From the NCBI GenBank assembly GCA_016937155.1, contig JAFGWM010000035.1:1-36068 (forward strand): a stretch of DNA of 36,068 nt, in the 5' to 3' direction. The translations under genes were made by a program, and so were the position numbers. Numbering within the stretch: position 1 is the first letter of the stretch; every line of letters begins with the position of its first letter. Positions 1 through 36,068 of the stretch are shown in pieces. The notes under the pieces were generated by a model that was not told the origin of the DNA, did not search any database, and was given only the letters and a program-made list of their open reading frames with translations. The stretch comes from Deltaproteobacteria bacterium. Lineage in GTDB: Bacteria > Myxococcota_A > Polyangia > HGW-17.

Positions 1-57
1 CCCGAAAAATACCGGAAGTGCAAAGGTAACTATTAAAAGTAAATGAAGTTTTTTCAT
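1..57 (-). CDS. N-terminus of an exported protein (runs off the window)
   Basis: The first 19 codons are visible, reading MKKLHLLLIVTFALPVFFG. This is two lysines followed by a long hydrophobic stretch, the form of a Sec signal peptide. An AGGAG sits 8 bases before the ATG. An ATG two codons further upstream, in the same frame, is followed at once by a stop, so the start at 57 is the usable one. The gene lies 40 bases downstream of the repeat-containing membrane protein on the same strand, so the two may be co-transcribed. The mature protein is outside the window and its function cannot be inferred. Confidence 0.6.
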   Translation of the reverse strand, partial: MKKLHLLLIVTFALPVFFG

Positions 58-97
58 TTCATGAACTCCTGTGTAGAGAACAACATTAATTTGTACA

Positions 98-985
98 TCA
101 GAAGGGGTTTGTGAAAACCTTCATGGACGACATTGATTTCATTGTTTTAGGTTTCATCGGACGCCTTGGACGCATGGGCCTTGGACGCATAATGGGTTTC
201 ATAACTGGTTTCATAACCGTAGGAGTAACTGGCTTCATAACCGGAGGAGTAACCGGCTGCATAGTATCCACCGGAGGAGGAGTAACCGGCTGCATGGTAT
301 CCACCGGAGGAGGAGTAACCGGCTGCATGGTATCCACCGGAGGAGGAGTAACCGGCTGCATAGTATCCACCGGAGGAGGAGTAACCGGCTGCATAGTATC
401 CACCGGAGGAGGAGTAACCGGCTGCATTCCAGCCGGAGTCGGAAGCATTGGGGTTACCTTCATGACTGGAGGGGTTACAACCTTATTGTTTGCATCAGGA
501 TTTCGTATTACCACTTCAGGTTTACTGCTGTCATGGCTTCCTGGAGAGGACATCTTTCCTCCGATTAGAGCTCCTGCAAGACCGCCAATGAGCATACCAA
601 CTACAACCCCTGTATAGAGATTACGAGTAGCATTTGGGGCTTTTGATGCAGCAGCAGCAGCAGCTTTTGCAGTAGCTTCAGCATTGGAAGCCACTGCTCC
701 CGCTGCTTTTGCCTGGGCCTCAAACTGCTCACTTTTCTTTTTCTCAATTTCGATCTGTGATTTCAGTTCAGATATTTTCTTTTCAAAATCCGCTGAAATT
801 TCATTCTGAGCATCAATTTTGATTTGCTCAACGAGCTCATCATTGAGCTCTTTTTTCTTGGCTTCAATCTCATTGACTTTTTCCTGCTTCGCGTCCTGGA
901 CTTCGTCATCAAACCAGGAACCAGCTTCCCTGATTATTGCCTCTAAAGGGTCACTTCCATTTTTTTTCTTCTTTTCTTTATCCAC
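98..985 (-). CDS. Membrane protein: coiled coil, glycine-zipper TM segment and Pro-rich repeats
   Basis: I do not recognise a named family. The 295-residue protein has four visible parts. Residues 1-90 are highly charged (Lys/Glu) and look like a coiled coil. Residues 91-118 are Ala-rich. Residues 123-143 form one hydrophobic segment full of Gly in a GxxxG-like pattern (GMLIGGLAGALIGG), the look of a glycine zipper. Residues 187-241 are five exact copies of MQPVTPPPVDT, followed by a Met/Lys/Pro/Arg-rich basic tail. There is no N-terminal signal peptide. A plausible topology is a cytoplasmic coil with a Pro-rich, basic tail in the periplasm, but this is inferred. The start is a GTG with an AAAGGAGG sequence 6 bases before it. 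The reverse frame is also open across the repeat only because the 33-bp unit has no stop in either direction. TonB-like or wall-spanning scaffolds are analogies, not assignments. Confidence 0.75.
   Translation of the reverse strand: MDKEKKKKNGSDPLEAIIREAGSWFDDEVQDAKQEKVNEIEAKKKELNDELVEQIKIDAQNEISADFEKKISELKSQIEIEKKKSEQFEAQAKAAGAVASNAEATAKAAAAAASKAPNATRNLYTGVVVGMLIGGLAGALIGGKMSSPGSHDSSKPEVVIRNPDANNKVVTPPVMKVTPMLPTPAGMQPVTPPPVDTMQPVTPPPVDTMQPVTPPPVDTMQPVTPPPVDTMQPVTPPPVDTMQPVTPPVMKPVTPTVMKPVMKPIMRPRPMRPRRPMKPKTMKSMSSMKVFTNPF
251..427 (-). repeat. 33-bp in-frame tandem repeat (five full copies plus a partial)
   Basis: Copies begin at 251, 284, 317, 350 and 383, with a partial copy from 416 to about 427. 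Each encodes the 11 residues MQPVTPPPVDT on the minus strand. The only difference I see between copies is a silent third-base change in the Thr codon (ACT or ACC). Such near-identity suggests recent expansion or homogenisation. A shorter degenerate version lies just outside, around 236-250. Confidence 0.93.
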
Positions 986-1017
986 TTAGAACCTCCTTTG
1001 GGCGAAACTGAGGGAAT

Positions 1018-1046
1018 ACTATCATTAAAAACGACTAAGTAAACAA
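1018..1046 (-). promoter_or_regulatory. Candidate promoter of the repeat-containing membrane protein
   Basis: Read on the minus strand, a -35-like TTGTTT (1041-1046) is separated by 17 bases from GATAGT (1018-1023). GATAGT matches four of six positions of the sigma-70 -10 box. Transcription would begin near 1011, about 26 bases before the GTG, leaving room for the strong AAAGGAGG site. The call is based on pattern and spacing only. Confidence 0.4.
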
Positions 1047-1582
1047 ATATGTCCAAAAAAATTGGTTGGAGGTGGGGAGGGGGTATAACTTTTCCGGATA
1101 ATGAGATCTTCTGTTAGGACGAAGAATGAAAATTTCAACTCCGAACTAGTTTTGCAAATAAGGAATTCCCTTCTTTGGAAATGACTTTGATGGGGTATGG
1201 CTTAATCAGTATATAAATTGCCGGGCAGTAATGGCGATATTGTTCTGGAAAATAGTAAAAAAATAAAAAAGCTGTGTTTGAAATTACAAAAAAGACAAAA
1301 AAACTGTAGTAAAAATAACTCCTGAAAAATCTCAACAATAATAAGAAGATAAAAAACACAGGGAAAACATGCTGTTTGTCATTGGCAATAATACGAAAAA
1401 CTGGAAAAGAAATATAAAATATACACAGCAAAAAGTTATATGTGCTAAATAAAACAAAAAAAAGATATAAAACTAACATATGTAAGGAATAAATAGTATC
1501 TAATAAATAGAAATAAAAGAAAAAAGTATTGTAAAAAAGTATAGGAACTATATTGTAAACATAATCCATTGAATGGAATATA
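1047..1582. other. AT-rich intergenic stretch with no convincing gene
   Basis: The plus strand is extremely A-rich here. A 150-codon frame is open on the minus strand (1135-1587). Its translation is a Phe/Tyr/Ile-rich string as expected from reading poly-T-rich DNA. It starts at a TTG, has no Shine-Dalgarno sequence, and its first codons overlap the promoter I propose for the next gene. I therefore treat it as non-coding, although a small integral membrane protein cannot be fully excluded. Confidence 0.55.
1064..1083 (+). other. G-run cluster, possible G-quadruplex
   Basis: Within AT-rich DNA there is a compact series of G-runs on the plus strand: GG, GG, GG, GGGG and GGGGG, separated by TT, A, T and A. 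Four or more G-runs with loops of one or two bases fit a two-tetrad quadruplex. It lies about 18 bases upstream of the candidate -35 box of the minus-strand gene at 98-985. Confidence 0.4.
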
Positions 1583-1612
1583 TTCAAACGAATCTCTGGA
1601 AAGAGATATAGT
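1583..1612 (+). promoter_or_regulatory. Candidate MerR-type promoter with a dyad in the spacer
   Basis: A -35-like TTCAAA (1583-1588) and a good -10 box TATAGT (1607-1612) are 18 bases apart. The spacer is almost filled by the inverted repeat ATCTCT-GGAA-AGAGAT (1592-1607). Placing the operator dyad between the -35 and -10 boxes of a long-spacer promoter is the known arrangement for MerR-family regulators, and the next gene encodes a MerR-like protein. A second short dyad, ACAGA-AAAAG-TCTGT, lies at 1625-1639, downstream of the predicted start site. Autoregulation is inferred. Confidence 0.45.
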
Positions 1613-1651
1613 AAAAATATAAAGACAGAAAAAGTCTGTTTGTAATTAAAT

Positions 1652-2164
1652 ATGTCAGATTACCTAGATAGAGATACAGTAGAGAAATATATGCTTGAAT
1701 TTGAGTCAGGAATCACATCATTTGAAGTTATACGTATTTTCAAGGAACACGGTATCCGATTCAGTGAAGCATCTTTGAGGAAATATATTCAGATGGGTTT
1801 GCTTCCACGAAGTCATAGGACCGGAACTGGTGAAAAGGGAAGAAACAGAGGCAGTAGAGGTCTATATCCAGTGAATATCATTAAAAACATCAATGATATT
1901 AAACGAATGCTTGTTGAAGGCCTTACGCTGGATGATATCGTTCGTTCAACTTTGAGGTTCAGAAAAGAGATTCATGGGATAAATCAGGAACTCGAACATC
2001 TTTTTTCAAGTATGAGCTCAGAGGTTTTAAGTGCACATTTTGACAGGGGTCTCAAACCTATTGTCCAGGAAGATTTGAGTACTGCAAAAATAACAGCAAG
2101 AACATTAATAGAACAATTAGAAAATATTGATAGCACACTGACAAATCCAAAACCAACGCTGTAG
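1652..2164 (+). CDS. MerR-like winged-helix transcriptional regulator
   Basis: This 170-residue protein has an N-terminal DNA-binding domain of MerR type. A helix around residues 20-45 is followed by FSEASLRKYIQMGLLP, which resembles the MerR pattern in which an 'LRYYE..GLL'-type helix precedes the wing. A basic Gly/Arg-rich wing follows (about 53-70) and then the Y/I-rich element that precedes the second helix pair. The C-terminal half (about 85-170) is helical and could be the dimerisation coil. I see no metal-binding cysteine set, so the effector is unknown. No Shine-Dalgarno sequence is evident before the ATG. The next gene starts 10 bases after the stop, so the pair is very likely co-transcribed. 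Family assignment is by motif resemblance only. Confidence 0.75.
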   Translation: MSDYLDRDTVEKYMLEFESGITSFEVIRIFKEHGIRFSEASLRKYIQMGLLPRSHRTGTGEKGRNRGSRGLYPVNIIKNINDIKRMLVEGLTLDDIVRSTLRFRKEIHGINQELEHLFSSMSSEVLSAHFDRGLKPIVQEDLSTAKITARTLIEQLENIDSTLTNPKPTL

Positions 2165-2174
2165 GAGAGATGAA

Positions 2175-2720
2175 ATGAGTATCAACAAAGAAGCCAGAAA
2201 AATTTCACGAAAAAGCATAGTCGAAAGAAGAGAAATCAAGGCAAAAAGAAAAGGCGCCCGTCCAAAGACTAAGCTTGCAAAAAGACTGAGTAAAGAAGAA
2301 AAAAAGATGAGTACATATCTGGCCCAGTGGATGGAAGAGGATATGCCAAAATCCAGAGCTGAGTGTTGCTATGGAGTAAGACCCTGTCCATATGTAAGAT
2401 GCAGATATAATCTCTATCTTGAAGTAAAGAAAAATGGAGCGATTAGTGGTAATCATAAATGTGAACCATGGGAAATGGGTGAGAGCTGTGCTCTGGATGT
2501 AGCTGAAAAAGGAAACCACACCCTTGATCAGGTTGGAGATTTCCTGAACCTTACAAGAGAGCGTGTTCGTCAGATTGAAGCTGACGCATTTGAAAAACTC
2601 AGGAACTCCGGGGTTGATATTGATGAATATTTTGAACTGCTTTCGAATTCTTCAAGTCAACTCTATGCATATATGGATTTTATTAAATATGGGGATCACT
2701 CTACAGATATCCAAGGGTGA
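2175..2720 (+). CDS. Small sigma-region-4-like DNA-binding protein with a conserved cysteine segment
   Basis: The 181-residue protein has a Lys/Arg-rich N-terminus (1-45), a cysteine segment and a sigma-70 region 4.2-like helix-turn-helix. The helix-turn-helix (about 115-143) contains LTRERVRQIEADAFEKLR, very close to the housekeeping sigma motif that recognises the -35 box. Regions 2 and 3 are absent, so it cannot act as a complete sigma factor. Cysteines are C64, C65, C71, C76, C96 and C105, within RPCPYVRCRY and ESCALDV. From memory, similar RPCP...CRYHLYLDV...SCALDVA proteins occur in myxobacteria and other deltaproteobacteria; this could not be searched. The cysteines might hold zinc or an Fe-S cluster, which is inference. 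A GGAG lies 7 bases before the ATG. The symporter gene begins 3 bases after the stop. Confidence 0.75.
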   Translation: MSINKEARKISRKSIVERREIKAKRKGARPKTKLAKRLSKEEKKMSTYLAQWMEEDMPKSRAECCYGVRPCPYVRCRYNLYLEVKKNGAISGNHKCEPWEMGESCALDVAEKGNHTLDQVGDFLNLTRERVRQIEADAFEKLRNSGVDIDEYFELLSNSSSQLYAYMDFIKYGDHSTDIQG

Positions 2721-2723
2721 TTT

Positions 2724-4004
2724 TTGATTTACCTGATTCTAGTATTTGCCGGGTTACATCTTCTGGCATTCCGCACAGTTAGCAGTGAAAATGAATTTTT
2801 TCACGGGAATAGTGAGCCCTCCTGGATAAAAACAGGTGCCAGTCTGGCTGTTACTATTCTTGGAGCTAGTGCAGTATTTGGAACGATTACACTGGGATAT
2901 CTGTTCGGAATTTATGGAATTATCTGGATAGTGGCGGGGGCGGCAGGTCTTGCTGTTCTTTCATTATTTATTGGATATATAAAGTATGACGGAAGGACTT
3001 TTCTCAGTTCAAAATCCGGTTACTCAGTATTCAGATATATAAATTCACTGGTTATTCTTTCAGCTTGGACACTGATAATTGCGGTACAATTACAGGTGTG
3101 TTGTGCACTTATTTCCCCATATACAGGCAGTAGTTTTTTTTCCACAGTTCTAATTTTAATAACAGTTGGAACTTATACGGTTTTGGGTGGGCACGGATCT
3201 GTAGTGAAAAGTGATATATTTCAACTTGGCTTCATGATTGTGGCTGTCGGTATGGGACTGATACTGGTTTCAAAATCATCAGGTGGGCTTGAGATTGCCG
3301 GGAAGTTCAATGAATTAACTGAAAAATATTCATTCATTGCTTTTATTCCTGTTATGTTCTCATATCTTATTGGTCCTGACATACACAGCAGGCTCTTACC
3401 CCTGAAACACTCAACGGATAGAAGAAAAGCAATTTATTTCAGTATATTATTGATTATTCCCTTCTCAGTTGCTTTTGCACTTATAGGGTGGTACGCATCC
3501 AACGCCGGTGTAATTGCATCGCCTGAGAAAATACCATTTATTTTGGTAAGCATGGTGCCAGAGTCATTCAGATGGATTGCGGTACTTGGTTTATTGGCTG
3601 CTCTTATATCCAGTATTGATACAACTTTGTTTACCGCGCTCAGTATATCTGTAAATCAGTTTGAAATTTTCTCATTTAACAGGCGAAAATTCTTTTTTAT
3701 TTTCATCATATGTATTTTTTCCGGATACTTCTCATTAAGCAAAATAGATATTATTTCAATGATGATGAGCGCATACAATATTTACATTGGAGTTGCAGGA
3801 GTGGGTATAATGCTGTTTCTCCTTGGAATACTTCCTGAAAAAGAGTGGGTTTCTTCTACGGCCATAACGATTTCTCTGGTGTTGTTTATTTATCTGAAGA
3901 CAACAGGTGTCCAGTTTTTTTATCTCTTTAGCATGATTCCATCTGTTGTAATTTATGGAGTATATTTCATCTATGCAAAATCAGGCAAATTTAGTCAACG
4001 GTAA
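2724..4004 (+). CDS. Sodium/solute symporter, SSS (SLC5) family
   Basis: A 426-residue polytopic membrane protein with roughly a dozen hydrophobic segments. The family look is clear in the GASAVFGTITLGYLFGIYG stretch near the N-terminus, the FMIVAVGMGLILV segment, the SYLIGPDIHSRLL motif and the LGLLAALISSIDTTLFTALS helix. Members import sugars, amino acids, vitamins or anions using the sodium gradient, and the substrate cannot be read from sequence. It is shorter than the usual 450-550 residues. The start is a TTG 3 bases after the upstream stop, preceded by AAGGG, so translation is probably coupled. Its 3' end overlaps the stop of the convergent glmS-like gene by 14 bases. Confidence 0.85.
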   Translation: MIYLILVFAGLHLLAFRTVSSENEFFHGNSEPSWIKTGASLAVTILGASAVFGTITLGYLFGIYGIIWIVAGAAGLAVLSLFIGYIKYDGRTFLSSKSGYSVFRYINSLVILSAWTLIIAVQLQVCCALISPYTGSSFFSTVLILITVGTYTVLGGHGSVVKSDIFQLGFMIVAVGMGLILVSKSSGGLEIAGKFNELTEKYSFIAFIPVMFSYLIGPDIHSRLLPLKHSTDRRKAIYFSILLIIPFSVAFALIGWYASNAGVIASPEKIPFILVSMVPESFRWIAVLGLLAALISSIDTTLFTALSISVNQFEIFSFNRRKFFFIFIICIFSGYFSLSKIDIISMMMSAYNIYIGVAGVGIMLFLLGILPEKEWVSSTAITISLVLFIYLKTTGVQFFYLFSMIPSVVIYGVYFIYAKSGKFSQR

Positions 4005-6630
4005 TGCTTTTGCTTACATTTTTAGGTACATCAGGGTGAACTCCATGATCAGAAATCCCAAGACTATCCAGAAATTCCATTTTTCTTACGCTCATTTCAA
4101 GGGCTAACATCTGAAGCACAACTGTTGTGGTGAAAACGCTTAAAACTGTATCACCAGTTCTTGGAACAGTTATATAGTGCGACCAGTATTTCTTATCATT
4201 TGCCGGGTGCTTTTCTGCTGCGGTGCGAAGGTTCGGATCTTCTTCTGCAATAACAATTGTTGATGAACCACGTATTTTATGTGTGTTTATCTGGCTGATG
4301 GTTAATCGGACATCTCTTTCATCAGGACCTGTAATATATATTAGAGGGTAGGGTATATCCAGATCTCTGGTGGGAATATAATCCTTCAGGGAACTGAGAA
4401 GAATTTCTTCCTCAAGATTTGAAAGCAGAAAAGTATGTTTTTTACCCTCATGAAAATCCATAAGACTTGAAATGATTTTTTTTATTGAATCATAGGAAAC
4501 CGCTCTTTCTTCCGCCAGTTTTATAACTTTTAAAAGAATACTATTATAATCACTCATTAAATGAAGAAAATGATCATATCCGAATACTGTGTTATATCCA
4601 AGAATTGTATTCGGACCATGTTTGAACTCAGCCCCTTCAAACCCTTCAGAATGATTAAGAACCACTTCCCTTATTTTCAATGCTCCTTCTCTTGCAACAG
4701 CATTGATTCTGGTAGCCAGAATCTGAATTGAAGGTGCAAGGTATATGTCAGTTGCTGCATCTCTAACGGGTAAAAGTGCTATACGTGTTGTTTCCTCTAT
4801 GAGTGATGGAATTGTATGAAGTTTCTCGATTCTTGAATCAAGTGAACGCTGTTCCTGTGTAAAATCCGTTTCAGGGTTGTTAGCAGCCTTTTCTTCAATG
4901 GCGTTTTCAGCTGTTGATAGTGCGAGTGTATAAAATACTGTAATCTGATTGATGAAACTTTTTGTGGCGGGAACAGCTATTTCAGGTCCACACCGAAGAG
5001 GAATGATAATGTCACTCTTTTCCTGAGCAATTGTGCTGTTAACGTTATTGACAATGCCAACTGTATGAACCTTGTGGCCGGTTTCGGTTATGTCATTCAG
5101 TATATCTATGAGATCCTTTGTTTCTCCGCTCTGACTTACTGCTATAACTATGTCATTATCTTTAACCGTATTGGAATATCTGCCTCTGAATTCCCCCGGA
5201 AGAATCGGAATAAGTTCAACATGAGCTATTTCATTAAAGAACAGGCACGCAGCCATGGCAGCATGGTAAGATGTGCCACAGGCTGCAAGATAGATATGAT
5301 TCCCTGATTTTTTGGCATTATTTACAAGACCTGAAAACCGATCGGATTCATATTTAAGGTCTTCGCATTCAACTTTTTCAAAAATTGCATCAATAGTCCG
5401 TATTCCCCAGCGATCGGATGAACAATTGCAAAAAGGAAGCAAATCACCTAGTAGCGTGGATTCACCACTGGAAAAAGTCGCTGCAAGGCTCTGATTGCCT
5501 ACTGGCAGTTCTCCAATGGTTTCTCTGTTTTCAAAAACGCGTGAACTCAAAAGATGAAAATCCTCCAGGTTAAAAAAGTCCACCAGAGATGAGCGATTTG
5601 GGAGTGAAAGCATTTCATTGAATTTTGTAATAATTTGTTTTACCAGATTCAAATCCAGAGAATCCCCAAGTATTTTATAAATTTTTCTATTGAGTTCACT
5701 TCCACCCATAAATTTATTGATAACTGCCCTTGCCGTTTCACTCTGAGCAGCAATTTCCTGCTCCATGAAATAAGTGAATTCGGGTTTCAGTAATGTATCA
5801 GTATGTCTTAGTTTTGATCTTACAACTGTTTTTGAAATTTCCGATCCCGACTGAAGAATTACTCCATCTTTTTTTGTTTTTGACAGGGCAGCATATACTT
5901 TGAAATAATCATGGGAAAATTCTATGAATTCACCTTCTGAAAGAGGTACGAGGTTTCTCGTATATCTCAAAATAGACGATAGATCACTGCTTACAAGGTT
6001 GAATTTGCCTTTTTCATCACCGGCAATACCTGCGTATAGACTGCTGCCATTTTTAATTCCCCAGGCTGTCTCAGATACTGGATCAACAACAACAGCCGCA
6101 AAAGAACCCTGGACTCGCATTATTGCGGTGATAATGGCATTTCTCATGGATTCTTTTCTGAATGAGATATCTGAAACATTATGTTTAGCAAGTTCAAGAG
6201 CGAAAAAGTGCTCAACCAGATGAATCAGGATTTCTCCATCGTTGTCAGAGAGAACCTGATGTCCCTCCATTATAAGCCACTGTTTCAACTGCTCAGTGTT
6301 TGTTACATTTCCATTGTGGGCTCCATAAATAAAGGTTTTACACCGGACAATGTGAGGCTGAGCGTTTTTTTCATCGACAGCGCCAAAGGTTGCCCACCTG
6401 ACCTGGCCACAAAATAGTTTTCCCTCCATTGAAGTAATTCCCAGATCTTTTACTAGAAAGGATGGTGCCCCCACTCCCTTTCTAAGATCAACATCAAGTG
6501 AGTCACTCCCCTGAATTGCGGCGCCCGTTGAATCATAACCTCTGTATTCAAGAGCTTTTAAAAGCTCGGAAGCCATTTCCCCCAGATCATTTCGTTGTGA
6601 TTCACTGATAAGCCCTACGACTCCGCACAT
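3991..6630 (-). CDS. glmS: Extended GlmS-type glutamine-fructose-6-phosphate aminotransferase
   Basis: GlmS makes glucosamine-6-phosphate from fructose-6-phosphate and glutamine, the first step toward UDP-GlcNAc for peptidoglycan and LPS. The N-terminal Ntn glutaminase is complete: catalytic C2 after the start Met, ALEYRGYDSTG (26-36), VRWATFG (77-83) and AHNGNV (104-109). The FTYFMEQEI linker (285-293) precedes SIS1, with ACGTSYHA (450-457), SQSGETKD (499-506) and CGPEIAVPATKSF (547-559). SIS2 has EGALKIREVVLNHSEGFEGAEFKHGP (648-673). The C-terminus NVSKSITVD resembles the usual NLAKSVTVE. At 879 residues it is about 270 longer than typical GlmS. About 100 extra residues lie between the linker and SIS1, and about 100 more follow KHGP. 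A related SIS-domain enzyme with another sugar phosphate is possible. GGAGG precedes the ATG. The receiver-XRE gene lies 84 bases upstream. Confidence 0.87.
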   Translation of the reverse strand: MCGVVGLISESQRNDLGEMASELLKALEYRGYDSTGAAIQGSDSLDVDLRKGVGAPSFLVKDLGITSMEGKLFCGQVRWATFGAVDEKNAQPHIVRCKTFIYGAHNGNVTNTEQLKQWLIMEGHQVLSDNDGEILIHLVEHFFALELAKHNVSDISFRKESMRNAIITAIMRVQGSFAAVVVDPVSETAWGIKNGSSLYAGIAGDEKGKFNLVSSDLSSILRYTRNLVPLSEGEFIEFSHDYFKVYAALSKTKKDGVILQSGSEISKTVVRSKLRHTDTLLKPEFTYFMEQEIAAQSETARAVINKFMGGSELNRKIYKILGDSLDLNLVKQIITKFNEMLSLPNRSSLVDFFNLEDFHLLSSRVFENRETIGELPVGNQSLAATFSSGESTLLGDLLPFCNCSSDRWGIRTIDAIFEKVECEDLKYESDRFSGLVNNAKKSGNHIYLAACGTSYHAAMAACLFFNEIAHVELIPILPGEFRGRYSNTVKDNDIVIAVSQSGETKDLIDILNDITETGHKVHTVGIVNNVNSTIAQEKSDIIIPLRCGPEIAVPATKSFINQITVFYTLALSTAENAIEEKAANNPETDFTQEQRSLDSRIEKLHTIPSLIEETTRIALLPVRDAATDIYLAPSIQILATRINAVAREGALKIREVVLNHSEGFEGAEFKHGPNTILGYNTVFGYDHFLHLMSDYNSILLKVIKLAEERAVSYDSIKKIISSLMDFHEGKKHTFLLSNLEEEILLSSLKDYIPTRDLDIPYPLIYITGPDERDVRLTISQINTHKIRGSSTIVIAEEDPNLRTAAEKHPANDKKYWSHYITVPRTGDTVLSVFTTTVVLQMLALEMSVRKMEFLDSLGISDHGVHPDVPKNVSKSITVD

Positions 6631-6714
6631 TGTATACCTCCAGTTTATATTTTTAATCCTGATTGGATAATAAGCATAGAATTAACATTTTTATGAAGAG
6701 AACTCTGGTCTGAA

Positions 6715-7302
6715 CTAAAAAGTTCCGAAGAGATCCTTTATTTTGACACTTAGAGCTGTGGCCATTTTATAAAGAGATGATATCGATGGGCTGCTTTCCC
6801 CTCGTTCAATCTGACTCAGCAAGCTTATTGATAACTGAGTTCTTCTGGCAAACTGCTTCAGAGTAAGTCCTTTTCCTTTTCTCAGGTTTCGTATAGTTTC
6901 CCCAAGGACTTTGTGAAGTTCTGTCTCCCTTTCAAGGAGAAGTCCCTTCTTTTGAGCAATTCGATAAAGTGCAGTTCTGAGTTCTTCAATGCTGAATGGT
7001 TTTTTAATGTAGGCACTCACTCCATGAGCGATAGAATCAGCAGCGCTCTCCACTGATGGATATCCAGTAAGGATTATGACGGCCAGATCCTCATCAAAAT
7101 CGCGAATCTGTTCAAGCAAATCCAGCCCTGTAATTCTGGGCATCATTAAATCCAGAATTACAAGATGATAACCGCTGTTTCGGATATCATCCATTGCATC
7201 TGTCGGATCGCAAAGGGTGTTAACTTCATGGCCTTCCTGTCTAAGAAAGTCAGACAGGAAATCACAAATATCTCTTTCATCGTCAATTACAAGTATATTC
7301 AT
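6715..7302 (-). CDS. Response regulator with XRE-type helix-turn-helix output
   Basis: Residues 1-120 form a canonical receiver: acidic pair D7-D8, phosphoacceptor D51 in VILDLMMP, T79 in ILTGY and K101 in IKKPFS. Residues about 130-195 form a Cro/CI (XRE) DNA-binding domain, LRKGKGLTLKQFARRTQLS then SLLSQIERGESSPSISSLYKMA. Response regulators usually carry OmpR, NarL, Fis or LytTR outputs, so an XRE output is less common. No histidine kinase is encoded in the window, so this is an orphan. The gene lies 84 bases upstream of the glmS-like gene on the same strand and may be co-transcribed with it or control it. No clear Shine-Dalgarno sequence precedes the ATG. Confidence 0.88.
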   Translation of the reverse strand: MNILVIDDERDICDFLSDFLRQEGHEVNTLCDPTDAMDDIRNSGYHLVILDLMMPRITGLDLLEQIRDFDEDLAVIILTGYPSVESAADSIAHGVSAYIKKPFSIEELRTALYRIAQKKGLLLERETELHKVLGETIRNLRKGKGLTLKQFARRTQLSISLLSQIERGESSPSISSLYKMATALSVKIKDLFGTF

Positions 7303-7410
7303 ATTAATCAGGCCCGTTACTCAGTAAAATGCAAGTTACCTATGTTAAACCCCGCTTGAATAAATTTCAATATTTTTTATTAATTCAATTGTAGTTATTG
7401 GAATTGTGGA

Positions 7411-7487
<77 letters not shown>

Positions 7488-7497
7488 CTATGCTAAG

Positions 7498-7526
7498 CGG
7501 ATAACCGATACGATGAAAAAAGTCAA
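7498..7526 (-). promoter_or_regulatory. Candidate promoter of tRNA-Pro
   Basis: On the minus strand TTGACT (7521-7526) is followed after 17 bases by TATCCG (7498-7503), about ten bases before the tRNA 5' end. The G/C-rich sequence after the -10 box resembles the discriminator of stringently controlled stable-RNA promoters. Confidence 0.5.
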
Positions 7527-7557
7527 TATTAATTAATGTTAAAATAATGCAGAAACA

Positions 7558-7917
7558 CTAGTTTATATCACCGGCCATATCCACAATTTCAATCTCACCG
7601 GCTACAAGATCAGTAGAGATAAGCGTTCCATCTGAAAGTTTGTCATTGATCAGGTCTGAAAAAAGCTTGTAATTGTATCCATCTTCCAGCCCAAGTTCTT
7701 TGATGTGCCCAAAAAAAGCGTCAACAGGACAACTGAAATGTGCAGGAACGCCTGAAAACAGATGAGCTACAGTCAATGCTTCCCATACCTCAACAGATTC
7801 CTGACAGAAATAACATGGAATCTTGAGATATGGATCATCAACCATTTTAGACGCCATATCCTTGAAATATGTAACAACTTCCTCGGTTATCTGTTTGTTT
7901 TCTAAATAATCTGTCAC
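7558..7917 (-). CDS. Small soluble protein with a CxxC...HxxC putative metal site
   Basis: I do not recognise this 119-residue protein. It has no signal peptide or membrane segment. C35-Y-F-C38 and H60-F-S-C63 together form a CxxC...HxxC set, with H71 nearby, suggesting a zinc-binding knuckle. The rest is acidic and mixed helix/strand (LFSDLINDKLSDGTL...GEIEIVDMAG). The start is a GTG with AGG 7 bases upstream. It stands alone between the gdhA terminator and tRNA-Pro, on the same strand as both. The 121 bases upstream, to the gdhA terminator, show no clear promoter. Confidence is for a real gene, not for a function. Confidence 0.6.
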   Translation of the reverse strand: MTDYLENKQITEEVVTYFKDMASKMVDDPYLKIPCYFCQESVEVWEALTVAHLFSGVPAHFSCPVDAFFGHIKELGLEDGYNYKLFSDLINDKLSDGTLISTDLVAGEIEIVDMAGDIN

Positions 7918-8038
7918 TTTGATACCTGCTCTAACTAAAATTCACCACATCACACCACCCGCATAGTAATGTATTTCGGCTTATACAACAAGAAAATGTA
8001 ATAAAAAAATGCAAAAATATTTTATTTATTATCAAATT

Positions 8039-8064
8039 AAAAAAAAGGCGACCCGAAGGTCGCC
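8039..8064 (-). terminator. Intrinsic terminator of gdhA with a UUCG tetraloop
   Basis: On the minus strand the sequence is GGCGACC-TTCG-GGTCGCC followed by a run of eight T residues. A perfect 7-bp GC-rich stem closed by a UUCG tetraloop and a U-tract is a textbook rho-independent terminator. It begins 27 bases after the gdhA stop. Confidence 0.95.
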
Positions 8065-8091
8065 GAAACGGAGTTCGTCAAGAAACTAAAA

Positions 8092-9459
<1,368 letters not shown>

Positions 9460-9485
9460 TTATGGCCGCAGCCATCGGTTGAGAA

Positions 9486-9568
9486 AAATTTACCCTATAT
9501 GAATCGCAGAATAGCCCAAATTTCCCCGTATGCAAGATGAAAACGAGAAAAATTTACCCGGTATGCAA
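9486..9568. repeat. Three direct repeats at exact 32-bp spacing upstream of gdhA
   Basis: Three copies of an element of about 18 bases start at 9486, 9518 and 9550. They read AAATTTACCCTATATGAA, AAATTTCCCCGTATGCAA and AAATTTACCCGGTATGCAA. The spacing of 32 bases between starts is identical both times, close to three helical turns. The first and third copies are also preceded by the same GAGAA. They lie in the gap between the thioesterase gene and gdhA, 54-137 bases before the gdhA start codon. This looks like an operator array for a regulator binding on one face of the helix. A weaker GAAATTTTACCC occurs at 9681, within the end of the thioesterase gene. Confidence 0.7.
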
Positions 9569-9670
9569 CGTCTTGATATGACAGGTGATATATGTTTGTT
9601 TGCTGACTATGTGGATGTTATTTTTATTTTATGAGGAAAATATTCTCAATTGAGATTCCTGAACAGATCT

Positions 9671-10063
9671 TTAACGTGGGGAAATTTTACCCAGAAAGGA
9701 TTCGTGATTTACAATTGCTCTTCTGTGAAACCCCGTTGCCAGAATTCTTTCACCTGAGGTTACTGTGATATTAAAATCAGTGCGGTTGTTTTCGAGTCTG
9801 ATAAGGTGAAGTTCAACCTGAAACTCTGACTCTATTGCGCTGGGAAAAAGATGTGTAACTTCTATCTTTATTCCAACAGAGGTAAAACCATCTTCGAGGG
9901 TTTTCTGTATATTTTGGTATGCAAGATTTTCCACTGCAATTACCAAAGCAGCACTACTTAGACATGGAACATTTCCTGTGCCAAGAGAAATCGCGGTCCA
10001 GTCATTTGTAACCGTATATATCCTGTTGAATACTGCCCCGGGTAAAAGTTCTTCTTTTAACAT
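9671..10063 (-). CDS. Hotdog-fold thioesterase, FlK-like family
   Basis: This 130-residue cytoplasmic protein fits the single hotdog domain of fluoroacetyl-CoA-thioesterase-like proteins. It has an early segment NVPCLSSAALVIAVENLAYQ (compare 'vlaTPAlvalmE' in the family). GFTSVGIKIEVTHLFPSAI follows, matching the 'g.tsVGt.v.v.Hlaptp.G' strand, and a central strand plus RRAIVN end the domain. In FlK the acidic residue of this segment and a Thr and His act in catalysis; E45 and H71 are candidates here, while the Thr is replaced by Ser. The substrate is unknown. The start codon overlaps the upstream stop (TAATG), so translation is coupled to the secreted protein gene. AGGGG precedes it. Confidence 0.78.
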   Translation of the reverse strand: MLKEELLPGAVFNRIYTVTNDWTAISLGTGNVPCLSSAALVIAVENLAYQNIQKTLEDGFTSVGIKIEVTHLFPSAIESEFQVELHLIRLENNRTDFNITVTSGERILATGFHRRAIVNHESFLGKISPR

Positions 10064-11007
10064 TATAACCCCTCAGTTGTCGTCCTTACGGGCGCTGAAA
10101 AGAAAAGTTTCCTTGAACCGCTGCGGAAAAGGTTTCTCACAGGGTGCCAGGCTGGTGATTTTGATGTTGTGTAATGTCTCACTCCACGCCTGTCAGAAAA
10201 ATGAACGTTTTTATCATCTGCCAACGGCCTGAGATAAAAAAGCCTTTTCAATTTAAAAAAATACCTCATCGGAACCGAATTGCCAGAAAAAAGTACTGCA
10301 TTGTATGAATAAGAATCGGAATTCCTGGAATACCAGGTTGAACCCGCATACTTTAAAAATTTACCATTGGCGTCCTTAAGACTTTTCAACACATTTACAG
10401 GGTATATGAATCCAGCAGGTGCCCAGACTATTCTGTATGGAGGCGGAGTTACTGCTTTAAACCATCTTCTACAGTATGTACCGGTACAAATGGATTTTTC
10501 CTCCAATAGCCAAAGTTCATCTCTGTAAGAAGCGTTTGTTACTGCACTTTTACCAGGTGGTATGGATTCAGAGGGGAATGCAAACAATGAAGTATCAGGT
10601 GAAAGATTTACTCCCATCTTTGGATAACCATTTTCCGGTTTTTTATCTGTGAGGAATTTTCTCTTTTCGCTGCTTACTTTCAACGGAAGCGGTTTTCCAT
10701 CAACTGTGGACAGAAAAAAGCTTTGAATAATTCCAGATTTTAAAAGAGAAAGGCCTCTGGAAAATGCTGCGGTATGATCAATAAACGGGCCATAAAGTAA
10801 CTTAACTCCAGGAGAAATATCGCTTTCTTCAGTTATCATAAGTGGAATATGTAACTGTCCGCCCTGCGATATATCAGGAACTAAAGTTGTTGCCACCTTT
10901 CTGGCGTCATAAGAACCGTTATACTTTCCAAGATCTATCCAGACCTGACTTTTTGACTGAGTCCCAGGAAAGAGTTGCGCCAGAAGGGAAAAAAGAATAA
11001 GAAACAT
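10063..11007 (-). CDS. Secreted protein of unknown function
   Basis: I do not recognise a family. The 314-residue product begins with a short hydrophobic segment (MFLILFSLLAQLFPGTQS), a likely signal peptide. The mature part is rich in Ser, Tyr, Trp and Pro with alternating hydrophobic patterns, so mainly beta structure is likely. It has a CTGTYCRRWF motif with two nearby cysteines near the middle and a basic C-terminal 60 residues. The ATG lies 15 bases after the stop of the lipoprotein gene and lacks a clear Shine-Dalgarno sequence, suggesting coupling. Its stop overlaps the thioesterase start. Its place between an envelope lipoprotein and a thioesterase gives no clear functional hint. Confidence 0.7.
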   Translation of the reverse strand: MFLILFSLLAQLFPGTQSKSQVWIDLGKYNGSYDARKVATTLVPDISQGGQLHIPLMITEESDISPGVKLLYGPFIDHTAAFSRGLSLLKSGIIQSFFLSTVDGKPLPLKVSSEKRKFLTDKKPENGYPKMGVNLSPDTSLFAFPSESIPPGKSAVTNASYRDELWLLEEKSICTGTYCRRWFKAVTPPPYRIVWAPAGFIYPVNVLKSLKDANGKFLKYAGSTWYSRNSDSYSYNAVLFSGNSVPMRYFFKLKRLFYLRPLADDKNVHFSDRRGVRHYTTSKSPAWHPVRNLFRSGSRKLFFSAPVRTTTEGL

Positions 11008-11022
11008 ATGGCGTGAAAATGG

Positions 11023-11556
11023 TTATTTCTTTTCCGGAGTAGTTTTTGTCTTCCCGGTATCATCCTTTTTGTCGTTACCTAAAGCAGCATCCTCTTTTTT
11101 CTCAGTGTTTACAGGAGCCACAACAGGTTTTTTTGGTTTAGGTTTCATGAACCAGGGAATTGTTGGCAGTTTTGTTCTGATATCAGCTGCAATTTCAGAT
11201 ATTGATTCCGAAAAGTCAGCGAACACTTTTGCATCGGATGGATTAATACTCTCACTTTTTATTTCAAGTTCTTTATCCTGACAGAGACGACCGACTCTAA
11301 TGATGAATCCAAGAACTTTTGCAACATCTTCACGGTACATTGTGGCAACAGGATATTCAGATGTGATCCTTTTTCCAAGACTGATACTGAGTTTTGCAGC
11401 ATTTTCCAGCTCACCTTTTTGCCTGTAGGATTTGATCTTATCGAGATCTTCCCTTATCTCTGCAGTAACTTTAGGGGTGGTGTAAGTCTTCTTTTTTGAC
11501 TTACATCCGGTAACAGAAATCAATGCAACAGCAATCAGTAGTGTAATTTTTTTCAT
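11023..11556 (-). CDS. Lipoprotein, Lys-rich C-terminus
   Basis: The N-terminus MKKITLLIAVALISVTGC is a type II signal peptide with lipobox SVTG-C18, so the mature protein should be lipid-anchored with Lys at +2. The 177-residue product has a predicted helical middle with a TPR-like helix pair (IKSYRQKGELENAAKLSISLG) and ends in a Pro/Lys-rich, low-complexity tail from about residue 140. No family is recognised. The ATG overlaps the ileS stop by 4 bases (ATGA), so it is translated from the ileS transcript. Confidence 0.82.
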   Translation of the reverse strand: MKKITLLIAVALISVTGCKSKKKTYTTPKVTAEIREDLDKIKSYRQKGELENAAKLSISLGKRITSEYPVATMYREDVAKVLGFIIRVGRLCQDKELEIKSESINPSDAKVFADFSESISEIAADIRTKLPTIPWFMKPKPKKPVVAPVNTEKKEDAALGNDKKDDTGKTKTTPEKK

Positions 11557-14500
11557 TTTTGTACCTCGTTATTTTTAACTAAACTCACGGTGAAAACACT
11601 GCTTTGTACAGTGAAGTCTTTAACAACAGCACCATTTGTGTCAAGTGAAGAATTAATTCCGGTTGCCAATACCTCAGTGGAGATATGTCCGGAAAACATA
11701 TTGAATGCTTCACTAAGCTCTGCATTATCCGAAGAAAATCCAAGTATTATCCTGTCCTGTACTTCAAAGCCACTGTCTTTCCGAAGTCTTTGTATTCGAT
11801 TAACCATTTCCCTAGCAAGACCTTCAAGTTTCAACTCTCTGGAAATAGCTGTATCAAGAGAAACACTTATAAGATTACCAGCCTGTACGAGTTGACCTTC
11901 ACGGGCATTTCGGGATACAAGAAAACAGTCAGAAGTAAGGTTTTCACCTGCGATTTCCAATGAGCCGCCATCTGCAATTTTTCTTAAATCATTCTGAGAC
12001 AGATTTTTTATTTCCTGTGAGATTATTTTCATCTTCTTCCCGAAACGGGGTCCGAGAATCTTAAGATTGGGTTTTGCATCAAGAGAGACAAAGTCTGACT
12101 CATCAGTGTTGAAATGAATCTCTTTTACGTTTAGTTCCTCCTGAATAACAGTTTTCAGGGTGTTCAGTCTTTTTAGTTCATCCTCATCAGAATGGATAAG
12201 TGTAAATACAGGAAGTGGTTGTCTTACACCGATTTTGTTTTGTTCTCTCAAGATACGACCCATTACAATGGCTTCTTTCATGAGAGCAAAAGTGTGCTCA
12301 AGATGTTCATTGACCTTGTTCTTTTCAGGAACAGGGAAATCCATAAGATGAACGCTGGAGTCGCTGTCATGGGCATCGGTAAGATTACAGTAAATTTCCT
12401 CAGCCATAAATGGGGTAAAAGGAGCCATAAGTATCGAAAAGTGTTTAAGAACACTGAAAAGTGTTGCATAAGCGGTCATTTTTTCAGTCTCATGGCCACT
12501 CTGCCAGAATCTTCTTCTGTTCAGTCTGATATACCAGTTTGTAAGATCGTCAACAAATTCAAGAAGAGCCGGGACAACCTTATAAAGTCTGTAGGAATCC
12601 ATCTCTTCAATTACCTGAGCATTCAATGTTTCGACTCTACTGAGAATCCACTGATCAAGAATATTTTCAGATGGGAGCCACTGGTCAACCTTGGATGCAT
12701 CAAAATCATCAAGAATGGCATATGTCACCAGGAAATTATATGCATTCCAGAGGGGAAGCATAACAAGTCTGACAACATCCCTTACTCCGGATTCTGAAAA
12801 TCGCAGATCTTCAGCTCTCACAAGTCCGGAGTTTATGAGGTAGAGTCTTAGAGCATCAGCCCCGTACTCGTTCAGTATATGATCCGGAGCAGGATAATTC
12901 CGGAGTCTTTTTGACATCTTTTTGCCATCTTCAGCTAGAATAAGTCCGTTTACGACGACATTTTTAAAGGCTGGCCTGTCAAATAACGCAGTGGAGAGGA
13001 TCATCAGAGTGTAAAACCATCCTCTGGTCTGATCCAGACCTTCTGCAATAAAATCAGCAGGAAGGTTTGCCTCTACATGCTCTTTGTTTTCAAAAGGATA
13101 GTGGTGCTGAGCATATGGCATTGCCCCGCTTTCGAACCAGCAGTCCAGGACTTCATTTATTCTCTTGACTGCACTGCCGCATACCGGACAATCCCAGGTA
13201 AGGTGATCGATTTTGTGCATGTGAAGATCATTGATTCCCGATGTTCCTGAGAGTTTCTCAAGCTCACTGATTGAACCTACCACCTGAATGTTCTTACAGG
13301 ATTCATTGGTACATCTATAAATTGGGATGGGTGTTCCCCAGTAACGGTTTCGGCTGATGTTCCAGTCTCGTGCCCCTTCAAGCCATTTACCAAAACGACC
13401 ATCACGAAGATGTTCAGGAATCCAACTGGTCTGGGAATTGTTTTTTAGAATTTTATCCTTTATTTCAGTGACTTTTACAAACCATACAGGCATGGCTTTG
13501 TACATAAGAGGGAAGCCACTTCGTTCACAGTAAGGATAACTGTGTACCAGAGTCGCGTGCTTTATAACTCTGCCCCGTTTTTTCAGGTTTTGTATGATGA
13601 GAGGATCGGCATCCTTTATGTACATGCCTTCCCAGTCAGATACTTCAGATGTAAATTTTCCATCAAGATTTACCGGGTCCACAAGAGCAATATTTTCTCT
13701 TTGACAAACTCTGTGATCATCCTCTCCGTAGGCCGGTGCAAGGTGTACTATTCCTGTACCATCGTCCGCTGTTACATATTCATCCACAAGTACTCTGAAA
13801 GCTCCCTTTTCTTTCATTTTCTCGAAAAAACTGAATAGTGGGGTGTATTCAAGTCCCGCAAGTTCAGTTCCTTTAACTGTTTTCAGTATTTCGTATGTAT
13901 CTTCTGTCTTGAACAGTGTTGATACAAGAGTCTGTGCCATGATATATGTCACATCATCAGTTTTATCCTTCAGATACACATAATCAATATCAGGGTGGAC
14001 AGCAACCGCAAGATTTGCAGGAAGTGTCCAGGGCGTTGTTGTCCAGACAAGGATTTTAATATTTGGATCCTGAGCAAGCGGCATTGTAAGAGTAATGGCA
14101 GGATCCTGGACATCTCTATAATCAGAGCTTGCCTCAAAGTTTGAAAGAGGTGTATGGCAGCCTGTTGAATAGGGAAGAATTCTGTAGCCTTCATAAATTA
14201 AATTTCTATTCCAGAGTTCCTTGAATACCCACCATACAGTTTCCATGAACTCTGGAGTCATCGTTAGGTATCTGTTTTCGAAATCAACCCATCTTCCTGT
14301 TCTTAAAACTGTTCGTTCCCATTCCTTGCTGTATTTGAGAACACTTGATCTGCAGCTTTCATTAAACTTTTCAACCCCGACTTCTTCTATACCCTTGCCC
14401 ACAATGCCAAGATCTTTTTCAACTTCCATTTCAACGGGAAGGCCATGAGTATCCCATCCGAACCGTCTTTCTATGCGGTATCCCCTCATTGTCCAGTACC

Positions 14501-14705
14501 TGGGTACAATGTCCTTGAGTATTCCGGCAAGAAGATGTCCGTAATGAGGAAGATTATTCGCAAACGGAGGTCCGTCATAAAAAACATAGTCAGGAGAATT
14601 TTCCCGATTTTCAACACTTCGTTTGAAAGTGTTCTGTTTCTGCCATTTCTCCAGAACATTTTCCTCAAGTTGAGGGAATGATATATCCTTATCAACAGAT
14701 CTCAT
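11553..14705 (-). CDS. ileS: Isoleucyl-tRNA synthetase, eukaryote-like type 2 (IleRS2)
   Basis: Charges tRNA-Ile in the cytoplasm. Class I signatures are complete: HYGH (54-57, the HIGH motif) and KMSKR (596-600). The CP1 editing domain shows WTTTPWTLPANLAV (from 221) and TADDGTGIVHLAPAYGEDD (312-330). An internal zinc-knuckle-like set (C465, C470, C506, C509) is present. The 1050-residue length, the PDYVFYDGPPFANNLPHYGH opening, GKKMSKRLRNYP and the following GADALRLYLINSGLVRAEDL match the eukaryotic cytosolic and IleRS2 group rather than the common bacterial type 1 (KMSKS..GN). IleRS2 enzymes are generally less sensitive to mupirocin. This one keeps the canonical HxGH order. It is preceded by a 62-aa gene 61 bases upstream and overlaps a lipoprotein gene downstream. 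Confidence 0.97.
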   Translation of the reverse strand: MRSVDKDISFPQLEENVLEKWQKQNTFKRSVENRENSPDYVFYDGPPFANNLPHYGHLLAGILKDIVPRYWTMRGYRIERRFGWDTHGLPVEMEVEKDLGIVGKGIEEVGVEKFNESCRSSVLKYSKEWERTVLRTGRWVDFENRYLTMTPEFMETVWWVFKELWNRNLIYEGYRILPYSTGCHTPLSNFEASSDYRDVQDPAITLTMPLAQDPNIKILVWTTTPWTLPANLAVAVHPDIDYVYLKDKTDDVTYIMAQTLVSTLFKTEDTYEILKTVKGTELAGLEYTPLFSFFEKMKEKGAFRVLVDEYVTADDGTGIVHLAPAYGEDDHRVCQRENIALVDPVNLDGKFTSEVSDWEGMYIKDADPLIIQNLKKRGRVIKHATLVHSYPYCERSGFPLMYKAMPVWFVKVTEIKDKILKNNSQTSWIPEHLRDGRFGKWLEGARDWNISRNRYWGTPIPIYRCTNESCKNIQVVGSISELEKLSGTSGINDLHMHKIDHLTWDCPVCGSAVKRINEVLDCWFESGAMPYAQHHYPFENKEHVEANLPADFIAEGLDQTRGWFYTLMILSTALFDRPAFKNVVVNGLILAEDGKKMSKRLRNYPAPDHILNEYGADALRLYLINSGLVRAEDLRFSESGVRDVVRLVMLPLWNAYNFLVTYAILDDFDASKVDQWLPSENILDQWILSRVETLNAQVIEEMDSYRLYKVVPALLEFVDDLTNWYIRLNRRRFWQSGHETEKMTAYATLFSVLKHFSILMAPFTPFMAEEIYCNLTDAHDSDSSVHLMDFPVPEKNKVNEHLEHTFALMKEAIVMGRILREQNKIGVRQPLPVFTLIHSDEDELKRLNTLKTVIQEELNVKEIHFNTDESDFVSLDAKPNLKILGPRFGKKMKIISQEIKNLSQNDLRKIADGGSLEIAGENLTSDCFLVSRNAREGQLVQAGNLISVSLDTAISRELKLEGLAREMVNRIQRLRKDSGFEVQDRIILGFSSDNAELSEAFNMFSGHISTEVLATGINSSLDTNGAVVKDFTVQSSVFTVSLVKNNEVQK

Positions 14706-14766
14706 GGGGAATCCCTTTCAATTGCTAAAATATTTTTTATCACTCAGCGGGTAAACTGAAAAATGC

Positions 14767-14955
14767 TTATTTCTTGTAGATGATTGTGATTGTCAGACAG
14801 TGATATTCATTATCTGAACTCTGGGTGACTTTTTTGCTGATTATTTCAACGCCTGGGTTATTTTTTATCCATCTGGTAATATTTTCACCCAGTTCATCAC
14901 GTTCTTTTGCCTTAGTGGCTGTAAAAACTTTAACGCCTGTCTCTCCAGCTATCAT
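14767..14955 (-). CDS. Small 62-residue alpha/beta protein upstream of ileS
   Basis: The reading frame is open further upstream, but the start at 14955 has a strong GGAGG 6-7 bases before it and gives a compact product. It reads strand-helix-strand-strand: VKVFTATKAK, then a charged helix ERDELGENITRWIKNN, then VEIISKKVTQSSD and YHCLTITIIYKK. There is no signal peptide. The shape resembles small ferredoxin-like or dodecin-like folds, but I do not recognise the family. It lies 61 bases upstream of ileS on the same strand and is probably the first gene of that transcript. Its conservation with ileS cannot be tested here. Confidence 0.7.
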   Translation of the reverse strand: MIAGETGVKVFTATKAKERDELGENITRWIKNNPGVEIISKKVTQSSDNEYHCLTITIIYKK

Positions 14956-15151
14956 ATTGTGCCTCCACCTTGTATTAACCGCAATAAAGCGGGAAAGTTC
15001 CTTAATATGAGTCTTATAGAGTCCCCTTAGCAATCAGGCACTCCCCTCAGGTTTGCATAAATACACATAAAAGATAAACATGTAAATGAAAAAACGGATT
15101 AAAAACGCTTTTTATGCAGTTGTAGTTGTGCAGTTAAAATGTGGTGACTTC

Positions 15152-15179
15152 TTGACTTTTTAAATATTGAAAATACTCT
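15152..15179 (+). promoter_or_regulatory. Candidate promoter of the duplicated-domain lipoprotein gene
   Basis: TTGACT (15152-15157) is followed after 16 bases by TACTCT (15174-15179), placing the start about 25 bases before the ATG at 15212. The -35 box plus its T-tract (TTGACTTTTT) is the same as in the candidate tRNA-Pro and purL promoters. The rest of the gap from 14956 to 15151 shows no further gene; the minus-strand leader of the 62-aa gene occupies part of it. Confidence 0.4.
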
Positions 15180-15211
15180 CTTGAATGGTGATACCGGAAA
15201 GCAGGATTCCA

Positions 15212-16123
15212 ATGAGCATCAGATTTCAATTCACTGCCCTTGCTCTGATAGTGTTCTTAAGTGCAGGCTGCAGAAATGACAATAAAAAATCCACTCCTTC
15301 TCCATATGGTGAAATTGGTGGCAGATATTCCTATCAGACAACGGTATCTGCGGGAAAGGAAAGAGTAATTATCAGAGAATACTGGAGTATAGTTCCTGAG
15401 AACGATTCTCTGAGTATAGATGTAAAATACTCCAAACTGGGATATACAATTGGTTCTTTCCCATGTAACGGCAGTTCTTCTTACAATGTAAATGTGGACT
15501 ATAAAATTACTGATTTCAAAGTGGTGGGTTCTAAAATTATTATTCTGAAAGCAGAAAAGAAACATACTCCTGGTGCGTGTGATGGCGATATTCCAGATTT
15601 CAGCGGGACAACTGTGGAGCTTCTTCAGGGAAAGAGATTGTTTGTTTCAGGTGGAAAATTGAAGAACAGGCATACACTTTATGAGCATAGCGTTGGTGGA
15701 TCATGGATGTGGACCCGTCAATCAAGAATATCCGGAAGTAATGATTCTAAATATGAAGTTGAGAACTGGTATCTTACTCAAACATCTGAAAACACCATTA
15801 AGGGTTACTACGAACGTACCGAAACAAGACTTAGCGGCGATGGTGAAAAATTTTCGTGTAATGGTGAGACAAGAGTGGTTTTGTTCAGCAGATATTCAGT
15901 TGAAGGCAAAATTACTCCCACCGGCGAAGTAAATCTCAAGGAAACCGGATACACCGTAGCTGGAAATGATCCATGCGAACCTTCCGGAAAACGTTATCTG
16001 GATACTTTTTCGGGTATTCTGGTTGGAAATAAGTTGATAATAAAATCTCCTGAATCCAGTGTTGAGCAGGAGTTGATAAGATCCTTTGGCGATTACAGTC
16101 ACAGGAAGAATGGAAAAAAATAA
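15212..16123 (+). CDS. Lipoprotein with two homologous beta-rich halves
   Basis: I chose the ATG at 15212 because AGGA lies 5 bases before it and a clean type II signal peptide follows; an ATG nine codons upstream is less well placed. The hydrophobic stretch ends in LSAG-C. The mature 280 residues contain two similar units. Each opens with GGxxxYxx or GGSWMWTR and carries a Cys-Asn-Gly (SFPCNGSSSY and KFSCNGETRV). Each has a GYTI or GYTV strand and then a second cysteine (GACDGD and DPCEPS), and ends near a 'G.LxGxxLxI' strand. The paired cysteines probably form one disulfide per unit. No enzyme motif is visible. It overlaps or abuts the adenosine deaminase gene, suggesting a shared transcript. 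Confidence 0.72.
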   Translation: MSIRFQFTALALIVFLSAGCRNDNKKSTPSPYGEIGGRYSYQTTVSAGKERVIIREYWSIVPENDSLSIDVKYSKLGYTIGSFPCNGSSSYNVNVDYKITDFKVVGSKIIILKAEKKHTPGACDGDIPDFSGTTVELLQGKRLFVSGGKLKNRHTLYEHSVGGSWMWTRQSRISGSNDSKYEVENWYLTQTSENTIKGYYERTETRLSGDGEKFSCNGETRVVLFSRYSVEGKITPTGEVNLKETGYTVAGNDPCEPSGKRYLDTFSGILVGNKLIIKSPESSVEQELIRSFGDYSHRKNGKK

Positions 16124-17336
16124 TATGATTACAAGAGAATTTATTGAGAAAATACCTAAAACTGATTTGCATCTTCATCTTGATGGATCTGTCAGGTTAC
16201 AGACACTGATTGAACTTGCAAAAGAGTACAAAGTAAATTTGCCTTCATACACAGAAACCGGTTTGAAGGAACTGGTTTTTAAGGACGCTTATGGAAGTCT
16301 TAATGATTATCTAAAGGGCTTTGCGTATACAGGAGCTGTGTTGCAGAACGAACCAAGTCTGGAAAGGGTTGCATACGAGCTGGGAAAAGATAATCAGGCA
16401 GAAGGAGTCCGATATATTGAAGTGAGATTTGCACCTCAACTTCATATTCATCGACATCTCAATAGTGTGAGCGTTCTCAAAGCCGTTTGCAGAGGCCTTG
16501 ATAGAGCTAAAGCTGAATTTAACAACAGACCTGAGGTCCAGGATGGCACTGAGCCTGAATTTGAATACGGTATAATTGTCTGTGCAATGAGGATGTTTGG
16601 CAGAGGTTTCAGTGAATACTACACTGACCTTTTAAATGTTCTCTCACACAGTGATTCAAGAAGTGTTTTTTCTCTGGCAAGTCAGGAACTTGTCAAGCTC
16701 AGTGTTGAAGCGAGAGATAAATATGGTCTTCCCATAGTTGGGCTTGATCTCGCAGGCGCTGAGGATGGTTACCCTGCGGATGACCATATGGAAGCATTTT
16801 CCCTGGCACACAAAAATTTCATGAAGAAAACAGTTCATGCCGGTGAAGCATATGGTCCTGAATCAATATTTCAGGCAATTACAGACTGTCACGCAGACAG
16901 GATAGGCCATGGCTATTATCTTTTTGAACCCACGATGATTCAGGATCCAACGATTGAGAATCACGATGAATACATCAATAAGCTTGTGGGATATATAGCT
17001 GACAGGAGAGTTACCATTGAAGTATGTCTTACAAGTAATCTCCAGACAAATCCTGAAATTAAGGATCTTGCAAACCATAGTTTTGCAAAAATGAGAGATT
17101 CGAAACTTTCTGTTAGCTTCTGTACAGACAACAGAACAGTATCAAGTACCACAGTAAGTGATGAAGTGGAAAAAGCAATTAAGACTTTTGATATCTCTGC
17201 CAGAGAACTGAGACACTTTATTATCTATGGATTCAAAAGAAGCTTTTTCCCAAGAAGTTATCTGGAAAAACGGGAATATGTGAGAAAGGTAATTGATTAT
17301 TACGAGTCCATCGAAAAAGAATTTGGAATTGAGTAA
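16110..17336 (+). CDS. add: Adenosine deaminase
   Basis: Hydrolyses adenosine (and deoxyadenosine) to inosine plus ammonia in purine salvage. The zinc-site motifs are intact: TDLHLHLDGS near the N-terminus (the two His ligands), TVHAGEAYGPES (His ligand and catalytic Glu), the RIGHGYYL motif with the catalytic His, and FCTDNR with the Asp ligand. At about 408 residues it is longer than E. coli Add (333). The extra length includes an inserted segment after the first third (about NNRPEVQDGTEPEFEYG) and a helical C-terminus. The start at 16110 has AGGA close by; 16125 (MITREF, after TAAT) is equally plausible and is 5 codons shorter. The product inosine is a substrate of the DeoD enzyme encoded at 28839. 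Confidence 0.93.
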   Translation: MEKNNMITREFIEKIPKTDLHLHLDGSVRLQTLIELAKEYKVNLPSYTETGLKELVFKDAYGSLNDYLKGFAYTGAVLQNEPSLERVAYELGKDNQAEGVRYIEVRFAPQLHIHRHLNSVSVLKAVCRGLDRAKAEFNNRPEVQDGTEPEFEYGIIVCAMRMFGRGFSEYYTDLLNVLSHSDSRSVFSLASQELVKLSVEARDKYGLPIVGLDLAGAEDGYPADDHMEAFSLAHKNFMKKTVHAGEAYGPESIFQAITDCHADRIGHGYYLFEPTMIQDPTIENHDEYINKLVGYIADRRVTIEVCLTSNLQTNPEIKDLANHSFAKMRDSKLSVSFCTDNRTVSSTTVSDEVEKAIKTFDISARELRHFIIYGFKRSFFPRSYLEKREYVRKVIDYYESIEKEFGIE

Positions 17337-17354
17337 CAGAGTAACAGAGTAATT
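17331..17354 (+). repeat. 8-bp tandem repeat spanning the add stop codon
   Basis: GAGTAACA occurs twice in tandem (17331-17338, 17339-17346), followed by GAGTAATT. The first copy contains the TAA stop of the adenosine deaminase gene. It is a short direct duplication, probably from replication slippage, without an obvious function. Confidence 0.8.
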
Positions 17355-17365
17355 TTACTGCTTGC

Positions 17366-17393
17366 TTGCAAATGAACGATGAGGGTATATACT
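17366..17393 (+). promoter_or_regulatory. Candidate promoter of the repeat-module lipoprotein gene
   Basis: TTGCAA (17366-17371) and TATACT (17388-17393) are 16 bases apart. Transcription near 17400 would leave a leader carrying TGGAGG, 6 bases before the ATG at 17428. This suggests the lipoprotein gene can be expressed independently of add. Confidence 0.45.
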
Positions 17394-17427
17394 GTGCACA
17401 ATTAAACTTCAACTCTGGAGGTTGTGC

Positions 17428-20340
17428 ATGTTTCGCAATGCTATTTTTCTGTTTGTAATAATTGCCGCAATTGGATTCACTGCATGTGATGATGATTCCA
17501 CCAACAGCAATAATTCTAATAATAACACTAACAATTCAACCAACACAACAGGGGACGGCCCTGTAATTTTCAGTGTGATTCCCAATCAGGGTCCTGCTGC
17601 CACAGGAGGTACAGAGGTCGCTGTATATGGAAAGAACTTTGAAGCAGGTGCTCAGGTTTTCTTTGGTGACAATGAGAGTTCAGCCCCGGTGGTTCAATCT
17701 TCCGGTACTATTTTGGCTGTATCACCAGCATCGACAGTGACTGGAGCAGTTGATGTCAGGGTAGTTCAGGAAAATGGTGAGTATACTTTACCGAATGCTT
17801 TTACATATACTGAATCAACTGTGGAAATACCCATCACCTGGTGTATTTTCCAGAGTCCTGCTCAAACCAGTACAGTATCCGGTGTTTCAACCGAACTATT
17901 GTTTGGACGCGTATTTTCTGAAGGAACGACAAATTCTCCCGGGAAGGGCGCAGGAATTTCTGCTCAGGTGGGTTATGGCCCTCAGGGATCAAGTCCTGAA
18001 AGTGATGACTGGGTGTGGGTGAGTGCAACTTACAATATGGATGCAGATGATGGTGCCAACGATGAGTATATGGGAGCGATAACACCTGTAAGCACAGGTG
18101 ATTTTGATATGGCCTTCAGGTTTAATGGTGGTCAGGGATTTGTATACTGTGATATAAACGGTACAGATGACGGATATAACACTGAAAATGCCGCCCTCCT
18201 GACTGTAACGGACCAAACCGAACCAGTCGTGGACTGGTGTATTATGCAGTGGCCCTATTCCTATACTGAAAATGCAACTGAGGCAGGACCAAATGTTTAT
18301 GGTCGAGTTTTTATGGAAGGTGTTACTGATGCTGAAGGACAGGGAAGTGGTATAGCCGGTCAATTGGGATATGGTCCACTGGGAACAGTTCCCGGAGTTG
18401 ATCCCGGATGGCAATGGGTTGATTCGGATTTTCTTGGTGATGTGGATAATGGTGCAAATGATGAATTTCAGACACAGTTGACAATTGCTCAGCCTGGTGA
18501 GTATTCCTACGCATACAGATTCAATGTAAATGATGGTCCATGGCGATACTGTGATGCAAATGGAAGTGACGATGGATATTCTCCGGATCAGGCAGGGACA
18601 GCAACCATAGAGGGCGAAAGCACTGCTACAGTTGACTGGTGTAATCTTCAGTATCCTGCTTCTACAGCAGCACTTGCCGGGAATGATACTGCGAATTTCT
18701 ATGGCAGAGTATATGTTAATGGTGTAACCCAGGGAAATGGCCAGGGTCAGGGAATCTCCGGAATGATTGGTTATGGTCCCGAAGGATCGGATCCTGAGAC
18801 ATCAACTGAGTGGACATGGGTTGATGCAGTCTATAATGTGAGTGTGGATGGCTCCGATGATGGTGACTTATCAAATGATGAATACATGGCATCACTGAAT
18901 GTAACTACTTCAGGAATATACAGTGTTGCTTACAAATTCAGTGCTGATGGAGGAACCAGCTGGACATACTGTGATTTGGACGGTTCAGATAATGGTATTT
19001 CAATTGAAGAACTTGGTGAGCTGGAGATTTATGAAACTCAGCCTGAATATGTTGACTGGTGTATATTCCAGTATCCATATGCAGTTGAGACATTTGCAGG
19101 AGGTACAACTGAAAGCCTTTACGGTCGTGTATTTGTAGCCGGTATTACTGAAGGAGCAGGGCAGGGTCCTTCTATAACTTCACAACTGGGATATGCTGTA
19201 GCAGGAACAGATCCTACAGTACATCCTGAGTCTTTTACATGGATTGATGCGGACTATTTTACAAGTGTAAGTGGAATTAATGATGGTGATCTGGCAAATG
19301 ATGAATATGTTTCAACTGTAACCATTGATTCAACAGGGGTTTTCTCACTGGTTTACCGATTCAGCCGGGATGCAGGGGTTTCATGGACATATTGTGATTA
19401 TGATGGTTCAGGAAACGGTTTTGATATATCCATGCTTCCTGAACTTACAGTTTCAGAGGCTCCAGAATTTTCAGTTCAGAGTGTTTTCCCAGAATACGGA
19501 ACAATTTTGGGGGGAACATCACTTTTAATTACAGGAACAGGATTTACTGACAATGCAACGGTGAAGATTGGATCTGAAGACTGTCTTAATGTAAACGTTG
19601 TAAGTTCCACTGAGATTACCTGTGATACTCCGGTTGGTTCTGATTTCGGTTATCTGGATGTAAATGTCTATGTAGACTGGGGTTTTGAGACTGTTGTAGA
19701 TGGTTTCGCATACAGACCTGTTTTTACTCCAAACGTTGATGGAAATGGATCTGATTGGAACAGTGCTTTTCTTGTAGCCGAAAATTCAGTTACAACTGAT
19801 TGGGGCAGCAGTAATGTGCTCACGTCTATGAACGTGTCTTATGATTCCACAAATCTCTATATTCTTGTGAATGGGGGTGTGGAATCTCAAAATGCATTAA
19901 TGGTCCTTATTGACACCGATTATGGTACCGGGAGTGGTATCAGCGATCTTGGTGTTCTCAATGATACTAACGGTACATTTGATACTGCGGTCTCAGGTTC
20001 ACTTGTTATCGATGATGCCTCTTTTGGTTCTGAATTCGTCGTAGGAAGTATAGGAAATAACACTGTGACAAATGATGTAAGTGACATGTCCGGGCTTCGC
20101 AATTTATCAAATAATGGAAATCTTGGTTGGGATAATGCCACACTTTTATGGGATGGCACCGTAAGTATGGAGATTGCAATACCTTTGGAAACTTTTGAGC
20201 TGGACATTCCTCTTGCAAATTTAGCCTTTGCAGTTGTTATTGGAAGTTCAAGTGGTGATGCTTATTCCAACCAGAGTCTACCGGAAGGTATTTCCTCCGG
20301 AACATTATCTGCAGTTGCAACCCTTGATATTCAGCAGTAA
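17428..20340 (+). CDS. Large lipoprotein: IPT/TIG domains and four WC...YCD modules
   Basis: The ATG at 17428 follows TGGAGG; a TTG two codons earlier is not needed. Residues in this entry are counted from that TTG. The signal peptide ends at FTA-C22, followed by DDD and an Asn/Thr-rich linker (about 25-45), which suggests a surface-exposed anchored protein. Residues 46-131 form an IPT/TIG domain. Four modules of about 130 residues begin near 138, 270, 404 and 544. Each has WC(I/N)xQ at its start, then GRVF or GRVY, a GxGxxI..Q.GYGP-like stretch, a WxWxxA strand, an NDEY or NDEF motif and a final YCD-x2-G-(S/T)-x2-G. A second IPT/TIG domain spans about 683-766. A C-terminal domain (about 770-972, VDGNGSDWN onward) resembles beta-sandwich domains of glucodextranase/DOMON type. 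The paired Cys in each module likely form a disulfide. Function is unknown; ligand binding or adhesion is inference. Confidence 0.85.
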   Translation: MFRNAIFLFVIIAAIGFTACDDDSTNSNNSNNNTNNSTNTTGDGPVIFSVIPNQGPAATGGTEVAVYGKNFEAGAQVFFGDNESSAPVVQSSGTILAVSPASTVTGAVDVRVVQENGEYTLPNAFTYTESTVEIPITWCIFQSPAQTSTVSGVSTELLFGRVFSEGTTNSPGKGAGISAQVGYGPQGSSPESDDWVWVSATYNMDADDGANDEYMGAITPVSTGDFDMAFRFNGGQGFVYCDINGTDDGYNTENAALLTVTDQTEPVVDWCIMQWPYSYTENATEAGPNVYGRVFMEGVTDAEGQGSGIAGQLGYGPLGTVPGVDPGWQWVDSDFLGDVDNGANDEFQTQLTIAQPGEYSYAYRFNVNDGPWRYCDANGSDDGYSPDQAGTATIEGESTATVDWCNLQYPASTAALAGNDTANFYGRVYVNGVTQGNGQGQGISGMIGYGPEGSDPETSTEWTWVDAVYNVSVDGSDDGDLSNDEYMASLNVTTSGIYSVAYKFSADGGTSWTYCDLDGSDNGISIEELGELEIYETQPEYVDWCIFQYPYAVETFAGGTTESLYGRVFVAGITEGAGQGPSITSQLGYAVAGTDPTVHPESFTWIDADYFTSVSGINDGDLANDEYVSTVTIDSTGVFSLVYRFSRDAGVSWTYCDYDGSGNGFDISMLPELTVSEAPEFSVQSVFPEYGTILGGTSLLITGTGFTDNATVKIGSEDCLNVNVVSSTEITCDTPVGSDFGYLDVNVYVDWGFETVVDGFAYRPVFTPNVDGNGSDWNSAFLVAENSVTTDWGSSNVLTSMNVSYDSTNLYILVNGGVESQNALMVLIDTDYGTGSGISDLGVLNDTNGTFDTAVSGSLVIDDASFGSEFVVGSIGNNTVTNDVSDMSGLRNLSNNGNLGWDNATLLWDGTVSMEIAIPLETFELDIPLANLAFAVVIGSSSGDAYSNQSLPEGISSGTLSAVATLDIQQ

Positions 20341-20400
20341 ATATTATTCCCTCTAAAAAAACTTGAAATTAAACTTGTTCTCGGGATTTTTAACAGGATT

Positions 20401-20826
20401 TTATTGATTCTGGAGACTGTCTTTTTGAGATGGTCTGAAAAGAATTACTGTATGTCCTCTTAATGCTACCATCACACTGTAGCTTTTTGATGCAAGTTCA
20501 GTTGCCATTTCTTTTTTATCTTCTGGTTCTCTCATTCTGACTTTGATAAGTTCATGATCCTCGAGTGCTTCACTTACAGCATTAATTATTCCCTCTGTAA
20601 TTCCTTCTTCACCTACTATAACAAGTGGTTTTAGGCTGTGAGCGAGGGCTTTCAGTTCCTTTTTCTGTTCCATTGTAAGGACTGGTGGGGGAAGTGGACT
20701 GAATTTATTGTGCTTTTTAGTTTCAGGCTTTTCAGTTTTTTTTGTTATCTTCTTCCTCGGTTTTACAGACTGCGGTGGCCTGGTATTTCGAAGAGGATGC
20801 CTGTGATCTTTATTTTTATTTGCCAT
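20401..20826 (-). CDS. yhbY: YhbY/CRM-domain RNA-binding protein with a basic N-terminal extension
   Basis: Residues about 50-135 match the CRM fold of YhbY, which associates with pre-50S ribosomal particles: LTMEQKKELKALAHSLKPLVIVGEEGITEGIINAVSEAL, then HELIKVRM and GHTVILFRPSQ. The typical GxxG loop is represented by GEEG. E. coli YhbY has about 97 residues; here 141 because of an N-terminal 45-residue Lys/Pro/Arg-rich, probably disordered segment. It follows purQ by 38 bases on the same strand and may be the last gene of the purL-purQ transcript. It ends 60 bases from the stop of the convergent lipoprotein gene, and that gap shows no clear terminator. Confidence 0.9.
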   Translation of the reverse strand: MANKNKDHRHPLRNTRPPQSVKPRKKITKKTEKPETKKHNKFSPLPPPVLTMEQKKELKALAHSLKPLVIVGEEGITEGIINAVSEALEDHELIKVRMREPEDKKEMATELASKSYSVMVALRGHTVILFRPSQKDSLQNQ

Positions 20827-20864
20827 TTGAATCCTTTTTAACCCATAATTAAGGGATAATTGTT

Positions 20865-21668
20865 TTAAAGATGATTTCTCAACCAGTCAATTCCATTTCG
20901 GAAGATGGACACACCCATCCCTTCCTCAGGAAGAGACATTCTAGTCCATGATGGATGATTTGTGTAGTGGGTAAATGCTTCAGGATGAGGCATGAGTCCG
21001 AAAATTCTTCCTGTTTCATCACATAATGATGCAGCCCCGCGAAAACTGCCATTCGGGTTCTCTGGATATTTCTCCGTTGGATTGTTTTTTTTATCGACAT
21101 ATTTAAGAGGAACAAGGTGATTTGTAAAAAGTCTGGTTCCTGTCTCCTCAGTATCAAAAATAAGTCTACCCTCTCCATGTCTTACAGGTAAATCAATTTG
21201 TTCAATTCCTTTTGTAAAAACACATGGACTATCCGGGTCGGCAACGCAACTGACCCATCTGGCCTCAAATTTCCCGGAAAGATTATGTGTAAGTGATACA
21301 TTCTGCCTGAGATTATTATCCGGCAGGATCCCCATTTTTACCAGAAGTTGAAAACCATTGCATATACCGAGGATAATTCCACCTGAATTTATCATAGCAC
21401 TGATCTGGTCAATGAATGGACCACGTTGTTGTGGGGTTCCATATTTGAGTCTGTGTGCTTGAGCCCTGGCACTGCCAAGATGATCTCCGTCAAGAAATCC
21501 TCCGGGAAACACTATGAAGTTATAATCATCAAATGAATACTTTCCTTGGAGCATTTCCCATATTGTGGAAGTAACTATCATGTCGCTTCCGGCACACTTT
21601 AATGCCCATGCCGTTTCTTTTTCACAGTTTGTTCCATTTCCGGATATTACCAGTGACCGAACCTTCAT
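20865..21668 (-). CDS. purQ: Phosphoribosylformylglycinamidine synthase, glutaminase subunit
   Basis: The class I glutamine amidotransferase that supplies ammonia to PurL in step four of purine synthesis. The nucleophile is C103 in GICNGFQLL, and the His-Glu pair is H228/E230 in LMPHPE. The oxyanion-hole region is FPGGFLDGDHLGS. At 267 residues it is longer than the ~225-residue PurQ of Bacillus, with extra sequence around 190-210. AGGAG lies 7 bases before the ATG and the gene begins 17 bases after the purL stop. Confidence 0.96.
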   Translation of the reverse strand: MKVRSLVISGNGTNCEKETAWALKCAGSDMIVTSTIWEMLQGKYSFDDYNFIVFPGGFLDGDHLGSARAQAHRLKYGTPQQRGPFIDQISAMINSGGIILGICNGFQLLVKMGILPDNNLRQNVSLTHNLSGKFEARWVSCVADPDSPCVFTKGIEQIDLPVRHGEGRLIFDTEETGTRLFTNHLVPLKYVDKKNNPTEKYPENPNGSFRGAASLCDETGRIFGLMPHPEAFTHYTNHPSWTRMSLPEEGMGVSIFRNGIDWLRNHL

Positions 21669-21685
21669 GATTATTCTCCTGCGGT

Positions 21686-24649
21686 TTACAGTTCCAGAGG
21701 TTTATGCCAGGACTGGAAAAGACTTTCGACGGTTTCATCGATAATCGTTTCATGGCTTGATTTTACTATTACCCGGTTCTCTTTTTTTACTTCACCAACC
21801 AGAGCAATCGGGTCTGAGTTATCAAAAAGAGACTCAAACTCAAGTTTTTTCTTTTGGGGAACAGTCAGAATAAATCTTCCCGCCGATTCACTGAACAGCA
21901 TGGTGTTCGGATCAATTGAAACGTCCACAGGGAATGAACTAAGGTTAATTTCGCAGCCGGTTCGTCCACCTATTGCCATTTCTGCGAGGGATACTCCAAA
22001 ACCTCCATCACTCATATCATGGCAGGAATTTATAAATTGTTTTCGCATTGCCAAATGAATGATTTTATAAATTTTCATAAACTCTTTTGTTTTTACCACA
22101 GGAATAGCAGTATCCTCAATTCCCAGCTCCAGTGCATACTCACTGTGTCCCATTTCATTACGGGTAGACCCTGCAACATAAATTAAGTCCCCAGGATTTT
22201 TAAAATCCATTGAAACAGCGTTTTGAGCAGACAAAATTCCAGTAAGGCTTATAAGCAAAGTAGGAGGAACACTGATCACTGTGCCATCAACTCTGGCATC
22301 ATTTTTCATACTGTCTTTCCCACTTATAAGAGGAATCTGATATGCTTCGCAGATTTCCAGCAGAGCTTTCGCACTTCTTACCAGTGATGCGAGTTTGAAT
22401 TCGCTATTTTCAGCTCCTTCCAATGGATCCGGCCAGCAGAAATTATCCAGAGCAGCAAAAGTTTCAGGATCACCGCCAGTGGCGATGGCATTTCTGACAG
22501 CTTCATCAAAAGCGTTCATTGTCATATGGTATGCGTCAACATCACTGTATCTTGGGCATATTCCATGTGAAACACAGATCGCTTCCATGCTGTGATGGAA
22601 AGGCCTGATTACAGCACTATCGCTTGGTCCGTCATTTTCGGCACCCATAAGGGGTTTTATAACACTTGTGCCTTTGACTTCATGATCATACTGTCTGACC
22701 CAGTATTCTTTTGAAGCAATATTAAGCCTGGAAAGCAACCGATGAAGCATCTCTGATGCCTGTGGTACATCAGAAAAATCACCTCTGAAAATTTCAGGTG
22801 AACTCCATTTTGCTTTTAATTTCATCTGGGGTAATCCGTTATGTAGAAAGTCCATATCCATAAGTGCTACTGTTCTTTTATTAAAGAGAATTTCAAAATA
22901 TCCACTGGAGTTGAATTCCCCAATAACAGTTGACTCAACCGACATACTGCGTGAAAGGTTTAAAAACTCTTCAATTTTTGTAGGACAGACACTCAGAGTC
23001 ATTCTTTCCTGACTCTCGCTAACTAGAATTTCCCATGGATCCAACCCTTCATATTTAAGAGGCACCATTGCAAGATCCAGTCTGGCTCCTCCAGTAAATT
23101 GAGCCATTTCGCCCACACTTGAAGAAAGACCTCCTGCTCCATTATCAGTAATTCCAGAATACAGATTTAAGTCTCTGGCTTTGATCAGAAAATCAAACAT
23201 TCGCTTCTGAGTTATAGGATCTCCAATCTGAACTGCACTTGAGGGGGATTCCTCATGAAGCTCTTCTGAAGAGAAAGTGGCTCCATGAATTCCGTCCATT
23301 CCCACTCGACCGCCGCACATAACAATCAGGTGGCCGGATTCCGGATATTTTTCAAAGCCATCTCTGTCCATGTGTTTCAGGGGAATAATACCGCCTGTGC
23401 CACAATAAACCAGTGGTTTCCCGAGATAACGGTTGTCAAACACAACACTGCCGTTGATAGTTGGTATTCCAGACTGGTTTCCTCCGTCCTCAACGCCTTC
23501 CCGGACACCTTCGAGTATTCTCATCGGGTGAAGGAGTCCAAGGGGAATTTCGTCTTTTCCAAAAGGATCAGCTAGACAGAAAACATTAGTGTTAAAAAGC
23601 AGTTCACTTCCCATTCCGGTTCCGAATGGATCACGGTTGACTCCTACTATGCCAGTAAGAGAACCACCATAGGGATCCAGTGCACTGGGGGAATTATGTG
23701 TTTCAACTTTAAATACTATTCCATATTCATCGTTAAATCTGATTACTCCTGCATTATCCTTAAATACGCTAAGGCAGATGTCATTTTCCCCAGCGGCTGC
23801 CCTGACATTTTCAGTGGCTTTTTTAATGCATGACTTGAAAATACTGTCGATGACCTCTTCATGACCGTCCTCAGTGTATGTTATCTGAGCATTAAAGATT
23901 TTGTGTTTGCAGTGTTCTGACCAGGTCTGGGCAAAACATTCAAGCTCGATATCAACAGGTTTAGAACTCAGTCCAAGAGATTTTCTTACTTCCTGAACAT
24001 CCTCTTTACTGTAATAATTTTCGATAATTTTCAGTTCATCAACAGTCAGTGCCCAAACATTTTTGCGAGAAAGTTCAGATAGTTCCTGATCACTTACGGT
24101 AAGATTTATGGGAATTATTGCAGGTTCATGATTCAGATTTACAACAGGTGGATTTGCATTCAGGCTATCTGAATTAAGAAATTCTTCATAACTTGCTACA
24201 CGGATTCTCTGTATGAGGGTATTTGCAAAAAAATCGCTGGCAAGTGATCGTATTTCAAAATCCTTTAAATCTCCTGATATTCTAAACTGTGTTCCTGAAT
24301 ATACTCCAGGAGTATCAGTTTCAGAGCTAAACAGAATTTTTAATGCTTCCGATGCTGTACGGCCTTCGTTGTCGGTGACTCCCGGTTTAAAATCAACTTC
24401 AATTACAAAGTCAAAATCAGATACCAGATGCTTATTTATAGAGTAACGGGAAGTAACCGGATCAGCCAGAGCACTTTCGCAAAAAATATGCAGGATTTCC
24501 TCCGGGACATCTCCATCAATAATGTATGTTTTGAAAACTCTCATGTTATTGATTCTGTTCTGGAATGAAGAATCAAGTCTGTTCAGCCATTTTGTGGCCA
24601 GCGGGTCGACCCTGTCAGGCTTAAGTCCGGTTTCAATTCTGATTGGCAT
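21686..24649 (-). CDS. purL: Phosphoribosylformylglycinamidine synthase, PurS-PurL fusion
   Basis: Converts FGAR to FGAM with ATP and ammonia. The catalytic part starts near residue 185. It carries the FAQTWSEHCKHKIF motif (239-252), FKVETHNSPSALDPYGGSLTGIVGVNRD, DNGAGGLSSSVGEMAQFTGGARLDL, SGKDSMKND and SCHDMSDGGFGVSLAEMAIGG, covering both AIR-synthase-like halves. Residues about 80-155 resemble PurS (FVIEVDFKPGVTDNEGRTASEALKIL, then ASDFFANTLIQRIRV). So PurS and the small PurL are one 987-residue chain, while the glutaminase is the separate PurQ just downstream. Residues 35-75 form a further short unit before the PurS part. GGAGG lies 5 bases before the ATG. No purine riboswitch is evident upstream. 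Confidence 0.95.
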   Translation of the reverse strand: MPIRIETGLKPDRVDPLATKWLNRLDSSFQNRINNMRVFKTYIIDGDVPEEILHIFCESALADPVTSRYSINKHLVSDFDFVIEVDFKPGVTDNEGRTASEALKILFSSETDTPGVYSGTQFRISGDLKDFEIRSLASDFFANTLIQRIRVASYEEFLNSDSLNANPPVVNLNHEPAIIPINLTVSDQELSELSRKNVWALTVDELKIIENYYSKEDVQEVRKSLGLSSKPVDIELECFAQTWSEHCKHKIFNAQITYTEDGHEEVIDSIFKSCIKKATENVRAAAGENDICLSVFKDNAGVIRFNDEYGIVFKVETHNSPSALDPYGGSLTGIVGVNRDPFGTGMGSELLFNTNVFCLADPFGKDEIPLGLLHPMRILEGVREGVEDGGNQSGIPTINGSVVFDNRYLGKPLVYCGTGGIIPLKHMDRDGFEKYPESGHLIVMCGGRVGMDGIHGATFSSEELHEESPSSAVQIGDPITQKRMFDFLIKARDLNLYSGITDNGAGGLSSSVGEMAQFTGGARLDLAMVPLKYEGLDPWEILVSESQERMTLSVCPTKIEEFLNLSRSMSVESTVIGEFNSSGYFEILFNKRTVALMDMDFLHNGLPQMKLKAKWSSPEIFRGDFSDVPQASEMLHRLLSRLNIASKEYWVRQYDHEVKGTSVIKPLMGAENDGPSDSAVIRPFHHSMEAICVSHGICPRYSDVDAYHMTMNAFDEAVRNAIATGGDPETFAALDNFCWPDPLEGAENSEFKLASLVRSAKALLEICEAYQIPLISGKDSMKNDARVDGTVISVPPTLLISLTGILSAQNAVSMDFKNPGDLIYVAGSTRNEMGHSEYALELGIEDTAIPVVKTKEFMKIYKIIHLAMRKQFINSCHDMSDGGFGVSLAEMAIGGRTGCEINLSSFPVDVSIDPNTMLFSESAGRFILTVPQKKKLEFESLFDNSDPIALVGEVKKENRVIVKSSHETIIDETVESLFQSWHKPLEL

Positions 24650-24666
24650 GGGAACCTCCCTGTCGC

Positions 24667-24695
24667 CGCATAAAAAACCATAGAGAAAAAGTCAA
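24667..24695 (-). promoter_or_regulatory. Weak candidate promoter of purL
   Basis: TTGACT (24690-24695, minus strand) is followed after 17 bases by TATGCG (24667-24672). The implied start lies near 24661, leaving a leader of about a dozen bases that still includes GGAGG. The short leader makes this uncertain. The remaining 216 bases up to 24911 are AT-rich and contain the leader of the next plus-strand gene, with no clear signal. Confidence 0.3.
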
Positions 24696-24911
24696 GAGAA
24701 ATTATTTTAGTATTTGATATTACGGGTTTTTTGATGTCTGAATAGTGTTGCTTTTTGATTAAAAGCTGTAGCTTTCAAGGCTTAGATTCAGTTACGGGGA
24801 ATTAATAAATAATATCCTGTTAACCATATAAAATTGTTGGGATTTTAATTTTAGTTAAAAAAATAATTGAAAAAGTCGAAATTCTGTTGGTGTGGGATTG
24901 GTGTTTAGAAA

Positions 24912-26591
24912 ATGAAAATAAAACCATTGATGATATGCATAATTTTAAACGCTCTATATATACCTGCTCAGGGTTTTTCAAAGGGTAGATACGATGATTT
25001 CAGTGTATTATCCAGATTTGGAATAAATATGAAAGGGCGTAACTATCTTACAGGGATGGATGACTCACAACGGATGTTTACTGTTGTGGTTAGTGGAAAA
25101 CCTGACTCAGGTTTACTGACCGACGAAATGGATAACAGAATCGGTACCCTCGATGTTATCCCTGAGGTAGGCCCGATAACCCGACTTGAGTTCATTTTGA
25201 AAAGCTCAGGCACCGTTGTCAAAGAGCGATTTACAAATGGAGAACTTGTCCTGGAATTTGGGATTAAAAGGCTGGAAAAAAAACTGATGGAGTATGCAAA
25301 GAACTCCCTCGCAAGATCTTTTCCTGATATGCCTGAAATCAAAATGCAGCCATACCAGTCTGTAATTCAAATGATTGAGCTTGAAGCATATATGGATGCT
25401 CTGAAGACCCTACAGGCTTTGCCAATTGGTCATGGAAACGGATTGAGAGGCTTGCTTATTGGAGATTTGAATCTTGTGACAGGTAGAATTGCTACAGCTA
25501 AAAGAAGTTATAGTGGTGTGATAAAACGGTTTGGTAACTATTTCTTTTCAAGTATCTGCAAAGCTAGACTGATAGCAATCAGAGGGATGACTGAACCGGG
25601 ATATTCAGTGGAACTGAGTGTTTTCGATAGTCAACTTTCCACGCTAAAACCTACTGCCATGCAGGATTTCGCACGACTTGAATTCGCTAATGCTCTAATT
25701 TTAAATAATTATAATAGAGAAACACTGAAGGTTCTGGTGTCTATGACTGGGAAAGAAGTTGACAGTTATAGAATACAGACTGCAGGAACGCAGACAAGGC
25801 TTTATCATGCCGCAAAACACTATGCGATGCTGGCTCTTTTTTGCTCACATAATATATCCCAACTGAAAAAGCATCCAAGAAGAACTGAAATGATACTTAA
25901 ATGTTCTCATGGCTTAATAGAGTCCGGGCAATCATCACAGGCCATTGCTCTGCTTCAGGACGAAATTAAGTATCATGGAAAATGGAAAAAAAATGATGTG
26001 AGAGCTGAGAAACTGTATTATCTGTTAACTCGCGCCTATTATGAAGGGAAGAAATATTTCAAAGCTGAAGCCAGCGCAAGGTTTTATCTGGAAAATAAGG
26101 GGGGTGATGCACCCAGAGAAGATAAAATTTGGGAAATATTTGGAAAAATTCTTTATTCGAGAAACAGGATTAATGCTTCTGCGACAGTATTTTCGACTTC
26201 TATAAAAAAATCATGGCATACGGATACCCTTGCAGTATTGGCACATGGATTTCTTTCTTTTTTCATCCGGAAAAATCATTCTGATGGAGTTCAAAAAATA
26301 TCTGAGGCTCTTTTAAGTCGGAAAAATTCCGGTGATGAAGTGGAGGAAATAATTCTTCGTGCGGCAAAAATTCTTGGCAAAAATGATTTCCTTGAGCGGG
26401 CAATCTCATTAATGGAAAAAGTACGTAATCCAGGGGGGCGGTTTTTGTATGAAACAGGGAAAAACTTCCAGAAAATAGGTGATACTCTGAATTATTTACT
26501 TTATATGGAGGATGCAGTTCTCTCAGGTGGAAAATGGGCGGGGATGGCGGAAAGAAATCTGAGGGTTTTTGAAATGAGAAAACAATACTGA
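24912..26591 (+). CDS. Exported helical-repeat (TPR-like) protein
   Basis: A 559-residue protein with an N-terminal signal peptide (MKIKPLMICIILNALYIPAQG). The first 120 mature residues are mixed alpha/beta. The rest is a series of amphipathic helix pairs typical of TPR-like solenoids, for example LRGLLIGDLNLVTGRIATAKRS, EKLYYLLTRAYYEGKKYFKAEAS and IWEIFGKILYSRNRINASATVF. No catalytic motif is visible. There is no strong Shine-Dalgarno sequence before the ATG. It ends 11 bases from the stop of the convergent OPT transporter gene. A periplasmic scaffold or secretion accessory role would be inference. Confidence 0.72.
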   Translation: MKIKPLMICIILNALYIPAQGFSKGRYDDFSVLSRFGINMKGRNYLTGMDDSQRMFTVVVSGKPDSGLLTDEMDNRIGTLDVIPEVGPITRLEFILKSSGTVVKERFTNGELVLEFGIKRLEKKLMEYAKNSLARSFPDMPEIKMQPYQSVIQMIELEAYMDALKTLQALPIGHGNGLRGLLIGDLNLVTGRIATAKRSYSGVIKRFGNYFFSSICKARLIAIRGMTEPGYSVELSVFDSQLSTLKPTAMQDFARLEFANALILNNYNRETLKVLVSMTGKEVDSYRIQTAGTQTRLYHAAKHYAMLALFCSHNISQLKKHPRRTEMILKCSHGLIESGQSSQAIALLQDEIKYHGKWKKNDVRAEKLYYLLTRAYYEGKKYFKAEASARFYLENKGGDAPREDKIWEIFGKILYSRNRINASATVFSTSIKKSWHTDTLAVLAHGFLSFFIRKNHSDGVQKISEALLSRKNSGDEVEEIILRAAKILGKNDFLERAISLMEKVRNPGGRFLYETGKNFQKIGDTLNYLLYMEDAVLSGGKWAGMAERNLRVFEMRKQY

Positions 26592-26602
26592 ATTAAACAG
26601 GA

Positions 26603-28723
26603 TCATTCATTTTCCTGGGATTTCTGGCGTTCAAGATCCCATTTCGCACCTTTTTTAGCAAGTAGATATGCGCTCAGTCCAAGAAGTATAAACATCACCA
26701 GCCCGATAGTCTGACCGATTGCTCCCTCAAACCATTTGTGAGCCTCAGGAATCCATTTCCCTCCAACATTTATATATTTATGTCCAACAGAGATAAACCG
26801 TACAGGTGTTCCAAGAGCTGTCAACTGAAGAACCGCTGCAACAATACCAATTAATGCAGCACCAGCCATCAGACCCGAAGCAATAAGTATTCCCTGACCG
26901 GCAATTGCCTGTTTTTCCGCTGCAGATTTACCTGCTTTTCCTATTGCCCATGCTGTGAATCCACCTGCAAGCACTCCCAGGTTTATATGAATTGGGAGAT
27001 ACATACCCAGAGCAAATGCAAGAGCAGGAACCTTTGCCATTTCAAGAATAAGAGCAATGATAGCTCCGAGTGCATAAAGGAGATATGGCATATCACTCTT
27101 GCTCATCATGGAACTGATTATTGTTGCCATGAGTTTACCCTGAGGAGCAGCCAGAGGATTTGGTGTTGATGGCGTTTTCACAAAACCATAGGATGTAGCA
27201 AGGAGCCACATTGCAACACCTACACTGAGCGATGCCACTAATATTCCTATAAATTTAAAAGTCTGCTGAGTCTTGGGAGTAACACCTATCCAGTAGCCGA
27301 TTTTTAAATCGGTGATGAAACCGCCGGCGGTGGAAAGTGCTGTGCACACAGCACAACCTATGATGAGGGCAAGGTACTGTCCACTGTTACCATGAAGACC
27401 GGCAGCCAGTAAAATCAGAGATGAAATTATAAGAGTCATCAGGGTCATTCCAGAAACTGGATTGGTTCCAACTATTGCTATTGCCCTTGCAGCAACTGCG
27501 GTGAAAAGGAATGAGAAAATGAAAGTGATGCCCATGGCAATAAGTGCTTTTGTAAGATCTCCCACCAAAATCCAGTAGAATATTCCCAAAATGACAACCA
27601 TGGCAAGCTGGCCAAGTAAAACGATTTTGGGATCAATATCCTTATCAGTTCTTTCAGTAACATCCGCATTTTCTTTTGTTGCCTTGAATGCCTTGATGCC
27701 AAGGGAGAATGATCCGAAAATAATTCGGCTCATTTTTACGATTCCCATGAACCCTGCCATTGCAAGAGCTCCAATGCCTATGGGTTGAACATATGCCTTG
27801 AAAATGACGCCGGTGGGCATATCTCGTATAAGCATGTTTCTGAGTGGCTCACCATTGGGACCAAGTATAGGGGCATGGGGAATAACGATATCCAGATGCT
27901 GACCGAAATAAAACACGAGTGGAATTAAAACCATGAATGATAAAAGAGAACCCGCGGCAATAACTGCTGCATACCTCAGACCTACTATATAACCAATTCC
28001 CATGAAGGCAGCGAGACCATGTATTCCAAAAGTAATCTGGTGTTTAGCCATGGCAACGCCTTTTTTGCCAAGGAGAACAGTTGATTCAAGTCCGCTATTC
28101 CATAATTTTACAGTTTCAGCTAAAAAGTCAAAAAGAGCTCCGGCGCCTGTTGCGAGAAGCAGTATTACTCCACTTCTGTCTTTTCCTTTTACTTCACCGG
28201 ATGCAATAATCTCTGTGGTTGCTGTTGCTTCAGGAAATGGAAGCTGCCCGTGCATCTCTCTTACAAAATATCTTCGCAGAGGAATCAGGAGAAGGATTCC
28301 CAGAAAGCCACCAAGGCTTGAACTTACAATAATATGGAACATATTTGGATTAAGACGGTTTATGTAAAGAGCTGGAAGAGTGAATACAACTCCTGCCACT
28401 ACAACGCCACTACCGGCTCCAATGGACTGAATCATGACGTTTTCAGCTATCGTATTAGGGCGTTTGTGTAAAACTTTTCCTAAAAAAACAGCCAGTATTG
28501 CAATTGGGATTGCAGCTTCAATTACATTTCCTGTGAGAAGCCCCAGATATGCTGCAGCAAAAGTGAACAGGATATTCAGTAGCACGCCATAAATGAAAAC
28601 CCTTGGGGATATTTCAATTACTTTTTTATTAGCTGGGATATACGGAATAAATTCTTCCCCTTCACGTAGTTCACGATATGCATTTTCCGGTAGTACTTTA
28701 CTGTTATCAGTGCTGTGCTCCAT
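26603..28723 (-). CDS. OPT-family oligopeptide transporter
   Basis: A 706-residue protein with about 14-16 hydrophobic segments, within the usual size for bacterial OPT transporters. These import small peptides or metal-chelate compounds by proton coupling. Recognisable family stretches include AAAYLGLLTGNVIEAAIPIAI, QSIGAGSGVVVAGVVFTLPAL, the LPFPEATATTEI motif after the first third, and GGFITDLKIGYWIGVTPKTQQTFK in the second half. A soluble charged N-terminus (about 35 residues) precedes the first helix. AGGAG lies before the ATG. It is the last gene of the minus-strand block starting at the metallopeptidase, but a 115-base gap separates it from deoD, so separate transcription is likely. 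Confidence 0.93.
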   Translation of the reverse strand: MEHSTDNSKVLPENAYRELREGEEFIPYIPANKKVIEISPRVFIYGVLLNILFTFAAAYLGLLTGNVIEAAIPIAILAVFLGKVLHKRPNTIAENVMIQSIGAGSGVVVAGVVFTLPALYINRLNPNMFHIIVSSSLGGFLGILLLIPLRRYFVREMHGQLPFPEATATTEIIASGEVKGKDRSGVILLLATGAGALFDFLAETVKLWNSGLESTVLLGKKGVAMAKHQITFGIHGLAAFMGIGYIVGLRYAAVIAAGSLLSFMVLIPLVFYFGQHLDIVIPHAPILGPNGEPLRNMLIRDMPTGVIFKAYVQPIGIGALAMAGFMGIVKMSRIIFGSFSLGIKAFKATKENADVTERTDKDIDPKIVLLGQLAMVVILGIFYWILVGDLTKALIAMGITFIFSFLFTAVAARAIAIVGTNPVSGMTLMTLIISSLILLAAGLHGNSGQYLALIIGCAVCTALSTAGGFITDLKIGYWIGVTPKTQQTFKFIGILVASLSVGVAMWLLATSYGFVKTPSTPNPLAAPQGKLMATIISSMMSKSDMPYLLYALGAIIALILEMAKVPALAFALGMYLPIHINLGVLAGGFTAWAIGKAGKSAAEKQAIAGQGILIASGLMAGAALIGIVAAVLQLTALGTPVRFISVGHKYINVGGKWIPEAHKWFEGAIGQTIGLVMFILLGLSAYLLAKKGAKWDLERQKSQENE

Positions 28724-28838
28724 TGCAAACTCCTGTCAAATAATGTTTATTCGTGCAATATTTCGCGACACTGTACAATAAAGTTTGAAATTTTAAAAGT
28801 GTAATATTTCAGATATGTTCGGAATTTAGGGTTATAAT

Positions 28839-29549
28839 TCAGTAATCAGATGCAACTTCAAGGGCAAGAGTGATCAGTTCTGACAGTCCAGTCTGTCTTG
28901 TTTCTGGAGACACAACTTCTCCAGTCAGTATATGATCACTGACAGAAAGGATGGAAAGCGCCGCGGCATTGTACCTTGCAGCAATTGTATAGAGTGCAGA
29001 TGTCTCCATCTCTATGCAGTGAACTCCGTATTTCTCCCACAGTTCAAAAGCAGATTCGTCTTCATTGTAGAAGCTGTCTGATGTAAGCACATTACCAACA
29101 CTAAACGAATATGATTTTTCTGCTGCTTTGCGACTGGCAAGGGAAAGCAGTTTGAAATCAGATAAGGGAGCATAGGTCATTCCTTTGAAAAGAAGTCTGT
29201 TCACTCCATTGTCGGTACTTGCACCCTGAGCAAGAAATAACTGTCCAAGTCCAACTTTGCTGGAGATGCTTCCGCATGTACCTATTCTGAGCAGAGTTCT
29301 GACTCCAAAATCCTTTATCAGTTCTGTCGCATAGATGCTAATGGATGGAACCCCCATCCCTGTACCCTGTACACTGATTTTCTTTCCCTTAAAGGTTCCT
29401 GTATATCCATACATATTTCTGATTGTGTTATAACAGACAGTATTACTGAGAAAGTTTTCAGATATGTATTTAGCTCTTAACGGATCCCCTGGAAGCAGTA
29501 CCACATCTGCTATATCACCAATGGCAGCCCCGATATGAGTTGTAGCCAT
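28839..29549 (-). CDS. deoD: Purine nucleoside phosphorylase, DeoD type
   Basis: Phosphorolyses purine (deoxy)nucleosides to free base and (deoxy)ribose-1-phosphate. The 236-residue length and motifs match hexameric DeoD (E. coli 239): ADVVLLPGDPLRAKYI near the N-terminus with the phosphate-binding Arg, GTGMGVPSISIYATELI, RIGTCGS, the GVHCIEMETSALYTIAA substrate loop and SVSDHILTGE with the catalytic Asp, followed by RQTGL. AGGAG lies 8 bases before the ATG. It follows the zinc-ribbon gene by 26 bases. The enzyme acts downstream of the adenosine deaminase encoded at 16110. Confidence 0.95.
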   Translation of the reverse strand: MATTHIGAAIGDIADVVLLPGDPLRAKYISENFLSNTVCYNTIRNMYGYTGTFKGKKISVQGTGMGVPSISIYATELIKDFGVRTLLRIGTCGSISSKVGLGQLFLAQGASTDNGVNRLLFKGMTYAPLSDFKLLSLASRKAAEKSYSFSVGNVLTSDSFYNEDESAFELWEKYGVHCIEMETSALYTIAARYNAAALSILSVSDHILTGEVVSPETRQTGLSELITLALEVASDY

Positions 29550-29575
29550 AACAGTATCTCCTAGTTTAATGATTT

Positions 29576-29950
29576 TTAGAGAGGCATTTTATCAAAAACG
29601 CCCTGTTCTTTTGGCATATAACCGCAGAAAAGGCATCTTTTAAATTCACGGCTGATTTTTGCATCACAGTTTGGACACTGAACAGGTGCTTTTTTATAAA
29701 CACCATCAAGCTTTCCATCTCTGAGATCAATCTCTATGATTCGTTTGGCGAGGTCTTTTTCTGAAAGTTCAAGTTTTTCGCTAAAAAGCTCCCACATGGC
29801 CTGGGTGGCGATTAAAAGCATGTTATATCGTTCCTGAAGCTTGGAATTGGTCATTTCCATGGCTTCATTCATTGATGTTTGCTTCAGACTTGTGAAGTCA
29901 TTCACAAGGTTTGGTTCTCTAAAAAAATCAAACAGATCAAAATCGTCCAT
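29576..29950 (-). CDS. Small zinc-ribbon protein of unknown function
   Basis: The 124-residue protein has an acidic, Phe-rich N-terminus (MDDFDLFDFF) and a long helical middle (about 25-75). A C-terminal four-cysteine ribbon follows: C92-P-N-C95 and C106-L-F-C109-G-Y. This CPNC...CxxCG form is typical of structural zinc ribbons. There is no signal peptide or membrane segment, so it is cytoplasmic. GGAGG precedes the ATG. It lies between a lipoprotein gene (16 bases upstream) and deoD (26 bases downstream). No family name is offered. Confidence 0.75.
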   Translation of the reverse strand: MDDFDLFDFFREPNLVNDFTSLKQTSMNEAMEMTNSKLQERYNMLLIATQAMWELFSEKLELSEKDLAKRIIEIDLRDGKLDGVYKKAPVQCPNCDAKISREFKRCLFCGYMPKEQGVFDKMPL

Positions 29951-29965
29951 TGTTCCCTCCAGTTG

Positions 29966-30472
29966 CTATTTTTTATTTTTCACTGCGGTTGAATCTTTTG
30001 TGGTATTGCTTTTAACCGGAGAGGCTGTGTCCTTTTTTAAAGGCGTTGCATCAGAAGAAGGTTTCACAGCAGGGACCTTTGGAATGTCAGCAACAGCCTC
30101 TGATTTCTTAAGCATTCTGGATGCACTTTCAGAAATACATTTTCTTAACTCAGAACCACATTTTTTCCCAATACAGTCCCGATATGATTTTACAAGGTCT
30201 GCGGGAAGAGTCCTGAGAGTATTTTCACAGTGCTGAATAAATTTTTCCTTTTTAAGCAGCATCGCTCTTTTTCCCTTGTCTGTTATAAGGGTTTCGTAGC
30301 TGCAGCTAAAATATTTTTCACAGTAGGTGGCCGGGGGAGGAAGCTTCAGTGAGACAGATGTTTTTTTTGTGTTTACGGAACTCTCCCCACTTTTGGGCTG
30401 ATCCTGCTGTTTTTTGCAACCTGTTATTATTATTAAAGGAACAATTATCAGAACAAAAGATATATACTTCAT
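29966..30472 (-). CDS. Lipoprotein with a Cys-containing core and Lys-rich tail
   Basis: The N-terminus ends in a lipobox, IITG-C19, after a 15-residue hydrophobic stretch, and the mature protein starts CKKQQDQ with Lys at +2. The middle contains several cysteines (ATYCEKYFSCSY, QHCENTL, DCIGKKCGSEL, RKCISES) in Cys-x6-Cys and similar spacings that could form disulfides. The last 50 residues are Lys/Thr/Ser/Pro-rich and low in complexity. I do not recognise the family. No Shine-Dalgarno sequence is evident before the ATG. It lies 51 bases after the thioredoxin gene on the same strand; a thioredoxin next to a Cys-rich envelope protein is suggestive but unproven. Confidence 0.78.
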   Translation of the reverse strand: MKYISFVLIIVPLIIITGCKKQQDQPKSGESSVNTKKTSVSLKLPPPATYCEKYFSCSYETLITDKGKRAMLLKKEKFIQHCENTLRTLPADLVKSYRDCIGKKCGSELRKCISESASRMLKKSEAVADIPKVPAVKPSSDATPLKKDTASPVKSNTTKDSTAVKNKK

Positions 30473-30523
30473 GATGTTAATGAATTTACAGACAGTTTTA
30501 GAAAGGGTAAAGCTGAAAAATGA

Positions 30524-30910
30524 CTAAATTGTAAAATCATTTCCCAAAAATTCGGTTTCGATGATCTCTGTATGATAGAGGGAACCCTTAAATCCAACAA
30601 CTCTTTCAACTTCCTTACCTTTTTTTAGATATACAACTGTCGGTGTTCCTCTAACTCTCAGTTTTCTTGCAACACCAGGTGCATCTGCAACATTACACTC
30701 TGCAATTTTTACCTTCCCGGAATATTTTTTAGCTAGATCTGCAATGATCGGTGCCAGCTGTTTACATGGAGCGCATCCAGGTCCCCACAAATCAATTAAC
30801 ACTGGAAGTTCACTGTTTGCTATTTCTTCCTGATAATTATCATCGTTAATAGAAACTGGAACTCTTGATTCATCTATTTCTATACCTATAAATTTTTTAA
30901 ACCAACCCAT
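30524..30910 (-). CDS. Thioredoxin-fold protein with a CAPC active site
   Basis: I place the start at 30910 (MGWFKKFIG), preceded by GGGAGA. The upstream in-frame ATG would add seven residues without a ribosome site. The 128-residue product has the thioredoxin core VLIDLWGPGCAPCKQLAPII, with C46 and C49, and the cis-proline loop RGTPT (P90). Two positions differ from standard thioredoxin (WCGPC): the Trp before the first Cys is Gly, and the Gly between the cysteines is Ala. The redox potential may therefore differ. About 20 extra residues precede the domain and there is no signal peptide, so it is cytoplasmic. Likely co-transcribed with the lipoprotein, zinc-ribbon and deoD genes. Confidence 0.92.
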   Translation of the reverse strand: MGWFKKFIGIEIDESRVPVSINDDNYQEEIANSELPVLIDLWGPGCAPCKQLAPIIADLAKKYSGKVKIAECNVADAPGVARKLRVRGTPTVVYLKKGKEVERVVGFKGSLYHTEIIETEFLGNDFTI

Positions 30911-30922
30911 TAGTTCTCTCCC

Positions 30923-30954
30923 ACAGTTCAATAGTTAACGAATTCATGAACTGT
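30923..30954. promoter_or_regulatory. Perfect inverted repeat in the thioredoxin leader
   Basis: ACAGTTCA (30923-30930) and TGAACTGT (30947-30954) are exact 8-bp inverted arms separated by 16 bases that contain the palindromes GTTAAC and GAATTC. The element lies between the candidate promoter and the start codon, a few bases upstream of the GGGAGA site. It could be an operator or an RNA hairpin that affects translation. Confidence 0.6.
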
Positions 30955-30960
30955 CTCAAT

Positions 30961-30989
30961 TACGTAATCACGATGTCAGCCATTGTCAA
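30961..30989 (-). promoter_or_regulatory. Candidate promoter of the thioredoxin gene
   Basis: A consensus -35 box TTGACA (30984-30989, minus strand) is followed after 17 bases by TACGTA (30961-30966), a poor -10 match. The start would be near 30954, at the edge of the inverted repeat, with about 45 bases of leader. Confidence 0.4.
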
Positions 30990-31041
30990 GGGTCTACATC
31001 ATAACGAGATAATCAATCCAGTGCTTTTTATAACGAAAGTA

Positions 31042-33759
31042 CTAATGCTTTCTTTTGAGGTGTTTTAGTAAATTAACAGCTTCAATTTTTCCAGGAAATA
31101 CTTTCACCAGTTTTTCCAGTAGAGATATAGCGGTTTTTCTTTTTCCAGAAGCAGCATATGAGGAGGCAGTCATGAACCTTATTTTCCCATAGGGATCTGA
31201 TTTCTCGAGTAACTGGAATAAAAGAAGAGGTTTAAGGGCTTCTTTTTTCATACCCAGTTTAAAAAGAGCTTCAGCTGCAGGAACCAATACACTTTTCGAT
31301 TCAAATGGTGCGATTTCCATAAGTTGAAGTCCAAATTCAGCTAAATAAACTGTATTCTTTTCTTTTACAGCAAGTTCCACAGCTTTAAGGCTTGCACTTG
31401 CATCACCTTCACTGAGTCGGGCATACTTGGCAATATACTTCAGTGTGAGAGGAACATTGCCCTCTGAACGGTAGTAAGTCGCGAGACTTCTTAGAACTGT
31501 CAGATCTTCATCATCAAACTCGTGAGCAACCTGGAGATTTTCCATATATTGCTCCTTTTTCCCCTGAATCTTTAGAACCGTAGCCAGGAACAATCTTATG
31601 GCAACACCATCGTGTCCAAGTTTTATCATTGTTTTTAGAGTTCGCTCTGAATCGCTGAATTTCCGTGATCTATACAATTCAACAGCTTTTATCATTAACT
31701 TCCAGGGGCTGGATGAGGGAAGGGCAGTTAAGTATTTTTTTTGTTTCGGGTTTCCAGCCAGAAATGAAGACATTGCGAGTACACCATTTGAAAATTCATC
31801 ATTTTTACCCTTCAGAATTTCCTGAAATCTTGTGAAGGAATATTTGCGGGCAATTTCAGGATCAAACTGCTTTTCAAATCCGGATAATGCATTTTTGAGA
31901 TATCTGAAAAAATCATTATCAAATTCTTCAGGTTTTTTCCCATAGAGTTTTTCTATCATCTGAACTGTTGTTTTTCCCTTTTTGTATTCATTTAGAGCAA
32001 ATGCAATGCCTTTCCATTTTTTAGTCATTAGAATGTATCTTAAAATCCATGTGGCATGGACATAAGCAGTAACCAGTTCCATCTGGCTTCTGGCATGTGA
32101 AAATGCTGTGTCAACATCTCTTACTCCCTTGAGAAGTCCAAGTTTCATTGCAGAGTATATTGTTCTTGACATTTCTCTTTTCCATTTATAGGAAGACCAA
32201 GCTGTTTCAAGTTCTGCCAATCCTTCTGTGAACCATCTTGGAACTTTTCCTCTGGTCATTTCAACATGAAAGGTATGAGCAAGTTCATGAGAAATTACCA
32301 TTGCCCAGTTGGCTCTTCCTGATGAGGGACTTAGAAAAGAAATAACCTGTCCGAAACAAACTCCCAGAATACCGGACTCTACAGGCTGTCCAGCCACAAG
32401 AACCATGAAATCATCTGATTTTTTAAAGAACTCAATGCGAACAGGGACGGGAGGGGTGTACCCGTAATGTTTAACATAGTTATTCCATGCTCTTTCCAGA
32501 ACTGGTGGTACAAGCAGAGAGATTACAGGCCATTCGGATTTTGGCGCGCGGTAGTGAAAGGGCCCCTTTATTATTGATACATATTCAGGTAGTATCTTAC
32601 TTTCGTAAAGTGTGAGGATATTGGAGGCCATGATATAATCCTCCTCAATATTTGCAGCTTCCCTGATATAATAAATACCATTTTTTTCATCACCACTTCT
32701 GAGCAGACACAGACCAAGCCAGGCAAGCATCGGAGCACTCTGTGGTTCAATTTTCAGTCCTGATTTAAAAATACCTGCTGCGAGTTTATAACGATGATGT
32801 CTATTTAATGTTCTACCTATCACATAGTAAAATGCTCCGTAAAGAGGGTATTTTTTAACCACCTCAGATTCAAGTTTTTTGAATGCTTTAGGATTCTCTT
32901 CAAGGAGATACACAGCACCAAGAAGTGTCAGTGCTTCAGGAGTATTTTTTGTAATTTTCTCGGCTAAGGCAAGGTGAAATCGTGTTTTTTTGAGGTCGTG
33001 GTCAAAAAGTGCGACCTTTGCCAGTAATACTTCAGCTTCATATCTGGATGGTGAAATTTTAAGTGCCTGTCTGGCGTATTCCACCGCTTTTCCCCTTACA
33101 CCCAGATATGGGTTATCAAAAAGAATATTGCCGTAAGCTACCAGAACTTCAGGATTAAATGGATTAATACTATAGGCCTTTTTTATTAGTCGGGCACTTC
33201 TCTGATGAAATTCGTTGATATGGTCATATTGCGCCCCACCTAAAAGACCAGGATAAAAGGATGGGAATTTTTTATCCAGAATTTCGAAAATATTCTCTGA
33301 TGTTTCCCAGTCCTTTTTTTGAATTGCAGCCATACCGGCAGCGTATAATTCCCATGGATCTTTACCAATGAATTTTCTGTTGAAATCGTCCAAAATACGG
33401 TCAAACTGACTTAATGCCTCATTCTTTTTACCTGTGTACCAGTAAAAGAAACCAAGCCAGTACCTGGCAAATGAAAAAGATTTTTTTGAATTTTCATATT
33501 TTCTCAATTTCTTAATTGCATCATCAGTTTTTCCTTTTCGGTGTAAAATTACGGCAGAAAATACATCTCTGAAAAATGATTTCGAATGGGGAATTGATGT
33601 GGCACATTTTTTTGAATATAGGCCCATCTGAAGCAGTTGCCACGAATTGTGAAGATCTTTATGGCAGCTTTTCTCGAGTCTGTGAGCAAACTGTACTGCG
33701 TCATCCGGTATTTTTCCTGACGTTAAGAATGATCCTGCAAGCAGTATGGCGAATATCAT
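31042..33759 (-). CDS. Exported TPR protein with an MA-type metallopeptidase domain
   Basis: The start at 33759 gives a signal peptide (MIFAILLAGSFLTSG) and has AAGG 7 bases upstream; the frame is open 12 codons further but that adds polar residues. Numbering from that start, residues about 20-395 are TPR-like helix pairs (for example AVEYARQALKISPSRYEAEVLLAKVALFDH). A gluzincin-type peptidase domain follows, with SHELAHTFH (HExxH, His 491 and His 495) and WFTEGLAELE supplying the third ligand Glu 512. This spacing matches the peptidase MA-like (M1-related) families. More TPR-like repeats (about 600-905) fill the C-terminus. Active-site residues look intact, so a zinc peptidase of the periplasm or outer membrane is likely; the substrate is unknown. 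It is divergent from the gene at 33905. Confidence 0.85.
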   Translation of the reverse strand: MIFAILLAGSFLTSGKIPDDAVQFAHRLEKSCHKDLHNSWQLLQMGLYSKKCATSIPHSKSFFRDVFSAVILHRKGKTDDAIKKLRKYENSKKSFSFARYWLGFFYWYTGKKNEALSQFDRILDDFNRKFIGKDPWELYAAGMAAIQKKDWETSENIFEILDKKFPSFYPGLLGGAQYDHINEFHQRSARLIKKAYSINPFNPEVLVAYGNILFDNPYLGVRGKAVEYARQALKISPSRYEAEVLLAKVALFDHDLKKTRFHLALAEKITKNTPEALTLLGAVYLLEENPKAFKKLESEVVKKYPLYGAFYYVIGRTLNRHHRYKLAAGIFKSGLKIEPQSAPMLAWLGLCLLRSGDEKNGIYYIREAANIEEDYIMASNILTLYESKILPEYVSIIKGPFHYRAPKSEWPVISLLVPPVLERAWNNYVKHYGYTPPVPVRIEFFKKSDDFMVLVAGQPVESGILGVCFGQVISFLSPSSGRANWAMVISHELAHTFHVEMTRGKVPRWFTEGLAELETAWSSYKWKREMSRTIYSAMKLGLLKGVRDVDTAFSHARSQMELVTAYVHATWILRYILMTKKWKGIAFALNEYKKGKTTVQMIEKLYGKKPEEFDNDFFRYLKNALSGFEKQFDPEIARKYSFTRFQEILKGKNDEFSNGVLAMSSFLAGNPKQKKYLTALPSSSPWKLMIKAVELYRSRKFSDSERTLKTMIKLGHDGVAIRLFLATVLKIQGKKEQYMENLQVAHEFDDEDLTVLRSLATYYRSEGNVPLTLKYIAKYARLSEGDASASLKAVELAVKEKNTVYLAEFGLQLMEIAPFESKSVLVPAAEALFKLGMKKEALKPLLLFQLLEKSDPYGKIRFMTASSYAASGKRKTAISLLEKLVKVFPGKIEAVNLLKHLKRKH

Positions 33760-33857
33760 ATTATAACCTTTGCTTCTCTGTTGGTGCTGCAACAAGGAAA
33801 AATTGTGTGTTGCGTTGCAGAGCCAAAAGGGTTAATGTTCGTCGTTGTAACTAATGT

Positions 33858-33863
33858 ATAATG
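33858..33863 (+). promoter_or_regulatory. -10 box of the TPR/barrel protein gene
   Basis: A perfect TATAAT lies 42 bases before the ATG at 33905, with no good -35 box at 16-18 bases upstream. A start near 33870 would leave a leader with AAGGAG 8 bases before the ATG. The 145-base divergent region (33760-33904) also serves the minus-strand metallopeptidase gene, for which I see no clear promoter. Confidence 0.45.
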
Positions 33864-33904
33864 TATTTAGCATGTTTTCAACTCGGTAATAAGGAGCTTC
33901 AGAT

Positions 33905-35503
33905 ATGAAAAGGACTTTACAAATTATGCTGGTGATTGCTCTTACCGGCATTATTAATCCAGCTTTCAGCTGTCCAAAGAAAAATAAACAGAAACTTCGT
34001 GAATTCAAGATGAAAGTTATTGAAAAACTTGAGGGATATGAATTCCTGGAAGCTTCAAAACTTGTTGAAGACAGCAAAAAATTTCTTACAGATACATGTA
34101 GGGCTGACGAACATGGTCTCACTCTGTTACAGCTCAAAGGAATTACTGAATTCAGCCTTAAAAAGTTCAATGACGCCAGAAATTCATTCATTGAAGTATT
34201 TAAACTGAAAATTGATATGCCTCTTAATGACAGACTTGCTACACCCAGACTTAAGGCTTTTTACTCAGGTGTACTTTCTCAGTACAAATTAACACTGAAG
34301 AAAAAGGCTGAGACAAAGGCAAAAATCAAAGCTCTTGAAGATGCGGCTGGCATGCCTGAAGAGCCAAAAGAAAATCCTGCTGTTCCGCTGGAACATTCAC
34401 CCCGTGAAAAAGGTTTCCGGGGAAGACCACTTACTGTTTTCTGTAGAGTGAAGGATGAGATAAAAGCAACTCAGGTACTGGCCTTCGTTGACACAGCCGG
34501 TAAGGGGGCTTTTAAACCCCTAGAAATGAAAAAGGTTGGTATCAGACGGTATGTTTTGTCACTCACTGGGAAACAAACGTCAACACCAGTCCTCCGATAT
34601 TATCTTATGGCATTTAATGCGGCCAAAAAGCCTGTGGCTGCAAGTGGTAACAGTGCCACTCCGCATGCTGTTCCTTTGGCTATTCCGGATGAAAAGGACA
34701 GTAGTGAGAACACTACCAAGGTTGTAATTAAGGATACACCCATTGATGATAAAAAGGACGATAAAGCCAAAAAAGATCCAAAGGATAAAAAAATTATTGA
34801 GCAGGTTGAAGACGATGACAAACTGGAAAGGGCTAAAGTTATTGTAGATGAACCTGATGAGATTAAAAAAGCCAAGAAAGCTATGAATGATAAGTATGTT
34901 GAGTTTTCGAAGACTCCTCTGCCTGTGATTTATGTTGGAATAGGGTTCGGAATCAGTATAGGGCTTGTCAGTGGTGAAAGTGAGGCACTTCATAGCCCGC
35001 TTGATACCGGCTTTGGTATGGCGATGACTACTCAGGCTGAAATAGGTTACATGATGGATCGGCTGAATGCCTTCACTGTACTTTTCCAGATGGGATGGGC
35101 GTCAACCAGTACAGACTTACCTGGAATTGAACAGTACTCTACTAATGATTTCTTGTTTACCTCAGGTTACAGAAACGATATGCGCTTCATTCTGAGATAC
35201 AAGAGATTCAGTATGCCTGAGAGACTTGGTTCCACTAAAATGTCATGGAGATATTTCTGGGGTATCGGTATGGGTGGAGGAAACATGAGACATCAGGTTC
35301 CAGCAGGACCTGAATACAACGATACTCATTTCTCCAGTGGTCTTATGCTTAATGGTCATGGTGGTGCAATGCTTTGTCTGACTTCGAGCTGTTCCTTCAA
35401 TCTTCAGTTTGAGGTTGACTACACAGCCAGTTTCAGTATGGAGGATGGAAATTCCATGCCAATGCATCTTGACTTTATTCTCGGCGCTGGAATGATTTTC
35501 TAG
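33905..35503 (+). CDS. Exported TPR-like / Ig-like / outer-membrane-barrel protein
   Basis: The 532-residue protein starts with a signal peptide (to about residue 22, ending AFS-C). Residues 25-145 are helical and TPR-like, with the DMPLNDRLATPRLKAFY turn. Residues about 165-262 look like an Ig-like beta domain (GFRGRPLTVFCRVKDEI and on). A highly charged Lys/Asp linker (about 263-330) follows. Residues 338-532 have alternating hydrophobic strands (VIYVGIGFGISIG, FTVLFQMGWAS, YFWGIGMGGG, FNLQFEVDYTASF, LDFILGAGMIF) and end in Phe, as in outer-membrane barrels. The last part could be a small barrel of about 8 strands. No enzyme motif is seen. AAGGAG precedes the ATG. Similar layouts are, from memory, common in myxobacteria, which I could not check. 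Confidence 0.75.
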   Translation: MKRTLQIMLVIALTGIINPAFSCPKKNKQKLREFKMKVIEKLEGYEFLEASKLVEDSKKFLTDTCRADEHGLTLLQLKGITEFSLKKFNDARNSFIEVFKLKIDMPLNDRLATPRLKAFYSGVLSQYKLTLKKKAETKAKIKALEDAAGMPEEPKENPAVPLEHSPREKGFRGRPLTVFCRVKDEIKATQVLAFVDTAGKGAFKPLEMKKVGIRRYVLSLTGKQTSTPVLRYYLMAFNAAKKPVAASGNSATPHAVPLAIPDEKDSSENTTKVVIKDTPIDDKKDDKAKKDPKDKKIIEQVEDDDKLERAKVIVDEPDEIKKAKKAMNDKYVEFSKTPLPVIYVGIGFGISIGLVSGESEALHSPLDTGFGMAMTTQAEIGYMMDRLNAFTVLFQMGWASTSTDLPGIEQYSTNDFLFTSGYRNDMRFILRYKRFSMPERLGSTKMSWRYFWGIGMGGGNMRHQVPAGPEYNDTHFSSGLMLNGHGGAMLCLTSSCSFNLQFEVDYTASFSMEDGNSMPMHLDFILGAGMIF

Positions 35504-35659
35504 CATATCCGCTCATCTCAAAGTTCTCCTCCTGTTCTGTTGTCATAATCTAAAAAGTAGCTGCATTTACCAAGGGGCTTGACCGATAATTTTTTAAACC
35601 GTCACAGGTTACTACCCTTTGTTTTGAAATAAATTGTATTGAGAAAGAATAAAAAGAAA

Positions 35660-35734
35660 TGGTGACCCTATGGAGAATTGAACTCCAGCTTTCGGCGTGA
35701 GAGGCCGACGTCCTGACCGCTAGACTATAGGGCC
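35660..35734 (-). tRNA. tRNA-Glu (anticodon CTC)
   Basis: On the minus strand the acceptor arms are GGCCCTA and TAGGGTC (one G-U pair). The D arm contains GTCTAGCGGTCAGGAC, the anticodon stem TCGGC/GCCGA encloses CTCTCAC (anticodon CTC), and the T arm is TGGAG-TTCAATT-CTCCA. The discriminator is A and CCA is encoded at 35660-35662. It lies 8 bases after tRNA-Gln. The 156-base gap to the plus-strand gene ending at 35503 holds no gene and no clear terminator hairpin. Confidence 0.96.
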
Positions 35735-35742
35735 CAAATGTG

Positions 35743-35814
35743 CTCGGGGACAAGGACTCGAACCTTGACTCCTGGGACCAGAGCCCAGTGTCCTGCCAAT
35801 TAGACGATCCCCGA
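35743..35814 (-). tRNA. tRNA-Gln (anticodon CTG)
   Basis: On the minus strand the acceptor arms are TCGGGGA and TCCCCGA, so there is a weak U1-A72 pair. The discriminator is G73, as in E. coli tRNA-Gln. The anticodon stem CTGGG/CCCAG encloses CTCTGGT (anticodon CTG). The T arm is CAAGG-TTCGAGT-CCTTG. The 3' end continues CAC, so CCA is not encoded and must be added. Confidence 0.96.
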
Positions 35815-35842
35815 ATGGGAGACGATTCATAACCGTCGGAGA

Positions 35843-35873
35843 TGTATATTTGCTAAAACAGAAAGTTTGTCAA
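35843..35873 (-). promoter_or_regulatory. Candidate promoter of the tRNA-Gln/tRNA-Glu pair
   Basis: On the minus strand a consensus TTGACA (35868-35873) precedes an A/T-rich -10 region AATATACA (35843-35850). AATATA gives 17-base spacing and TATACA gives 19. The tRNA 5' end lies about 30 bases downstream. Confidence 0.5.
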
Positions 35874-36031
35874 CAAAAATATCAAAAATATATCCTAGGT
35901 TACTTATTTTAACTGCTCCATACCTGGTATTTTTTGCCCCCCTGATGCTTTTTATCCTCTATTTTTCTATGTTTCTGGTGATGAATTTATGTGTTTCCTA
36001 CCAGGATTTGTGGTTTCTGACTGACTTTTAG
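35867..36031 (+). CDS. Doubtful 54-codon hydrophobic ORF
   Basis: The frame starts at TTG (35867) with no good Shine-Dalgarno sequence and encodes two hydrophobic stretches (RLLILTAPYLVFFAPLMLF, then FLVMN). Its start overlaps the -35 box proposed for the tRNAs on the other strand. The hydrophobic sequence faintly recalls the first helix of ABC-transporter permeases, but the frame stops at 36029-36031 and the window ends 37 bases later. It could be a small membrane protein, a remnant, or chance. Nothing else is visible from 35874 to 36068. Confidence 0.15.
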   Translation: MSTKISKIYPRLLILTAPYLVFFAPLMLFILYFSMFLVMNLCVSYQDLWFLTDF

Positions 36032-36068
36032 TGACTGGAGATTACAGCTGTGCCATCGATTTTGCCCC

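Follow-up and report, generated by a model that had tools for sequence, protein, structure and literature searches.

An uncatalogued module family arrayed in a probable Myxococcota lipoprotein and fused to GH13 amylases in Chloroflexota

Results

The locus

The gene described here lies on the forward strand at 17428..20340 of the window, by which we mean the whole stretch of 36,068 nucleotides that was analyzed. Its reading frame is open from a TTG at 17422 (972 aa); the likely start codon is the ATG at 17428, which gives 970 aa and matches the original prediction. The N terminus (17428..17487, +) reads as a signal peptide and lipobox: judged by eye, a hydrophobic segment is followed by a lipobox-like FTAC-DDD, the cysteine being residue 22 of the TTG frame, and the NCBIfam model PG1828_fam_lipo scores 19.1 bits against residues 6-37, below its cut-off of 50. 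Going by the lipobox, the protein may be displayed on the outer surface. In E. coli, an aspartate after the lipobox cysteine is an inner-membrane retention signal; the window protein has an aspartate at this place, which would point to the periplasm if the E. coli rule holds here.

IPT/TIG domains had been predicted on either side of a repeat array, and both were recovered, PF01833 matching the protein in two stretches (75.1 bits, cut-off 20.9, E 4e-21). The first domain (17560..17805, +, residues 47-128) also holds the best stretch of NF058597 (47-128, E 3.4e-12), and the second (19474..19674, +) contains the best stretch of PF01833 at residues 685-751. Between them lie four modules, at 17833..18216, 18226..18618, 18628..19041 and 19048..19461 (all +). 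The chain ends in a beta domain of about 208 residues (19714..20337, +), possibly CBM9/DOMON-like.

A lipoprotein-like ORF of 312 aa is found upstream, at 15185-16123 (+). This gene and an adenosine-deaminase-like gene, so named by reading the sequence, stand upstream both in the window and in a genome of the same genus, where the counterpart of the 312-aa ORF is 47% identical and again sits beside the adenosine-deaminase-like gene. The pair was not found at six other loci searched, and no polysaccharide gene was recognized beside the window gene. Of ten ORFs in the vicinity of the gene in further relatives, four had Pfam matches (Lcl_C, HEAT, purine synthesis, X-Pro peptidase) and six had none. 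The neighbors of the module gene share no common theme, and the neighborhood is kept in the same genus only.

A real and old array of four units

The proposed array of four modules of about 130 residues is real and not a product of chance: a search with unit 2 retrieved units 1, 3 and 4 at E values between 1e-28 and 6e-26. The WC starts lie at residues 140, 272, 406 and 546, and the cysteines of the YCD ends at residues 243, 377, 517 and 658. Compared with unit 1, the other units show 38-41% identity, and 28 columns are invariant across the four, including W, C, Q and P at the start, then GRV, G and T, followed by GY, W, NDE and G, and finally YCD with two later glycines. Most of the motifs first listed for the units stand, but unit 2 has NDEF where NDEY was given, and unit 4 has GYAV where GYGP was given.

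The orthologue in the same genus is 60% identical over 926 aa. In a FastTree phylogeny of 26 modules, the first units of the window and of genomes G001 (the one of the same genus), G002 and G006 cluster with a support of 0.98 (0.85 when unit 1 of G010 is added), the second units of all five genomes with 0.97, and the fourth units with 0.92 in the four genomes that have four units, G010 having three only. The third units of three genomes cluster as well (0.99), that of G006 being placed elsewhere. Units mostly group by position across the family and the order, and the array is therefore old. At locus L215 of G002, the module ORF (4188-6269, +) ends right after unit 4 and another ORF (6293-7003, +) opens at once; a frameshift or a split gene would explain the break.

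The module is absent from the domain libraries searched

Relatives were collected with the four window units as queries and an 86-sequence module alignment was built; each member was scanned against Pfam and NCBIfam, and the profile was run against PDB sequences. With the whole window protein as query, none of Pfam, NCBIfam and the PDB gave a credible match across the units. No Pfam family touched more than five of the 86 modules, the most frequent being BNR (best E 0.064), and the lowest Pfam E value, 0.0021, came from a single member (BSD2_CRD). No NCBIfam family occurred in two or more members (best E 0.0098). PF02903 (CBM34, Alpha-amylase_N) matched none of the 86 modules at E values up to 1, a level at which 23 Pfam families appeared in all. 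By sequence, the best PDB match of the profile was a deblocking aminopeptidase (E 0.024), which we took as chance. The expectation that no characterized Pfam domain matches the module was thus borne out by the 86-member scan, which held no convincing match.

A description of the module was not found in the available portions of the literature on starch-binding, pullulanase and CBM domains, nor under the module motif strings, and tblastn searches of plasmid records with one module of the window protein and one from Chloroflexota gave no match. We conclude that the module, though its kind of fold is known, represents an uncatalogued family that is absent from the libraries searched.

Spread across phyla

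A scan of the GTDB species genomes, which required one of two peptide patterns (WC start or GRV), gave 50 loci with the module, whose titles include Myxococcota, Bacteroidota, Marinimicrobia, Chloroflexi lineages, Calditrichota, Sumerlaeota, Chlamydiota and Gammaproteobacteria. Counting the window's own genome in both cases, the module is present in 28 of 59 genomes of relatives (E 1e-3) and in 87 of the 188 genomes of a Myxococcota sample (E 1e-5). The counts for Chloroflexota (22/201) and Bacteroidota (17/198) each take in one seed genome known to carry the module. At four loci (L026, L028, L029 and L032), the module is shortened, with the first strand and the two cysteines missing.

Cysteines, acidic loop and calcium

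One cysteine near each end of the unit had suggested a disulfide-closed fold. The pattern scan over-represents the first cysteine; its 50 loci, and those from genomes reached through them, were therefore kept out of the cysteine count, which is confined to the three groups retrieved by profile, after 17 of 119 rows with a gap at either column had been set aside. Both cysteines are present in 53 of 55 Myxococcota modules, the other two having neither (A and A) and none a single one. Chloroflexota modules lack both in 24 cases, those linked to GH13 included, and have both in one, which belongs to an 898-aa ORF (L183) outside the GH13 profile matches. In Bacteroidota, 17 modules have neither, mostly with A...G, none has the second alone, and five have the first alone, one of which may be biased as it could be L211, counted here although it comes from a pattern-scan genome. 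The first cysteine can thus exist unpaired.

In corrected mutual information, each of the two columns has the other as its best partner (their pair ranks 19th of 7750), and the cysteines are gained and lost together, as expected of a disulfide-closed module; the Fisher P value (1e-23) ignores relatedness, which inflates the signal. From this co-variation, a disulfide probably joins the WC of the first strand to the YC near the end in Myxococcota units. The disulfide idea therefore stands as far as the cysteines co-vary as a pair, but not as a defining trait of the family, as Chloroflexota and Bacteroidota show.

The N-D-E-[YF] strand is kept in most modules of the three phyla. The DG/ND motifs had been read as calcium sites, and a calcium-stabilized module, compatible with any role, could be argued from the loop that follows the second cysteine, which is acidic in Myxococcota (D105 in 57/61 modules) and Chloroflexota (23/28). 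However, position 105 is a glycine in 24 of 28 Bacteroidota modules, whose loop is glycine-rich, and no metal-binding family matched the modules in the 86-member Pfam scan. Since the acidic loop gives way to glycine in that phylum, calcium binding has no support as a trait of the family, though it is possible in the window protein. A conserved acidic loop proves no metal, and we regard metal sites in these motifs as unlikely.

Predicted structure and fold comparison

AlphaFold, run on module 3 with the 86-sequence alignment, gave a confident model (mean pLDDT 97.2, pTM 0.90) with ten strands and one helical turn, in which the module is predicted to be an all-beta domain. The highest VIA-align scores went to the N-domain of GlgE (5cim_B, Z 10.1, rmsd 2.8, 103 aligned), to its counterpart in the TVA I-maltohexaose complex (1uh2_A, Z 9.9, rmsd 3.6, 110 aligned) and to a cycloalternan-forming enzyme (5i0d_A, Z 9.5, rmsd 3.7, 103 aligned); unrelated Ig folds came next, ICAM-1 and a PD-1 complex both reaching 8.6. 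The top rows of Foldseek differ, being sulfite oxidase and transglutaminase 3 with TM-scores below 0.5, and a CBM21/beta-cyclodextrin complex (7qm2) stands at rank 22. We read the module as an Ig-like/E-set sandwich whose closest solved relatives may be N-domains of alpha-glucan enzymes, with a small lead in Z over generic Ig folds. The title of Abe et al. 2004 (cited in PMC5571214) refers to domain N of TVA I as a starch-binding domain, and domain N of GlgE contributes to a cyclodextrin site (PMC5076824).

The likeness to GH13-type N-domains thus consists of an all-beta sandwich of similar size and of the best structural scores, at Z about 10. The module differs from them in its two-cysteine pattern, WC start and NDEY strand, in its position, which is C-terminal to the catalytic domain in Chloroflexota amylases or in enzyme-free proteins, and in a sequence similarity that does not exceed that of controls. 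For this comparison, the module profile was aligned by hhalign to ten sets of domains taken from Chloroflexota hosts, the CBM34-like domain and the Chloroflexota module among them, and to TIG. The Chloroflexota module set alone matched (E 1e-49). Homology to CBM34 was rejected at this step: the CBM34-like set (P 0.02) did no better than the TIG control (P 0.03), and so we claim no sequence kinship. The values for CBM20 (P 0.066) and for two X25 sets (P 0.11 and 0.016) complete the comparison.

Host proteins

The 20 Chloroflexota hosts that we annotated were drawn, mostly by best score, from 28 listed matches. Pfam found GH13 (PF00128) in 18 of them, CBM20 in 18, fn3 in 17, X25 in 15 and the CBM34-like Alpha-amylase_N in eight. 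In these amylases the module is present in single copy, C-terminal to the catalytic domain, as in a protein of a Promineifilum assembly (L049) with the order X25, GH13, fn3, module and CBM20. CBM20 and X25 share these polypeptides with the module, but they are separate, recognizable Pfam families, X25 touching one of the 86 modules (E 0.12) and CBM20 none. The module is therefore a discrete unit attached to carbohydrate-active enzymes, as expected of a new CAZy CBM family; for such a family, CAZy requires demonstrated carbohydrate binding.

PF00128 was also confirmed by Pfam in five of five further hosts, which had been pre-selected by a GH13 profile match; the profile was built from 17 of the same Chloroflexota hosts, so that those 17 match by construction. 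Two of the five are Chloroflexota, and the other three come from assemblies with the titles Chlamydiota (L080), Sumerlaeota (L113, in the genome of L083) and 'bacterium 4559-240' (L118, in the genome of L051).

The company of the module is different elsewhere. Among 18 Bacteroidota hosts, taken from 21 module ORFs such that near-duplicates were avoided, 14 end in a T9SS sorting tail, and no glycosidase and no GH13 appears among the 25 of 57 families listed. The 20 Myxococcota hosts carry LTD (8/20) and TIG (7/20), again with no glycosidase and no GH13 among the 25 of 31 families listed. The tie to alpha-glucans is strong in a single phylum and extends to a few assemblies elsewhere; in the window's phylum we saw none. 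One 1636-aa ORF (L045, 1-4908, +) alternates four modules with four Lamin Tail Domains, and four or more modules occur in a 2470-aa ORF of the same genome (G074).

Hosts of this kind bear on the idea that the module is a protein-protein adhesion domain, serving surface contact or the assembly of secreted complexes. T9SS-sorted proteins, LTD proteins, subtilases and C25 peptidases would all suit such a role, and immune-receptor Ig folds are among the next-best VIA matches. Yet there is no conserved partner, neighbor genes not being kept outside the genus, and we regard adhesion as improbable.

The C-terminal domain

The original prediction placed a glucodextranase/DOMON-like domain after the array, and this part found weak support. 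An AlphaFold model of the domain from three sequences was poor (pLDDT 46, pTM 0.57). With this model, Foldseek placed CBM9 (7nwn, 7nwo) at the top, followed by the CBM74 of Sas6 (7uwv), at E values of 2.5e-3 to 0.018. The top rows of VIA include Sas6, CBM9 and subunits of nitrite oxidoreductase and ethylbenzene dehydrogenase, which we take to be DOMON-like, all with Z below 8; glucodextranase is at rank 28 (Z 6.7), level with antibody domains. PF06452 (CBM9_1) scores 14.0 bits (E 0.048), below its cut-off of 23.4, and has no match in the other three sequences. The likeness to CBM9, CBM74 and DOMON-type domains thus concerns the tail only and lies in the top structural rows, against which stand the quality of the model and the Pfam score; a CBM9/DOMON/glucodextranase-like tail is plausible.

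Discussion

The fold of the module is ordinary; what is new is a widespread family missing from the libraries searched. Close to half of the Myxococcota genomes sampled carry the module, as do Chloroflexota amylases, yet it is missed by Pfam and NCBIfam, and large parts of many secreted proteins are consequently annotated as blank. A module profile would fill this gap at once.

As to function, we favor multivalent glycan binding by the window protein, probably of an alpha-glucan such as starch or glycogen, though we would put this at somewhat less than an even chance. The lipid anchor and the TIG domains, as spacers or hinge, would hold the array outside the membrane, each unit would offer a weak glycan site, four sites in series would add up to avidity, and the CBM9/CBM74/DOMON-like domain would cap the chain. 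We infer both the binding and the identity of the sugar from the GH13-type N-domains at the top of the VIA list, the CBM21 complex in the Foldseek list, the fusions to GH13 and CBM20, the CBM9/CBM74 rows of the tail, and the tryptophans at columns 58 and 60, which are kept in Myxococcota, Chloroflexota and Bacteroidota. Against it count the small Z lead (10 versus 8.6), the non-CBM proteins that top Foldseek, the P value of the CBM34-like set, the lack of GH13 among the families listed for Bacteroidota and Myxococcota hosts, the lack of a recognized polysaccharide gene beside the window gene, and a neighborhood that is kept in the same genus only.

Almost as likely is a role as rigid structural spacer, comparable to fn3 or bacterial Ig domains, the four units forming a stalk that separates the lipid anchor from the C-terminal domain. 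In many hosts the surrounding domains are of the fn3, TIG, Big, LTD and cadherin-like types, the module is often in tandem, and its Ig-like sandwich is generic. Bacterial Ig-like, fn3 and IPT/TIG domains are likewise tandem extracellular beta-sandwich modules of long secreted proteins, but the module has no Pfam match to them. Moreover, T33, G47, W58, W60, NDE and R93 (profile columns) are held across phyla, beyond what a bare spacer would need, and a spacer role fits poorly with the single copy in Chloroflexota amylases that also carry CBM20.

The alpha-glucan reading can be extended to the whole family, at a lower level of belief. It is conceivable, though doubtful, that the module is a new alpha-glucan-binding family of several phyla, Cys-free and joined to GH13 in Chloroflexota, disulfide-locked and in tandem on enzyme-free Myxococcota lipoproteins, among which the window protein would serve multivalent glycan capture. 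If so, four new modules and a CBM9/CBM74-like cap would provide starch adherence without an enzyme on the same chain. Glycan binding, if true, would mean a new carbohydrate-binding family and a first testable role for the enzyme-free lipoproteins of uncultured Myxococcota.

The window's genome contains only one other module that we found, at 997-3240 (-) of locus L005 (contig C72), in a 747-aa lipoprotein in which about eight cysteine-rich CGxNDEG-type repeats also follow one another.
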